From Candidatus Dormiibacterota bacterium (GTDB lineage Bacteria > Chloroflexota > Dormibacteria > Aeolococcales > Aeolococcaceae), in assembly GCA_036495095.1 (NCBI GenBank), contig DASXNK010000108.1, forward strand, positions 1 through 50,849: a stretch of DNA of 50,849 nt, written 5' to 3'. Positions 1 to 50,849 of this stretch are shown one piece after another; positions within the stretch are counted from its first letter, which is position 1; each line of letters starts with the position of its first letter. Under the pieces are notes generated by a model. That model saw only the letters and a program-made list of their open reading frames with translations. It was not told where the DNA came from and did not search any database. Made by a program: the position numbers and the translations under genes.

Positions 1-231
1 CACGCCGAGCCCGAGCCCGAGCGCCAGCCCGACCAGCACGCCGAGCCCGAGCCCGAGCGCCAGCCCGACCAGCACGCCGAGCCCGAGCCCGAGCGCCAGC
101 CCGACGAGCACGCCCAGCCCGAGCCCGAGCCCGAGTGGCAGCCCGACGAGCACGCCGAGCCCGAGCCCGACCGGCAGCCCGACGAGCACGCCGAGCCCGA
201 GCCCGAGCGGCACGCCGAGCCCGACCGCGAC
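1..231 (+). repeat. In-frame 36-nt tandem repeat encoding a 12-residue Thr-Pro-Ser-Pro unit
   Basis: Units begin with CACGCC at 1, 37, 73, 109, 151 and 187. Spacing is exactly 36 nt, except for the 109 unit, which is 42 nt (two extra codons), and the last, which degenerates. Each unit encodes roughly T-P-S-P-S-P-S-A/G-S-P-T-S. All length changes are multiples of 3, so the frame of the surface protein is kept. The array continues off the left edge, so total copy number is unknown. Confidence 0.9.
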
Positions 232-1066
232 CCCCGGCGGCGGCACCACCACCACCACGACCACCTCGAACGGGTCGACCTCGAACGGCACGAACAGCAC
301 CACCACGGTCACCACCACCGTCACGAGGACCAGCACCCAGGTCGCGACCGTCCAGGTCACCTCGGTGAGCACGTCCACCACCACCATCAACCACGGCGGC
401 GGTGGCGGCGGCTCGACTCCTCCGCCGCCAACGCCGGGCACCATCCCGTGGGCCAGGCGGCTGGTCGACGAGCTCTACCTCGAGGTGCTCTCCCGCACCG
501 CGGACGGCGCCGGCGAGGCCTACTGGATCGACCAGGTGATGGCTCGCGGGCAGGGCCCGGTGGCCATCGCCCACGCCCTTCTCGGCTCCGTCGAGTACCG
601 CACCAACCTGGTGCAGAGCGCCTACTGGCAGTACCTGGGCCGTGGCGGCGACAGTGCCGGCATCGCCTATTGGGTCGACGCCATGGGGCGCGGCACGACC
701 GACGAGAACGTCCGGCTCTCCTTCATCGGCTCCAACGAGTTCTGGACCAACAGCGGCGGCAATCCCAGGGGGTACGTGGACACCCTCTACACCGCGGTGC
801 TCCAGCGCACCGCCGAGCCCTCGGGCGAGGCCTACTGGGTCGACCGACTGAACCACGGCGCGCCCGCCTACTCCGTCGCCGCCTCGCTCATCGGCAGCAC
901 CGAGATGCTCGAGCAGCGCATCGCCGGCTACTACCTCACCTACCTCTCGCGCACCGCCGGCTCCCCCGAGCTCGCCTACTGGGCGGCCGCGCTGGCCGGG
1001 GGCACCCGGGACGAGGACGTCATCCTCGGCTTCGTCGGCTCCAACGAGTTCCTCTCGAGGATCTGA
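2..1066 (+). CDS. DUF4214-repeat surface protein with Ser/Thr/Pro-rich linker (5' partial)
   Basis: The reading frame is open from the window edge, so the true start lies outside. Residues about 1-77 are a low-complexity Thr-Pro-Ser-Pro linker, followed by a Thr/Val/Ser-rich stretch and a short Gly run at about 131-136. From about residue 145 there are four DUF4214-type helical repeats, each with an 'R-T-A..GEAYW' or 'G..AYW' core (for example EAYWIDQV, IAYWVDAM, EAYWVDRL, LAYWAAAL) and GSxE(Y/F) caps. DUF4214 domains occur in large secreted or cell-surface proteins of unknown biochemical role; the linker suggests a wall-spanning stalk that presents the C-terminal domain. A GTG at 365 is in frame but only an internal Val codon, since the linker continues smoothly through it. 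Function beyond surface exposure is not inferable. Confidence 0.8.
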   Translation, partial: TPSPSPSASPTSTPSPSPSASPTSTPSPSPSASPTSTPSPSPSPSGSPTSTPSPSPTGSPTSTPSPSPSGTPSPTATPGGGTTTTTTTSNGSTSNGTNSTTTVTTTVTRTSTQVATVQVTSVSTSTTTINHGGGGGGSTPPPPTPGTIPWARRLVDELYLEVLSRTADGAGEAYWIDQVMARGQGPVAIAHALLGSVEYRTNLVQSAYWQYLGRGGDSAGIAYWVDAMGRGTTDENVRLSFIGSNEFWTNSGGNPRGYVDTLYTAVLQRTAEPSGEAYWVDRLNHGAPAYSVAASLIGSTEMLEQRIAGYYLTYLSRTAGSPELAYWAAALAGGTRDEDVILGFVGSNEFLSRI

Positions 1067-1113
1067 CCGACATCACATGCCGCGGCCGGGCCGCCGCGGC
1101 GACGGCTTCCCCG

Positions 1114-1149
1114 CAGGGCGTTCGGGGGGTGTGACCCCCGGGCGCCCTG
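1114..1149. terminator. Hairpin between convergent genes
   Basis: Arms CAGGGCG (1114-1120) and CGCCCTG (1143-1149) enclose an inner GGGGG/CCCCC pairing with a short interior mismatch. It lies between the stop of the surface protein (1066) and the stop of the sigma factor (1181, minus), where a bidirectional terminator is expected. There is no clear U-tract, which is common in GC-rich genomes. Confidence 0.55.
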
Positions 1150-1180
1150 TTCGCGTTCCCGGCCCCCGGAGGGGTCGGGA

Positions 1181-2308
1181 TCAGGCGACGAGGTCGCGCA
1201 GCCGGGCGGCGCGGGCGGGGTCGCGGAGCTTGCTGAGCGCCGTCCGCTCGATCTTGCGGACCCGGTCGCGGGTCATCCCCAGCCGCCGGCCCACCTCCTC
1301 GAGGGTGCGCTGCTGGTCGTCGGCGAGCCCGAACCGGAGCTGGAGCACCCGCCGCTCCCTGGGGGTCAGGGTGAAGAGCACGTCCTCGAGCTGACCGGTG
1401 AGCAGGCTGCGGGTCGCCGCCTCGATCGGCGCCTCGGCCTCCTTGTCCTCGATGAAGTCCTCGAGGCGCGAGTCGTCGCCGTCGTCGCCCACCGGGCTGT
1501 CGAGGGAGACCGGCTCGCGGGAGATCATCAGGAGCTCACGCACCTGCTCCGGGGTGACGCCCACCTCCTCGCCGATCTCCTCGTCGTTGGGGTCGCGCCC
1601 CAGCTCCTGGGAGAGGCGGCGCGAGACCCGGATCACCCGGTTGATCCGGTCGGTGACGTGCACCGGCACGCGGATCGTGCGCGACCGGTCCGCGATGCTC
1701 CGGGTGATCGCCTGGCGGATCCACCAGGTGGCATAGGTCGAGAACTTGAAGCCGCGGCGGTGGTCGAACTTCTCGACCGCCCGCATCAGGCCGAGGTTGC
1801 CCTCCTGGATGAGGTCGAGGAGGGGCAGGCCCCGCACCATGTACTTGCGGGCGATCGACACCACCAGCCGGAGGTTGGCCTCGATCAGGTGCTGGCGGGC
1901 GGCCTCGGAGCCGGCCTCGATCTGCTGGGCGAGCTCGACCTCCTGGCGCTTGGTGAGCAGGCTCACACGGCCGATCTCGTTGAGGTAGGCGCGCACCGGG
2001 TCGTCGAGGGCGGCGCTGCCGAGCTCGCCCTCCTCGACCGCACCGGCGGCGGCGCCGGGGGTCTCGAGCTCGTCGTCGGAGTCGTCGCCGACCGCGATGC
2101 CCATCGCCTGGAACGCCTCGGCCACGCGAGAGAGGCCGTCGGGGTCGCTCTCGATCTCGGGGAAGGCGGCGATGAGCTCGGTGGGCGTGAGGACGCCCTG
2201 GTCCCGACCCCGGAGGATCAGGACCTCGGCGCGGCCGACGAGCTCGTCGTCGATGGCGGCGAGGGCGCGGGCCGCCGGGGGCGGCATGGGGGCGGTCATG
2301 GTGGTCAT
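1181..2308 (-). CDS. sigA: Sigma-70 family RNA polymerase sigma factor, primary (RpoD/SigA) type
   Basis: This protein directs core RNA polymerase to -10/-35 promoters. The 375-residue sequence has the domain order of a primary sigma factor: a short region-1.1-like acidic/helical segment (about 15-100, ending in a Gly/Glu/Asp linker), region 1.2 with [11 protein letters not shown] (103-113), region 2 (about 135-210) with the melting motif around [20 protein letters not shown], region 3 (about 218-295) and region 4 (about 312-372) ending in a helix-turn-helix ([21 protein letters not shown]). It is shorter than enterobacterial RpoD because it lacks the non-conserved region. The ATG at 2308 has no obvious Shine-Dalgarno sequence; an ATG two codons in (MTAPMPP) is a minor alternative. 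It could be a close SigB/HrdB-type paralogue rather than the only housekeeping factor, since the rest of the genome is not visible. Confidence 0.87.
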
Positions 2309-2527
2309 ACGTAGGGGAGCTCACGTAGGGATCGCTGCAAGACAACGGGCGGCGCACACGGCCGCTCTCACAGCATGCGGGCAGAGCCCTGACTCCACCC
2401 GTGCGCGGACACGAGTCCACCGCTCACCCACCACCATACCGCGGCGGCCCCGGAAACGCAAAGCGACCTCGCAACGAATCCTTCCGGCCCGTGGGCGGCC
2501 GGCGCCGGCTCGGCTCAGCTCAGCAGC

Positions 2528-4312
2528 TCAGCGTGGCAGAAACTCCTCGACCAGGTCACGGAGCGTCTGGCGGACCATGGCGGCGCCGTCGGGGTCGCCC
2601 TTGAGAAGCGCGCGGGCCATCGCCGTCGCCTGCTTCGAGGTGATGTGCGGGGGCAGCGGGGGCACATCCGGGTCGACCACCGCCTCGTAGACCACCGGCC
2701 GGTCGGCGGCGAGGGCCTCGTCACAGGCCCCGGCGACGTCCTCGGGCCGGTCCACGCGGATCCCGCGCAGCCCCAGCAGCTCCGCGTAGCGCGCGTAGGG
2801 CACGTAGGGGATGTCCTGCGAGGCCTCGAACTTGATGTCCCCGACCATCACCCGCTGCTCCCAGCTGACGAAGGCGAGGTCGCGGTTGTTGAGCACGAGG
2901 ATGACCAGCCGCGGATCCTTCCATCGCCTCCAGTACTTGGCGACGGTGATCAGCTCGGCCATGCCGTTCATCTGCATGGCGCCGTCGCCGACCAGGGCGA
3001 TGCAGGGGCGGTCGGGATGGGCGAACTTGGCGGCGATGGCGTAGGGCAGGCCGGTGCCCATGGTCGCGAGCGTGCCCGAGAGCCAGCCGCTCATCCCCGC
3101 GCGCAGCCGGATGTCGCGGGCGTACCAGCCGGTGGCGGTGCCGCAGTCGCAGGCGATCATCGCCCGGTCGGGGAGGCGGGAGGAGAGCTCCCAGAAGACC
3201 CGCTGGCCGTTCACCGGGTCGGCGTCGTTCATCGCCCGGGCCTCGACGACCTTCCACCAGTCCTCGACCCAGCCCTCGACCTGGCGCCGCCAGCCGCGGT
3301 CCTCCTGGCGCCGGAGCCGTGGCAGCAGCGCCCGCAGGGTGGCGGCGCTGTCGCCGAGGAGGTTGACCTCCATGGGATAGCGGAGGCCGAGCATGCGGCC
3401 GTCGACGTCGATCTGGACGCCCCGGGCGGCGCCCTCCTGGGGGAGGAACTCGGAGTAGGGGAGGCCGCTGCCGACCATCAGGAGGGTGTCGCACTGTTGC
3501 ATCAGCTGCCAGCTCGGCCTGGTGCCGAGCAGGCCGATGGCGCCGGTGACCCAGGGGAGGTCGTCGGGGAGCACCGCCTTGCCGAGCAGGGCCTTGGCGA
3601 CCCCGGCGCCGAGCAGATCGGCCACCTCGGTGACCTCGGCGGAGGCGTGGAGCGCCCCCTGCCCGACGAGGATGGCGACCCGCCGCCCCTGGTTCAGCAC
3701 CTCGGCGGCGGAGTCGAGGTCGGCGTCGGAGGGCACCGCCGTGGACCGCGAGATGCCGAGCCCGGAGAGGGTGAAGCCGTGCTCGTGCGGCGGATGCGCC
3801 ACCGCATCCTCCTCCTGCACGTCGGCGGGGAGCACGAGCGCGGTGACCGTCCGCCGGGACACCGCGGTGCGCACCGCCCGGTCGACGAGGTGGCGGACCT
3901 GAGCCGGGTGGGTGGCCACCTCGAGGTAGTCGCCGGCCACGTCCTTGAACAGCGACGGGAGGTCGACCTCCTGCATGTAGCTGGCGCCGAGCACCGTCCG
4001 CGGCTGCTGGCCGACGATCGCGAGCACCGGTCGGTGGTCGAGCTTGGCGTCGTACAGGCCGTTGAGCAGGTGGATCGCCCCGGGGCCGGAGGTGGCCAGG
4101 CAGACGCCCAGCTCGTCGGCGTACTTGGCGTGGGCGCAGGCGGCGAGGGCGGCGTTCTCCTCGTGGCGCATCTGCACGAAGTCGATGAGCCCATCGGAGC
4201 GGCGGATCGCGGCGGTGACCCCGTTGATCCCGTCGCCGGGGTAGCCGTAGATGCGCCGGACACCCCAGGAGTGGAGGCGCTCGACCAGGAAGTCCGCCAC
4301 CGTCTTCGCCAT
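2528..4312 (-). CDS. Thiamine-pyrophosphate-requiring enzyme (pyruvate oxidase / acetolactate synthase-like)
   Basis: This belongs to the PoxB/ALS-type TPP family, which decarboxylates 2-oxo acids. It has three domains: the PYR domain (1-170) with YGYPGDG (22-28) and the catalytic Glu in RHEENAA (about 51); a central Rossmann-like domain (about 190-330, 'AILVGQGALHA'); and the PP domain (about 360-550) with the Mg-TPP motif GDGAMQMNG and a closing NN about 30 residues later. The ATG at 4312 is chosen because GGGAGAG lies 6 nt upstream and the family N-terminus begins there; an in-frame ATG at 4357 would add 15 atypical residues. At 594 aa, length fits the family. Family members are often annotated only as TPP-requiring protein. 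Pyruvate to acetate (pyruvate oxidase) is likely but the substrate is not certain. It is divergent from the glucose dehydrogenase. Confidence 0.82.
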   Translation of the reverse strand: MAKTVADFLVERLHSWGVRRIYGYPGDGINGVTAAIRRSDGLIDFVQMRHEENAALAACAHAKYADELGVCLATSGPGAIHLLNGLYDAKLDHRPVLAIVGQQPRTVLGASYMQEVDLPSLFKDVAGDYLEVATHPAQVRHLVDRAVRTAVSRRTVTALVLPADVQEEDAVAHPPHEHGFTLSGLGISRSTAVPSDADLDSAAEVLNQGRRVAILVGQGALHASAEVTEVADLLGAGVAKALLGKAVLPDDLPWVTGAIGLLGTRPSWQLMQQCDTLLMVGSGLPYSEFLPQEGAARGVQIDVDGRMLGLRYPMEVNLLGDSAATLRALLPRLRRQEDRGWRRQVEGWVEDWWKVVEARAMNDADPVNGQRVFWELSSRLPDRAMIACDCGTATGWYARDIRLRAGMSGWLSGTLATMGTGLPYAIAAKFAHPDRPCIALVGDGAMQMNGMAELITVAKYWRRWKDPRLVILVLNNRDLAFVSWEQRVMVGDIKFEASQDIPYVPYARYAELLGLRGIRVDRPEDVAGACDEALAADRPVVYEAVVDPDVPPLPPHITSKQATAMARALLKGDPDGAAMVRQTLRDLVEEFLPR

Positions 4313-4436
4313 CGGTGCTCTCCCGTCTCGGATCCAGAGGGGTCCAGTGTTCCCCATGTGTACCCGCGCTGAGCGCTGCCGTGGTGAGAACCGGGTGCCC
4401 GGCGGTTCGCACCTGGCCGCGCCGCGGCGACCCCGC

Positions 4437-4442
4437 TACCCT
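4437..4442 (+). promoter_or_regulatory. Candidate -10 hexamer TACCCT giving a near-leaderless transcript
   Basis: TACCCT ends 9 nt upstream of the glucose dehydrogenase ATG. If transcription starts about 7 nt after the hexamer, the leader would be only 2-3 nt. The same arrangement recurs before many genes in this window. Confidence 0.45.
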
Positions 4443-4451
4443 GGGAGCCGG

Positions 4452-5540
4452 ATGAGAGCCGTGGCGGTCCACCCCAGCGCGCGGTCGATCGAGGTGGTCG
4501 AGATCGCCGAGCCGGCGCTCGCCGCCGCCGACGGCGTGCTCGCTCGGGTGCTCGAGGTCGGGGTCTGCGGTACCGACCGGGAGATCGCCGCCTTCGAGTA
4601 CGGCACCCCGCCGGAGGGGGAGGAGCGGCTGGTCATCGGCCACGAGGCGCTCGCCGAGGTGGTCGACGCCGGCGTCGGGGTGACCGGGATGCGCCCCGGC
4701 GACCTGGTGGTGCCGATGGTGCGCCGTCCCTGCGGCCGGCCCCGCTGCCGCCCCTGTCGCGACGGCCGCCAGGACTACTGCGTCACCGGCGAGTACCGCG
4801 AGCGGGGCATCAAGGGCTGCCACGGCTACATGACCGAGCTGATCGCCGACGCCGAGCGCTACCTGGTCCCGGTGGCCGCCGAGCTGCGCGACGTGGCCGT
4901 GCTCGCCGAGCCGCTCACCATCGCCGAGAAGGCGCTGGAGCAGCTGCTCGCCATCCAGCGGCGCCTCCCCTGGACCCCGGAGGGCAGCACCGCGGTGGTG
5001 CTCGGCGCCGGCCCGGTGGGACTGCTGGGGGCGATGGCGCTGCTCCTCCGGGGCTTCCGCACCGTGGTCTACTCGCGGCCCTCGGAGTCGAAGGCCGCCC
5101 TCGCCCGGGCGATCGGCGCCGAGTACATCTCCTCCGAGGAGGTCGCGCTGGGCGACCTGCCCGGGCTGCTCGGCCCGGTCGACGCCGTCTACGAGGCAGC
5201 CGGGGTCGCCGCCCTCGCCGTCGACGCCATCTCGGTGCTGGGGCCCAACGGCGTGCTCCTGCTCACCGGCGTGCCCGGTCCGGAGCCGCCGCGCGACGAG
5301 GACGTGAGCGCGATCATGCGGCGGCTCGTGCTCGGCAACCGGGTGGTGGCCGGCACCGTCAACGCCGGGCGCTCCGCCTACAAGTCCGCCGCCGCGTCAC
5401 TGCTCGAGCTCCACCGGCGCTGGCCCGAGCCGCTGCGGGAGATGATCACCGGCAGGCACGCGCTCGAGGAGGCCCCGGGACTGCTCACCCGCCACGGTGA
5501 CGGCATCAAGGAGGTGGTCGCGGTGGGGAGCGGGGGCTGA
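4452..5540 (+). CDS. Zinc-dependent glucose 1-dehydrogenase-like medium-chain dehydrogenase
   Basis: Probably oxidises D-glucose (or a related aldose) to the gluconolactone with NAD(P)+. The 362-residue protein has the medium-chain alcohol-dehydrogenase layout: catalytic zinc ligands C39 (CGTD) and H64-E65 (IGHEA), a structural-zinc lobe C94, C99, C102 and C110, LAEPL with E153, and the Rossmann GAGPVG motif (185-190). CGTDREI and the C-terminal HGDGIKEVV region resemble archaeal/bacterial glucose dehydrogenases rather than ordinary alcohol dehydrogenases. A longer open frame begins upstream at 4251, but the family N-terminus starts at ATG 4452, preceded by GGGAG and by the hexamer TACCCT ending 9 nt before the ATG. 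Substrate is inferred from similarity only. Confidence 0.82.
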   Translation: MRAVAVHPSARSIEVVEIAEPALAAADGVLARVLEVGVCGTDREIAAFEYGTPPEGEERLVIGHEALAEVVDAGVGVTGMRPGDLVVPMVRRPCGRPRCRPCRDGRQDYCVTGEYRERGIKGCHGYMTELIADAERYLVPVAAELRDVAVLAEPLTIAEKALEQLLAIQRRLPWTPEGSTAVVLGAGPVGLLGAMALLLRGFRTVVYSRPSESKAALARAIGAEYISSEEVALGDLPGLLGPVDAVYEAAGVAALAVDAISVLGPNGVLLLTGVPGPEPPRDEDVSAIMRRLVLGNRVVAGTVNAGRSAYKSAAASLLELHRRWPEPLREMITGRHALEEAPGLLTRHGDGIKEVVAVGSGG

Positions 5541-5549
5541 CCGGCGGCA

Positions 5550-5566
5550 GGAACGGTTCCCATTCG
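5550..5566. promoter_or_regulatory. Palindromic operator candidate upstream of fur
   Basis: GGAACGGTTCC (5550-5560) is a perfect 11-bp palindrome followed by CATTCG. It matches the left 12 bp of the stronger element at 6086-6102 on the other side of the fur gene. It lies about 60 bp before the fur start, a plausible autoregulatory Fur-family box. Confidence 0.5.
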
Positions 5567-5623
5567 TGGCCGGGAAGCCCGCCGAGACAGTGCTGGCCGC
5601 ACGCCCCGTCCAGCGGGTACGCT

Positions 5624-6076
5624 ATGGCGGTGGAGCTCCACGACACCGTCGCAGCTCGCCTTCAGCAGGGCGACAGCCGGTACACCCGCCACCGCCGCGT
5701 GCTCATCGACGTGCTCACGGCGGCCCGGCAGCCGATGACGATCGCCGAGATCCTCGCGGTCGCAACCGAGCTGCCCCAGAGCTCGGTCTACCGCAACCTC
5801 GCGGTGTTCGAGGAGATCGGGCTGGTGCAGCGGCTGGTCGGCGCCGGCGACTTCGCCCGCTTCGAGCTCGCCGAGGACCTGCTCGGCCACCACCACCACC
5901 TGATCTGCAGCTCCTGCGGCACCATGCTCGACGTCGAGCTTCCCGACGAGCTGGAGGCGGAGATCGAGCGCGCGCTGACGACCCTGGCCCGGCGCCGTCG
6001 CTTCCAGCTGCACGGCCACCGCCTCGACCTGATGGGCCTCTGCAGGGACTGCGTCGCCGCGGAGCGGGCCTCCTAG
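5624..6076 (+). CDS. Fur-family metal-responsive transcriptional regulator (first of two)
   Basis: Ferric-uptake-regulator family repressor of about 150 residues. The N-terminal winged helix (about 15-85) contains the recognition helix with SSVYRNLAVFEEIGLV; the C-terminal dimerisation/metal domain has GHHHHLICSSCG (metal His cluster plus CxxC) and a second CxxC in GLCRDC. Which metal it senses (Fe, Zn, Mn or peroxide) cannot be read from sequence. The ATG at 5624 directly abuts the candidate -10 TACGCT (5618-5623), so a leaderless mRNA would more naturally begin at the GTG two codons later (5630). Palindromes of one type flank the gene on both sides, suggesting autoregulation. A paralogue lies at 26807-27301. 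Confidence 0.85.
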   Translation: MAVELHDTVAARLQQGDSRYTRHRRVLIDVLTAARQPMTIAEILAVATELPQSSVYRNLAVFEEIGLVQRLVGAGDFARFELAEDLLGHHHHLICSSCGTMLDVELPDELEAEIERALTTLARRRRFQLHGHRLDLMGLCRDCVAAERAS

Positions 6077-6082
6077 CGCCTG

Positions 6083-6102
6083 ACGGGAACGGTTCCCGTT
6101 CC
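6083..6102. promoter_or_regulatory. Overlapping double palindrome (Fur-type box candidate)
   Basis: Two perfect 17-bp palindromes overlap: ACGGGAACGGTTCCCGT (6083-6099) and GGAACGG-TTC-CCGTTCC (6086-6102). Overlapping inverted repeats shifted by a few bases are the classic layout of Fur-family boxes that bind two dimers. Its place between the 3' ends of convergent genes (fur stop 6076, lipoprotein stop 6113) is unexpected for an operator. Confidence 0.5.
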
Positions 6103-6112
6103 GCACGTCGTG

Positions 6113-7324
6113 TCAGGGCACCGCCGCGGCGATCGGCGTCCAGCGGGCGCCGCCGTCGGTGGTGTGGAGCAGCAGCCCGGCGCTGGCCGGGCCGTCGGAC
6201 CCGCCGATGAAGCCCTCGGTCGGGCTCACGAAGCTGATCGTGCCGGCGAGGTAGTCCTGCGGTCCGGTGACCCTCGACCAGGTCGCTCCCCTGTCGCTCG
6301 TGGTGTAGAGGGAACGGCTCTCGGTGAGGCCGCCGGGGCCTGCCCCCACCATCCATCCGTGGCCGGGGTCGACGAAGCCGCCCTGGAGCTCGGCCGCGGG
6401 CAGGCGGTGCGCCCCCCAGGTCGCACCACCGTCGTGGCTGACGAGGACGGCGGCGTCCTGCAGGGCGTTGCCCCCGGAGGTGATGCCGCGGTGCACGAAC
6501 ACGGCGGCGTCGGTGGGGGAGGTGAACTGCGGCGCGTCGGTGCGGTACCGGAGCGCCCCGGCGGGCACGGTGGACGGCGGCCCGGGGAAGCCGGGCAGCG
6601 GCTGCGGCGCCCAGGTCAGGCCGCCGTCGTGGGTGGCCTCGAGGAACACCCGGTCGCAGAAGGCTCCCAGCCAGCCGTGCTGGGGGTCGGCGAAGCTGGG
6701 CGCGGAGACCGGGCCCCCGCCCGGACAGGCGTCGGGGAGGGAGGTGATCGGCTGCCAGGTCGTGCCGCCGTCGACGGTCCGGTAGAGCACCGCCTGGTCG
6801 AGGCTGTTCGCCACCCCCGTCGTCGAGGTCGCGAACACCCAGCCGTGGGTGGCGTCGGCGAACTGGAGGTGCGCGGCGGTGCCCGCGACCTCCAGCGGCG
6901 GCGTGGTCGACCAGCTGCTGCCGCCGTCGGCGGTCGACCGCACCACGACCGTCTGTCCCCCCGGCGCATCCTGGCGCGGGTCGGCCTCGAGCACCCAGGC
7001 GTGGTCGGCGTCGTGGACGTCGGCGTCGACCGGCTGGCGGCCGTCCCGGAGCACGGTGGTCCAGCGGTCGCCCCCGTCGGTGGTGCGGATGACGTGGCCC
7101 CCGCGACCCGGAGGCGGGCTCTCCCCGGCGACCTCGAGCAGCGCCCATCCCACCGACGCGCTGACCATGTGGAGGTCGGCGAGCGTCCGGCCGCCGGCGG
7201 CCGGGGACGGGCTCGGCCCCGGCACGGTCGGGGACGGCCGGGCCGACGCCTGCGGGGCCGGCGACCCGCCGCAGGCGGCGAGCGCAACCAGGGCGAGCGC
7301 GACGGCCGGGGTCGAGCGTCGCAC
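6113..7324 (-). CDS. BNR/Ycf48-like repeat lipoprotein
   Basis: Predicted exported lipoprotein of 403 residues: an n-region MRR, a hydrophobic stretch and the lipobox LAAC with Cys18, then an Ala/Pro/Ser-rich linker to about residue 40. The rest is a beta-propeller of repeated 'T.DGG.TW' (Asp-box, BNR) motifs, e.g. TTDGGDRWT, TADGGSSW, TVDGGTTW, THDGGLTW, SHDGGATWG, TTDGGARW. Such Ycf48/sortilin-type propellers usually act in binding or assembly; sialidase catalytic residues are not apparent, so no enzyme activity is claimed. The start is GTG at 7324, only 7 nt after the stop of the cyclophilin gene, so the two form an operon transcribed leftwards. Confidence 0.75.
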   Translation of the reverse strand: MRRSTPAVALALVALAACGGSPAPQASARPSPTVPGPSPSPAAGGRTLADLHMVSASVGWALLEVAGESPPPGRGGHVIRTTDGGDRWTTVLRDGRQPVDADVHDADHAWVLEADPRQDAPGGQTVVVRSTADGGSSWSTTPPLEVAGTAAHLQFADATHGWVFATSTTGVANSLDQAVLYRTVDGGTTWQPITSLPDACPGGGPVSAPSFADPQHGWLGAFCDRVFLEATHDGGLTWAPQPLPGFPGPPSTVPAGALRYRTDAPQFTSPTDAAVFVHRGITSGGNALQDAAVLVSHDGGATWGAHRLPAAELQGGFVDPGHGWMVGAGPGGLTESRSLYTTSDRGATWSRVTGPQDYLAGTISFVSPTEGFIGGSDGPASAGLLLHTTDGGARWTPIAAAVP

Positions 7325-7331
7325 GCCTGCC

Positions 7332-8051
7332 TCAGTCCGCCTGGGCGGCCACCGTGACCGTGGTCATGACATCATTGACCTGGGTCGCGTGGGCCACCTC
7401 GAGCCCCCTGTCGACCGCGCCGAACAGGTTGTAGCTCTTCGGCAGCCGCGCGTCGTTGGCGATGCAGATGAAGAACTGCGAGCCGTTGGTGTCGGGGCCG
7501 GCGTTGGCCATCGCGACGCAGCCGTCCGAGTACTCGCCCTTGACCGGTTCGTCCTTGAAGGTGTAGCCGGGACCGCCGCTGCCATCGCCCTGGGGATCAC
7601 CGCCCTGGACGACGAAGCCGGGGACGACGCGGTGGAAGTGCTGCCCGTCGTAGAAGTGGTTCCGGGCGAGGGCGACGAAGTTGTTCACGCTGAGCGGCGC
7701 CAGCTTCGGGTCGAGGCAGAGCACCATGGTCCCGCGGCCGGTGGTGATGGTCGCCGCGTAGAGCTTGGCCTGGTCGATCTGCATCGGCGGCGCGGCCGGG
7801 TACACGTGCGGGTTGGACGGCGGGTTGAGCGGCGCCATCGCGGTGCCGAAGCGGTGTCCGGTGCAGCTGGTGTGGGTGGCGATCGGGGTCAGCGACCCCG
7901 CTGGAGTCGGGACCGCGGTCGCGGTCGCGGTCGAGGCGCCGCCGGTGGTGTCCGAGGTCGACCCCGAGGTGGATCCGGAGGATCCCGAGGAGGAGCCGCA
8001 GGCGGCGAGGCCGGCCGCCGCCGCCACCGCGAGGAGGGCTGGAGTACGCAT
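7332..8051 (-). CDS. Cyclophilin-type peptidyl-prolyl cis-trans isomerase, lipoprotein
   Basis: Folding catalyst predicted on the outer face of the membrane. The 239-residue product starts with a lipoprotein signal (Cys18 in GLAACG) and a Ser/Gly/Thr linker (about 19-55). The cyclophilin domain is at about 90-235, with FHRVVPGFVVQGGDP (catalytic Arg and the FxxQGGD core), GYTFKDE, AMANAGPDTNGSQFFI and NLFGAV, all key family motifs. ATG 8051 is preceded by TACCCT ending 7 nt upstream on the minus strand, suggesting a leaderless mRNA. It is first gene of a two-gene unit with the BNR lipoprotein; co-expression suggests that it helps fold exported proteins, but the BNR protein need not be its substrate. 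Confidence 0.88.
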   Translation of the reverse strand: MRTPALLAVAAAAGLAACGSSSGSSGSTSGSTSDTTGGASTATATAVPTPAGSLTPIATHTSCTGHRFGTAMAPLNPPSNPHVYPAAPPMQIDQAKLYAATITTGRGTMVLCLDPKLAPLSVNNFVALARNHFYDGQHFHRVVPGFVVQGGDPQGDGSGGPGYTFKDEPVKGEYSDGCVAMANAGPDTNGSQFFICIANDARLPKSYNLFGAVDRGLEVAHATQVNDVMTTVTVAAQAD

Positions 8052-8167
8052 CCGCCGCAGGGTACGCGCTCGTGCCCGCAGCGTGCGAGGGTGCTCCGAT
8101 CAGGGGGTCCGCGGGGGCGCCGAAGGGGTGCCGGCGGTCGTCACCGCCGGCACCCGAGGGGCTCGTG

Positions 8168-8455
8168 TCAGCAGTTCCAGTCGCGGTTCCCGTCGCGGTT
8201 CCAGTCGCAGCGATTCCCGTCACCGCGATGCCCGTCGCCACGGTCGCTCCGGTGGTCGCCGTCCCAGCCCCGGTCGCTGTGGTGGTCGCCACCCCAGCCC
8301 CGGTCGCCGCCGCGGTGGTCACCGCCTCGATCCCAGGACGCCGTCACCGCCGACGAGCTGGGCGATGCCGTCGACGCCAGCACCGTGGTTCCGGTCGTCA
8401 CCATTCCGGCGAGGAGCGCAACTCCCACACCGGCCATGCGCAGTCCAAGCTTCAT
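8168..8455 (-). CDS. Small secreted Asp/Gly/Arg/His-rich repeat protein
   Basis: The 95-residue ORF has a convincing signal peptide (MKLGLRMAGVGVALLAGMV..., cleavage likely after about residue 28-35) and a mature part dominated by degenerate tripeptide/tetrapeptide repeats of the type D-R-G, G-D-H and R-G-W. It ends in CDWNRDGNRDWNC with two Cys that could form a disulfide. The RBS GAGGCGGG lies upstream of ATG 8455. I do not recognise a family; the His/Asp richness could bind metals, which is speculation. It is divergent from the MarR gene, and the intergenic region contains two perfect inverted repeats, so it is the probable target of that regulator. Confidence 0.6.
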   Translation of the reverse strand: MKLGLRMAGVGVALLAGMVTTGTTVLASTASPSSSAVTASWDRGGDHRGGDRGWGGDHHSDRGWDGDHRSDRGDGHRGDGNRCDWNRDGNRDWNC

Positions 8456-8481
8456 CTCATTCCCGCCTCGTTGGTTCCCAT

Positions 8482-8501
8482 CCCTGGTCCTCGGACCAGG
8501 G
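8482..8501. promoter_or_regulatory. Perfect inverted repeat in the leader of the small secreted protein
   Basis: CCCTGGTCC (8482-8490) and GGACCAGGG (8493-8501) are separated by only two bases. It lies about 30-45 nt upstream of the minus-strand start at 8455. A 2-nt spacer is too tight for an RNA hairpin loop without losing pairs, so a protein-binding site is at least as likely as an RNA structure. Confidence 0.45.
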
Positions 8502-8517
8502 CCCTCAATCTGCTTCA

Positions 8518-8536
8518 GTACTGAACTGTTCAGTAC
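8518..8536. promoter_or_regulatory. 19-bp perfect palindrome, probable MarR operator
   Basis: GTACTGAACTGTTCAGTAC is a perfect 19-bp palindrome about a central T. It sits in the divergent region between the MarR gene (plus, 8587) and the small secreted protein (minus, 8455). MarR repressors typically bind 16-20 bp palindromes of this kind next to their own gene. Its AT-richness stands out from surrounding DNA. Confidence 0.65.
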
Positions 8537-8586
8537 CGTAGCACAAGGGTAGTTCAGCGGTCAAATACTGGGGTACGATGAGCGCC

Positions 8587-9117
8587 ATGACCTCGACACC
8601 AGCGGAGCTCGACGACGAGGAGGCCCGCACCTGGCGGGCGTACGCCTGCGCGGCGCGGCGGCTGTTCGCACAGATCGACCGCGACATGCAGCGCGACGCC
8701 GGCCTGCCGATCAGCTACTGGGAGCTGCTCCGCCACCTCGCCGAGTCACCGGGGGCGGCGATGCGGATGAGCGATCTCGCCGAGGCCACCCAGTCGGCGC
8801 CCAGCCGGCTCACCCACGCGGTCACCCAGCTGGAGTCCTCCGGCCTGGTGGAGCGCCGGCAGTGCACCACCGACCGGCGCGGCTCCTACGCGGCGCTCAC
8901 CGAGAAGGGGCTGGCGGCGGTGGTGGCGGCGGGCGATGCGGCCACCCAGAGCCTTCGCACCCACTTTCTGGGATCGCTGTCGGCCGCCGACCTGGCGCGG
9001 CTGCGCGGCATCAGCGAGGCGATCCTCGCGCACCTGGATGGTGGCACCGGGTGCCCATCGGGGCAGAGGCTGCGCGCAGCCGGCGGGCAGCCGGCCGAGG
9101 TGGGTCCCGGGGTCTAG
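8587..9117 (+). CDS. MarR-family transcriptional regulator
   Basis: Winged-helix repressor of 176 residues. The dimerising helices flank a wHTH at about 55-115: MRMSDLAEATQSAPSRLTHAVTQLESSGLVERRQC, then the wing TTDRRGSYAALTEKG with the conserved D-R-R/G. The candidate -10 TACGAT (8574-8579) ends 7 nt before ATG 8587; an in-frame ATG at 8578 overlaps this hexamer, so 8587 is preferred and the mRNA may be leaderless. Ligand unknown. The perfect 19-bp palindrome upstream suggests autorepression and control of the divergent secreted protein. Its TAG stop (9115-9117) overlaps the TAG of the opposing small membrane-protein gene. Confidence 0.85.
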   Translation: MTSTPAELDDEEARTWRAYACAARRLFAQIDRDMQRDAGLPISYWELLRHLAESPGAAMRMSDLAEATQSAPSRLTHAVTQLESSGLVERRQCTTDRRGSYAALTEKGLAAVVAAGDAATQSLRTHFLGSLSAADLARLRGISEAILAHLDGGTGCPSGQRLRAAGGQPAEVGPGV

Positions 9118-9266
9118 CTGCGGCCGCCCACGGCGGACGAGGTGAGTACGTGGACCGCGAAGGCCAGCACCGCGACGACCCCGAGGACCACCGCGATGAC
9201 CACGATCACGGATCCGACGGACGAGTCGATGTCGGCCAGAAACGCCTGCCCAGCCTCGAACTGCAT
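9114..9266 (-). CDS. Small single-pass membrane protein (50 aa)
   Basis: MQFEAGQAFLAD is followed by one hydrophobic helix (about residues 19-41, SVIVVIAVVLGVVAVLAFAV) and a short polar tail. The open frame extends upstream to 9332, but ATG 9266 is preceded by AGAGGAGGAA about 10 nt away, the best Shine-Dalgarno nearby. No family recognised. Its stop codon shares two bases with the MarR stop on the other strand, an extreme convergent overlap. Expression is likely but unproven. Confidence 0.5.
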   Translation of the reverse strand: MQFEAGQAFLADIDSSVGSVIVVIAVVLGVVAVLAFAVHVLTSSAVGGRS

Positions 9267-9414
9267 GACCGCCGTTCCTCCTCTGCGACCGGACGTGTCC
9301 CGCCTGGAGCGGGCCCTCCCGGGCAGCCGCATGATACGTCGAACATCGGTGCGCCGGCAGGCGGGGAGGCGGCGCCTGGTGGGCGCCGCCCCCCGTCGAC
9401 GAGACGTGGTGGTG

Positions 9415-9879
9415 TCAGCCGGCCACTACGACGTGGATGACGTAGCTGCCCTGCGCCGGTGAGCAGAGCATCGCCTCGCCACAGGTGGTGCGCGTGGCGG
9501 TGACGTCGGCAGTGCCCCTGTGCATGGCGACGAAGGTGGCGGTGACGGTCCCGCAGCCCTGGCCGGGGACGCACGCGCCCGGCTTTGCGGGCTGGGTCGA
9601 GGTCTTGCCGAGCTGGTGGAGGACCTTGGGATCGGAGCTGCCCCGGACGGTCCAGTAGGTGCTGGCCAGCTTCAGCGTCACCCTGCCGCCGGAGCGGACG
9701 GTGATGGTCTTGCCGTTGTCCGCATCCGCGGCGGTGACGGCCTGGTGGCGGACGGTGGTGTGGTGCACGGTCGCGGCCGACGCGGAGATCGCCGGAGCGC
9801 TCCCGATCGCCAGCACCGCGGCGGCGCCCGCGGCACCGAGCAGGCCGCGGATGCGGCCCGGCATGTGGTTGGTGGTCAT
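9415..9879 (-). CDS. Secreted protein with chagasin/immunoglobulin-like beta domain
   Basis: The 154-residue product has a signal peptide (hydrophobic GLLGAAGAAAVLAIG, cleavage after about ISASAA, residue 36) and a compact beta-rich domain. ATG 9879 is chosen over an upstream in-frame ATG (9933) because GGAGAGGGGAA precedes it and the signal peptide then has normal length. The pattern of a 'GGRVTLKL..TYWTV' strand, a cysteine pair region (GACVPGQGCG) and the closing strands 'ATFVAMHRGTADVTATR...YVIHVVV' resembles bacterial chagasin-type (I42) cysteine-protease inhibitors or similar Ig folds. That similarity is by eye only; four Cys could form two disulfides. Confidence 0.6.
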   Translation of the reverse strand: MTTNHMPGRIRGLLGAAGAAAVLAIGSAPAISASAATVHHTTVRHQAVTAADADNGKTITVRSGGRVTLKLASTYWTVRGSSDPKVLHQLGKTSTQPAKPGACVPGQGCGTVTATFVAMHRGTADVTATRTTCGEAMLCSPAQGSYVIHVVVAG

Positions 9880-9984
9880 TCTTCCCCTCTCCTGGTTGCA
9901 AGCCCGCCGGTCTGGTCGGTGCCTCGCCGGCACCCTGGTCGTCTCTCAACACGCACCGGAGGGCCGGTTCGGATGAGGTGCCGC

Positions 9985-10542
9985 TCAGGTCCGCGGCTCG
10001 GGGCGGGGCAGGCCGAATCCGGCGAGCTCCCACCACTCCGGCCGGTGGGGCTCGGCGGCCGCTGCCGGGAGCGGGGCCGCCGCTCTCCGGCCGGCCGGGC
10101 GGGGCGCCGGGCGCGGGTGCGGCAGCGGGGCGCGATGCCGGGGCGGGCAGAGCGCGGTCCGGGCCGCCGGCGTGCTCAGAGCGGCGATCACGGCGGCGCC
10201 GAGCAGCAGCGGGCAGGCCCCCACCGCCACCCCCCGGGCCAGCGCCGCCGCGCCCGCGAGCGCGCCGAGCGCCTGCGCCGCCAGCGCCACCGGCCGTGCC
10301 CAGGGGAGCGCGCGGCGCAGCCCCAGGCTGGCGGCGAGGAGGCCGGCGAACCCGGCGAGCAGCGAGGTGCAGACCAGGATGGAGCCGGCCACCAGGAGCA
10401 GCGGGGCGCGCAGCCTCCAGCCGATGGCCAGCGACAGGAGGATGGCCAGGCCGGTCCCGGCGATCCCGGCGGCCGCCTGCGCGAGCACCGCGCCGGCGGC
10501 GAGCCGGACGGAGAGGGGGAGGTCACGGCGGGCCCGTGGCAC
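9985..10542 (-). CDS. Multi-pass membrane protein, function unknown
   Basis: Starts at GTG 10542 with GAGG upstream. Four hydrophobic segments (about 12-42, 45-72, 80-100 and 103-122) are followed by a 60-residue Pro/Arg/Ala-rich tail that ends near WWELAGFGLPRPEPRT. No family recognised. The positive-inside pattern (basic N-terminus and loops) suggests a real integral membrane protein, though Ala-rich composition in a GC-rich genome inflates apparent hydrophobicity. Confidence 0.45.
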   Translation of the reverse strand: MPRARRDLPLSVRLAAGAVLAQAAAGIAGTGLAILLSLAIGWRLRAPLLLVAGSILVCTSLLAGFAGLLAASLGLRRALPWARPVALAAQALGALAGAAALARGVAVGACPLLLGAAVIAALSTPAARTALCPPRHRAPLPHPRPAPRPAGRRAAAPLPAAAAEPHRPEWWELAGFGLPRPEPRT

Positions 10543-10652
10543 GATCGCCTCGCTGTGAACGGCTGGACACCGTGGAGCGTATGACGTCGGTACCCACGCC
10601 GTGCCCGACAGTCTCGACAGCCTGCGGGGAGGGTCGTCGCCGGTGGCGTTGG

Positions 10653-10672
10653 TACTATTCTGACTGTCAGAA
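10653..10672 (+). promoter_or_regulatory. -10 element TACTAT overlapped by a 15-bp perfect palindrome
   Basis: TACTAT (10653-10658) is a good -10 hexamer. TTCTGACTGTCAGAA (10658-10672) is a perfect palindrome covering the expected transcription start. A repressor bound here would block the promoter of the metallothionein-like gene (ATG 10701). It resembles SmtB/ArsR- or MarR-type operators in size. Confidence 0.55.
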
Positions 10673-10700
10673 GATAGCCCGTCGATCTAGGAGACGAGCG

Positions 10701-10907
10701 ATGAGCGACGCCATCCTCGACCCCCCTGTCGACCCGACCATCGAGGTGGACGAGGGCCACTCTCCCGTGGAGATGCGCATCTGCCCCGGCTGCGGCAAGC
10801 CCGAGCCGCAGTGGAGGGAGAACCTCGGCGCCGGATACCTCGACGGCGACGGCCACACCTACTGCTGCACCGGCTGCGCCCAGGAGACCGGCTGCACCTG
10901 CACCTGA
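10701..10907 (+). CDS. Small cysteine-rich metallothionein-like protein
   Basis: A 68-residue protein with an acidic N-terminus and 7 Cys: CPGCG near residue 28, then GDGHTYCCTGCAQETGCTCT at the C-terminus. The layout of an N-terminal CxxC, a 'G.xYCC..CA' turn and a closing CxC matches the spacing logic of bacterial metallothioneins (SmtA/BmtA type), which chelate Zn, Cd or Cu. It could instead be a simple zinc-ribbon protein. A strong RBS (AGGAGA, 10689-10694) precedes ATG 10701. The start-site palindrome fits metal-inducible derepression, as is usual for metallothionein genes. Confidence 0.6.
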   Translation: MSDAILDPPVDPTIEVDEGHSPVEMRICPGCGKPEPQWRENLGAGYLDGDGHTYCCTGCAQETGCTCT

Positions 10908-11049
10908 GCCCCGGCGGGAGCCGGGCTCCGTTGCTCACCATCTGAACACGGGACCCTTGCCCGCCGCCGCCGCCCGCGCTAGTACAGAGGCGACCGGGTC
11001 ACGGACGAGCGGGTGCGTCCGGCCGCGCGTCGCTGAGAAGGAGCCCGAG

Positions 11050-11721
11050 ATGGCGACCACCGGTGAGTTCAGGGGGACGGCGGCCGCCGGTCCCGTGGTG
11101 CACGCGACGTTGGAGGTGAGCGAGCCCGTCGAGGTCCGCGTCGGGGCCGGCGGCGATCCCATCGTGCTCGGCCTCGCCTGCTTCGCGGTCGCCGCCACCA
11201 CGCTGGGGATGGTGCTCATCGGGGTGGTGCCGCTCACCGCTCTCGCCATCATCGTCCCGATCATCGCGGGGGCGACCGGGTTCTTCCAGGTGATCGCGAC
11301 CGTCTGGGCGGTGGTCCTCGGCCAGACATTCGTCGCCGTCGTGTTCGGGCTGTTCTCCGGGTTCTGGCTCAGCCTGACGCTGCTCCTGCTCGGCCTCGGC
11401 CACGGCTGGTACGGCATCGCCGCCGCCGACGTCGTTCACTGCGAGGCGCTGTACTTCATCGCCTGGGCGACGATGTTCACCTTCCTGCTCATCCCCAGCC
11501 TGCGGCTCCCCGCGGTGTACCCGGCGATCGTCGCCGACGTGGTGCTGGCGCTGATCGCGGTCACCGCGGCGGTGTGGAACGGCTCGGCGGGGGGCTTCAA
11601 GCTCACCGGGTGGGTGCTGCTCGCCGGCGCCGGCCTGGGCTACTGGGGCTTCCTCCACGTCGCCTCGCTGGCCCTGGGCGGGAAGCCGACCCCGCCGCTC
11701 GGTCCACCGCTGGTCCGGTAG
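11050..11721 (+). CDS. GPR1/FUN34/YaaH-family acetate (short-chain acid) transporter
   Basis: Proton-coupled uptake of acetate/succinate at the inner membrane is the known role of this family (SatP/YaaH). The 223-residue protein has six hydrophobic helices; the first starts with DPIVLGLACFAVAATTLGM, equivalent to the family motif 'NPAPLGL', and helix 3 contains FGLFSGFWLS, equivalent to the conserved 'YGxFW' signature. An open frame reaches upstream to 10957 but ATG 11050, with AAGGAG (11037-11042) 7 nt before, fits the family N-terminus. A 54-codon membrane-protein ORF starts 6 nt after its stop. Confidence 0.82.
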   Translation: MATTGEFRGTAAAGPVVHATLEVSEPVEVRVGAGGDPIVLGLACFAVAATTLGMVLIGVVPLTALAIIVPIIAGATGFFQVIATVWAVVLGQTFVAVVFGLFSGFWLSLTLLLLGLGHGWYGIAAADVVHCEALYFIAWATMFTFLLIPSLRLPAVYPAIVADVVLALIAVTAAVWNGSAGGFKLTGWVLLAGAGLGYWGFLHVASLALGGKPTPPLGPPLVR

Positions 11722-11727
11722 CCCGCG

Positions 11728-11892
11728 ATGTCGGCCCAGACCTTCGACGCCGTGCTCGAGTTCGCCCTGCTCGGGCTGTTCGTGGGGGTGTGCGGCTACG
11801 CCGCCCGCCTGGTGCTCACCACCGTGCGCGGCGACCATCTTCAGCGCCCGGAGTCCCCGGCGCCTCGCGAGGAGGCGCCGGGGCCGGACTAG
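11728..11892 (+). CDS. Small membrane protein (54 aa) downstream of the acetate transporter
   Basis: ATG 11728 opens 6 nt after the transporter stop and runs to TAG 11892. The product MSAQTFDAVLEFALLGL has one hydrophobic helix (about residues 8-31, FALLGLFVGVCGYAARLVL) and a charged Pro/Glu-rich tail. Tight spacing suggests translational coupling and an accessory role for the transporter, which is inference. Its last codons coincide with a 12-bp-stem hairpin that probably ends transcription. No family recognised. Confidence 0.5.
   Translation: MSAQTFDAVLEFALLGLFVGVCGYAARLVLTTVRGDHLQRPESPAPREEAPGPD
11855..11883. terminator. 12-bp GC stem-loop between convergent genes
   Basis: Arms CCCCGGCGCCTC (11855-11866) and GAGGCGCCGGGG (11872-11883) pair perfectly around a GCGAG loop. 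It overlaps the 3' end of the 54-aa ORF and lies just before the convergent phosphoesterase stop (11897). No U-tract; likely bidirectional. Confidence 0.6.
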
Positions 11893-11896
11893 AGGG

Positions 11897-13624
11897 TCAG
11901 TGGCTCCTCTTCTTCGCGACCGGGAGGCCGGTCGTGGGGTCGAGGATCAGGGTGCTGCTGCTCGGCTTGTGGAAGTCCATCATCTGGCTCAGCGATCCGG
12001 CGAAGGCGTCGGCGGAGCCGTCACCGATGCGGGCCAGGCCCCAGTTGTCCTCGATGAACCGGACCACCGAGCTCTGGTCGGTGGCGGCGTGGTCGACGAA
12101 GTTCTGCTTGGAGAACGGCGAGATCACCAGCAGCGGCAGCCGCTGGGCGTAGCCGCACCGGGCATTCTCGACCTGGCCGCCGAACCCGGTCGGGATCTTG
12201 CCGTCGGCGGTGCCGCCGCACATCCCGGGGTTGGTGAGGGTGTCGAGCGTGGTCTGCGACTGGAACAGGACGGGCGGGATGACGTGGTCGTACCAGCCGT
12301 CGGAGTCGTCGTAGGCGATCACCACCGCGGTCGACTTCCAGGTGGGAAGCTTCTGCAGCTGGTTGATGGTGTTGACCACGAAGGTCTGCTCGTCGAGCGG
12401 GTCGGAGTAGCCGGGGTGACCGTCCTGGTAGGCGGGGGCCTTGAGGTAGGACACGCTCGGCAGGTTGCCGGCGTTCGCCGCGGCGAAGAAGTCGGCGGTG
12501 TCGTACTGGTGGTTGGCCTGGTCCTGGTGGCCGACCGCCGCCACCGAGGCCGGGGGCAGGTGCTGCGGGTTCGCGGTCGACTGGTAGTACTGGAACGGCT
12601 CGTGGTGCGGGATGTAGTCCCTCACCGTGGCGCCGCCGATGTTGGTGTGGGTGCCGTTGCACAGCACCGAGGGGGTGAGGTTGTCGCTGGCCGGGTTGCC
12701 GGGGACGTAGCCGGGGCTGGCGAAGCCGCCGGTGAAGAAGCCCCAGGTGAGCCCCTGCACGCCGAGCTCGTCACCGACGGTCCTGCCGCCGTGCTGCTCG
12801 GTGATCGCGTTGTTGCTGCAGACGTCGAAGTAGGGGTCGGAGTCGCCGTAGGTCGTCCCGGCGTTCGCCACCACGGGAGCGACCGAGCCCGGGGTTGCCG
12901 GGGTCGAGCCCGCCGTCCCCACCGGCGGGGGGCAGTCCGCCGGCGCGTGGTACACCGCGAAGGCCGCCGCCGGCCGTGCGCAGTTCACGCCGAAGGTCTG
13001 GCCGCTGACGACGTTCATCGCGCCGGGGGTGGACGGGCCGAAGCCGGTGGCGAAGGAGCTGTCGCTCATCGCGAAGCGCTGGGCGTAGTTCCACATCCCG
13101 GTCACGGTGTTGCCGTCGTAATAGTCCATGACCGCGTAGTTGCCCGGGGTCGGCGCCCCGCCGAGGCACTCGCCGAGGGTCTTGCCGGTGCCGTTGGGCC
13201 GGCCGGTGAACTGGACGTACCTGTCGGCGGCGCCGTGGTCCATCGCCGACTGCTCGTCGGTGTAGCCGTGGCCCATGTCGCAGGTGAGCGCCTGGGAGCG
13301 GTCGAGCCGCTGGGGGTTGCCGAGGTTCGGGTTGGCGGTCAGCAGCGCGCCGCTCAGCCCGTCCACCGTCGGGGTGCCCCGCTTCGCGGTGAACGCGGGC
13401 TGGCCCACGGGGTTGAGCGCCTTCGGGTAGGTGCCGAAGTAGTGATCGAAGGAGACGTTCTCCTGGAAGATCACGACCAGGTGCTTGATCGGCGTGGTCG
13501 TGCCCACCGCCGCCGCCGGGTCCCCCGGCTTCTTCGCCGCGGTCGCGGTCACGCCCGCGGACACGCCCGCGAGCCCGACCACGGCGGCCATCCCCACGAC
13601 GAGAGTCGATCGTCGTCTCTGCAT
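11897..13624 (-). CDS. Secreted phosphoesterase (phospholipase C / acid phosphatase AcpA-like)
   Basis: Exported metal-dependent phosphoesterase of the alkaline-phosphatase superfamily (PF04185), likely cleaving phospholipids or phosphomonoesters outside the cell to release phosphate. The 575-residue protein has a signal peptide (1-30), then the family signature HLVVIFQENVSFDHYFG (about 48-64) where the metal-binding E-N lie; further conserved stretches are YNAITEQH-like NNAITEQHGG, PSVSYLKAP (about 390), YDDSDGWYDHVIPP with the metal Asp/His residues (about 440) and RLPLLVISPFSK (about 500). The RBS GGGAAGGGAGA precedes ATG 13624. Exact substrate unknown. The gene is monocistronic, convergent with the transporter unit. 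Confidence 0.85.
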   Translation of the reverse strand: MQRRRSTLVVGMAAVVGLAGVSAGVTATAAKKPGDPAAAVGTTTPIKHLVVIFQENVSFDHYFGTYPKALNPVGQPAFTAKRGTPTVDGLSGALLTANPNLGNPQRLDRSQALTCDMGHGYTDEQSAMDHGAADRYVQFTGRPNGTGKTLGECLGGAPTPGNYAVMDYYDGNTVTGMWNYAQRFAMSDSSFATGFGPSTPGAMNVVSGQTFGVNCARPAAAFAVYHAPADCPPPVGTAGSTPATPGSVAPVVANAGTTYGDSDPYFDVCSNNAITEQHGGRTVGDELGVQGLTWGFFTGGFASPGYVPGNPASDNLTPSVLCNGTHTNIGGATVRDYIPHHEPFQYYQSTANPQHLPPASVAAVGHQDQANHQYDTADFFAAANAGNLPSVSYLKAPAYQDGHPGYSDPLDEQTFVVNTINQLQKLPTWKSTAVVIAYDDSDGWYDHVIPPVLFQSQTTLDTLTNPGMCGGTADGKIPTGFGGQVENARCGYAQRLPLLVISPFSKQNFVDHAATDQSSVVRFIEDNWGLARIGDGSADAFAGSLSQMMDFHKPSSSTLILDPTTGLPVAKKRSH

Positions 13625-13751
13625 GTCTCTCCCTTCCCTGTTGCCGTGCGCAGGCCATCTGCCTGCCCGAGTGACAACGGGGATGACTGTCGAAGTCCTG
13701 CAGAGATGAGCAGTGGGGGAAGCCGTGGTGAAGAACCGCCCTCCGAGGTTG

Positions 13752-14999
13752 TTAAGGACCGGTCACCCTGGTACGGGATCCCGTCGCCCACTCGCCGAGC
13801 ACCCGCGCATAGAGCGCCTCGGTCCGCGCGGCGATCACCCGCCAGTCGAAGTGCTCGACCACCCGGCGCCGTCCGGCCCGGCCCATCCTGCGGGCGCTCT
13901 CCGGGTCGGCGACCAGCTCGTCGACGCGCGCCGCCAGCCCGCTCGCGAAGCGCTGCGCGGCGGCGGGATCCGGCGCGGCGCCGCTGACCGCCTCCACCTC
14001 GCAGGGCACGAGGTACCCGGTCTCGCCGTCGACCACGATCTCGGGGATGCCGCCGACCGCGCTGGCCACCACCGCGGTCTCGCAGGCCATCGCCTCCAGG
14101 TTGACCAGGCCGAAGGGCTCGTAGACCGACGGGCAGACGAGCACGCGAGCGTGGGTCAGGAACTGGATCACCTCGGGCCGGGGCAGCATCGTCTCGGTCT
14201 CGATCCACACCACCCCGCCGCGCCGCCGCTGCGCCCGCTCGTAGAGGCCGCGCGCCTCGGCGGCGATCTCCGGCGTGTCCGGCGCCCCGGCGAGCAGCAC
14301 CAGCTGGGCCGCCGGGTCGATCAGCGGCGCCGCCTCGAGGAGGTGGACGATGCCCTTCTGGCGGGTGATGCGTCCGAGGAAGAGCACGAAGGGCCGCTCC
14401 GGATCGACGCCGTGGCGGAGCAGCGCGTCGGTGTCCGGCACCGGCCGGTACTCCTCGGGGTCGATGCCGTTGTGGATCACCTCCACCCGCGCCGGGTCGA
14501 TCGCCGGGTAGCAGGAGAGCACGTCGCTGCGCATCTGCCGGGAGACGGCGATCACCGCGGCGGCGCCCTCGAGCCCGGTGCGCTCGCAGAAGCGGGAGAG
14601 GGCGTAGCCGCCGCCGAGCTGCTCCGCCTTCCACGGGCGCAGCGGCTCGAGGCTGTGGGTGGTGGCGACGTGGGGCACCTCCCAGAGCAGCCCGGCGAGG
14701 TGGCCGCCCAGATTCGCGTACCAGGTGTGCGAGTGGACCAGGTCGGCGCCCTCGACCCCCCTGGCCATCGCCAGGTCCACCGACATCGTCTGCAGCGCCG
14801 CGGCGCTCGGAGCGCTCCCCGCCAGCCGCTCCCAGGGCTGGTAGGTGGCCGCCACCAGCGGCGACTCGCGCGGCGCCCCGAAGCAGTGCACCTCGAGGTC
14901 GACCCGCCGGGCCAGCTCCCGGGAGAGGTACTCGACGTGCACGCCGGCGCCGCCGTAGACCTCCGGCGGGTACTCGCGGGTGAGCAGCGCCACCCTCAT
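13752..14999 (-). CDS. glgA: Glycogen synthase, actinobacterial GT4 type (GlgA/GlgM)
   Basis: Retaining GT-B glycosyltransferase of family 4. The 415-residue protein has the donor/acceptor loop REYPPEVYGGAG (8-19), HSHTWYANLGGHLAG, the hinge FLGRITRQKGIVHLLEA and the nucleotide-sugar E-x7-E motif EPFGLVNLEA. In actinobacteria this subfamily either extends glucan from ADP-glucose or joins ADP-glucose and glucose-1-phosphate to maltose-1-phosphate (GlgM); sequence alone does not decide. It lies 13 nt downstream of glgC, which makes the ADP-glucose, so the pair is one operon for alpha-glucan synthesis. Confidence 0.87.
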   Translation of the reverse strand: MRVALLTREYPPEVYGGAGVHVEYLSRELARRVDLEVHCFGAPRESPLVAATYQPWERLAGSAPSAAALQTMSVDLAMARGVEGADLVHSHTWYANLGGHLAGLLWEVPHVATTHSLEPLRPWKAEQLGGGYALSRFCERTGLEGAAAVIAVSRQMRSDVLSCYPAIDPARVEVIHNGIDPEEYRPVPDTDALLRHGVDPERPFVLFLGRITRQKGIVHLLEAAPLIDPAAQLVLLAGAPDTPEIAAEARGLYERAQRRRGGVVWIETETMLPRPEVIQFLTHARVLVCPSVYEPFGLVNLEAMACETAVVASAVGGIPEIVVDGETGYLVPCEVEAVSGAAPDPAAAQRFASGLAARVDELVADPESARRMGRAGRRRVVEHFDWRVIAARTEALYARVLGEWATGSRTRVTGP

Positions 15000-15012
15000 C
15001 CTCTCAGGGGGC

Positions 15013-16257
15013 TCATGTCGGCTCCTCGATCACCTGGCGCTTGCCGATCACCACCACGCCGCCGTCCGACACCGTGAAGCGGGCGCGGTCGCGCTCGGGG
15101 TCGACGCCGATGCGGGCCCCGGGCGGGATCACCACCTGCTTGTCGACGATGGCGCGACGCACCACCGCGTCCCGGCCCACCTCGACCGAGTCGAGGAGCA
15201 CGCAGTCCTCCACCAGGGCTCGCGAGTGCACCTGGACCTCGGGCGACAGCACCGAGCGCCGCACCGTGGCGCCGGAGACGATCACCCCCGGGCTCACCAT
15301 GCTGTCGACGGCGACGCCGCGGCGGTCCTCGTAGTCGAAGACGAACTTGGAGGGGGGCAGCGGGATGTATGCGGAGTAGATCGGCCAGGCGCGGTTGTAC
15401 AGGTTGAAGATCGGGTGCACGGACACCAGGTCCATGTGGGCGTCGAAGTAGGCGTCGAGGGTCCCGACGTCGCGCCAGTAGCCACGGTCGCGCTCGGTCT
15501 CCCCGGGCACATCGTTGGTGGTGAAGTCGTAGACCGACGCCTGGTGCCGGTCGACGAAGCGGGGGATGATGTCGCCGCCGATGTCGTGGCGGCTGCTCCC
15601 GCTCCGGGCGTCCTGGGCGAGCACCTCCATCAGCGGCTGCACGGTGAAGACGTAGTTGCCCATCGACGCGTAGACCATGTCCGGCGCGTCGGGCAGCCCC
15701 ACCGCGTCGGTGGGCTTCTCGCGGAACGCGTGGATGCGGCCCTGCTCCGCCTCGATGACCCCGAACTGGTCCGCCTGGTCGAGGGGGGCGCGGATCGCCG
15801 CCACCGTCGCCTCGCACCCTGACGCGATGTGATGCGCGATCAGCTGGCGCGGGTCCATCCGGTAGATGTGGTCGGCTCCGACCACGATCAGGTGGGTGGG
15901 GCCCTCGTCCTGCAGGAGGTTGAAGTTCTGGTAGATGGCGTCGGCCGAGCCCGCGAACCAGTGGCGGCCGCGACGCATCTGGGCGGGGACGGGAGCGACG
16001 TAGTTGCCGAGCAGGGGCGACAGCCGCCAGGTCTGGGTGATGTGGCGGTCGAGGCTGTGGCTCTTGTACTGGGTCAGCACCGCGATCCGCAGGTGGCCGC
16101 CGTTGACGAGGTTGGACAGGGCGAAGTCGACGAGCCGGTACACGCCGCCGAAGGGCACCGCGGGCTTGGCCCGGTCGGTGGTCAGCGGGGACAGGCGCTT
16201 GCCCTCGCCGCCGGCGAGGACCATCGCGAAGACAGAGGGCTGGGGGTGCTGGGCCAT
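15013..16257 (-). CDS. glgC: Glucose-1-phosphate adenylyltransferase
   Basis: Makes ADP-glucose from glucose-1-phosphate and ATP, the committed step of glycogen synthesis. The 414-residue protein has the nucleotidyltransferase motif GGEGKRL (16-22) with [14 protein letters not shown], the substrate region [30 protein letters not shown], and a C-terminal left-handed beta-helix domain (about 300-410). The frame is open to 16398, but ATG 16257 gives the usual N-terminus ahead of FAMVLAGG; its upstream SD (CCAGGA) is weak. It is divergent from the sugar ABC operon, so uptake and storage share a control region. Confidence 0.92.
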
Positions 16258-16321
16258 TGGGCGATCCTGGCCCCATCGTGCACCACCGTGGCCGCCGCGC
16301 GCGCGTCTCCGATACCGGACA

Positions 16322-16350
16322 TTGACACAGAAGTGGCGCCTGCGCAGTAT
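16322..16350 (+). promoter_or_regulatory. Sigma-70 promoter for the sugar ABC operon
   Basis: TTGACA (16322-16327), a perfect -35, is followed by a 17-bp spacer and CAGTAT (16345-16350) as -10. Expected transcription start is near 16357, about 55 nt before the GTG at 16414. Confidence 0.65.
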
Positions 16351-16413
16351 CACACGCACCGTGGGGCGCGGCGGGGCCCACCACTCGGTCGAGATCACAT
16401 GGGGGAGGTGGTG

Positions 16414-17517
16414 GTGACGACGAGCACAGCTGACGGACCTCGGACGGCCGAGGAGACGGCCAAACCCCCGGAGGCGGTCCGGACCCGCACCGTGTTCTCC
16501 CTCTCCCTCGTCCTGGCGATCGCGCTGGTCACGCTGGTGGCCGGGGTGGTGGGCGGCCGGGCGACCGGCTCGTCGACCGGGTCGGGCGGAGGCGGCGGCG
16601 CCGCCGGGGCGGTGAGCGGGAAGAAGGTCGACGTCATCATCAAGGCGAGCGACTCCTCCTTCTGGCAGGTGATGCTGGCCGGAGCCAAGCAGGCCGGAGG
16701 CGACTTCGGGATCAGGGTGAGCACCTTCGGCCCCACCTCGGAGACCAACATCGACCAGCAGGTGCAGCTGGTCGAGAACTCCATCTCCCGCGGCGCCCAG
16801 GGCATCGTCATCGCCGCCAACTCGTCGGGGGCGCTGAACTCGGTGATCGACCGGGCGCGCAAGGCCGGGATCAGGGTGATCACCGTGGACACCCGGGTGA
16901 CCACGGCGTCCGAGGCCTTCGTGGGCACCGACAACATCAAGGCCGGCAGCCGCGCCGGGCAGCGGATGTGCGACCTCCTCAAGGCGCGCGGGAAGACCGC
17001 CGGGACGGTGATGATCGAGTCGTCGGTGGCCGGGATCCAGTCGCTGGCCGACCGTGACGCCGGTTTCCGCCAGGGTCTCGCCGGCGCCTGTCCCGACGTG
17101 ACCGCCTCGGCGGAACGCTACAACAACAACGACATCAACACCGCGGCCTCCCAGGTCAACGACGCGCTGACCTCCAACTCCCAGCTGCTCGGGGTGTTCG
17201 CCGACAACAACACCTCGGGCGTCGGCGCCGCGCGCGCGATCAAGGACAACCAGCTGGCCGGCAAGGTCGCGGTGGTCGCCTTCGACTCCGACGCGCAGGA
17301 GAACGCCGCCCTGGCCTCCGGCACCATCGACGCGCTGGTGGTGCAGAACCCGTACTTCTTCGGCTACCAGGGGGTGGTGCTGGCCGGGATGGCGATCGTC
17401 AATCGCATCCCGCCGCGCGACATCGACCCCGGCGCGGTGGTCGCCGACAAGGCGAACATGAACCAGCCCGACGTGAGGCTGCTGCTCGAGCCCCCGACCG
17501 CCAAGGCCGGCTCGTGA
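16414..17517 (+). CDS. Sugar ABC transporter substrate-binding protein (RbsB-like)
   Basis: Periplasmic-binding-protein fold of the ribose/galactose class (peripla_BP_4). An N-terminal anchor helix (about 27-47) and Gly/Ser linker lead to the binding domain beginning [25 protein letters not shown]; further landmarks are [37 protein letters not shown] and [29 protein letters not shown]. No lipobox, so it is probably membrane-anchored by the helix. Three starts are in frame: ATG 16399, GTG 16411 and GTG 16414; the last has GGGGAGG 5 nt upstream and is chosen. It is followed with a 4-nt overlap by the ATPase gene. Sugar specificity is unknown. Confidence 0.85.
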
Positions 17518-19082
17518 GCACCGCCGCCCCGGCTCCGCCCGCCACCGCGGTCCTCGAGCTGCGCGACGTGTCGAAGGCCTTCGGGCCGGTGCAGGCGCTC
17601 AGCAACGTGTCGCTGCGGCTGCTGCCCGGCCAGGTGCACTGCCTGGCCGGCGAGAACGGCGCCGGCAAGTCGACGCTGATCCGGGTGCTGACCGGCGCGC
17701 TGCGCCGGGACGGCGGCACCTACGAGATCGACGGCGAGCCGGTCACCACCGCCGCCCCGGCCACGCTGCGGGCCGCCGGGGTGCAGGCGGTCTACCAGGA
17801 GCTCAGCCTGCTTCCCCACCTGTCGGTGGCCGAGAACCTGTTCATGGGCAGGCTGCCCTCCCGCCGGGGGCTGGTCGACCGCGCCGAGCTGAACCGCCGT
17901 TCCCGGAAGGCGCTCGCCGAGGTGGGTCTCGACCGGGTCGACCCCACCGCCATCGTCGAGGGGCTGTCGGCGGCCACCCGGCAGCTGGTCGAGATCGCCA
18001 AGGTGCTCACCGCCGACTCGGTCAAGGTGATCGTCTTCGACGAGCCGACCACGGCGCTGACCGAGGCGGAGTCCGCCCGGCTGCTCGCGCTGATCCGGCG
18101 GCTGCGCAGCGAGGGCGTCGCCATGCTCTACGTCACCCACCGGCTCGAGGAGATGTTCGAGATCGGCGACTGGGTGACCGTGCTCCGCGACGGCGGCCTC
18201 TCCCAGAGCGGACCGATCGGGAACTACGACGAGGACCGCCTGATCACCGCGATGGTGGGCCGCGAGGTGACCGCGCTCTATCCTCCCTCGGAGCGGCGCG
18301 AGGAGGCGAAGCCGCGGCTCCGGGTGCGCGGGCTGCGGCGTCTTGCCGGTGGACCCAGCATCGACCTCGACGTCGCCGAGGGGGAGATCCTCGGGATCGG
18401 CGGGCTGCTGGGCTCCGGCCGCAGCGAGCTGCTGCTCTCGATCTTCGGCGCCGGTCCGATCCACGACGGCGAGATCCAGATCGACGGGCGGGTGGTGAAG
18501 CCGCACGGACCGCGCAGCATGATGAGCGCCGGCGTCGGCCTGCTCACCGAGGACCGCAAGGTGCTCGGCCTGCTCCCGGAGCTGTCGATCCGGGAGAACG
18601 TCACCATCGCCAGCCTGCGCAGCGGCTCGCGCCACGGTCTGCTGCCCGGGCGGGAGCAGGCCGCCGAGGCCGACGCGCTGCTCGACAGCCTGCGCCTGCG
18701 CGCCGGCTCCTACGACCAGCCGGTGTCGACCCTGTCGGGGGGCAATCAGCAGAAGGTGCTGCTCGCCCGCTGGCTGCTCACCAAGCCCAAGGTGCTGGTC
18801 TTCGACGAGCCCACCAAGGGCATCGACGTCGGTGCCAAGGGGGAGCTCTACGCCGTGATCCGTGACCTGGCCGACCGGGGGCTGGCGATCGTCGTCGTCT
18901 CCTCCTATCTTCCCGAGCTGCTCGGCCTCGCCGACCGGGTCCTGGTGCTCCGCGGCGGCGCCGTCGCCGGCGAGCTCGGCAGGGCCGCCTCCGAGGAGGA
19001 CGTGCTGCGGCTCGCCAGCGGCGGCGCGAGCCGGGCGAAGCCCTCGATCCCCGCGCCGGGGCAGGTGACCAGCGATGCCTAG
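17514..19082 (+). CDS. Sugar ABC transporter ATP-binding protein (RbsA/MglA-like, two NBDs)
   Basis: A 522-residue tandem ATPase energising a ribose/xylose/galactose-class importer. The first nucleotide-binding domain has Walker A GENGAGKS (46-53) and Walker [12 protein letters not shown]; the second has the degenerate Walker [11 protein letters not shown] typical of RbsA, signature [16 protein letters not shown] and Walker [17 protein letters not shown]. Starts at GTG 17514, overlapping the preceding stop by 4 nt (GTGA), and ends overlapping the permease ATG by 8 nt, so translation is probably coupled. Confidence 0.9.
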
Positions 19083-20136
19083 GCTGATCTGGCGCGAACC
19101 CATCCTCACCACCACGATCACCAGCGCACCGGCGGCGACCGCGCCCGCGGGCGACGCACCGGCGCCGCCGCGCACCCGGGTGCTCACCCTCGGCGACATC
19201 GCCGGCCGCGAGAGCGGCGGGCTGGTGGTGCTGCTCGTCGCGGTCGGCGCCCTGACGCTGGCGAGCAACGAGTTCCTCACCGGGGGCAACCTCTCCAACC
19301 TGGCGCGGCAGGTCGCGATCTTCGGGATCATCGCCGTCGGCCAGCTGCTGGTGATCCTCACCGCGGGCATCGACCTGTCGGTGGGCTCGGTGCTGGGCCT
19401 GTCCGGCGCGGTCACCGCGCAGCTGCTCGTCGCCGGGATGGCGGCGCCGGTCGCCATCCTCGTCGGGCTGGCCATCGGTGGCGCGCTGGGGGTGGCGAAC
19501 GGGCTGCTGGTCACCAGGTTCAAGCTGCCCCCCTTCATCGCCACCCTGGGCATGCTGGGCATCGCCCGCGGGGTCGTGCTGGTCATCACCGACGCGAAGA
19601 CGGTGCAGGGAAACGGGCTGCCCGACGCCTTCCAGGCGATCGCGAACGGCACCATCCTCGGCATCCCGAACCTGCTGATCATCGCCGTCGCGGTGACCGT
19701 CGCGGTGTGGTTCATGCTCACCCGCACCGTCTTCGGCCGGTACATCTATGCGGTCGGCTCCAACCCGGAGTCGGCGCGGCTCGCCGGTGTCCCCGTCGCC
19801 ATGGTGACGGTCGCCGTCTACGCCATCTCCGGCCTGCTCGCCGGGCTCGGCGGGGTGCTGCTGACCTCCCGCCTGGGTGCGGGCATCCCCACCGCCGGCA
19901 CCGGGTTCGAGCTGAACGCGATCGCCGCCTGCGTCATCGGCGGCGCCAGCCTCTTCGGCGCCAAGGGCAGCGCCCTCGGCGCCGCGGCCGGAGCGCTGAT
20001 CATGGGCGTGCTGAACAACGGCGGCAACCTGCTGGCGATCAACGCGTTCTACCTGCAGATCGCGATCGGCGTCCTGATCCTGGTCGCGGTCGGGTTCGAC
20101 CAGATGAACACCCGGAACGCCCAGCGGGGCAGCTGA
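19075..20136 (+). CDS. Sugar ABC transporter permease (RbsC-like)
   Basis: Membrane channel subunit of 353 residues with 8-10 hydrophobic helices from about residue 45. Family landmarks are ILTAGIDLSVGSVLGLSGAV (helix 2-3), NGLLVTRFKLPPFIATLGMLGIARG and GFELNAIAACVIGGASLFGAKGSALGAAAGALIMGVLNNG near the C-terminus, matching RbsC/FrcC-type permeases. The start overlaps the ATPase stop; the first 45 residues are a variable Ala/Pro/Thr-rich cytoplasmic tail. It pairs with the RbsB- and RbsA-like proteins. Confidence 0.9.
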   Translation: MPRLIWREPILTTTITSAPAATAPAGDAPAPPRTRVLTLGDIAGRESGGLVVLLVAVGALTLASNEFLTGGNLSNLARQVAIFGIIAVGQLLVILTAGIDLSVGSVLGLSGAVTAQLLVAGMAAPVAILVGLAIGGALGVANGLLVTRFKLPPFIATLGMLGIARGVVLVITDAKTVQGNGLPDAFQAIANGTILGIPNLLIIAVAVTVAVWFMLTRTVFGRYIYAVGSNPESARLAGVPVAMVTVAVYAISGLLAGLGGVLLTSRLGAGIPTAGTGFELNAIAACVIGGASLFGAKGSALGAAAGALIMGVLNNGGNLLAINAFYLQIAIGVLILVAVGFDQMNTRNAQRGS

Positions 20137-20153
20137 CCGGCGGGAGCGCCGCA

Positions 20154-21077
20154 ATGACAGTCGTCGTTCTCGGCGAGGCGCTGATCGACCTCGTCGAGGC
20201 GCCGGACGGGTCCTACGTCGCCCACCCCGGGGGGTCTCCCGCCAACACCGCGGTCGCGCTGGCGCGGCTGGGCACGCCCGTCGCCTTCGCGGGACGCCTG
20301 TCCGGCGACGGGTTCGGGCGCCGCCTGCGCGCCCACCTCGAGACCAACGGGGTCGACCTCGGTCTCAGCGTCGACGCGGCCGAGCCGACCACGCTCGCGG
20401 TGGTGGAGCTCGACGCCCGCGGCGGCGCCGGGTACACCTTCTATGTCGAGGGCACCACCACGGCGACCTGGGCGGCGTCGGAGCTCCCCACCGACCTCCC
20501 CGAGCAGGTGAACGCGATCCACACCGGGTCGGTGGCGCTCGCGCTGCCCTCGGGGGCCGAGGCCATCGGCGACCTGCTCCGGCGCGAGCAGGGCCGGCGT
20601 GCGATCTCCCTCGACCCCAACGTGCGCCATCCGTTCGCCGGCGATCGCGAGACCTACCGCCGCCGCCTGGAGGGCTGGTTGAGATGCGCCAGCCTGGTCA
20701 AGGTGAGCCTGGAGGACCTCCAGTGGGTCCACCCCGGCGAGGCGGTCACCGAGATCGGCCGGCGCTGGCGCGGGCTTGGACCCGCGCTCGTGGTCGTCAC
20801 CCTCGGCGGGGCGGGGTGCATGGCGTTCGTCGGTGGCGAGGAGATCACCCGTGCGGCGACGCCGGTGACGCTCGTGGACACCATCGGTGCCGGCGACTCG
20901 TTCACCGCGGGCCTGCTCGACTGGCTGGACCGGCACCACCGCCTCGGCCCCGCCGGCCCCGCGGCGCTCACCGCGCCCGAGGTGGTGGCCGCGTTGGACT
21001 TCGCGAGCGAGGTGGCGTCGATCACGGTGAGCCGGGCCGGGGCGGACCCGCCGTTTCGGCGGGAGTTGGGGGACTGA
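20154..21077 (+). CDS. PfkB-family carbohydrate kinase (fructokinase/ribokinase-like)
   Basis: Phosphorylates a sugar, presumably the one imported by the adjoining ABC system. The 307-residue protein shows the PfkB N-terminal signature (GEALIDLVEA; HPGGSPANTAVALARLG at about 24-40) and the ATP/anion-hole signature DTIGAGDSFTAGLL (about 243-256) with the catalytic Asp of GAGD. ATG 20154 has GGGAG upstream and lies 17 nt after the permease stop; longer upstream frames are in a wrong register with the transporter. The motifs fit fructokinase best, but ribokinase or another ketose kinase is possible. Confidence 0.85.
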   Translation: MTVVVLGEALIDLVEAPDGSYVAHPGGSPANTAVALARLGTPVAFAGRLSGDGFGRRLRAHLETNGVDLGLSVDAAEPTTLAVVELDARGGAGYTFYVEGTTTATWAASELPTDLPEQVNAIHTGSVALALPSGAEAIGDLLRREQGRRAISLDPNVRHPFAGDRETYRRRLEGWLRCASLVKVSLEDLQWVHPGEAVTEIGRRWRGLGPALVVVTLGGAGCMAFVGGEEITRAATPVTLVDTIGAGDSFTAGLLDWLDRHHRLGPAGPAALTAPEVVAALDFASEVASITVSRAGADPPFRRELGD

Positions 21078-21118
21078 TCCCCGGCCGGACGGGACCGTGC
21101 AATCCCTCCGGCGACGTC

Positions 21119-21136
21119 GGTGAGGTGCATCTCACC
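21119..21136. promoter_or_regulatory. Inverted repeat GGTGAG-N6-CTCACC
   Basis: Six-base arms at 21119-21124 and 21131-21136 downstream of the PfkB stop. It may be part of a weak terminator or an operator of the following gene. Confidence 0.3.
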
Positions 21137-21163
21137 CTGCGGCTACATGTGGCAGAAACATGT

Positions 21164-21177
21164 GTGGACATGTCCAC
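21164..21177. promoter_or_regulatory. 14-bp perfect palindrome GTGGACATGTCCAC
   Basis: An even palindrome with an ACATGT core; two more ACATGT copies occur at 21145 and 21158 within 35 bp. Clustered half-sites upstream of the peptidase gene suggest a regulator-binding region. Confidence 0.45.
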
Positions 21178-21234
21178 CCGGCGCGCAATCGCGCCCAGAG
21201 CGTCGCCATGCAACGCGGCGGAAACGACCGCAGT

Positions 21235-21334
21235 GGCGAGTGATTAAGGTCTCTCGCCGCGCGTAGGTTGCGCGCAATCCGGAGCGTCGAGTCGGTGCCC
21301 GCCGCAGTGATGCGGCAGACCGGCACAGAGCCGG
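21235..21334 (+). ncRNA. Structured 5' leader candidate (four consecutive hairpins)
   Basis: In 100 nt there are four pairable helices: GGCGAG/CTCGCC (21235-21240 with 21253-21258), CGCGC/GCGCG (21258-21262 with 21270-21274), GCCGCA-GTGA-TGCGGC with a GNRA tetraloop (21301-21316), and CCGGC/GCCGG (21320-21324 with 21330-21334). The first two share one base. The structure ends 40 nt before ATG 21375. I cannot match it to a known riboswitch class; GC-rich DNA forms hairpins by chance, so this is tentative. Confidence 0.35.
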
Positions 21335-21374
21335 CGAATGGGTCGAGATCATCCGCAGTGGAAGGTGTACCGAC

Positions 21375-22367
21375 ATGCTCAAGTTCCTCACCGTACGAGG
21401 TGCCGCGCTCATCGCCCTGGCGACGCTCACGGGCTGCGCCAGCGCCGCCGTGCTCGAGCGGCCCCTGGCCGCGAATGCGCCCACGGTGGCGACGGCGCCG
21501 CAGATCGTCGAGGCCGCGGGCACCTCGCCCGCGGTCCTCGACACCTCGCAGCCCACCCCCGCGGCCACATCGATGCCCATGCCGGCGACAACTCCGACAG
21601 CCATCCGCTTCCGCCCGGCGCCGTTACGGCCGGCGCCGGTGCGGACGCCGGTGACCAGGGCGGTCCCGGCGGCGGTCGCCGCACTGCCGCCGCACCCCGC
21701 CGCTGCGCTGCGGCCGCTCACCGCCGCGAGCGGCAACTGGTCCGGGTACGTCGAGGCCGGCTCCTTCTCGCAGGTCTCGGGGTCGTGGACCGAGCCGACC
21801 GTGCGCTGCACCGCGCCGGACGCGACCCTGGCGCTCTGGGTGGGCCTGGGCGGCGACGGCTCGCTGCCGCTGTACCAGGCGGGGTCGGGAGCGATGTGCC
21901 GGAACGGGTCGCCGGTGCACTTCCTCTGGTACGAGCTGCTCACCGCCGCGCAGCAGCCGCCGCAGGTGATCGTGCGCGAGATCGCACCCGGCGACGTGGT
22001 CGCGGTCTCGGTGGGCCTCCGCGGCGCCGGGGGCGGCGGCAGCATCCAGCTGGCCGACCGCACCGCCGGCTACGCCACGACCGTCGGCTTCGCCGCCCCG
22101 GAGACCACCCTCGACACCGCCGAGTGGATCACCGAGGCGACCACCACGCCGTCGACGGGCACGATCACCCCGCTCGCCGACTTCGGCACCGTCGACTTCC
22201 ACTCCTGCACCGCGAACCAGGGCACGGAGGGAATCGGGAGCGCCGCTGCCGGTCACCTCACCGCGCTGCTGCTCCACGACGCCAGCGGAGGCACCGCCAC
22301 CCCCGGCGGCGTCAGCCCCGACGGCTCCGGGCCCGGCGGCTCCTTCTCCGTGACCTACGGTCGATGA
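21375..22367 (+). CDS. Glutamic peptidase (G1/eqolisin, A4 family) lipoprotein
   Basis: Acid-acting secreted endopeptidase family best known from fungi (scytalidoglutamic peptidase). The 330-residue protein has a lipobox LTGC (Cys21), a Thr/Pro/Ala-rich tether (about 25-115), and the catalytic beta-sandwich from SGNWSGYV (about 120). Family features are VSGSWTEPTV, WVGLGGDGSLPLYQAG with the candidate catalytic Gln, and DTAEWITEA with the candidate catalytic Glu; the pattern 'AEWI.E' is diagnostic. It would act on the outer surface. The stop lies 1 nt from the convergent CHRD-gene stop. Confidence 0.8.
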   Translation: MLKFLTVRGAALIALATLTGCASAAVLERPLAANAPTVATAPQIVEAAGTSPAVLDTSQPTPAATSMPMPATTPTAIRFRPAPLRPAPVRTPVTRAVPAAVAALPPHPAAALRPLTAASGNWSGYVEAGSFSQVSGSWTEPTVRCTAPDATLALWVGLGGDGSLPLYQAGSGAMCRNGSPVHFLWYELLTAAQQPPQVIVREIAPGDVVAVSVGLRGAGGGGSIQLADRTAGYATTVGFAAPETTLDTAEWITEATTTPSTGTITPLADFGTVDFHSCTANQGTEGIGSAAAGHLTALLLHDASGGTATPGGVSPDGSGPGGSFSVTYGR

Positions 22368-22368
22368 G

Positions 22369-23196
22369 CTACGACGCGACCACGTTGCCGCAGCTGATCG
22401 GCGTGAACTCCGGCCCGTTCAGCCCGGGTCCGCGGTGGACGTTGACGTACCAGGTGCCGAACTCGGGAGCGTCCTTCACGGTGGTGGTCGACTCGGCGTG
22501 GCCCTTGGCGTCGGCCTGCAGCGCGGTGAGCGGGATCGCCACCGAGCCCTGGGCCTCGCAGCGGCCGTTGTGGATGTGCGCCGGGTGGGACGTGCTCGGC
22601 TCGAGGCCGTCGAGCACGACCTTGACGGTGAGCTCCCTGGTGCCGGGGTCGCGGATGAGGGTGGCGGTGCCGGTGACGTTGTCGCCGGCGGCGCCGTTCG
22701 GTCCCATCGCCAGCTGCCCGGGATGGCCGGTCAGGTCGGCGCAGACGATCGACTTCTTCTCCGCCGGGGTGCCGGTGGTCGGGCCCGTGTGGAAGTGCAC
22801 GTAGGCGCCGGTGGGCACGGCGGGCACGTTCGGCACCTTGGTGGTGACATCGACCACACCCTTGTCGTCGGGCATCCCCGGGTTGAGGGTGTAGAGGATG
22901 TCGCCGGGCGCCCCGGCGCAGGTGCCCTTGTGGATGTGCGAGGGCATCGCCACCTTGGGCGCAGCGCCGGTGACGTGGAGGCTGACGGTGAGCACCTGGG
23001 TGCCGGCGTCGTAGGCGATGGTGGCGGTGCCGGTGGGGACGTGGGCCAGCTGTGCCGACGCCTTGGTGGCGGCGGCGGCGCCGCCGCCGGCGGAGGGCTG
23101 CGCCGAGGGAGGGGGGGCGCTGCCTCCGCAGGCGGCCAGGGCGGCGGCCGCGGCCAGGGCACCGAACACACCACGACCCGTGCGCGTACTGATCAC
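22369..23196 (-). CDS. CHRD-like domain lipoprotein (two repeats)
   Basis: Lipoprotein (Cys23 in LAACGG) of 275 residues with two copies of a beta domain that include a HIHxGxC motif: PSHIHKGTCAGAPGDILYTL (about 87-105) and PAHIHNGRCEAQGSVAIPL (about 205-223), each with TGTATxxxDxGTxxLTV strands before it. This resembles the CHRD domain, a chordin-derived module in bacterial surface proteins. The HIH/Cys cluster could bind a metal, which is inference. Enzymatic function is not evident. Confidence 0.65.
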   Translation of the reverse strand: MISTRTGRGVFGALAAAAALAACGGSAPPPSAQPSAGGGAAAATKASAQLAHVPTGTATIAYDAGTQVLTVSLHVTGAAPKVAMPSHIHKGTCAGAPGDILYTLNPGMPDDKGVVDVTTKVPNVPAVPTGAYVHFHTGPTTGTPAEKKSIVCADLTGHPGQLAMGPNGAAGDNVTGTATLIRDPGTRELTVKVVLDGLEPSTSHPAHIHNGRCEAQGSVAIPLTALQADAKGHAESTTTVKDAPEFGTWYVNVHRGPGLNGPEFTPISCGNVVAS

Positions 23197-23240
23197 CGTC
23201 AGCCTCCTCTCAGCTCCACATCCTCGCGACGCGCGATTCT

Positions 23241-23280
23241 AGCCGGGCCGCCCCCCGGTGGGGGAGGGGTGGGCCCGGCT
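23241..23280 (-). terminator. Terminator after the ECF42 gene
   Basis: Arms AGCCGGGCC (23241-23249) and GGCCCGGCT (23272-23280) pair perfectly, with an inner CCCCC/GGGGG helix. It starts at the ECF42 stop codon on the minus strand, so it should end that transcript before the CHRD gene. Confidence 0.6.
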
Positions 23281-24506
23281 CAGCCATCCAGCTGGGCCAG
23301 CCGGCCGGCGAGGAAGTCGCGCTCGACGGCGTTCTCGGTGAGCGCCAGCGCCTCCTCGTAGGCCACCCGCGCCTCGGCGGTACGGTCGAGGCGGCGGAGG
23401 AAGTCGGCCCGGGCCGCCGCCAGGTAGCTGTAGCCGGCGAGCTGCGGCTCGGCCGCCAGGGCCTCGAGCGCCACCAGCCCCGCCTCGGGGCCGCGGGCGA
23501 GGCCGAGGGCGACGGCGCGGTTCAGCGCGACCACCGGTGACGGCCAGAGCTGGGCCAGGAGGTCGTAGAGGGCCACCACCTCGCGCCAGTCGGTGTCCTG
23601 CCAGCTCGGTGCCTCGGCGTGGACGGCGGCGATCGCCGCCATCAGCGCGAACCGCCCCGGCGGCCGGCGCCGCAACGCCTCCCCCACCAGGGCGAGGCCC
23701 TCGCCGATCGCCCGCCGGTCCCACCGGGCGCGGTCCTGGTCGGCGAGCAGCAGCAGCCGGCCGTCGTCGCCCAGCCGGCTGGCCCGGCGGGCGTCGGTGA
23801 GCAGGATCAGCGCCAGCAGGCCGGCGACGTCGGCGTCGGCGGGGAGCAGGGTCCGCAGCATCCGGGCCAGGTCGAGGGAACGCTCGACCAGGTCACCGCG
23901 GACCAGGCCGTCGCCCACCGGGGCGGTGTGCCCGGTGGTGAACAGGAGGTGCACCACGGTGAGCACCGCCTCGATGCGGGCGGGCAGATCCTCGGCGGGC
24001 GGCACCCGGTAGGGGATCCGCGCCGCCGCGATCTTCCTCTTGGCCCGGGTGATCCGCGCCGCCATGGTGGGCTCGCTCACCAGGAAGGCGCGGCCCACCT
24101 CCGCGGTGGTGAGCCCGCAGAGCAGCCGCAGGGTGAGCGCCACCTGGCTCTCCAGGGCGATCGCCGGATGGCAGCAGGTGAAGATCAGCCGCAGCCGGTC
24201 GTCGGGGACATCGTGCTCGCCGGTCTCCCCGGGCCCGGGGGCGACCTGGTCGTCGAGGAGCAGCGGCAGGGTGCGCCGCAACTGCTCCTGCCGGCGGAGC
24301 AGGTCGACGCCGCGCCGCCGCGCCACCGTGGTCAGCCAGGCGCTGGGATTCGCGGGGATGCCGCGGGACGTCCAGGTGCTGAGCGCCCGGGCGTAGGCGT
24401 CCTGCACGCACTCCTCGGCGAGGTCGATGTCGCGGGTGGTGCGCACCGTCGCGGCGAGCACGAAGGCCCACTCGCGACGGTGCGCCTCGGCGACCGCCGC
24501 CGCCAC
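23280..24506 (-). CDS. ECF42-type RNA polymerase sigma factor with C-terminal TPR-like extension
   Basis: Extracytoplasmic-function sigma factor of the ECF42 (formerly SigJ/YlxA-like DUF6596) group. The 408-residue protein has region 2 (about 8-75, EECVQDAYARALSTW), region 4 (about 105-160, VALTLRLLCGLTTAEVGRAFLVSEPTMAARITRAKRKI) and a long helical C-terminus (about 175-408) with DUF6596 and tetratricopeptide-like repeats, which in this group replaces an anti-sigma factor in control. Start GTG 24506 gives the conserved start of region 2. Gene order DGPF protein then sigma, both minus, is the hallmark of ECF42 loci, and supports the assignment. Confidence 0.85.
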   Translation of the reverse strand: MAAAVAEAHRREWAFVLAATVRTTRDIDLAEECVQDAYARALSTWTSRGIPANPSAWLTTVARRRGVDLLRRQEQLRRTLPLLLDDQVAPGPGETGEHDVPDDRLRLIFTCCHPAIALESQVALTLRLLCGLTTAEVGRAFLVSEPTMAARITRAKRKIAAARIPYRVPPAEDLPARIEAVLTVVHLLFTTGHTAPVGDGLVRGDLVERSLDLARMLRTLLPADADVAGLLALILLTDARRASRLGDDGRLLLLADQDRARWDRRAIGEGLALVGEALRRRPPGRFALMAAIAAVHAEAPSWQDTDWREVVALYDLLAQLWPSPVVALNRAVALGLARGPEAGLVALEALAAEPQLAGYSYLAAARADFLRRLDRTAEARVAYEEALALTENAVERDFLAGRLAQLDG

Positions 24507-24535
24507 CGCGGAGGCGGCCGCCGGAGGCGCGCCGG

Positions 24536-24883
24536 TCAGTCGAAGACCATCACGGGGCGAACCTCGACGCCGCCGAACCGTGCGGGGACGTCCTTGGCGA
24601 TGGCGATCGCCTCGTCGAGGTCGGCGGCCTCGACCATGTAGTAGCCGCCGAGCGCCTCCTTGGTCTCGGCGAAGGGGCCGTCGGTGACCGCCACGTTGCC
24701 GGCGGCGTCGCGGCGGATCGAGGTGGCGGTGCTCGTGGGCTGGAGCGCGTTGCCCCCGCGGAGCACGGCGCCGTGCTTGGTGCCGAAGTCCTGGTGTGCC
24801 TTCATCACCTGCTCGAAGGTCGCCTGCTCGGCGTTGGCATAGGACGCCTCGTCCTCGTGGATCAGGATCAGGTACTGCGCCAT
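24536..24883 (-). CDS. DGPF-domain (YCII-related) protein
   Basis: A 115-residue ferredoxin-like-fold protein of the YCII superfamily: it starts MAQYLILIHEDE and contains the name-giving motif DGPFAETKEALGGYY (about 68-82). DGPF proteins are the usual genomic partners and targets of ECF42 sigma factors; their reaction is unknown. ATG 24883 follows GGGAG; a frame extending to 24925 adds a non-conserved N-terminus. Its stop is 30 nt upstream of the sigma gene start. Confidence 0.85.
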   Translation of the reverse strand: MAQYLILIHEDEASYANAEQATFEQVMKAHQDFGTKHGAVLRGGNALQPTSTATSIRRDAAGNVAVTDGPFAETKEALGGYYMVEAADLDEAIAIAKDVPARFGGVEVRPVMVFD

Positions 24884-24976
24884 GGCCTGTTCGTCTCCCT
24901 GCTGGCCCGGCTGTTGGGGCCTCATGCTACCCCGACGAATGGAAACCGCCCGGATCGACAGCCCGCGGCGACGAGA

Positions 24977-26131
24977 TCACCTGACCACGTAGAGGGCGAG
25001 CATCCCGGCGGAGATGTGGTCGGCGACGTGGCAGTGGTAGAGCCAGATGCCGGGGTCGTCGGGGACCATGTCGGCGACCACCATGGTCGCCGGCAGCAGC
25101 GCCACCACGTCGGTCCGCATCCCCATCGCCAGCACCGTGTTCCCGTGCCAGTGGGGGGTGTGGAGGTCGACCTCGGTGCCCATGCCCATCACGTACCAGC
25201 GGACCCGCTCGCCCCTGCGGATGTCGAGGTCGGGGAGGTTGCCGAACACGTAGCCGTTGATGGCGTGCTTCTTGTTGCTCTCGACGAAGTCCGGGTCGTC
25301 CCTCCTCACCGTGGCCGGAGCCGAGGTGTGGGTCCTGATGTTGTCGTCCAGCCAGGGGCTGCGGTTCTCGTCGGAGACCATGAACATCGTGACCAGCTCC
25401 CGGTCGGCGTCCCTGGGGCTGCCGTCGGGGCGGGCCATGCCCCGCCGGGTGACCACGATCGCCCCCATCAGACCGGCGTAGGTGTCGGCGACCTCGTCGG
25501 TGTGGGAGTGGTACATCCACATCACCGAGCTCGGGTCCATCGGCCCCGGCCCGGCCCGCTCGGGGACCTGCCACACGTAGGTGTGCATGCCGCCCTGGGG
25601 CACCGAGTCGTCCGCCCTGTCGACGCCGCTGGTGCCGTCGGCGTAGGCGGCGCCCTCGGAGGCCTTGTCGTAGAACACTCCGTGCGGGTGCATGCTCGCC
25701 GGGCGCGAGGTGTGGTTCGTGAACACCACCCGGATGGTGTCGCCGACCTCGGCGTGGATGACCGGGCCGAGCAGCCCGAGGTGCTTCCACGCCTCGGGGC
25801 GGGGCGCCGGCGTCGTGAAGGTGGCGTCGGTGTACTCGCGGAACACCGACTTCGTGTACACCCGCCCGATGCGGCCGGGGCCGGTGGCCATGTAGGTGTT
25901 CTCCGCGTCCCCGAAGGGCTGCCCGGTGACCAGGTTGCGGCCGGCCGGCGCGTAGTCCCAGGCCACCTCGTCGGCGGCGATGTAGTGGAGCCGGACCTGG
26001 CCGGCGCCCGCCGCGGCCGCCAGCCGGCCGGCGGTGGCGGTGCCGTTGCCGCTGCAGCCCGCCAGCAGCCACCCGCCGAGCGCCAGCAGCAGCAGGCGGG
26101 GGCACCGCCCTCCCCACACCCCTCGTGACAT
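24977..26131 (-). CDS. Multicopper oxidase lipoprotein
   Basis: Copper enzyme that couples substrate oxidation to O2 reduction. The 384-residue lipoprotein (Cys26 in LLAGCSG) has two cupredoxin-like domains carrying the paired copper motifs: HPHG and MYHSHTD in the first half, HTPHWHG and LYHCHVADHISAGM at the C-terminus, the last supplying the type-1 copper Cys and axial Met. A GTG at 26134 directly precedes ATG 26131; GGGAGG spacing favours the ATG. Possible substrates are Fe(II), Cu(I) or Mn(II); a DtxR-like box in the promoter favours a ferroxidase role (inference). Confidence 0.87.
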   Translation of the reverse strand: MSRGVWGGRCPRLLLLALGGWLLAGCSGNGTATAGRLAAAAGAGQVRLHYIAADEVAWDYAPAGRNLVTGQPFGDAENTYMATGPGRIGRVYTKSVFREYTDATFTTPAPRPEAWKHLGLLGPVIHAEVGDTIRVVFTNHTSRPASMHPHGVFYDKASEGAAYADGTSGVDRADDSVPQGGMHTYVWQVPERAGPGPMDPSSVMWMYHSHTDEVADTYAGLMGAIVVTRRGMARPDGSPRDADRELVTMFMVSDENRSPWLDDNIRTHTSAPATVRRDDPDFVESNKKHAINGYVFGNLPDLDIRRGERVRWYVMGMGTEVDLHTPHWHGNTVLAMGMRTDVVALLPATMVVADMVPDDPGIWLYHCHVADHISAGMLALYVVR

Positions 26132-26160
26132 CACAGCCTCCCTTGCCTCGGTATAAGTGC

Positions 26161-26182
26161 GCGCTTAGGTCAGGCTAAGCGC
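26161..26182 (-). promoter_or_regulatory. DtxR/IdeR-like box upstream of the multicopper oxidase
   Basis: GCGCTTAG-GTCAGG-CTAAGCGC is a perfect 8-bp inverted repeat. Its core TTAGGTCAGGCTAA differs at one base from the left 14 bases of the known IdeR/DtxR consensus TTAGGTTAGGCTAACCTAA. It lies 30 bp before the oxidase start. Confidence 0.65.
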
Positions 26183-26289
26183 AGCCGTAAGGCTACCCTG
26201 ACCAGCCGCCGACTTCAACCTGCGCGGGGCCGTGGAGCGCTTGACGTGCGGCTGCCTGCGGGGTAGTTTACAGGTAACTAACACGCAAC

Positions 26290-26303
26290 TTAGGGGAAAC
26301 TAA
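26290..26303 (+). promoter_or_regulatory. TTAG-N6-CTAA element abutting the PadR-like start
   Basis: TTAGGGGAAACTAA ends at the base before ATG 26304. A further partial palindrome TAGTT..AACTA lies at 26264-26280. The first element shares spacing and half-sites with the boxes at 26164 and 39524. Confidence 0.5.
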
Positions 26304-26735
26304 ATGAACGGCCTCGCGGTGGCGGAGGTCGCCGCCACGTGGCCGGCGGCGGCCGGCTGGACCGACCACTCCGGGCACTCCGGAGGCCCGGAGGCCCGGG
26401 GGCCCGGCGGCGAGGCGCTGCGGGCGAGCTGCCTGCTGCCCTGCCTGCTCCTCGTCCTGAGCGAGCATCCCGCCGACGCCCGCGCGGTCGCCGCCGGGCT
26501 GGAGGGCTTCGGCTACCGTTGCGACGCCCGTGGCGCCGGCCGCCGCCTGCGCTCGCTGGAGCGGGCCGGGCTGGTCCGCCGGGGTGCGGCGCGCCCGGGG
26601 GTCGACGACCGCCGATTCCGGCTGACCCGCCGGGGGCGCTTCCACCTCGACGGCTCCGCGGCGGCGATCGCAGCCATCAGCAGGCGTCTGGAGGCCCTCT
26701 TCTCGGCTCTCGGCGCCGACCCGGTCAGCCGGTGA
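26304..26735 (+). CDS. PadR-like winged-helix regulator
   Basis: A 143-residue protein. After a 40-residue Gly/Ala-rich lead comes a PadR-type wHTH (about 42-120): a helix LLPCLLLVLSEHPADARAVAAGLEG, the 'LRSLERAGLVRR' recognition/coupling region, and the wing RRFRLTRRGRFHLDG. It lacks the long C-terminal dimer helix of larger PadR proteins. It contains Cys and a His-rich SDHSGHSGG-like stretch near residue 22, which might sense metal, as speculation. The metal-type box at its start suggests that it belongs to the iron regulon or autoregulates. Confidence 0.6.
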   Translation: MNGLAVAEVAATWPAAAGWTDHSGHSGGPEARGPGGEALRASCLLPCLLLVLSEHPADARAVAAGLEGFGYRCDARGAGRRLRSLERAGLVRRGAARPGVDDRRFRLTRRGRFHLDGSAAAIAAISRRLEALFSALGADPVSR

Positions 26736-26806
26736 GGGGGGACCCTCGGCGCAGTCCGGGGGCTCCCAGCCACCGTGAGAGTGGTTCCCGTCACCAGCCG
26801 TGAGGC

Positions 26807-27301
26807 TCAGTCGGGAGCCGGCATCTCGGTGGTGACCGCGGTGCCGTGGCACTCGGCGCAGACGCCCTCGACGGTCAGCACGGTGGCGCCGACGTGGTAC
26901 CCGTGGCGGTCGAGCAGCCGCCGGGCGAGCGGCGCCACGTCCTCGGCGGAGATCTCCACCATCCCCTTGCAGCGGACGCAGACCAGGTGATGGTGGGCGT
27001 CGTCGCTCTCGAGCTCGAACTGGGCGGTGTCGCCTCCGAGCCGGGTCTGGCGCACCAGGCCGATGCCGGTGAGGGTCTCCAGCACCCGGTAGACGGTGGA
27101 CCGGTTGAGGGTCGCGTACTGCTCGCTCACCGCCCGCCACACCTCGTCCGCGGTCATGTGCCGGCCGCGGGCCTCCCGGAGTGTCTGGAGGATGAGCTGG
27201 CGCTGCGGCGTCCAGCGCAGGCCAGCGGCGCGGACCGCGGACGCGTGGTCCGGAGTGCCCGGCGAGGACGCCCGCTGAGCTGCTGCCATGCCGACCATCA
27301 T
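26807..27301 (-). CDS. Fur-family transcriptional regulator (second of two)
   Basis: A 164-residue Fur/Zur/PerR-type repressor. wHTH: TPQRQLILQTLREARGRHMTADEVWRAV, then NRSTVYRVLETLTGIGLV; metal domain with SDDAHHHLVCVRCKG and the second zinc motif GVCAECHG. The frame runs far upstream, but the family N-terminus and GGAGAGG place the start at ATG 27301 (or ATG 27298 immediately after). It is only about 46% like the first Fur by eye and probably senses a different metal. Which one is iron-, zinc- or peroxide-responsive is not determinable here. Confidence 0.87.
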   Translation of the reverse strand: MMVGMAAAQRASSPGTPDHASAVRAAGLRWTPQRQLILQTLREARGRHMTADEVWRAVSEQYATLNRSTVYRVLETLTGIGLVRQTRLGGDTAQFELESDDAHHHLVCVRCKGMVEISAEDVAPLARRLLDRHGYHVGATVLTVEGVCAECHGTAVTTEMPAPD

Positions 27302-27381
27302 GCACCTCTCCGGGGCGCTCACGGGAGGGGTTCGGCGGCCCGATCGTCGAGGCCTCGGCGCGCCGCCCTGCCCGGGGCCGG

Positions 27382-28356
27382 TCAGATCGCGGTCGCGGCC
27401 TCCTGCTGCAGCAGCGGGGCCAGCTGGGTCTCCCAGAAGCGGAGGAAGCCCTCCTGCTCCGGGCCCGCCTGGACCACGGCGAGGTCGGTGAAGCCGGCCT
27501 CGGCGAAGGCGCGGATCGCCTCGGCGTGGACCTGCGGGTCGGGACCGCAGGGCACCAGCTCGGTGATGTCCTCGTCCTTCACGACGCGGGTGGCGGCCTC
27601 GAAGTTCACAGGGTTGGGCAGCTCGGCCATCACCTTCCATCCGGGAACGGCGAAGCGCCACATCTCCCGGGCGGTGCGCACCGCCGCCTGCCGGTCGGCG
27701 GCCCAGCAGACCGCGATCTGGCCGTAGGTGCGCCGCCCCTGGCCGCCGGCGCGGCGGAAGCCCTCGACCAGGTCGCGGCTCGGCTCGACCGCGATCAGGG
27801 CGTCGGCGAGCTCACCCGCGAGCCGGGCGGCACGGGGCCCTCCGGCGGCGACGGCGATCGGCGGCGGCTGGTCGGGGAGGGTGTAGAGCCGGGCGTCCTC
27901 GAGGCTGAGGTGCCGGCCGCGATACGACTGGAAGCCGCCCTGCCAGAGCCGGCGGATGATCTCGATCGCCTCCGCGAGCATCTCCTGCCGGACGTCGTCC
28001 GGCGGCCAGCCGCGCGCCACCACGTGCTCGTTGAGCCGCTCGCCGGCGCCGATGCCGAGGGTGAACCTGCCCCCGCTCATCAGCTGGATGGTGGCGGCGG
28101 CCTGGGCCACGACCGCCGGGTGGTAGCGCATCGTCGGGCAGGTCACCCCGGTGATCAGCTCGATCCGGTCGGTCCTGTCCGCGAGCGCACCCAGCACGCT
28201 CCAGGTGAACGGGGACTGGCCCTGGCTCTCCAGCCACGGGTGGAAGTGGTCGGAGATCATCGCGAAGTCGAAGCCGGTCGCCTCCGCGCGGCGGCAGTTG
28301 TCGACCAGCTGTCGGGGCGTCGACTGCTCGCAGATCATCGAGTATCCGAAGCGCAT
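27382..28356 (-). CDS. LLM-class F420-dependent oxidoreductase (G6PDH-like family)
   Basis: TIM-barrel luciferase-like enzyme of 324 residues, MRFGYSMICEQ at the N-terminus, with SDHFHPW (active-site His), ITGVTCPTMRYHPAVVAQAAAT, GRFTLGIGAGERLNEH and VEGFRRAG. This matches the F420-dependent glucose-6-phosphate dehydrogenase-like family (TIGR03557), implying that the host makes coenzyme F420. The real substrate is unknown; most family members are not G6P dehydrogenases. CAGACT ends 7 nt before ATG 28356 on the minus strand, so the transcript may be leaderless. Confidence 0.82.
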   Translation of the reverse strand: MRFGYSMICEQSTPRQLVDNCRRAEATGFDFAMISDHFHPWLESQGQSPFTWSVLGALADRTDRIELITGVTCPTMRYHPAVVAQAAATIQLMSGGRFTLGIGAGERLNEHVVARGWPPDDVRQEMLAEAIEIIRRLWQGGFQSYRGRHLSLEDARLYTLPDQPPPIAVAAGGPRAARLAGELADALIAVEPSRDLVEGFRRAGGQGRRTYGQIAVCWAADRQAAVRTAREMWRFAVPGWKVMAELPNPVNFEAATRVVKDEDITELVPCGPDPQVHAEAIRAFAEAGFTDLAVVQAGPEQEGFLRFWETQLAPLLQQEAATAI

Positions 28357-28390
28357 GCGGACGAGTCTGACAGCCGGTACCGGACGCTGC

Positions 28391-29134
28391 TCAGCGCTTG
28401 AACACCCTGTCGAGCACCAGGATGCTGGCCTCGAACAGCGCGATGAGCGGGACCAGCAGCGCGGCCGGGGTGAAGGGGTCCGCCCCCGGCGTGACCACCA
28501 GCGAGACGAAGACGATCCCCACCCAGATGGCCTTCCGCTGCCGGCGCAGCTTTGCCGATGACACGATGCCGAGCAGGCCGAGCAGCACCACCGCGACGGG
28601 CAGCTCGAAGGTCACGCCGAAGATGACGATCAGCAGCGTGAAGAAGGAGAGGTAGGCGTTGAGGTCGGGGAGGAACTCGGCGTTGCCGCCGAGGAAGTTC
28701 GCGAGGAAGCCGAGCCCGACCGGCATCACCAGGTAGGCGAAGGTGCCGCCGACGGCGAACAGCAGCAGCGCGGTGGCGAGGAAGGGACCGGCGAAGCGCC
28801 GCTCGGAGCGCCTCAGCCCTGGGGCGATGAAGCCCCACATCTGCCAGAGGATCACCGGCAGCGCGCCGATGATCCCGCAGATCGACGCCACCTTCAGCGG
28901 GATGCTGATGCCCTCGGTGGGGCTGGTGACGATCGGCGCGCCGACGATGTGGTGCCCGTGCGCGAGCACGCTGATCAGCGGTCGCTCGAGCAGTCCGATG
29001 ATCGCGCCGTTGAACACGAAGGCCAGCAGCGTGCAGCCGATCCACGCGATCCCACTGATGATGAGGACGCGTCGGAGCTCCTCGAGGTGCTCGATCACCG
29101 TCATGCGGCGGTCGGAGGGGAGGGCGTTCTGCAC
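28391..29134 (-). CDS. tatC: Sec-independent protein translocase TatC
   Basis: Receptor/core subunit of the twin-arginine export pathway, which moves folded proteins. 247 residues with six transmembrane helices; conserved cytoplasmic N-terminus MTVIEHLEELRRVL, FQIWGF-equivalent LWQMWGFIAPGLRRSERR, the acidic FGVTFELPV in helix 4 (conserved Glu) and a C-terminal VTPGADPFT. Starts at GTG 29134 with GGAGG upstream; ATG 29104 (10 codons in) has no SD. It follows tatA with an 18-nt gap. Confidence 0.92.
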   Translation of the reverse strand: MQNALPSDRRMTVIEHLEELRRVLIISGIAWIGCTLLAFVFNGAIIGLLERPLISVLAHGHHIVGAPIVTSPTEGISIPLKVASICGIIGALPVILWQMWGFIAPGLRRSERRFAGPFLATALLLFAVGGTFAYLVMPVGLGFLANFLGGNAEFLPDLNAYLSFFTLLIVIFGVTFELPVAVVLLGLLGIVSSAKLRRQRKAIWVGIVFVSLVVTPGADPFTPAALLVPLIALFEASILVLDRVFKR

Positions 29135-29152
29135 GGCTGCCGGCCTCCGGTC

Positions 29153-29407
29153 TCAGGCCGCGGGGCGGTGGTCGCGGGACGCGGCGACGGGATCCACGCC
29201 GCTCACCGGCAGCACGACGGGCGCGGGAACGGGCGCGGGATCGGGGCTGATGACGCTGCTGCGCAGGTCGCTGGTGTGATGCTTGAACTCACGGATGGCC
29301 TTGCCCATCCCGGAGCCGAGCTCGGGCAGCTTGCCCGGGCCGAAGATGATGACGGCGACCACCAGCAGGATGATCAGCAGGGGCAGGTGACCGGTGCCGA
29401 ATGGCAT
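29153..29407 (-). CDS. tatA: Sec-independent protein translocase TatA
   Basis: An 84-residue pore-forming Tat subunit: one N-terminal membrane helix (LPLLIILLVVAVIIFGPGKLPEL, with the FGPGKLPELG hinge diagnostic of TatA), then an amphipathic helix GSGMGKAIREFKH and a Pro/Val-rich tail. ATG 29407 lies inside a longer frame that continues upstream in the anti-sigma region and is not part of this gene. tatA-tatC are in one operon, with no tatB visible, typical of minimal TatAC systems. Confidence 0.92.
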   Translation of the reverse strand: MPFGTGHLPLLIILLVVAVIIFGPGKLPELGSGMGKAIREFKHHTSDLRSSVISPDPAPVPAPVVLPVSGVDPVAASRDHRPAA

Positions 29408-29469
29408 GTCGAGGACCTCGTGGGAGTGGATGCGTCTGTCGGGAACTACTGGGACGGGCGCGGGTTGGA

Positions 29470-30216
29470 TCAGATCCCGGGGGGCAGCGGCACCCGCAGG
29501 ACCTCGGGCCCGGTGGGGGCCAGGCTGCCGCCCGCGGGCTCGGCGGTGACGGCGATCGCGGCGAAGCCGTGGAGGCTGCGGGAGATCACCGACGACCAGC
29601 TGCCGCCGTCCGGGCCCTGGGCGAGGTACGCGGCCGCCAGCGGCGCGCCGCCGGCGGGGATCAGCCAGACCTCGTAGGTCTGCGCGGAGGTGCCGCCGAG
29701 CACCGCCGGGAGGGTCAGGCCGTTGGCGGTGAGCACCCCCTGGTGCCGGCTGGGGTCGTAGTCGAGGGCGCAGCGGGTCGCGGGCACACCGGCCGACCCG
29801 CAGGTGGGCACCCGGACCGCCACCGCAGCGGCGGGGTGCGGACCGGCGACCGACCAGGCGGCGAGCACGCTCGCGGTCGCGGCCACCAGCCCGCCGGCGG
29901 CGGTGAACCGCCGGCCCGAGGGCACCCGGCCCCAGAGCCGCCGGTGCCACCGGTCGGAGCGCTGGGGCACCGCCGCGGCCGCGCTCGCCCGCGCCTCGGC
30001 CTCCACCCGTGCCATCAGGTTGCGGCGCAGGCTCGGAGGTGGGGTGACCGGGGTCACCGTGCCGGCGATCATCGTCCCCACGTGCAGGAGCGCGCCGCCG
30101 ACCTCGCGACAGCCCCGGCACCCCTCGAGGTGGAGGCGGAGGCCGCCCTCCTCGCCGGGATCCAGGCCGCCGACGGCGTAGGCGGCGAGCAGCAGCTCGG
30201 ACTCGTCGCAGCTCAT
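29470..30216 (-). CDS. Anti-sigma factor, RskA-like
   Basis: Membrane-anchored anti-sigma factor of 248 residues. The N-terminal zinc anti-sigma domain has H29-x3-C33-x2-C36 (HLEGCRGC) near an acidic helix (MSCDESELLLAAYAVGGLDP), one membrane helix at about 105-128, and an extracytoplasmic RskA domain (about 135-248) with QTYEVWLIPAGG and GFAAIAVTAEPAGG. In mycobacteria RskA holds SigK until proteolysis or redox change frees it. ATG 30216 overlaps the sigma stop (ATGA), confirming start and coupling. Confidence 0.85.
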   Translation of the reverse strand: MSCDESELLLAAYAVGGLDPGEEGGLRLHLEGCRGCREVGGALLHVGTMIAGTVTPVTPPPSLRRNLMARVEAEARASAAAAVPQRSDRWHRRLWGRVPSGRRFTAAGGLVAATASVLAAWSVAGPHPAAAVAVRVPTCGSAGVPATRCALDYDPSRHQGVLTANGLTLPAVLGGTSAQTYEVWLIPAGGAPLAAAYLAQGPDGGSWSSVISRSLHGFAAIAVTAEPAGGSLAPTGPEVLRVPLPPGI

Positions 30217-30773
30217 GCCGGCTGCTCCACGCACCATCCGCCCAGCACACCGCGCAGGGTGCGCAGGGCCAGACGGGTGCGTCCCTTCACGGTGCCGAGG
30301 GGCACCTGCATGCGGGCGCTGATCTCGGACTGGCTGCAGCCCCCGAAGTAGGCGAGCTCGATGGTGGTGCGCTGCTCGGCGGGAAGCCGCTCGAGCGCAC
30401 CGCGGATGTGCTCGCGATCGAGCTCCGCGATCACCTCGGTCCAGGTGTCGCTGGTGGAGGAGCCGGCGGCGACGTGCTCGAGCGGGAGCTCGTCCCGCGA
30501 CCGGCCGGCGCGCCCGCGGGTGCGGTCGATGGAGCGGTTGCGCACCACGGTGCAGAGCCAGGAGCGCACCCCACCGCGGTCGGGACGGTAGGTCGCCGCC
30601 CCCCGCCAGACGGAGAGGAATGCCTCCTGGACCACGTCCTCCGCCGCGGACGCGTCATGGAGGACGCGGAGCGCGACCGCATAGGCCAGCGACCCGTAGC
30701 GGTCGTAGAGCAGCTCCATCCCCTCGGGCGAGCCCTGGGCGATCAGCTCGACGGCTCTCTCGTCGGTGGTCAT
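30213..30773 (-). CDS. ECF sigma factor, SigK-like
   Basis: A 186-residue alternative sigma factor: region 2 (about 18-85) with LLYDRYGSLAYAVALRVL, AEDVVQEAFLSVWRGA and SWLCTVVRNRSIDR; region 4 (about 128-180) with LPAEQRTTIELAYFGGCSQSEIS and PLGTVKGRTRLALRTLR. Such proteins with an RskA partner form the ECF19/SigK group. GGAG precedes ATG 30773; the frame extends upstream to 30893 without conservation. Its likely targets include the divergent Tat-exported ferritin-like genes across the 137-bp intergenic region (inference; the mycobacterial SigK regulon also contains secreted proteins). Confidence 0.87.
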   Translation of the reverse strand: MTTDERAVELIAQGSPEGMELLYDRYGSLAYAVALRVLHDASAAEDVVQEAFLSVWRGAATYRPDRGGVRSWLCTVVRNRSIDRTRGRAGRSRDELPLEHVAAGSSTSDTWTEVIAELDREHIRGALERLPAEQRTTIELAYFGGCSQSEISARMQVPLGTVKGRTRLALRTLRGVLGGWCVEQPA

Positions 30774-30825
30774 GGCCGGCTCCGTGGGTGTTCTCACGGT
30801 GCCCCATACGCCGCGACCGGCCCCG

Positions 30826-30852
30826 CGGATCACTGCGGCGGTCTGTGATCCG
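30826..30852. promoter_or_regulatory. 8-bp inverted repeat between divergent sigma and ferritin-like operons
   Basis: CGGATCAC (30826-30833) and GTGATCCG (30845-30852) are perfect inverted arms with an 11-bp spacer. It sits in the shared control region, 53 bp upstream of the sigma ATG and 58 bp before the ferritin-like GTG. The 19-bp centre-to-centre spacing suits a dimeric regulator. Confidence 0.5.
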
Positions 30853-30910
30853 TCCGCCCGGCGCCCCGCGTAGGCACTCACCGCAACACCCATTCTCGGA
30901 GGCGTTCACC

Positions 30911-31756
30911 GTGACCTTTGACGAACCCAGGATGACGGACCTGATGGAGGAATCCCAGGACCTTCACAGCACCGCCATGCGGCTCACCGACCAGGCCGTC
31001 GACGAGATCGTCGAGACCGGCCGTGAGCGCCGCGCGCGGGGCGAGATCGAGACCGCCGATCCCGGCCGTCGCACCTTCCTGCGCCGCTCGCTGCTCGCCG
31101 CCGGCGTGGTCGGCGGTGGCGCGCTCGGCGCGTCGATGTTCTCTCGGATGATGACCACCGCATACGCGGCCAGTTCCGCCGACGTGATGATGCTGCAGAC
31201 CGCGGCCTCCATCGAGAACCTGGCGGTGGCGGTGTACACCAAGGCGGCCGGCCTTCCCCCCGCCGTCAGCGGTGCGGCGATCCCGACGGTCAAGGCGTTC
31301 GTGGTCATGACCATCAAGCAGCACACCGACCACGCCAACGCCTTCAACGCCGCGGCGATGCAGCTCGGTGGCGTGGCGCAGCCCAAGATCGACCAGGTCG
31401 TCTACGACGCGGTCGTCGCTCCTGCGCTGGGAAAGATCAAGGGCCCAGCCGACGTGGTGGCGCTCGCCCAGACGCTCGAGGATGCCGCCGCGCAGACCTA
31501 CGTGAAGTTCGGCGGTGACGTCGACGACAAGAACGCCCTGAACGCGTTCGCCACCATCGCGCCGGTCGAGGCGCAGCACAGCGCGGTGCTGCTGGCCGTG
31601 GCCGCGCTCATCGCCGGCGGTGCCCCGCAGCTGATCACGATCACGCCCGCGGTCGACGCCAGCAAGCTGCCCGCGGCCGCCGGGTCGGTGGGCTTCCCCA
31701 ACAACTTCTACAAGACGGACGCGGCGCGGCCCGCGGCCGAAGGGGCGGTCCAGTGA
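30911..31756 (+). CDS. Tat-exported ferritin-like domain protein 1
   Basis: A 281-residue protein with a twin-arginine signal (GRRTFLRRSLLAAGVVGG, RR at 53-54) after an unusually long 52-residue charged n-region, then a four-helix ferritin-like domain (PF13668 type, about 95-240). Helix motifs with candidate metal ligands are SIENLAVAVYTKAAG, MTIKQHTDHANAF, TLEDAAAQTYVKFG and IAPVEAQHSAVLL. The N-terminal Tat context fits a folded metalloprotein. GTG 30911 (GGAGG upstream) is preferred to ATG 30932. Metal and reaction are unknown. It overlaps the next, paralogous gene by 4 nt. Confidence 0.82.
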   Translation: MTFDEPRMTDLMEESQDLHSTAMRLTDQAVDEIVETGRERRARGEIETADPGRRTFLRRSLLAAGVVGGGALGASMFSRMMTTAYAASSADVMMLQTAASIENLAVAVYTKAAGLPPAVSGAAIPTVKAFVVMTIKQHTDHANAFNAAAMQLGGVAQPKIDQVVYDAVVAPALGKIKGPADVVALAQTLEDAAAQTYVKFGGDVDDKNALNAFATIAPVEAQHSAVLLAVAALIAGGAPQLITITPAVDASKLPAAAGSVGFPNNFYKTDAARPAAEGAVQ

Positions 31757-32571
31757 GCCGCGGCAAGAAGGACAACAGCATGGACCTGTCGGAGCGCGAG
31801 CTGCTCGCGATGACCAGTGACCTCGACCAGATGCACCGGGACATGTTCCCGCGCTTCCAGGTCGCGGTCGCCGAGATGACCGAGGGCTGGCGCGAGTGGA
31901 CCGAGCGCGAGCAGGCGATCAGCCGCATGAACGCGACCCGGCGCAACTTCCTCCGCGGCGGCCTGGTGACCGCCGGCGCGCTCGGCGGCGGCGTCCTGCT
32001 CGCCGCCTGCGGTGGCTCGAACAGCCCGTCGAGCGCGGGCACCACCACCTCGACCGCCACCTCGCAGAGCGTCGACCTCACCGTCGCCCGGCTGGCCGCC
32101 AGCCTCGAGATCCTGGCGATCAACACCTACCAGACGGTGCTGGACGCCGCCGGCAAGGGTGCCCTCGGAGCCGTGCCGCCGGCGATCGGCACCTTCGTCA
32201 CCACCGCCAAGGGACAGCACACCGACCACGCCAACGCCTGGAACGGTGCGCTCACCGGCGCCGGCCAGTCGGCGCAGACCGCGCCCGACCCCCACTACAA
32301 GAAGGTCGTCGACGGCGCGCTCCCCAGCGTCAAGACCGTCGTCGACGCGGCCAAGCTCGCGCTCACCCTCGAGACCGTCGCGATGGAGACCTACACCGCC
32401 GGTGCGGCGCTGGTCACCGACAAGAAGAACCGGCTGGTGGCGCTGACCATCGCCCCGGTCGAGGCCCAGCACGTCGCCATCCTCAACTACGTCCTCGGCC
32501 AGTACCCGGTCCCCGACACGTTCATCAAGACCGACATGGCCGCCTCTCCCAACGACCTCACCGAGGGCTGA
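31753..32571 (+). CDS. Tat-exported ferritin-like lipoprotein 2
   Basis: A 272-residue paralogue of the preceding protein. A 62-residue acidic N-terminal extension (helical, Met/Glu-rich) precedes the Tat motif TRRNFLRGG (RR at 63-64) and a lipobox LAAC (Cys86), so it should be a Tat-exported lipoprotein. The ferritin-like bundle (about 105-250) has SLEILAINTYQ, TTAKGQHTDHANAWNGAL, TLETVAMETYTAGA and IAPVEAQHVAIL. It starts at GTG 31753, GTGA overlap with the upstream stop. Two related Tat proteins, one soluble and one anchored, suggest a heteromer (inference). Confidence 0.82.
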   Translation: MSRGKKDNSMDLSERELLAMTSDLDQMHRDMFPRFQVAVAEMTEGWREWTEREQAISRMNATRRNFLRGGLVTAGALGGGVLLAACGGSNSPSSAGTTTSTATSQSVDLTVARLAASLEILAINTYQTVLDAAGKGALGAVPPAIGTFVTTAKGQHTDHANAWNGALTGAGQSAQTAPDPHYKKVVDGALPSVKTVVDAAKLALTLETVAMETYTAGAALVTDKKNRLVALTIAPVEAQHVAILNYVLGQYPVPDTFIKTDMAASPNDLTEG

Positions 32572-32595
32572 CCCGCCGACCCCCACACGTGCCTG

Positions 32596-32624
32596 GGACC
32601 GCCGCCCACCGCGGGCGGCGGTCC
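32596..32624. terminator. 12-bp stem terminator between convergent operons
   Basis: GGACCGCCGCCC (32596-32607) pairs perfectly with GGGCGGCGGTCC (32613-32624) around ACCGC, followed by TT. It separates the ferritin-like operon (stop 32571) from the convergent LUD gene (stop 32633). Confidence 0.7.
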
Positions 32625-32632
32625 TTCGCGGG

Positions 32633-33292
32633 TCAGAACCCCAGGACCTCTCCGACCAGGATGACGGTCACGCGCTCGGGCGCGAGCACCCGGGTGACGA
32701 TGAGCACGTTGTTGACCCCGCTCGGCACCCCGTAGGCCCGCAGCGCGCGCTCGTTCTCGAGCGGGTAGCAGTATTCGTGGATGCGGCGCAGCCCGGTGGC
32801 GATGTCGGGCACGATCTTCTGACCGCCCACCACCAGGACCACCCGGCTCGCGCCCGACGCCAGCGGTCCCAGCTGGCTGCCGCTCGCCGAGGCCACCAGC
32901 AGCGACCCGTCCTCGGTGACGGCGTGGGCGCTGCCCACGACGTGGTCGGGCGAGGCGCCGAGCTTCCGCATCTCCTTCGCCTGCATCTGCCGGTCCATCT
33001 GGTAGAGGGCGAGCCGGGTCGGGCGGTAGCGGCCGGTTCGCTCGATGTCCTCGGCGACGCCGATGGCCTCGAGGGTCCGCGAGGTGTTGTTGAAGACCTC
33101 GGCGCCGTCGGGCAGCCGCTCGAGCACGGCGCGACGCGCCTCCTGCCCGGTCGGCACGACCAGGGCGTCCATCCCGTGTGCCCCCAGCGCCCGGGCGGCG
33201 GCGGCGATGCGCTCGGCGGTGGCGAGCACCGCGAACTCCGGGTTGGGGGCCGGCGGCTCCCCGGCGGTCGCCGTCGCCAGCGGCTCACTCAC
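32633..33292 (-). CDS. LUD-domain protein (LutC/YkgG-like)
   Basis: A 219-residue protein of the LUD superfamily (formerly DUF162), named for lactate-utilisation subunits LutB/LutC. Recognisable parts are ALVVPTGQEARRAVLERLP, the EVFNNTSRTLEAIGV turn, DHVVGSAHAVTEDGSLLVASASGSQLG and VVLVVGGQKIVPD, the last two being the LUD core. LUD proteins without LutA/LutB neighbours have no known reaction. The GTG at 33292 overlaps the flavoprotein stop by 8 nt (GTGAGTGA), so they are coupled; it is the last gene of a three-gene operon. Confidence 0.75.
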   Translation of the reverse strand: MSEPLATATAGEPPAPNPEFAVLATAERIAAAARALGAHGMDALVVPTGQEARRAVLERLPDGAEVFNNTSRTLEAIGVAEDIERTGRYRPTRLALYQMDRQMQAKEMRKLGASPDHVVGSAHAVTEDGSLLVASASGSQLGPLASGASRVVLVVGGQKIVPDIATGLRRIHEYCYPLENERALRAYGVPSGVNNVLIVTRVLAPERVTVILVGEVLGF

Positions 33293-34553
33293 CCCCGGTC
33301 TCGGCGAGGTACCGGTGCACCAGCGCCACCGCCATCGCACCCTCGCCGGTGGCGGCGGCGCAGCGCTTCATCGAGCCGTGGCGGACGTCGCCGGCGGCGA
33401 AGACGCCGGGCAGGCTGGTCTCGAGCGGGTACGGCTGACGCGCCAGGGGCCAGCCGTCGGGCACCCCACCGCCGGGGGAGAGGTCGGTCCCGGTCACCAG
33501 GTAGCCGGCGCGGTCGCGCACCAGCTGCAGCTCCTGCATCCCCCCGGTGCAGGGCATGCCGCCGATGCAGATGAAGAGCGCGTCCGCCGCCGTGGTCTGG
33601 ACCCTGTCGCCGCCGTCGAGGGCGACGCGCAGGGTGCGCAGCCGGGCGTCGCCGTCGACCGCGGCCACCTCGGCGGAGGTGCGCACCTCGATGTTCTCGA
33701 CGGCGGTGACCTGGTCGACGAGGTACTGCGACATCGAGGCGCCCAGCGCCGGCCCGCGCACCAGCAGGGTCACCTGCCTCGCGTACCTGGCGAAGCGCAG
33801 GCAGGCCTGACCCGCGGAGTTGCCGCCGCCGACGATCACGACCCCCGCGCCCTCGCACGCCCGCGCCTCGCTCGGCCCCGCGCCGTAGTACACGCCGGCG
33901 CCGAGAAGCCGCTCCACGCCGGGAACGTCGAGCCGTCGCCACTGCACGCCGGTGGCGGCGACCACGGCGCGAGCCGGGATCACGGTGCCGTCGGAGAGCC
34001 GGCTGAGGTAGAGGCCGGCGCTGGTGGTGATGTCGGCGAGCGGACGCGCCACGAGGATCTCGGCGCCGAACTGCTCGGCCTGCACGGTGGCCCGCGACGC
34101 GAGCTGGCTGCCGCTGATGCCGCCGGGAAAGCCGAGGTAGTTCTCGATCATCGAGGTGGTGCCGGCCTGGCCGCCGGGGGCGACGGACTCGATCACCGCG
34201 GTGCGCAGCCCCTCCGAGGCGGCATACACGGCTGCCGCCAGCCCCGCCGGGCCGGCGCCGGCGATGGCGACGTCGTACTCCGCCAGCTTCGGTGGGACGA
34301 TCATCCCCAGCCCGGAGGCGACCCGCTCGACGGTGGCGGCCTCCAGCCGGGTCCTGTCGGGAAGGACGCAGAGGGGCAGGCGGGTGTCCACGGTGAGCGC
34401 CGGGTCGGTGGCGGCCTCGCCGTCGACGTCGAACCAGTCGAAGAGCCGGCGGTTGCGCGTCAGGAAGTCGCGGATGGCGTAGGCGTCGGTGGAGGAGCGT
34501 GACCCGTACAGCTTCACCTGCGGCGTCACCGGCTGGGTGTCGTAGTCGATCAT
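33285..34553 (-). CDS. Thioredoxin-reductase-like FAD-dependent oxidoreductase without the redox CxxC
   Basis: A 422-residue two-domain protein. Residues about 10-95 are a thioredoxin/glutaredoxin-like domain (KLYGSRSSTDAYAIRDFL) that lacks its CxxC. The rest is a TrxB-type flavoprotein with FAD motif AGAGPAGLAAAVYAASEG, NADPH motif VIVGGGNSAGQACLRFA and LETSLPGVFAAGDVR. Where thioredoxin reductases have the redox Cys-x-x-Cys, this has VYYGAGPSEA, so it cannot pass electrons through that disulfide; an NADPH-oxidase, quinone-reductase or sensor role is more likely. GGAG precedes ATG 34553. It is middle gene between the UBP finger and the LUD gene. This UBP-flavoprotein pairing is known from other bacteria. 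Confidence 0.8.
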   Translation of the reverse strand: MIDYDTQPVTPQVKLYGSRSSTDAYAIRDFLTRNRRLFDWFDVDGEAATDPALTVDTRLPLCVLPDRTRLEAATVERVASGLGMIVPPKLAEYDVAIAGAGPAGLAAAVYAASEGLRTAVIESVAPGGQAGTTSMIENYLGFPGGISGSQLASRATVQAEQFGAEILVARPLADITTSAGLYLSRLSDGTVIPARAVVAATGVQWRRLDVPGVERLLGAGVYYGAGPSEARACEGAGVVIVGGGNSAGQACLRFARYARQVTLLVRGPALGASMSQYLVDQVTAVENIEVRTSAEVAAVDGDARLRTLRVALDGGDRVQTTAADALFICIGGMPCTGGMQELQLVRDRAGYLVTGTDLSPGGGVPDGWPLARQPYPLETSLPGVFAAGDVRHGSMKRCAAATGEGAMAVALVHRYLAETGGE

Positions 34554-34587
34554 CGCGGGCTCCAGCGCTGCGGCCGCGGCCGGGGGC

Positions 34588-34881
34588 TCAGGGGTGTGAC
34601 GGTGCCGGGGGGGCGCCCTCGAGCTCGAAGGCGACGTTGTCCAGGTAGCACCAGAACCAGTCCTCGCCGGGCTCGTAGGAGCGGACCAGGGGGTGCCCGA
34701 CGGCTCGGAAGTGGCCGGTGGCGTGGCGCCCTGGGGAGCTGTCACAACATCCCACATGTCCGCATTCCTGACAGACACGCAGGTGGACCCAGTCGTGGCG
34801 GCCCTGCTTCAGGCAGTCCTCGCAGCCGGGGGAGGAGGGGGTGACGTCGTTGATCTCGTCGAGGTGGGTGCAGGTCGCCAT
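34588..34881 (-). CDS. UBP-type zinc finger protein
   Basis: A 97-residue single-domain protein with the eukaryote-like UBP zinc finger (PF02148): CTHLDEI, then PGCEDCLKQG, LRVCQECGHVGCCDSSPGRHATGHF and HPLVRSYEPGEDWFWCYLD. All Cys/His ligands (C-H, CxxC, CxxC, C, H..H) appear to be present. In eukaryotes the domain grips the ubiquitin C-terminus; bacterial stand-alone copies have unknown partners. TACACT ends 10 nt before ATG 34881. It starts the operon with the flavoprotein, 34 nt downstream. Confidence 0.85.
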   Translation of the reverse strand: MATCTHLDEINDVTPSSPGCEDCLKQGRHDWVHLRVCQECGHVGCCDSSPGRHATGHFRAVGHPLVRSYEPGEDWFWCYLDNVAFELEGAPPAPSHP

Positions 34882-34988
34882 GGCAGGGTCCAGTGTAGTG
34901 CCGCGAACTGAATCCGGTGATGCGGTGACGCCGGCGCTACAGTTCGGGTGCAGCCAGCCAGCACAGCGTCAGCGGGAGTGCATGCGCC

Positions 34989-35822
34989 ATGCGTACCCAG
35001 CTCCGGTCCGTCCTGCTCGTGTCCGCCATGGTGGCGACCGCCCTGGGCTGGGGAGGCGGGGCACCCTCCGCCGCAGCCGCGGCGGGCTGGGCGCCGGCGA
35101 GCTCGGCGTCCATCCACCCCGGCGTGCAGCTCTTCACCAAGGGCGCCCAGTGCACCGCGAACTTCATCTACGTCGACGGCACCGACACCTACATCGGCCA
35201 GGCGGCGCACTGCTCGGGCACCGGCGGCAGCAGCGAGACCAACGGCTGCTCGGCGGCCTCCCTGCCCCTGGGCACCCCGGTCTCGATCACCGGCGCCAAG
35301 CATCCGGGCACGCTCGTCTACAACTCCTGGCTCTCGATGCAGGGGCTCCACGAGAAGGACGCCGACACCTGCCAGTACAACGACCTCGCGCTGGTGCGGC
35401 TCGACCCCGCCGACGTCGGCTCGGTGAACCCGACGGTGCCGGTCTGGGGCGGTCCCACCGGTCTGCGCAGCGCCGGCACCAGCGCCGGCGACCCCGTGTA
35501 CTCGTACGGCAACTCGCAGCTGGGCCTCGGCACCGGCGCCATCAGCCGCAAGCAGGGGACCAGCAACGGCGACCTCGGCGGCGGATGGAGCCACACCGTC
35601 AGCACCCAGCCGCCCGGCGTGCCCGGCGACTCCGGCAGCGGCTTCCTCGACGCCCAGGGCAACGCCCTCGGCGTGCTCAGCACCCTCGACCTCGCTCCCG
35701 GCCCCGGCACCAACGGCGTCGGCGACCTCGCCCACGAGCTCGCCTACATGCACCTCCACTCCGCCTTCACGGCCGTGCGGCTGGTGATGGGGACGGAGGC
35801 GTTCGCAAAATCGGGACGGTGA
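34989..35822 (+). CDS. Secreted trypsin-like (S1) serine protease
   Basis: Exported chymotrypsin-fold protease of 277 residues. Signal peptide 1-32 (cleaved after AAAA), then the catalytic triad is visible: H74 in QAAHCS, D132 in YNDLALVRLD, S215 in GVPGDSGSGF. Cys pairs (C55-C75-type near the His) fit S1 disulfides. Start ATG 34989 has GGGAG upstream and a TACAGT hexamer near 34935. The 3' end overlaps the convergent ATPase gene by 56 bp. Confidence 0.85.
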   Translation: MRTQLRSVLLVSAMVATALGWGGGAPSAAAAAGWAPASSASIHPGVQLFTKGAQCTANFIYVDGTDTYIGQAAHCSGTGGSSETNGCSAASLPLGTPVSITGAKHPGTLVYNSWLSMQGLHEKDADTCQYNDLALVRLDPADVGSVNPTVPVWGGPTGLRSAGTSAGDPVYSYGNSQLGLGTGAISRKQGTSNGDLGGGWSHTVSTQPPGVPGDSGSGFLDAQGNALGVLSTLDLAPGPGTNGVGDLAHELAYMHLHSAFTAVRLVMGTEAFAKSGR

Positions 35823-36897
35823 CCGGCCGACCTGACATCGCCCAGAGGGGGCCGGGGATCTCCACGGTGACGGCCGCGCCGGGCTCCGGCCTGGTCACGC
35901 CGCCGCCGCGGGCGGCGAGCGTGAGCGGGCCGCCGGGGAGCTGGACCTGCACCTCGACGCGGCTGTCGTGGCCCTGGTACTCCGTGCCGGTCACCCGCCC
36001 GGTCAGCCCGCCGTCCGCATCGCGGGCACCGGTGGCGAGGCGCACCTGCTCGGGACGCAGCACGGCAAGCGCTGCGCCGGCGGCGGGGCAGGCGGGATCG
36101 AGGGCCAGCCGGCCCAGCGCGGTGTGGAGGACCCCGCCCTCGACGGTCGCGGGGAGGAGCGTGGCCTCGCCGACGAAGGTGGCGACCGCCGCGTCGGCGG
36201 GCCGCCCGTAGACCTCGGCGGGCGCCCCCGCCTGGACCACCCGACCCTCCCGGATCACCGCCACCAGGTCGGCGAGGGACAGGGCCTCGGCCTGGTCGTG
36301 GGTGACGAGCACGGCGGTCACCCCGGTGGCGCCGAGGATGGCGCGCACGTCCGCCCGCAGCCGGACGCGCAGGGCGGCGTCGAGGGACGAGAACGGCTCG
36401 TCGAGGAGCACCACCTCGGGGTCGCACGCGAGCGCGCGGGCGAGGGCGACGCGCTGCTGCTGCCCGCCGGAGAGCTGGTGCGGGTGCCATCGCTCGAGGC
36501 CGCCCAGCCCCACCAGATCGAGGAGCTCGGCGACCCGGGCCGCCCGGGCGGCCCGGCGGTGCCGCCCCCTGCCGGTGAGGGCGAAGCCCACGTTGTCGGC
36601 GACCGACAGGTGGGGGAACATCGCCCCGTCCTGGGGCACGTAGCCGACCCGGCGGCGCTCCGGCCGGACCCGCCGCCGGCCGTCGTCGACCAGCGAGCCG
36701 GCGATGCGGACGCGGCCCTCGGTGGCGGGCTGGAAGCCGGCGAGCACCCGCAGCAGGGTGGTCTTCCCGCATCCCGAGGGTCCGAGGACGCAGGCGAGGC
36801 CCCCCCCGGGGATGCGGAGGTCGACGCCGCGGAGCACCGGCGCCGCGCCGTAGGCGGCGTGCAGGTTCTCGATCTCGACCGAGCGGGCCGCCCTCAC
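35767..36897 (-). CDS. Fe(III) ABC transporter ATP-binding protein (FbpC-like)
   Basis: A 376-residue ATPase: Walker A GPSGCGKT (39-46), Q-loop VPQDGAMFPHLSV, signature LSGGQQQRVALARAL, Walker B VVLLDEPFSSLD, H-loop VTHDQ, and a C-terminal TOBE-like regulatory region (about 240-370). Starts at GTG 36897, overlapping the permease stop as GTGA. The continuous open frame further upstream is a shadow over the permease. It powers the transporter with the two genes before it, in the order binding protein, permease, ATPase. Confidence 0.87.
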   Translation of the reverse strand: MRAARSVEIENLHAAYGAAPVLRGVDLRIPGGGLACVLGPSGCGKTTLLRVLAGFQPATEGRVRIAGSLVDDGRRRVRPERRRVGYVPQDGAMFPHLSVADNVGFALTGRGRHRRAARAARVAELLDLVGLGGLERWHPHQLSGGQQQRVALARALACDPEVVLLDEPFSSLDAALRVRLRADVRAILGATGVTAVLVTHDQAEALSLADLVAVIREGRVVQAGAPAEVYGRPADAAVATFVGEATLLPATVEGGVLHTALGRLALDPACPAAGAALAVLRPEQVRLATGARDADGGLTGRVTGTEYQGHDSRVEVQVQLPGGPLTLAARGGGVTRPEPGAAVTVEIPGPLWAMSGRPVTVPILRTPPSPSPAARP

Positions 36898-38456
36898 GAC
36901 CGTGCCAGCCCGAGCCGGGTCAGCAGGAACACCGGCACCGCCGAGGTGACCACCATCACCGCCGCGTACGGTGCCGCCGCCCCGTAGGCGAGGTTCGAGG
37001 TGTAGAGCCAGAACCGGGTCGCCAGGGTCTCGACCCCGGTGGGCCGGAGCAGCAGGGTCGCGGTCAGCTCGGTGGTCGCGGACAGCGAGACCAGCGCCGC
37101 CGCCGCACCCAGGCCGGGCAGCAGCAGCGGCACGGTGACCCGGCGGAGCGTTCCCAGCCAGGTCTCGCCCAGCGAGCGGGCCGCATCCTCGAGCTCCGGG
37201 GGCACCCGGGCCAGCGCGGCGCGCACCGCGATCAGGGCGAGGGGGAAGAAGAGCACCACGTAGCCGGCCTCGAGGAGCGCGGTGCCCTGGTACAGCGGCC
37301 GGAGGTGGTGGATGGCGAAGGCGGCGATGGTCAGCCCCACCGCGACCCCGGGGAGCGCCCGCACCAGGTAGGCGCCCCGCTCCAGGGTGTGCGCCAGCCG
37401 CGAGGGGTGGCGGAGCGACAGCAGCGCCACGGGGAGGGCGAGCAGAGTCGCCACCACCGCGGCCCCGGCCCCCAGCAGCAGCGACTCGGCGGTGGCCGCG
37501 AACACCGACCCCGAGGGCAGGGTGGTCGAGCTGCCGCGGATCATCCAGTAGGCGATCGACCCCACCGGCACGCCGAGGGCGAGCACCACCAGCACCGCCA
37601 TCGCCAGCACCGCCAGCGGCGCGGCCCGGCCCAGCCGCACCGGAGCGGCCGGCAGCGCCGCCCGGGTGCCGGGATGGCCGCTCCGGCCCCGCAGGGCGTA
37701 CTCGCCGGCCAGCAGCATCACCCCCATCAGGCAGAGCACCAGGGTGAGCACCGACGCCGAGGCGGCGTCGAATCCCAGGCTGTACTGGGTGAAGATCGCG
37801 GTGGCGAAGGTGCGGAAGCGCAGCACCGCGAAGGTGCCGTACTCGGCGAGCAGGTAGAGCCCGACCACCAGCATCCCGCCCAGGACCGCGGTGCGCACCG
37901 AGGGCAGGGTGACCCGGAGGAACCGGCGCACCGGGCCGGCCCCGAGGCTGCGGGCGACGTCGTCGAGCGCCGGGTCGCTGCGCCGGAGCGTCGCCGCAAC
38001 CGGCAGGTACACCCACGGGTAGAGGGAGAGGGTCATCACCAGCCACGCGCCGCCGAAGCCCTGCACCGACGGCAGCAGCGAGACCCAGCTGCTCCCCGCC
38101 ACGAACTCGGGGATCGCCAGGGGCAGCACCAGCAGCACCGCGAGCAGGCGGCGGGCGGGGATGTCGGTGCGCTCCACCAGCCAGGCGGCGGCGACGCCGA
38201 CCACCGCGCAGGCGACGGTCACGCCGAGGGTGAGGGTCACCGTGTTGGTCAGCAGCGTCGGCACCAGCGGCAGGGCGAGCAGGTGCGCCGCCCGGCGCGG
38301 GCTCACCGTCAGCGCCTGCAGCACCACCGCGGCGACGGGGAGGAGGAGGATCGCCGTGATCGCGACCACCGAGATCGTCAGCGCCGCCGGCGCCGGCCGG
38401 TGCGCGACCCCGCGCGCCCGCACCGGGCGCCGGCCGGCCAGGGACCGCGCCGCCAC
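36894..38456 (-). CDS. Fe(III) ABC transporter permease (FbpB-like, duplicated)
   Basis: A 520-residue integral membrane protein with about 12 helices formed by two homologous halves, each with a BPD_transp_1 EAA-like loop: DVARSLGAGPVRRFLRVTLP (first) and DAARSLGETWLGTLRRVTVPLL (second). This duplicated form is typical of FbpB/SfuB-type iron(III) and related permeases. The GTG 38456 shares one base with the upstream stop. It partners the FbpA-like and FbpC-like proteins. Confidence 0.88.
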   Translation of the reverse strand: MAARSLAGRRPVRARGVAHRPAPAALTISVVAITAILLLPVAAVVLQALTVSPRRAAHLLALPLVPTLLTNTVTLTLGVTVACAVVGVAAAWLVERTDIPARRLLAVLLVLPLAIPEFVAGSSWVSLLPSVQGFGGAWLVMTLSLYPWVYLPVAATLRRSDPALDDVARSLGAGPVRRFLRVTLPSVRTAVLGGMLVVGLYLLAEYGTFAVLRFRTFATAIFTQYSLGFDAASASVLTLVLCLMGVMLLAGEYALRGRSGHPGTRAALPAAPVRLGRAAPLAVLAMAVLVVLALGVPVGSIAYWMIRGSSTTLPSGSVFAATAESLLLGAGAAVVATLLALPVALLSLRHPSRLAHTLERGAYLVRALPGVAVGLTIAAFAIHHLRPLYQGTALLEAGYVVLFFPLALIAVRAALARVPPELEDAARSLGETWLGTLRRVTVPLLLPGLGAAAALVSLSATTELTATLLLRPTGVETLATRFWLYTSNLAYGAAAPYAAVMVVTSAVPVFLLTRLGLARS

Positions 38457-39499
38457 TAGAGGAGCCCGGCCTGCTGGAGCAGGTCCAGTGCCTCCCTCCC
38501 GGTGCCGAGGTCGACCACCGGGCTGGTCAGCTGCGCCAGCGGGGGCAGCCGCGGGTCTGGCACCCCGGGGAGCAGCGGGTACTCCCAGCTCTCGCTGGTG
38601 GCGATGATCCGTTGCGCCGGCTCGCTCACCAGGTAGGCGACGAACCGCTGGGCGAGGTCCTGGTGCTGGCCGGAGGCGACCACGGCGGCGCCGGAGATGT
38701 CGACGAGGCCGCCCGCGTCAGCCGGGGGGAAGTAGTGGAGCGCGGAGTGGACGCCGCCGTTGCCGACCTCGTCGCGCATCCGGTACCAGTAGTAGTGGTC
38801 GACCAGGCCCATGGCGATCTCACCGCGGTTCACCGCCCTGATCAGCGACTCGTTGCTGTCGTAGACCTTCGCGTTGTCCTTGAGGGCGGTCAGCCAGGCG
38901 GCGGTGGCCTCGGACCCCCGGGCGCCGACCACCCGGGTGACCACCGGTTGGAAGTCGGTCTCGGAGGGCGCGACCGCCACCCTGCCCTTCATCTCCGGCC
39001 TGCCGAGGTCGAGCACCGAGGTGGGCAGGTCCTTCTCGGCGACCGCCTGGGTGTTGTAGACGAGGGCGGCGGCGCGGGCGGAGACGCCCACCCAGTGACC
39101 CGCGGCGGAGCTGGCCTGGCGGGGCACGAGCGCCAGCGTCGCCGGTCGCACCGTGGCGAGCAGGTGCTTCTCGTCGAGAATCGAGAGCGAGGGCGGGTTC
39201 TCCGCGAAGAACACGTCGGCGGGCGAGCTGGTCCCCTCCTGGAGGAGCTGGTTGGCGAGGTCGGCCTCGTCCCCCGAGCGCACGTGCACCTCGATGCCGG
39301 TGCGGTTCTGGAAGTCCTGCACCAGGGCGCCCACGGTCTGCTGGTGCTGACCGCTGTACACGGTGATGGTGCCCGCCGAGCCGACCTGCCGGGCCGCGGT
39401 GGTCACCGCCGGCGTCGCCGAGCCGCAGCCCGCGAGCGCGACCACGACCGCGCCGGCGAGCCCCGCCCCGGCCGCCTGGGTGGGTCTTCTCGACGTCAT
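38456..39499 (-). CDS. Fe(III) ABC transporter substrate-binding lipoprotein (FbpA-like)
   Basis: A 347-residue binding protein with lipobox ALAGC (Cys25). TITVYSGQHQQTVGALVQDF near the mature N-terminus, VRSGDEADLANQLLQEG and SPADVFFAENPPSL match ferric-ion-binding proteins of the FbpA/FutA class, and DHYYWYRMRDE supplies the tyrosine pair expected for iron coordination. ATG 39499 has AGGGGGG upstream; an in-frame ATG 39523 lies within the operator-like region. Two DtxR/IdeR-like elements precede the gene, so iron repression is likely. Confidence 0.87.
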   Translation of the reverse strand: MTSRRPTQAAGAGLAGAVVVALAGCGSATPAVTTAARQVGSAGTITVYSGQHQQTVGALVQDFQNRTGIEVHVRSGDEADLANQLLQEGTSSPADVFFAENPPSLSILDEKHLLATVRPATLALVPRQASSAAGHWVGVSARAAALVYNTQAVAEKDLPTSVLDLGRPEMKGRVAVAPSETDFQPVVTRVVGARGSEATAAWLTALKDNAKVYDSNESLIRAVNRGEIAMGLVDHYYWYRMRDEVGNGGVHSALHYFPPADAGGLVDISGAAVVASGQHQDLAQRFVAYLVSEPAQRIIATSESWEYPLLPGVPDPRLPPLAQLTSPVVDLGTGREALDLLQQAGLL

Positions 39500-39523
39500 C
39501 CCCTGGCCCCCCTCACCGTGCAT

Positions 39524-39537
39524 TTAGTTCGACCTAA
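39524..39537 (-). promoter_or_regulatory. TTAG-N6-CTAA element upstream of the iron transporter
   Basis: Minus-strand TTAGGTCGAACTAA, 25 bp before the FbpA-like ATG at 39499. It has the TTAG-N6-CTAA core of the IdeR/DtxR box. Confidence 0.6.
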
Positions 39538-39545
39538 GGTCCGGG

Positions 39546-39560
39546 GTAGCCTAGCCTAAC
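39546..39560 (-). promoter_or_regulatory. Second DtxR/IdeR-like half of a tandem operator
   Basis: Minus-strand GTTAGGCTAGGCTAC follows the IdeR consensus TTAGGTTAGGCTAA at 12 of 14 positions. It is about one helical turn plus a half upstream of the 39524 element; tandem boxes are common in iron-repressed promoters. Confidence 0.6.
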
Positions 39561-39658
39561 GGGGCGGATGCCGCAAGAGCCTCAGGGAGATCCTGCCGGT
39601 CTCGGCCCGAACGGCGATCGCCGAGGCGATGAGCAGCGCCACCGACACGAAGTGAACC

Positions 39659-39688
39659 CTCGCTGAACGTCGACCGGGCGTCAGCGAG
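39659..39688 (-). terminator. Hairpin downstream of the coiled-coil/winged-helix gene
   Basis: CTCGCTGA (39659-39666) and TCAGCGAG (39681-39688) are perfect 8-bp arms with a 14-nt loop, 26 nt after the minus-strand stop at 39714. Confidence 0.45.
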
Positions 39689-39713
39689 CGGAGGCGGGAC
39701 CGCCCGGCGCGGG

Positions 39714-40310
39714 TCAGCTCAGGGAGTAGACCATCCGTCCGCCCTCGCCGGGGCGCATGACCGCGCCCGCACCCTTGGCGATGTGACGAATCGCGCGCCC
39801 GGAGACGGGAGTGCCGGCCTGGCTGATCTGCGCGGCGATCTCGCCGGCGGTGGCGGTTCCCAGCTTTCCGATGACGGCACGGACCACGTCCGCGGTCACC
39901 GACGCGGGCGTGGCCCGGCCGTTTGCGGACGCGCGCGCGACCCGGCCGGTGCCGTTCGCCGACGCCGCGCGGGAGCGGCCACGAGGTGCCGCACCGCGTG
40001 CGGGCCGTGCGGATGCCGGAGCCGGCGACGCGGCGCCCCGTCGCCGTCCCCGCCGGACGGGTTCGGCGCGGGCGACCAGTGCTCGGGCATCACGGAAGAG
40101 GTCGATCCCCTCGGCGAGCTCGGCGCGCAGCTGCTCGTTCTCGTCCTGTGCCTGGACGACCGCCTCGCGCAGCGAAACGACCTCGTCGAGCAGTCCTCCG
40201 AAACGCGCGAGGAAGTCGTCACCGGCGGTGCGCATCGCGTCGACGTTGACCGCCCGCTTGCGGCGGGTCGGCTGCGCCGGCGCCGCGGTCTGCTGACGGG
40301 CTCTCGCCAT
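39714..40310 (-). CDS. Coiled-coil protein with basic linker and C-terminal winged-helix-like domain
   Basis: A 198-residue protein of unknown function in three parts: a basic head (MARARQQ...RRKRA), an acidic helical/coiled-coil segment (about 28-75, VVSLREAVVQAQDENEQLRAEL), a long Arg/Gly/Ala/Ser linker with AT-hook-like RGRRRG (about 85-135), and a compact C-terminal domain (about 138-198) with VTADVVRAVIGKLGTATAGEIAAQI and RAIRHIAKGAG, resembling a small winged helix. The design suggests a nucleoid-associated DNA-binding protein, by analogy with histone-like proteins. GGGAGG precedes ATG 40310; an A/T-rich -10-like CATAAT lies about 85 nt upstream. Confidence 0.6.
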   Translation of the reverse strand: MARARQQTAAPAQPTRRKRAVNVDAMRTAGDDFLARFGGLLDEVVSLREAVVQAQDENEQLRAELAEGIDLFRDARALVARAEPVRRGRRRGAASPAPASARPARGAAPRGRSRAASANGTGRVARASANGRATPASVTADVVRAVIGKLGTATAGEIAAQISQAGTPVSGRAIRHIAKGAGAVMRPGEGGRMVYSLS

Positions 40311-40447
40311 TCGGAGGCCTCCCAAGACACGAACTGCGTGACCGTATCTGCGGTTTCGCGCGGACTTGATCGGACAACCCGCTCCAGTCCCGCGCATTAT
40401 GCACCCTTCTCTGGCCGCGAATGCAGTCGCTATGCCGACGTCACATG

Positions 40448-41719
40448 TCAGCGCCGCCGTGCAGCCCTGCAGAGGTCGGTGAGCTGGCGCATCATCCAGT
40501 CCGCCTCGGCGGCGTCCCGGTCGCGCAGCACCGCGTGAACGTTCCGGCCAGCCGTGTCCAGGTGCAGGGTGGCGAGGCGCAGGCGGCGCTGCAGCGGCCC
40601 CTGCACCCAGCGGATGCTCTGCACCTTTGCCAGGGGGACGACGTCCGTTGCCCGGCATACCCGGCCGCTCTGGGTGATCGCCGCGCGTCCGTCGAACCCC
40701 GCGGCGAGAAAGTGATAGCGGAGCGGGCTCTTCAGGCGGGCCCGGCGAGGCGGCCGGGTGGAGGCCGGGAGCGGCCAGGGCATCACCCGTGAGACCAGCC
40801 CCAGCGCCTGATCGCGGGACCCGACCGGCATCAGCGCCCGGGTGACCCGCCGTCCCTCCTGGTCGCCCCGCCGGACCTGGCCCTGGCCGGCGACGTCCAC
40901 CTCGACGCGGCACCAGCCGGCGGCGCGCCAGACCAGCGGCTCGCTGATGCGCACCGCCTGCACCCGGCCGTAGGGGATCGTCTCGGCGCGGGTCTCCAGC
41001 AGTCCCGCCCGCAGCCGAAGCCCGTCGGGGGCCTCGGCCACCGCGAAGTCGAACTCGCTGTTCAGCCGTCTCCAGGCGGTCACCCACAATCCCACCACGG
41101 GGGCGAGGAATGCCCCCGCCGCCGGCGGCGAGATGGTCACGACGGTCACCGCCACGACCACGAGGGCGGCACCGGTCAGCCCCAGGGCGCTCAGCGCGGT
41201 GGACGCCAGCAGCCGCGGTGCCGGAAGGTGAAACAGCGGAAGCTCGGCGGGAGCGGGCGTCTCCTCGGCGAGCCCGTGGGCGAGGGCGAGCAGCCGGGCG
41301 CGCAGGATCTCGGCGCTGCCCTCGGCGAGGTAGGCGAGACGCGCGTCGCCGTGATGCGAGCCCGCGAGCCGCAGGCGCAGCTCGGACAGCCCCAGCACCC
41401 GGCCGAGCAGCGGCCGGACGATGTCGACCGCCTGCAGACGGCTCAGGGGGATCTGGCGCGAGTCGCGGCGCACCAGCCCGGTCTCGATGCGCAGGGTGCC
41501 GCCGTCGACCCGCCAGCGGGTCACCAGCCAGGAGACGATGGCGGCGACCGCCCCGAACGTGACCAGGGCGGTGAACACCGCCAGGCGCACCCCGGTGCTG
41601 CCGCCCCGCGCGGTCGCCTGGGCGGTGACCAGGACGGCCGGGATGACGAGCCGTCCGCCCCGGAGCACCGGGCTCAGGGGATGCAGCCGCACCCAGCCGT
41701 CGGTCGCGGGAGGGCTCAC
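40448..41719 (-). CDS. bPH2 (YdbT-like) membrane protein
   Basis: A 423-residue protein with two to three pairs of membrane helices (about 24-70 and 168-212) and repeated bacterial pleckstrin-homology-like (bPH2) segments: TLRIETGLVRRDSRQIPLSRLQAVDI, LRLRAGLLETRAETIPYGRVQAVRI and AAITQSGRVCRATDVVPLAKVQSI. YdbT of Bacillus shares this layout and, with YdbS, protects cells against antimicrobials from competing strains. Starts at GTG 41719 overlapping the ydbS-like stop (GTGA). Confidence 0.85.
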   Translation of the reverse strand: MSPPATDGWVRLHPLSPVLRGGRLVIPAVLVTAQATARGGSTGVRLAVFTALVTFGAVAAIVSWLVTRWRVDGGTLRIETGLVRRDSRQIPLSRLQAVDIVRPLLGRVLGLSELRLRLAGSHHGDARLAYLAEGSAEILRARLLALAHGLAEETPAPAELPLFHLPAPRLLASTALSALGLTGAALVVVAVTVVTISPPAAGAFLAPVVGLWVTAWRRLNSEFDFAVAEAPDGLRLRAGLLETRAETIPYGRVQAVRISEPLVWRAAGWCRVEVDVAGQGQVRRGDQEGRRVTRALMPVGSRDQALGLVSRVMPWPLPASTRPPRRARLKSPLRYHFLAAGFDGRAAITQSGRVCRATDVVPLAKVQSIRWVQGPLQRRLRLATLHLDTAGRNVHAVLRDRDAAEADWMMRQLTDLCRAARRR

Positions 41720-42210
41720 AGGCCGGCCGCCCGCGCCTCACCGAGCGCGGCCAGCCGGTCGCGGAGCCGGGTGGCCTCGGCCTGGTCGAGCCCGGGAATG
41801 CGGGCGTCGGTGGCCGCCGCGGCGGTGTGGAGCCGCACCGTGGCGAGGCCGAAGGAGCGTTCGAAGGGCCCGGCGACGACGTCGACGAACTGCATCCTGC
41901 CGTACGGCACCACCGAGACCCGCCGGATCAGGCAGCCGCGCCGCACCAGGAGATCGTCCTCGCGCTCGTGATAGCCCCAGGCCCGATAGCGTGCCAGCAG
42001 GAACCGGTAGGTCATGCCGGCGAGGCCGGCGGTGAGGACGGCCACGACCAGCGCCGCAGGGAGGGCGCCGGCGACCCCCAGGCCCAGGGCCAGGGCCGCG
42101 AACGGGGGGACGGCGAGGACCAGCAGCTGGACGAGCCGCAGCCGTGGCACCCGGGTGGAGATCCGGCGCCAGCCGTCCTCGGTGCCGCCGGAGAGCGCGT
42201 CCGTGGTCAT
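41716..42210 (-). CDS. bPH2 (YdbS-like) membrane protein
   Basis: A 164-residue partner of the YdbT-like protein: two membrane helices (about 28-72) and one bPH2 segment (DLLVRRGCLIRRVSVVPYGRMQFVDVV). CATGAT lies 8 nt before ATG 42210 on the minus strand, similar to the nAnnnT elements elsewhere. The ydbS-ydbT order is conserved widely. Confidence 0.85.
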   Translation of the reverse strand: MTTDALSGGTEDGWRRISTRVPRLRLVQLLVLAVPPFAALALGLGVAGALPAALVVAVLTAGLAGMTYRFLLARYRAWGYHEREDDLLVRRGCLIRRVSVVPYGRMQFVDVVAGPFERSFGLATVRLHTAAAATDARIPGLDQAEATRLRDRLAALGEARAAGL

Positions 42211-42302
42211 CGCCGGGGATCATGCCCCACGCGATCCTCAGCGGATCAGGGGTGGCTCACCCGGTCCGGCGGACAGCCCAGCCTCCTCCTCGGCGGCCCA
42301 GA

Positions 42303-42650
42303 CTATCGGTTGGCGCCGGAGGTGTGCCGTCGCCGGCCGACACCGAGCCAGCCGAGCCCCATCCGCGCGGTGGTCACCCTCGAGCCCCTGCGGGAATCCC
42401 GCACCCCCCTCAGGTCGAGCGCGCGCGGTGCGACGTCGGCCGGGCGGAGCTCGTCGACCCCTCGGAACCGGGCGGCCACCGCCGTGCACGCGTCCAGTGC
42501 GGCCGCGTTGTACGCCCACTCGGGGTCGCCGACCACATCCGACCAGGCCATCCCCGACCACTCGACGGAGTCGCCGAGCGTGGTCAGCGCACGGCCGTGC
42601 TCGCGGGCGCGCGCCACCAGCACCCGCGTCGTGACCATGCGTGCCGTCAT
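42303..42650 (-). CDS. Conserved-looking hypothetical protein (115 aa)
   Basis: MTARMVTTRVLVARAREHG starts at ATG 42650, with GGGAGA 9 nt upstream; a frame to 42734 exists but lacks an SD. The middle is plausible soluble protein (DSVEWSGMAWSDVVGDPEWAYNAAALDACTAVAARF) and the C-terminus is Arg/Gly-rich. No family recognised. It might be cotranscribed with the ydbS/ydbT pair, as its stop is 92 bp upstream. Confidence 0.4.
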   Translation of the reverse strand: MTARMVTTRVLVARAREHGRALTTLGDSVEWSGMAWSDVVGDPEWAYNAAALDACTAVAARFRGVDELRPADVAPRALDLRGVRDSRRGSRVTTARMGLGWLGVGRRRHTSGANR

Positions 42651-42862
42651 GCTCGTTCTCCCGCCCCAGGGCGTGCCGCGAGACACGACCGCCGCTCGTG
42701 CCTCCCCTCGCGCCGTCCACCGCCTGGACGTCACTCCTTGCCCGGGATCCTGACAGATCTGCGGAGAAACGCAAGCACGGCCCGCGGCCCTCTACATGCC
42801 CGTCCCACCTATGTGCGGAGCCCCGACACCGGCGATGCGACGCACGTCCGCGAGGTCGTGGA

Positions 42863-43549
42863 CTACGGTGTGTTCGGCCCCTCGGGCCCGGTGTCGAGGT
42901 GGTTGTCGTAGAAGCGCTGCAGCTCGGCCAGGTCGAGACGGTCCATCGGGTCGTAGTAGTCCCAGAAGACCGCGGCGAACCGCGGCGTCATCGACGGCCA
43001 GGGGATGACGATCACCTTCGCGTACGGCGTGACGCCGGGCCGCGCCTTCAGCCCGGGGTCGGGCGCCTGCCGGCGCAGCCACAGGGTGAGCGACTGGACG
43101 TCGGCGTCGCAGCCCTGGGGGCAGTTGTAGAGCACCGCGACGTAGCCGTGCTCGAGGTTGTGGACCCAGTGCTCGGCGGGGACCACGGGGGTGGCGGGAT
43201 GGACGCCCGCGGTGATCGGGGCCTGGCCGTAGCCGAGGCTGTAGTGGCAGCCGCTGGTGGGCGGGTCGTGCGCGTAGACCACCCGGGTCGGCGGGGTCAC
43301 GTGATCGTGGGGCATCTCGGGGACGACCTGGGCGTGGTCGGACCCGCCGTTGGTGCGCGGCGGATCGGGGCGGAACGTCCCCAGGCTGCCGGGGCCGTAC
43401 GAGCAGCCGGCGGTGCCGACCTGGGTCGCGACGCTGGGGCGGGGGGACGGCGACCTCGTGCCGGTGGCGCCGGTGCTCCCGCAGGCGGACAGCGCGGCGA
43501 TGCCGGCGAGCGCCGCACCCCGTCGGGCGGGAGTGCGCGGTCGGATCAT
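42863..43549 (-). CDS. DUF3105-family lipoprotein
   Basis: A 228-residue lipoprotein (Cys23 in LSACGS). DUF3105 landmarks are DPPTSGCHYSLG, EHWVHNLEHGYVAVLYNC (about 130-147, the W-x-H-x-x-E-H-G pattern), and a C-terminal FWDYYDPMDRLDLAELQRFYDNHLD. Function unknown in the family. Conserved His/Glu/Cys might bind a metal. TACAGT ends 9 nt before ATG 43549. Confidence 0.78.
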   Translation of the reverse strand: MIRPRTPARRGAALAGIAALSACGSTGATGTRSPSPRPSVATQVGTAGCSYGPGSLGTFRPDPPRTNGGSDHAQVVPEMPHDHVTPPTRVVYAHDPPTSGCHYSLGYGQAPITAGVHPATPVVPAEHWVHNLEHGYVAVLYNCPQGCDADVQSLTLWLRRQAPDPGLKARPGVTPYAKVIVIPWPSMTPRFAAVFWDYYDPMDRLDLAELQRFYDNHLDTGPEGPNTP

Positions 43550-43673
43550 CGGCCGGTCACTGTACCGACCAGCGCCATTGCTCAGGCCGGCGGGCGCGGC
43601 GGCGGCATTCCGCCCCAGCGGCGCCGGCCTTTCACCCACCTGGCGCTCATCAACGCGGTGATGCGGATGCGGG

Positions 43674-43892
43674 TCAGGCCGGCGAGCTCCACTTCCAGGC
43701 GGGCTGGCTGGCCGTCACCGCATGGGTCTCCACCGAGAGCACCCGACCGCAGGTGAGGCAGCAGACGAGGCGGCCGGGCCCTCCCGGGCCGGTGTACTCG
43801 GCGACCGTCGTCGGGGTCCGGCAGCGCGGACACGCGTCGGCGTGGGGGTCCGCCGCCCTGTTGGCGGAATCCTCGTCGGTGACGTCACCCAT
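43674..43892 (-). CDS. Small zinc-ribbon protein
   Basis: A 72-residue protein with paired CPRCRTP and CCLTCG, spacing that suits one zinc ribbon, then a short tail. ATG 43892 has a weak G-rich SD. Role unknown; it may be a stand-alone ribbon or a remnant of a larger protein. Coding status is moderate. Confidence 0.5.
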   Translation of the reverse strand: MGDVTDEDSANRAADPHADACPRCRTPTTVAEYTGPGGPGRLVCCLTCGRVLSVETHAVTASQPAWKWSSPA

Positions 43893-44107
43893 GACCAGCC
43901 CCCGAGCAGCGCCGGGCCCGGCGTAGGAGCGCCGGTGCCCTCATCCACAATTGTCCCCCCCTGGGGACTGTCAAGGGAAGCGGAGGCGCGCGAGGAGAAG
44001 CGCGTGCTGCGCCGCCAGGCGAGGGCCGAGCGCCGCGCCCGCCACCCTGTCTCTCCAGCACGAGGGGTCCGAGCCCTGATCTCCCCCGACGCTGGTAGGG
44101 TGATCCG

Positions 44108-44650
44108 ATGAGCGAGCGACGTGAGGTCGCCACCCTCGGTGGCGGGTGCTTCTGGTGCCTGGACGCCGCCTACCGGCGGGTCGAGGGCGTGACCGGCGTG
44201 GTCTCGGGCTACGCCGGTGGGCAGGATCCGAACCCCACCTACCAGCGGGTGTGCTCCGGCCGGACCGGCCACGCCGAGGTCGTGCAGGTCGAGTACGACC
44301 CCGACGTCATCTCCTACGCGGACATCCTCGACGTCCTCTGGGCGATCCACGACCCCACCACCCCGAACCAGCAGGGCCACGACGTCGGCACCCAGTACCG
44401 GTCGATCATCCTCACCCACGACGACGCCCAGCGAGGTGCGGCGGAGGCGTCCCGCGACGCCGTCCAGTCGCTGTGGCCGCGACCGGTGGTCACGGAGATC
44501 GTCCCCCTCGAGGTGTTCCACCCCGCCGAGGAGTACCACCAGGACTACTACGCGCGGAACCCCGAGCAGGGTTACTGCCAGGCGGTCATCAACCCGAAGC
44601 TCGCGAAGCTGCGACAGCGCTTCGCCGCCCGGCTCCGCGCCGGCGCCTGA
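44108..44650 (+). CDS. msrA: Peptide methionine (S)-S-oxide reductase
   Basis: Repairs oxidised methionine with thioredoxin-supplied electrons. The 180-residue protein has the catalytic GCFWC (13-17, nucleophilic Cys14), the conserved SGYAGGQDPNPTYQRVCSGRTGHAEVV, DPTTPNQQGHDVGTQYRS and YCQAVINPKLAKLRQRF. Both C-terminal resolving cysteine and tail seem simplified to one Cys (YCQ). TAGGGT ends 6 nt before ATG 44108, with no SD, so it is probably leaderless. Confidence 0.93.
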   Translation: MSERREVATLGGGCFWCLDAAYRRVEGVTGVVSGYAGGQDPNPTYQRVCSGRTGHAEVVQVEYDPDVISYADILDVLWAIHDPTTPNQQGHDVGTQYRSIILTHDDAQRGAAEASRDAVQSLWPRPVVTEIVPLEVFHPAEEYHQDYYARNPEQGYCQAVINPKLAKLRQRFAARLRAGA

Positions 44651-44699
44651 CCCACCCGAACGACGGGCTCCCCGGCCCCCTGGCTACCATGGCGGCCCG

Positions 44700-45044
44700 A
44701 TGTCCTCTGCACCGATCGCACCCGTCGCGTCCGCGGCCGTCCGCCGCCAGCTCCACTGGGTCGCCATCGTGGCGATCGTCGACTTCGTGCTCCTCGTCCC
44801 GCTCGCGGGCGGAGCGCTGACCGGCCATCATCAGCTCGCCCGCTCCCTCGGCCCCGTCCACGGAGTCGGGTTCATCATCGAGCTCTTCCTGGCGGTGCGC
44901 GGCGCGACCTCGCGCTTCTGGGGATGGTGGTTCCCCGCCATCGTCCTCGTGACCGGGGGGCCGCTCGGCGCGCTGGTCGCCCACCGGGTGGTCAGCTCCC
45001 GGCTCAGCGCCGCGGAGGCGGCCACGGCCCGCGAGGTGGCGTAG
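44700..45044 (+). CDS. DUF3817-like membrane protein
   Basis: A 114-residue protein with three hydrophobic helices (about 18-38, 52-67 and 74-95) and the DUF3817-like signature [25 protein letters not shown] ends 9 nt before ATG 44700, and it follows msrA by 49 nt. Function unknown. Its stop is 2 nt from the convergent kinase stop. Confidence 0.65.
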
Positions 45045-45046
45045 CC

Positions 45047-46165
45047 TCAACCTGCGCGGGGCAGCGAGGCCCGCACCGTGGTGCCCCGGCCCGGCGCGCT
45101 GCTCACCTGCAGCCGGCCGCCGGCCCGCGCCGCCCGCTCGCGCATCGAGACCAGCCCGAGGTGCCCCGTCGGGACGGCGGCGGGGTCGAAGCCGTCGCCG
45201 TCGTCGGCCACCTCGAGGGTCAGCGCGTCCGGCTCCTCCAGCAGCCGCACCGTGATCCGTGCCGGCCGGCCGTGGCGCAGGGCGTTGCGCAGCGCCTCCT
45301 GGGCGATCCGGTACAGCGCCTCCTTGGCGGGGCCGGGAAGGTCGGGCTCGGCGCACGGCGGGAACTCCACCACGACGCCGCGATGGCGCGAGGCCATCGC
45401 CGCGGTGACCCGCCGGAGCGCGCCGCAGAGCCCGTCGTCGAGCAGGTGGCGGGGATGCAGCTCGACGAGCAGCTCCCGCATCTCGGTGAGGGCGGCGTCG
45501 GCCATCGCCACCACCTCCTCGAGCGCGGCGGCGGCGGCCTCGGGATCCCCGCCCCGCCGCAGCATCGCCAGGGTCGAGCGGGTGCCGAGGGCGACCCCGT
45601 AGATCGCCTGGCTCACCGAGTCGTGGAGCTCGCGGGCGAGCCGCTCGCGCTCCTCCTCGACGGCGCGGGTGCGGGCGACGAACTGGGCCACGGCCTCGGC
45701 CACCGAGCCGAGGTGGTCGATGACCGCAGTCCCCAGCGGCGAGCAGGAGAACAGCGCCATCACCCCGACGGTGCGGCCGTCGACCACCAGCGGGTGGCCG
45801 GCGAAGGCGACGATGCCGGTGGCGCGCGCCCACTCGGGGTGGTCGATGCGCGGGTCGTGGACGACGTCGTTGGTCATCATCGGCCGGCCCTCGGCGGCGA
45901 TGCTGCCGATCTTCAGCTCACCGACCCTGACCGTGCCGTGCGGGCCGTCGAGGTGGGTGTACAGGCCGGCGCTGGCGCGGAGCACCAGGGTCTCGCCGTC
46001 GGGCTCGAGCACCCAGACCCGGGCGAAGGCGGCGTCGAGCCGGTCGACGATCGCGACCGCGCACCGCTGCAGCACCTCCGACATCGGCCCGCCGCGGGCC
46101 AGGGTGGTCCCGCAGTCGGCGAGCAGCGCGGTGAGCCTGCGGTAGTCGTCCGGCGGTCCTGGCAT
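45047..46165 (-). CDS. GAF-domain histidine kinase, NarL/LiaS class
   Basis: Soluble sensor kinase of 372 residues: GAF sensor (about 12-165), HisKA_3 dimerisation helix with the phospho-acceptor H181 ([13 protein letters not shown]), and a C-terminal HATPase_c (about 270-372) with [10 protein letters not shown] (N box), DDGDGFDP and [12 protein letters not shown] (G boxes). No membrane helix, so the signal is internal, e.g. redox or a small molecule bound by GAF. ATG 46165 with GGAGG 4 nt upstream; longer in-frame ORF upstream is antisense to the regulator. Cognate to the divergent response regulator 9 bp away. Confidence 0.88.
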
Positions 46166-46174
46166 GATGCCTCC

Positions 46175-46822
46175 ATGATCCGGGTCGTGGTCGTCGATGA
46201 CCACTGGGTGGTCCGGCAGGGGCTGCGGCTCTTCCTCGACCAGCAGGACGGCATCCGCGTGGTCGGCGAGGCCGCCGACGGCGAGGAGGCGCTGGTGGTG
46301 GTGGAGGCCCTCCGTCCCGACGTGGTGCTGATGGACCTGCTGATGCCCCGGCTCGACGGCGTCGAGACCACCCGCCGGATCAAGCAGCGGTTCCCGCGGG
46401 TGGAGGTGGTGGTGCTGACCACGGTCGTCGACGGCGAGGCGGTGGTCGGCGCCATCGGGGCCGGGGCCACCGGGTACCTCCTCAAGGACTCCCGCGGGGA
46501 CGCGCTGGTCACCGCGGTGCGCGCCGCCGCCGAGGGCAGGGTCGAGCTCTCGCCCGAGGCGGCGCGGCGGCTGGCGACCTCCATCCGGCCGCGGCGGGCG
46601 GCCGAGCCCCTGACCCCGCGCGAGCGGGAGGTGCTCGGGCTGGTCGCGGAGGGGCTGGCGAACAAGGAGATCGGCGCCCGGCTGGGCATCGCGGAGAAGA
46701 CCGTGAAGGCCCACGTCACCCGGGTGCTCGACAAGCTGGGGGTGCGGAGCCGCACCCAGGCGGCGCTGGTCGCGGTGCGCTCCGGGGCGGGCGGGCTCGA
46801 GGTGCCCGGCGGCGCCCCCTGA
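46175..46822 (+). CDS. NarL/LuxR-type response regulator
   Basis: A 215-residue regulator: receiver domain (1-120) with acidic pocket D8-D9, phospho-acceptor D54 (VLMDLLMP) and K104 (YLLKDS), and a LuxR-type HTH (about 148-208, [43 protein letters not shown]). The frame is open far upstream but ATG 46175 is the family start. The -10-like CATGAT ends 6 nt upstream; no SD. It sits 9 bp from the kinase start on the other strand. Confidence 0.92.
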
Positions 46823-46903
46823 GGCCGGACCCCGACCAAGGTCCCATGCCGGTGCCGACCCCGGTCGCTGGTGCCGGTGGCGGCGGTGGCGCAGACTGGA
46901 GGC

Positions 46904-47218
46904 ATGACCGTCGCGAACCGTGTCGTCACCCGCCGCACCCGTCCCGCGGGGCGCGTGGTGGCCGTCCTCCAGGGCTGGGAGCGCCGGCTCGGCGCCGACC
47001 GGCCCGGTCGCAGCGGCCTGGTGTGGCTGGGACCGCTGGTCTGCGCCGCCGGCGCCTTCGTGATGCTCGCCTGGTTCGCGCACAGCGGTGGGCTGGGGGT
47101 GGAGCAGTGGTTCCCCATCGGCCTCTTCGGCGCGCTGATCCTCGGCGGGCTGTCGGTCAGCTATCTGGCCGCCTTCGCCGGCGACGAGCGCGACGCCGAG
47201 GACCGGGCCGGGGGCTGA
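46904..47218 (+). CDS. Small two-helix membrane protein
   Basis: A 104-residue protein, basic N-terminus (residues 1-38), helices at about 39-60 and 70-92, acidic tail. CAGACT and GGAGG lie just before ATG 46904. Family not recognised. It follows the response regulator in the same direction by 81 bp, so it might be in its operon. Confidence 0.5.
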   Translation: MTVANRVVTRRTRPAGRVVAVLQGWERRLGADRPGRSGLVWLGPLVCAAGAFVMLAWFAHSGGLGVEQWFPIGLFGALILGGLSVSYLAAFAGDERDAEDRAGG

Positions 47219-47221
47219 GGC

Positions 47222-48763
47222 TCAGGCTGGGCCGGCCAGCTCCGGCCTGCGGGCGGCGATGCCGGCGGCGGCGAGCGCGGCCCGGGCGGCGGTGGGGGTG
47301 ACGATGCATCCCGCCTCCTCCAGGGTGCTGCGCTGCCGGCCGTACCCCTGGGGGTCGTCCCGGGTGCCGAGCACGTAGGCCACCACCCGGGGGCCGTCCG
47401 CCGCCGCCGTGATCTCGGCGCACACCGGCGCCAGCATCCCGGCGGGGTCGGGGTGGGCGCCGTGTCCGAGGACGACGTCGAGGAGCACCACCGCCGTGGC
47501 GGGGTCGGCGGCCTCGCGGCGGATCAGCTCGAGCCGTGCCTCCGGGTCGATCATCGGGTGAGGGCGTCCCTGGGTGTACTCCTCCTCGCCGAGGTCGAGG
47601 CAGACGTGGGCTCCGGCGGGCGCGGGCAGGCCGTCCCGGCTGCTCACCGGGGCGTTCGAGTACACCCTGCCGAGGTGGGCCGCGAGGATGAGCTGGGCCT
47701 CGTAGCAGAGGGTGCCGCCCGAGAACAGGCCGCGGACCGCGGTGCGGCTCGCAGGCAGGCCGCGGCAGGCGGCCGCGACGTGCTCGGCGAGCCCCCGACC
47801 GGGGTCGGGCAGGGGCAGGCCGAGCCCGCCCAGGATCGCGATCACCCCCTGCTCCAGGGTGCCGGCGAGCTCGACCCCCGGGGCCACCTCGAGGTCGGGG
47901 GCGACCCCGAGCACCGCGGCGACCAGCGGCTTGGTGCGGGGCGCCCCCAGCAGCGCGCGGGCCACCGGCTCGGCCGGCGGCTTGGAGACGAGGAGGATCG
48001 CGTCGGTCCCGGGGTCGGCCTCGAGGGCGGCGATGGCGACCCGGGCCATCCGGCCGTCGACCGCCGCGGAGAGGTCGCGGCCGCCGATCCCGATCACCTG
48101 CGACACCCCGGCGCCCCAGCGGTCGAGCAGCGACGACACCTCCTGGGCCCCGGTGCCGGCGGCGGCGACGACGCCCACCCGCCCCGGCCCGACGACGTTG
48201 GCGAAGCCCAGCCCGGTGCCACCGAGGATCGCCGTCCCCGCGCCCGGCCCCATCACCAGCAGGCCCAGGCGCGCGGCGCGGTCCTTGAGCTCGACCTCCT
48301 CGTCGAGGCTGACGTGGTCGCTGAAGAGGAGCACGTGCAGGCCCGCGGTGAGGGCGTGGTGGGCGGCCAGGGCCGCGTACTCGCCGCTGACCGAGACGAT
48401 CGCGACGTTGAGGTCGGGGCGGGTGGCGACCGCCTCCTCGACGGTGCGCGCCCCGCGCTGCTCGCCGCCGTCGGGGCGGGAGGGACGCTCGGCGAAGAGC
48501 GCGTCGCGGCCCCGCGCCAGCCCGGCGTCGGCCGCCTCCTCCGACCCGGCGCGCGCCGCCAGCGCGAGGTCGTTCGCCGAGGCGCCGGCGAGGTCGGCCT
48601 CCGCCACCCCCTCGGCGAGGAGCGCCCCGACGTTGGCGGGGGTGGCCATCACCGCGGTCGCCCACTCCACCCCGTCGCCCTCGACCATGGCGCGGGTGGC
48701 GCTCATCAGCAGCACTGAGTCGACGAAGGTGTCGCGCAGCAGGGCGCAGCGGGCCGCGGTCAC
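47222..48763 (-). CDS. fdrA: FdrA-family protein (acyl-CoA synthetase-like; oxamate carbamoyltransferase subunit family)
   Basis: A 513-residue protein related to succinyl-CoA synthetase subunits. FdrA hallmarks are the N-terminal RDTFVDSVLLMSATRAM, MATPANVGALLAEGV, the CoA/phosphate-type region VMGPGAGTAILGGTGLGFANVVGPG, GVVAAAGTGAQEVSSLLDRWGAGVSQVIGIGGRDL, and the SGGTLCYEAQLIL region. In E. coli FdrA works with AllG and AllH as oxamate carbamoyltransferase, forming carbamoyl phosphate that a carbamate kinase turns into ATP. The GTG 48763 overlaps the kinase stop (GTGA). No allG or allH lies in this window. Long frame to 50677 is not part of it. Confidence 0.8.
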   Translation of the reverse strand: MTAARCALLRDTFVDSVLLMSATRAMVEGDGVEWATAVMATPANVGALLAEGVAEADLAGASANDLALAARAGSEEAADAGLARGRDALFAERPSRPDGGEQRGARTVEEAVATRPDLNVAIVSVSGEYAALAAHHALTAGLHVLLFSDHVSLDEEVELKDRAARLGLLVMGPGAGTAILGGTGLGFANVVGPGRVGVVAAAGTGAQEVSSLLDRWGAGVSQVIGIGGRDLSAAVDGRMARVAIAALEADPGTDAILLVSKPPAEPVARALLGAPRTKPLVAAVLGVAPDLEVAPGVELAGTLEQGVIAILGGLGLPLPDPGRGLAEHVAAACRGLPASRTAVRGLFSGGTLCYEAQLILAAHLGRVYSNAPVSSRDGLPAPAGAHVCLDLGEEEYTQGRPHPMIDPEARLELIRREAADPATAVVLLDVVLGHGAHPDPAGMLAPVCAEITAAADGPRVVAYVLGTRDDPQGYGRQRSTLEEAGCIVTPTAARAALAAAGIAARRPELAGPA

Positions 48764-49773
48764 GACCCCACCAGCGCCGAGGTCTCGGCGGCGCCGCCGC
48801 CCGGGGCCCGTGCGTGGCGGACGATGCTGGTGCCGCAGGTGCCCTCGAGCAGCGAGGCGCGGCCCTCGAGCGACGGGTACACCAGCTCCGGGGTGGTGAT
48901 CACCGCCACCCTGCCGCCGCCCCGCAGGAAGCGGGTGGCGGCGCGCACCTTGGGGCCCATGCTCCCCGCCGGGAACTGCCCGTCCGCGAGGTGGCGCTCG
49001 GCCTCCTCGAGGGTCATCTCCTCGACGGCGCGCTGGTCCGGGGTGCCGAAGTCGAGCATCACCGTCTCCACCCCGGTGACCAGCACCAGCGCCTCCGCGA
49101 GCAGCGAGGTGGCGAGGCGCTGGGCGGCGAGGTCCTTGTCGATGACCGCATCGATGCCACGATAGCCGTCGGGGGTGGAGACCACGGCGACGCCGCCGCC
49201 GCCGGCCGCCACCACCACGTAGCCGGCGTCGATGAGGGCGAGGATGGCGCCGGTCTCGAGGATCTCGATCGGCTCCGGCGACGGCACCACCCGCCGGTAA
49301 CCGCGGCCGGCGTCCTCGACGATCGACCAGCCCCGCCGGCCGGCGAGGGCCTCGGCCTCGTCGCGGCCGAGGAAGGGTCCGATCGGCTTGGTGGGATGGG
49401 AGAAGGCAGGGTCGGCGGGATCGACGGTGACGTGGGTGACCAGGGCGGCGGGTTGCACCCGCGGCCAGCCCGACACCCGCCGGAGCGCCAGCGAGATGAG
49501 GCTGCCCATCTGGCCCTGGGTCATGGCGCCGAGGTTGAAGAGCGGCTGCGGGGGGATGACCCCGGCGCTCTCCTCGTGGGCGATGGCGAGGCTGCCGACC
49601 TGGGGGCCGTTGCCGTGCACGACGACCACGCCCCATCCCGCCCGGAGCAGCCCCCTGGCCGCCCGCGCCATGGTCAGTGCGTTGGCCTCCTGCTCCTCGT
49701 AGGTGCCCGCCTGCCCGGCGCGTGTGAACGCGTTCCCGCCGAGGGCGATGACCGCGATCCTGTCCATCTCCAT
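48760..49773 (-). CDS. Carbamate kinase
   Basis: Transfers phosphate from carbamoyl phosphate to ADP, making ATP, CO2 and NH3. The 337-residue amino-acid-kinase-fold protein has IALGGNAFTRAG (8-19), VVVHGNGPQVGSLAI, VVAAGGGGVAVV, GIDAVIDKDLAAQRLA and FPAGSMGPKVRAATRFL, the defining ArcC motifs. ATG 49773 or ATG 49767 (two codons later) could start it. It is the first gene of the operon with fdrA, and supports a fermentative or purine-breakdown carbamoyl-phosphate route. Confidence 0.9.
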   Translation of the reverse strand: MEMDRIAVIALGGNAFTRAGQAGTYEEQEANALTMARAARGLLRAGWGVVVVHGNGPQVGSLAIAHEESAGVIPPQPLFNLGAMTQGQMGSLISLALRRVSGWPRVQPAALVTHVTVDPADPAFSHPTKPIGPFLGRDEAEALAGRRGWSIVEDAGRGYRRVVPSPEPIEILETGAILALIDAGYVVVAAGGGGVAVVSTPDGYRGIDAVIDKDLAAQRLATSLLAEALVLVTGVETVMLDFGTPDQRAVEEMTLEEAERHLADGQFPAGSMGPKVRAATRFLRGGGRVAVITTPELVYPSLEGRASLLEGTCGTSIVRHARAPGGGAAETSALVGS

Positions 49774-49787
49774 CCAGTGCGAGCGTC

Positions 49788-49804
49788 ACGCATGGCGTAT
49801 GCGT
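49788..49804. promoter_or_regulatory. 17-bp perfect inverted repeat at the carbamate kinase promoter
   Basis: ACGCAT-GGCGT-ATGCGT is 15 bp upstream of the kinase start. On the minus strand a -10-like CACTAT lies at 49811-49816, placing the expected start of transcription inside the repeat, so binding here should repress. The divergent PadR gene is the first candidate for its regulator. Confidence 0.5.
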
Positions 49805-49951
49805 CTTGGAGGATAGTGAACGGCCGGGTGCGCCGCAAGACGGCTCCGCCCTGCCGCGCCCGGAGGCCGGGGGTGTACGGGGGGTGCGCCCGGCGGTAGC
49901 CTGAGGGCACGCGGGCGGGATCGCACCAGGGCGGAGGGGACGATCGTCGGC

Positions 49952-50449
49952 ATGGACAGGCAGCATGGGGGCACCTGGAAGGGCGTGGCCGAGGTGCTCC
50001 GACCCCGGAACCTCGTCCAGCCCGGGCTGCTGCTCCTCCTCGAGGAGGCCCCCGGCCACGGCTACGACCTCCAGCACCGTCTGGAGGCGCTGCTGGTCTG
50101 GCGGGTCGACTCGCCGACCATCTACCGCGTGCTCAACGCGATGGAGGACCAGGGCCTGGTGTCCTCGATCTGGGAGCGGTCGGAGTCGGGCAAGGAGCGC
50201 CGCACCTACGTGATCACCGACGCCGGCCGCGGGGCGGGGGAGGCGTGGATGAGCGAGCTCGCCAACGCCAGCGTCCTGCTCCACGGGCTGCTCCGGCGCT
50301 ACGAGCTGGGCGACCGCACCGAGGCACCGCAGCCCGCCCGGGACCACGCCGCGGACGACGCGTTCTGGTCGCGCCGGCTGCTCGACGCCGAGCCGCGACC
50401 CGCGGTCGCGCAGGCGGTGGGCGCCGACGCTCCTCCCGTCGCGCCGTAA
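49952..50449 (+). CDS. PadR-family transcriptional regulator
   Basis: A 165-residue regulator: PadR wHTH (about 15-100) with LVQPGLLLLLEEAPGHGYDLQHRLEALLV, the helix SPTIYRVLNAMEDQGLVSSIWE and the wing SGKERRTYVITDAGR; a C-terminal helix (about 102-125) for dimerisation and a Pro/Ala-rich tail. Weak SD (GGAGGGG, 18 nt) before ATG 49952; -10-like TAGCCT near 49897. Lies between the carbamate kinase operon (divergent) and the hydrogenase gene. Confidence 0.85.
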   Translation: MDRQHGGTWKGVAEVLRPRNLVQPGLLLLLEEAPGHGYDLQHRLEALLVWRVDSPTIYRVLNAMEDQGLVSSIWERSESGKERRTYVITDAGRGAGEAWMSELANASVLLHGLLRRYELGDRTEAPQPARDHAADDAFWSRRLLDAEPRPAVAQAVGADAPPVAP

Positions 50450-50519
50450 CTGTAATCCGCACCTAGTCCCTACCTGGGGATTGCACCTACCGGTCGCCGC
50501 GCCCATGCATGCAGAAATG

Positions 50520-50553
50520 CGGTATTGACCCCCGGCGAAATACCGATCAGATT
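50520..50553 (+). promoter_or_regulatory. Promoter with overlapping operator before the hydrogenase gene
   Basis: TTGACC (50525-50530), 17-bp spacer, CAGATT (50548-50553). An inverted repeat CGGTATT-N12-AATACCG (50520-50526, 50539-50545) overlaps the -35 and spacer, where a repressor or activator could act. The predicted transcript has a leader of about 115 nt. Confidence 0.5.
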
Positions 50554-50675
50554 CGCATCTGCCAATCGGGCCCCCGTATCCACGCGCCCGTGAATGGGAT
50601 CCGGCCGGCACCGACCCCGCTTCAGACCCGAGCCGACCACCGGCCTGGCCACACCTCACTGAGGAGAGCTCGCTC

Positions 50676-50849
50676 ATGGTTCAGATGGCGCAAGCCCCGG
50701 CGAAGGCACCGGTGGTCGTCGACGTCTCCTGGGATCCGATCACCAGGATCGTCGGCAGCCTCGGGATCTTCACGAAGATCGACTTCGCGAACCGTGTCTG
50801 CGTGGACTGCCGCAGCACGTCGTCGATCTTCCGCGGCTACAGCATTTTC
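50676..50849 (+). CDS. hhyL: [NiFe]-hydrogenase large subunit, group 1h-like (3' partial)
   Basis: Only the first 58 codons are in the window. After a short lead, VDVSWDPITRIVGSLGIFTK and STSSIFRGYSIF match the N-terminus of group 1h (actinobacterial-type, high-affinity) hydrogenase large subunits, which oxidise trace atmospheric H2 in soil bacteria. The nickel-binding Cys motifs lie beyond the edge and cannot be checked. An unusual CVDC precedes STSS. GAGGAG (50661-50666) gives a good RBS for ATG 50676. No small-subunit gene lies immediately upstream, unlike the usual small-then-large order. Confidence 0.8.
   Translation, partial: MVQMAQAPAKAPVVVDVSWDPITRIVGSLGIFTKIDFANRVCVDCRSTSSIFRGYSIF

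Follow-up and report, generated by a model that had tools for sequence, protein, structure and literature searches.

The carbamate kinase (CK) gene and fdrA of the window (the whole stretch of 50,849 nucleotides that was analysed, from genome G000) are likely a displaced piece of an AllFGH-type carbamoyltransferase that works in trans within a nitrogen-related regulon. FdrA would be the AllF subunit, joined in trans by AllG and AllH encoded on contigs C107 and C63, respectively. The complex would transfer the carbamoyl group from a donor onto phosphate to yield carbamoyl phosphate, which the coupled CK would convert to ATP and carbamate (NH3 + CO2). The gene context indicates that the donor is probably not allantoin-derived oxalurate. 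An apparent exception is thus removed, as the isolated FdrA is no evidence for an FdrA acting without AllG and AllH.

The CK-fdrA pair and its predicted promoter

The features of the locus are as follows.

48760-49773, minus strand: CK gene, leading the CK-fdrA pair, 337 aa
47222-48763, minus strand: fdrA (allF) gene, 513 aa, probable GTG start at 48763 and stop at 47222
49802-49823, minus strand: predicted operator/promoter element of CK-fdrA, CCGTTCACTATCCTCCAAGACG, 17.4 bits
49952-50449, plus strand: PadR-type regulator gene, divergent from CK, Pfam PadR 64.6 bits

The sequence and its translation reveal a four-base overlap, GTGA, between the CK stop and the fdrA start. The kinase exceeded the cut-off of the NCBIfam carbamate kinase model PRK12352 (292.7 bits, cut-off 266), matched Pfam AA_kinase, and stayed below the cut-off of TIGR00746 arcC (322.9 of 358.25 bits). 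It is 86.8% identical to the fdrA-adjacent CK of G002, a genome of another species of the same genus, and 57.6% identical to that of G017. FdrA scored slightly below the cut-off of the NCBIfam FdrA model PRK06091 (401 bits, cut-off 433), and was placed in the succinyl-CoA synthetase superfamily by its profile matches (Pfam Ligase_CoA, 108 bits, cut-off 24.5) and by its match to the solved E. coli FdrA structure 3dmy (E = 1.2e-74). The GR[PA]HPMID motif of AllF/FdrA is present as GRPHPMID. A whole-genome search returned a single fdrA in G000.

A near-palindromic promoter motif lies 28 bases upstream of CK. The matrix used to score it was built from 21 sites, all from genera other than the window's. 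The second-best score within the window was 8.3 bits; as a control, 230,927 bases of the same genome gave one match of 16.7 bits, near the 17.4 bits of the window site. The string ACTAT occurs in 19 of 22 regions. Outside the clade described below, the matrix does not discriminate (1237 sites vs 1086 expected). The motif is found upstream of CK in both genomes of the genus and at four promoters of the C107 cluster, including that of HTH-allG. Since the window pair and the C107 promoters have it in common, CK-fdrA and allG are predicted to be co-regulated. The allH gene carries no such motif, the best score across 40 kb of C63 being 6.6 bits. The initial annotation named allG and allH being elsewhere and co-regulated as what would refute its idea; both genes do lie elsewhere, and co-regulation is predicted for allG, from the common motif, but not for allH.

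DNA similarity with the same-genus locus starts only at the CK gene, so a role of the PadR-type protein as regulator of CK-fdrA is unsupported, and its gene probably lies outside the system. The palindrome ACGCAT-N5-ATGCGT directly upstream of CK was also rejected, being missing from the G002 upstream region.

AllG, AllH and the cluster on C107

The initial annotation described an FdrA coupled to a CK with neither AllG nor AllH alongside, and suggested either that these subunits are elsewhere or that FdrA acts differently. The overlap and the lack of both subunit genes in the window bear out the description, and the genome search that it called for located each subunit once, above the Pfam cut-off. 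The sole allG is at C107:8686-10095 (E = 1.3e-66; PF06545, 222.7 bits, cut-off 27), and the sole allH is at C63:34276-35046 (E = 1.3e-22; PF11392, 80.1 bits, cut-off 25). AllH is the most divergent subunit, and the C63 protein was missed by an E. coli AllH query (blastp, 1e-5). All three genes are single-copy open frames in G000, spread over three contigs and not joined in a single allFGH(K) operon, a gene order that activity does not depend on. The same split recurs in G002, with synteny at all three places, which makes it unlikely that C63, C107 or C108 was mis-binned or is a contaminant; their G+C contents are also alike (0.735, 0.733 and 0.747, respectively). We must also note that fdrA and allG of G002 look broken, fdrA being frameshifted, which probably reflects poor assembly and possibly gene decay.

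Our class survey covered 110 genomes of Dormibacteria, eleven of which encode FdrA. AllG was found in all eleven (vs 2/99 of the others) and AllH in nine (vs 1/99), an AllH match being missing in the remaining two. None of the 110 genomes has FdrA without AllG, which speaks against the suggested independent action of FdrA. The comparison of neighbourhoods in relatives, also proposed in the initial annotation, placed allG on the contig of fdrA in 9/9 FdrA genomes outside the window's genus; the genes are scattered in both FdrA-bearing genomes of the genus itself.

In a quick FdrA tree, the window gene fell within a 24-row clade of cluster genes (support 98); L044, a copy of a G017 contig, and L063, the G002 locus with the frameshifted fdrA, had been dropped before the trees and clade counts. 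The window FdrA is of a subfamily shared by Actinomycetota and Dormibacterota, whose genes sit in a conserved cluster alongside nitrile hydratase, coenzyme M-type (Xcb) genes and Nit1C-type “nitrogen starvation” genes. On C107 the cluster is present and includes allG and a further kinase gene, CK2, but no fdrA. There, CK2 directly abuts the MSMEG_0565 glycosyltransferase gene, whereas in 20 of the 23 other clade members fdrA sits directly between the two. Within about 20 kb of C107, TIGR04043, TIGR04045 and TIGR04044 (radical SAM, GNAT and NitB) exceeded their cut-offs; none of these three genes occurs in the window. An AIR synthase-like gene had TIGR04049 as its best match, below the cut-off (267 of the 321 bits required). 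Both nitrile hydratase subunits, alpha and beta, and XcbD (626 bits, cut-off 600) passed, and XcbC (439/575), XcbE (283/450) and ComA (235/280) scored below their cut-offs. One further protein, unkA, is conserved in the cluster.

We propose that these genes form a regulon common to Actinomycetota and Dormibacterota, which would also include the coenzyme M-type, Nit1C-type and nitrile hydratase genes. In the window's genus the main cluster would have lost its native fdrA, and the window pair, which may have come from an actinomycete-type cluster, presumably makes up for the loss. An AU test rejected the grouping of the genus's two kinases (p 0.036, with groups named after the tree had been seen) and did not reject an all-Dormibacterota kinase group (p 0.106). 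The former value weakly disfavours a CK duplication within the genus, and the transfer history of CK-fdrA has moderate support.

Alternative readings and the carbamoyl donor

The pair would read differently if FdrA were a stand-alone acyl/carbamoyl-CoA-type enzyme serving the kinase, as its superfamily and its overlap with CK, apart from allG and allH, might suggest. We regard this as very improbable, given the constant company of AllG in the eleven class genomes. Moreover, among the 37 loci flanked by 9 kb or more on each side, the same-genus L063 is the only one with neither AllG nor AllH in view, and the segment of about 50 residues that is C-terminal in E. coli FdrA is absent from the window FdrA and carried at the N-terminus of the C107 AllG. 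With E. coli FdrA alone, oxamate transcarbamylase activity was undetected, according to PMC11326118. There is also little to recommend a relic, in which the genus is losing the system and its scattered genes have ceased to make a working enzyme. Such decay would account for a main cluster without fdrA, an allH without the motif and the broken-looking copies in G002, yet all three genes of G000 are open and single-copy, the motif upstream of CK is kept in both genomes, and CK and the FdrA pieces remain 86.8% and 81-85% identical between the two species.

Ordinary purine catabolism, with an oxamate carbamoyltransferase (EC 2.1.3.5) acting on allantoin-derived oxalurate and its genes merely scattered, is unlikely but deserves more weight. 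E. coli AllFGH performs this reaction (PMC11326118). In the class relative G055, the genes immediately ahead of fdrA-allG-allH read in translation as one of xanthine permease type and three of xanthine dehydrogenase type, and an Xdh-type molybdenum hydroxylase gene is in view at 14/60 FdrA loci outside the clade, against 0/23 window-clade loci. The best scores in G000 for AllD (157.8, cut-off 496.2) and allantoinase (159.8, cut-off 357.85) fell short. This says little, as all six genomes searched score under both cut-offs, even G055 and G095 with their contiguous fdrA-allG-allH. As these searches discriminate poorly, they do not lower our estimate for the purine route.

As for a non-purine donor, a bolder and very doubtful proposal is that the clade AllFGH performs the energy-yielding last step of coenzyme M (CoM)-dependent assimilation of cyanide or organic thiocyanate. 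CoM disulfide would trap cyanide as CoM-S-CN, which would be hydrated to S-carbamoyl-CoM by nitrile hydratase, an enzyme of the same family as thiocyanate hydrolase. FdrA-AllG-AllH might then phosphorolyse this compound to carbamoyl phosphate and free CoM, thioester phosphorolysis being a reaction type of the succinyl-CoA synthetase superfamily. CK would yield ATP, NH3 and CO2, and a single-cysteine flavin disulfide reductase would recycle CoM. The common cluster, the promoter motif and the CTLCSC and SPCGIP motifs, intact where checked (6/6 and 9/9), make up the whole basis of this proposal. The counts weaken it: of 23 clade members, many on short contigs, only 5 have nitrile hydratase in view and 14 an XcbC-type gene. 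It also gives no role to the radical SAM, GNAT, AIR and glycosyltransferase genes. The initial annotation's idea of an enzyme that feeds the kinase may hold in altered form, with a carbamoyl thioester as the source, given the coenzyme M-type genes that accompany this subfamily.

Whatever the donor, Actinomycetota and Dormibacterota have a conserved set that combines an AllFGH-type carbamoyltransferase and CK with coenzyme M-type, Nit1C and nitrile hydratase genes and can be recognised by a single promoter motif, a combination with no description among the literature matches listed. The cluster occurs in cultured strains, e.g. of Pseudonocardia and Nocardioides, in which the gene roles are testable.

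Comparison with known systems

In the E. coli genome, fdrA-ylbE-ylbF-ybcF are consecutive, a row described as the allFGHK operon in PMC11326118, so a CK beside fdrA is not unusual by itself. Like E. coli AllFGH with AllK, the system presented here has all three subunit families, a carbamate kinase and the GRPHPMID motif, with identities of 38-40% for FdrA, 40% for AllG and 41% for CK. It differs in being spread over three contigs instead of one operon, in the order CK-fdrA, and in having the ~50-residue segment on AllG instead of FdrA. The accompanying gene set is also different, with no AllD or allantoinase above the cut-off in a weak search that none of six genomes passes.

XcbB-E, the Xanthobacter type of bacterial coenzyme M biosynthesis, is represented on C107 by XcbD above its cut-off, with ComA-, XcbC- and XcbE-type genes nearby that match the models only below cut-off. 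The Nit1C gene cluster, nitBCDEFGH of Pseudomonas, serves cyanide/nitrile assimilation. C107 resembles it in NitB/MSMEG_0572, the radical SAM protein MSMEG_0568, the GNAT protein MSMEG_0567, the AIR synthase-like gene (below cut-off), the MSMEG_0565 glycosyltransferase and a pyridine nucleotide-disulphide oxidoreductase. Nit1C also has a subfamily-1 nitrilase, a gene not noticed on C107. Unlike Nit1C, C107 adds nitrile hydratase alpha and beta, AllG, carbamate kinase and Xcb-type genes.

The carbamate kinase-fdrA pair and the dispersed AllG and AllH

The initial annotation had offered, as one option, that the other subunits of the carbamoyltransferase are encoded elsewhere in the genome. This holds: AllG and AllH, each found once and over its Pfam cut-off, are encoded on contigs C107 and C63, respectively, and the carbamate kinase (CK)-fdrA pair on C108 (the window):

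Window 48760-49773, minus strand: carbamate kinase, 337 aa
Window 47222-48763, minus strand: fdrA, 513 aa, probable GTG start
C107 8686-10095: allG, 469 aa
C63 34276-35046: allH, 256 aa

Translational coupling of the pair is probable, since the CK stop codon and the probable GTG start codon of fdrA overlap as GTGA. Against E. coli FdrA, whose structure is solved (3dmy), the window FdrA gave E 1.2e-74; against its own NCBIfam model it scored 401 bits, just below the cut-off of 433. The CK passed one NCBIfam carbamate kinase cut-off and missed others. The whole-genome search (4.38 Mb, 216 contigs, 96.6% complete) found a single FdrA and two CKs, of which the second, on C107, is 53% identical to that of the window. 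We also observed a small gene converging on fdrA (window 46871-47218, plus strand), whose 115-aa product has no Pfam or NCBIfam match.

In a survey of 110 genomes of the class (FdrA at E of at most 1e-30), FdrA was present in 11; AllG occurred in all 11 of these vs 2/99 others, and AllH in 9/11 vs 1/99, with no AllH match in G093 and G096. The AllH match of G001 (window's genus, 68% complete) was only partial. Outside the genus, AllG was on the contig of fdrA in 9/9 FdrA genomes, as was AllH in the 7/7 with an AllH match. In the relative G055, as read from translations, a xanthine permease-type gene and then three xanthine dehydrogenase-type genes come ahead of fdrA, allG and allH, in that order; in G017, of the window's family, about 11 kb separate fdrA from allG. 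G002, a second genome of the window's genus, likewise has the three genes on three contigs. The DNA flanking each of them is syntenic with its counterpart contig in the window's genome, with aligned pieces 77-88% identical at CK-fdrA and allG and 71-84% at allH; therefore, the dispersal is seen more than once within the genus and does not belong to one assembly alone. The G002 fdrA and allG look interrupted (contigs C305 and C368, loci L029 and L039), with frame changes in the former and an in-frame stop in the latter. Decay is the alternative to assembly error, which is likely given that G002 is 67% complete and in about 400 contigs.

The window FdrA lacks about 50 C-terminal residues of E. 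coli FdrA. This segment forms the N-terminus of the C107 AllG, where residues 9-56 match FdrA model positions 507-554 (E 4.8e-5). A small profile of the segment was scanned over 61 loci with near-complete FdrA and AllG, three class relatives and E. coli among them (the matches of E. coli and of G055 follow from how the profile was built); it was found in AllG only at 40 loci, in FdrA only at 4, in both at 2 and in neither at 15. As the segment is seldom doubled where present, the sequences suggest that FdrA and AllG are in contact and that the C107 AllG complements the window FdrA.

A conserved cluster around fdrA in relatives

A pattern scan with one genome per species (84,980 species) gave at least 586 confirmed FdrA relatives. 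Among the best 80 of the 586, which were analysed with neighbourhood profiles built here and include contigs of G017 (L044, a Candidatus Dormiibacterota record) and G002 (L063), AllG was found in 65, AllH in 47 and neither in 11 within the available flanking DNA. Restricting the 80 loci to the 37 flanked by at least 9 kb in each direction leaves AllG at 35 and AllH at 26, with L063 alone lacking both.

A quick tree built from 84 FdrA sequences places that of the window in a clade of 24 rows from Actinomycetota and Dormibacterota-class genomes (SH-aLRT 98, starred). Several clade contigs are short, so the clade counts below are lower bounds.

Neighbours of fdrA in the other 23 clade members vs 60 other loci
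Carbamate kinase: at least 22/23 vs 25/60
MSMEG_0565 glycosyltransferase: at least 21/23 vs 3/60
Radical SAM MSMEG_0568: at least 17/23 vs 3/60
GNAT: at least 16/23 vs 3/60
XcbC-type lyase: at least 14/23 vs 0/60
AIR synthase-like: at least 13/23 vs 4/60
XcbD-type lyase: at least 11/23 vs 0/60
ComA-type: at least 10/23 vs 1/60
Nitrile hydratase: at least 5/23 vs 0/60
AllG: at least 15/23 vs 55/60
AllH: at least 8/23 vs 44/60
Xdh-type molybdenum hydroxylase: 0/23 (several contigs short) vs 14/60

CK and the glycosyltransferase flank fdrA directly, at short distances, in 20/23 members; L113 (CK 3.6 kb off), L043 (glycosyltransferase not found) and L052 (AllG upstream of fdrA, no annotated gene downstream) deviate. 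A conserved 207-aa protein without Pfam or NCBIfam match (L007, a piece of C107, 5902-6522, minus strand) has profile matches in 18/23 members vs 1/60 others. In G017, AmiS/UreI-type channel and DJ-1/PfpI genes (L028 11224-12533) follow the CK-fdrA-glycosyltransferase genes. The actinomycete-type cluster also occurs in two MAG records titled Bifidobacterium breve (L054, L120), whose FdrA shares 53-56% identity with that of the window; these labels look doubtful. Outside the clade, L084 (Anaerolineales), L062 and L064-L066 combine Nit1C-type genes with fdrA and allG, and CK in 4/5, without XcbC/D/E-type matches.

In the window's genome, the cluster is on C107 (5741-28772), with a common promoter motif, and it recurs in Actinomycetota. 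It comprises coenzyme M-type genes (XcbC-, XcbE-, XcbD- and ComA-type), Nit1C-type genes (NitB/MSMEG_0572, AIR synthase-like, GNAT, radical SAM and the MSMEG_0565 glycosyltransferase), allG, both nitrile hydratase subunits (alpha and beta), an HTH-cupin regulator, a flavin disulfide reductase, a conserved unknown and the second CK. XcbD, both nitrile hydratase subunits, MSMEG_0572, GNAT, radical SAM and the glycosyltransferase exceeded NCBIfam cut-offs; ComA, XcbC, XcbE, AIR synthase, the second CK (arcC model) and the flavoprotein models fell below. A DUF7714 protein gene (L006, another piece of C107, 17113-17988, minus strand) lies between the XcbD-type and ComA-type genes.

The second CK abuts the glycosyltransferase directly (stop at C107 27582), and the whole-genome search found no fdrA between them; therefore, the slot that fdrA occupies in relatives is closed on C107, and the sole fdrA found is that of the window. 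A careful CK tree pairs the C107 CK with the G017 CK as sisters (95/88, starred) and puts the window and G002 CKs within Actinomycetota (92/94, not starred). By the AU test, grouping the genus's two CKs was rejected (p 0.036) and a Dormibacterota CK group (window, G002, C107, G017) was not (p 0.106). Acquisition of the CK-fdrA pair from an actinomycete-type cluster fits these results, with moderate support.

A predicted promoter motif

A motif with a near-palindromic core recurs upstream of clade CK genes; the version at locus L046, TCTACTATAGTAGA, is a perfect palindrome. ACTAT occurred in 19/22 upstream regions (250 bp) vs 1.9 expected by shuffling, an anchor picked after viewing the sequences. 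With a matrix trained on 21 sites, excluding the window's genus, the best site in the window was:

Window 49802-49823: predicted motif site, 17.4 bits, 28 bases before the CK start codon

The second-best window match scored 8.3 bits. C107 has seven matches of at least 14 bits at four places: beside the divergent ComA and AIR genes, at the starts of the flavoprotein and of HTH-allG, ahead of nitrile hydratase and ahead of the second CK. A control of 230,927 bases taken from 20 other contigs of the genome gave one such match (16.7 bits, close to the window's 17.4), and Markov sequences gave 0.35 expected per 170,849 bases (at most 2 in 20 runs). Clade loci held 49 distinct sites of at least 15 bits beyond the training sites vs 5.0 expected, none within profile-annotated gene matches; 40 lay no more than 200 bp upstream of cluster genes, among which were radical SAM, AIR, flavoprotein, allG and ComA. 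At 59 loci outside the clade, the matrix did not discriminate (1237 sites vs 1086 expected). A 22-bit match lies upstream of the G017 AmiS/UreI-type channel gene (L028).

The initial annotation took allG and allH elsewhere and co-regulated as evidence against FdrA working without them. Both genes do lie elsewhere; the predicted motif is shared by HTH-allG, but C63, which carries allH, had no match of at least 14 bits in the matrix scan. The element could serve as an operator, as a promoter core or as both, and from its position one may guess that it is recognised by the HTH-cupin protein encoded next to allG.

Reaction type and possible substrate

In comammox bacteria, allFGHK reportedly adjoins genes for triuret/biuret degradation, and the genes reported for ammonia-oxidizing archaea include allFGH and nitrile genes (PMC12625717). 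The three genes were put forward as oxamate carbamoyltransferase candidates in PMC3364942, and PMC3226654 held nothing further. Among the matches listed, in which subscription papers are mostly not covered, no paper joined an AllFGH-type carbamoyltransferase and CK with coenzyme M, Nit1C and nitrile hydratase genes.

Neither ureidoglycolate dehydrogenase nor allantoinase had a match over cut-off in the window's genome, and the same was true of the five further genomes searched, so this absence discriminates poorly. The gene company of the subfamily is the stronger pointer to the substrate: it consists of Nit1C-type genes, which have a known link to cyanide assimilation (PMC11049912; PMC1199592), and coenzyme M-type genes, not Xdh-type ones. 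The CTLCSC motif of nitrile hydratase is intact in 6/6 checked, and SPCGIP of the flavoprotein in 9/9. The boldest reading is a putative carbamoyl-coenzyme M intermediate. Succinyl-CoA synthetase chemistry and the Xanthobacter (Xcb) coenzyme M pathway serve as background, and the family models agree with the assignments. In E. coli, AllFGH interconverts oxalurate plus phosphate and oxamate plus carbamoyl phosphate, supplying carbamate kinase (PMC11326118). The parts found in the window's genome fit the same reaction type, and the substrate need not be the same.
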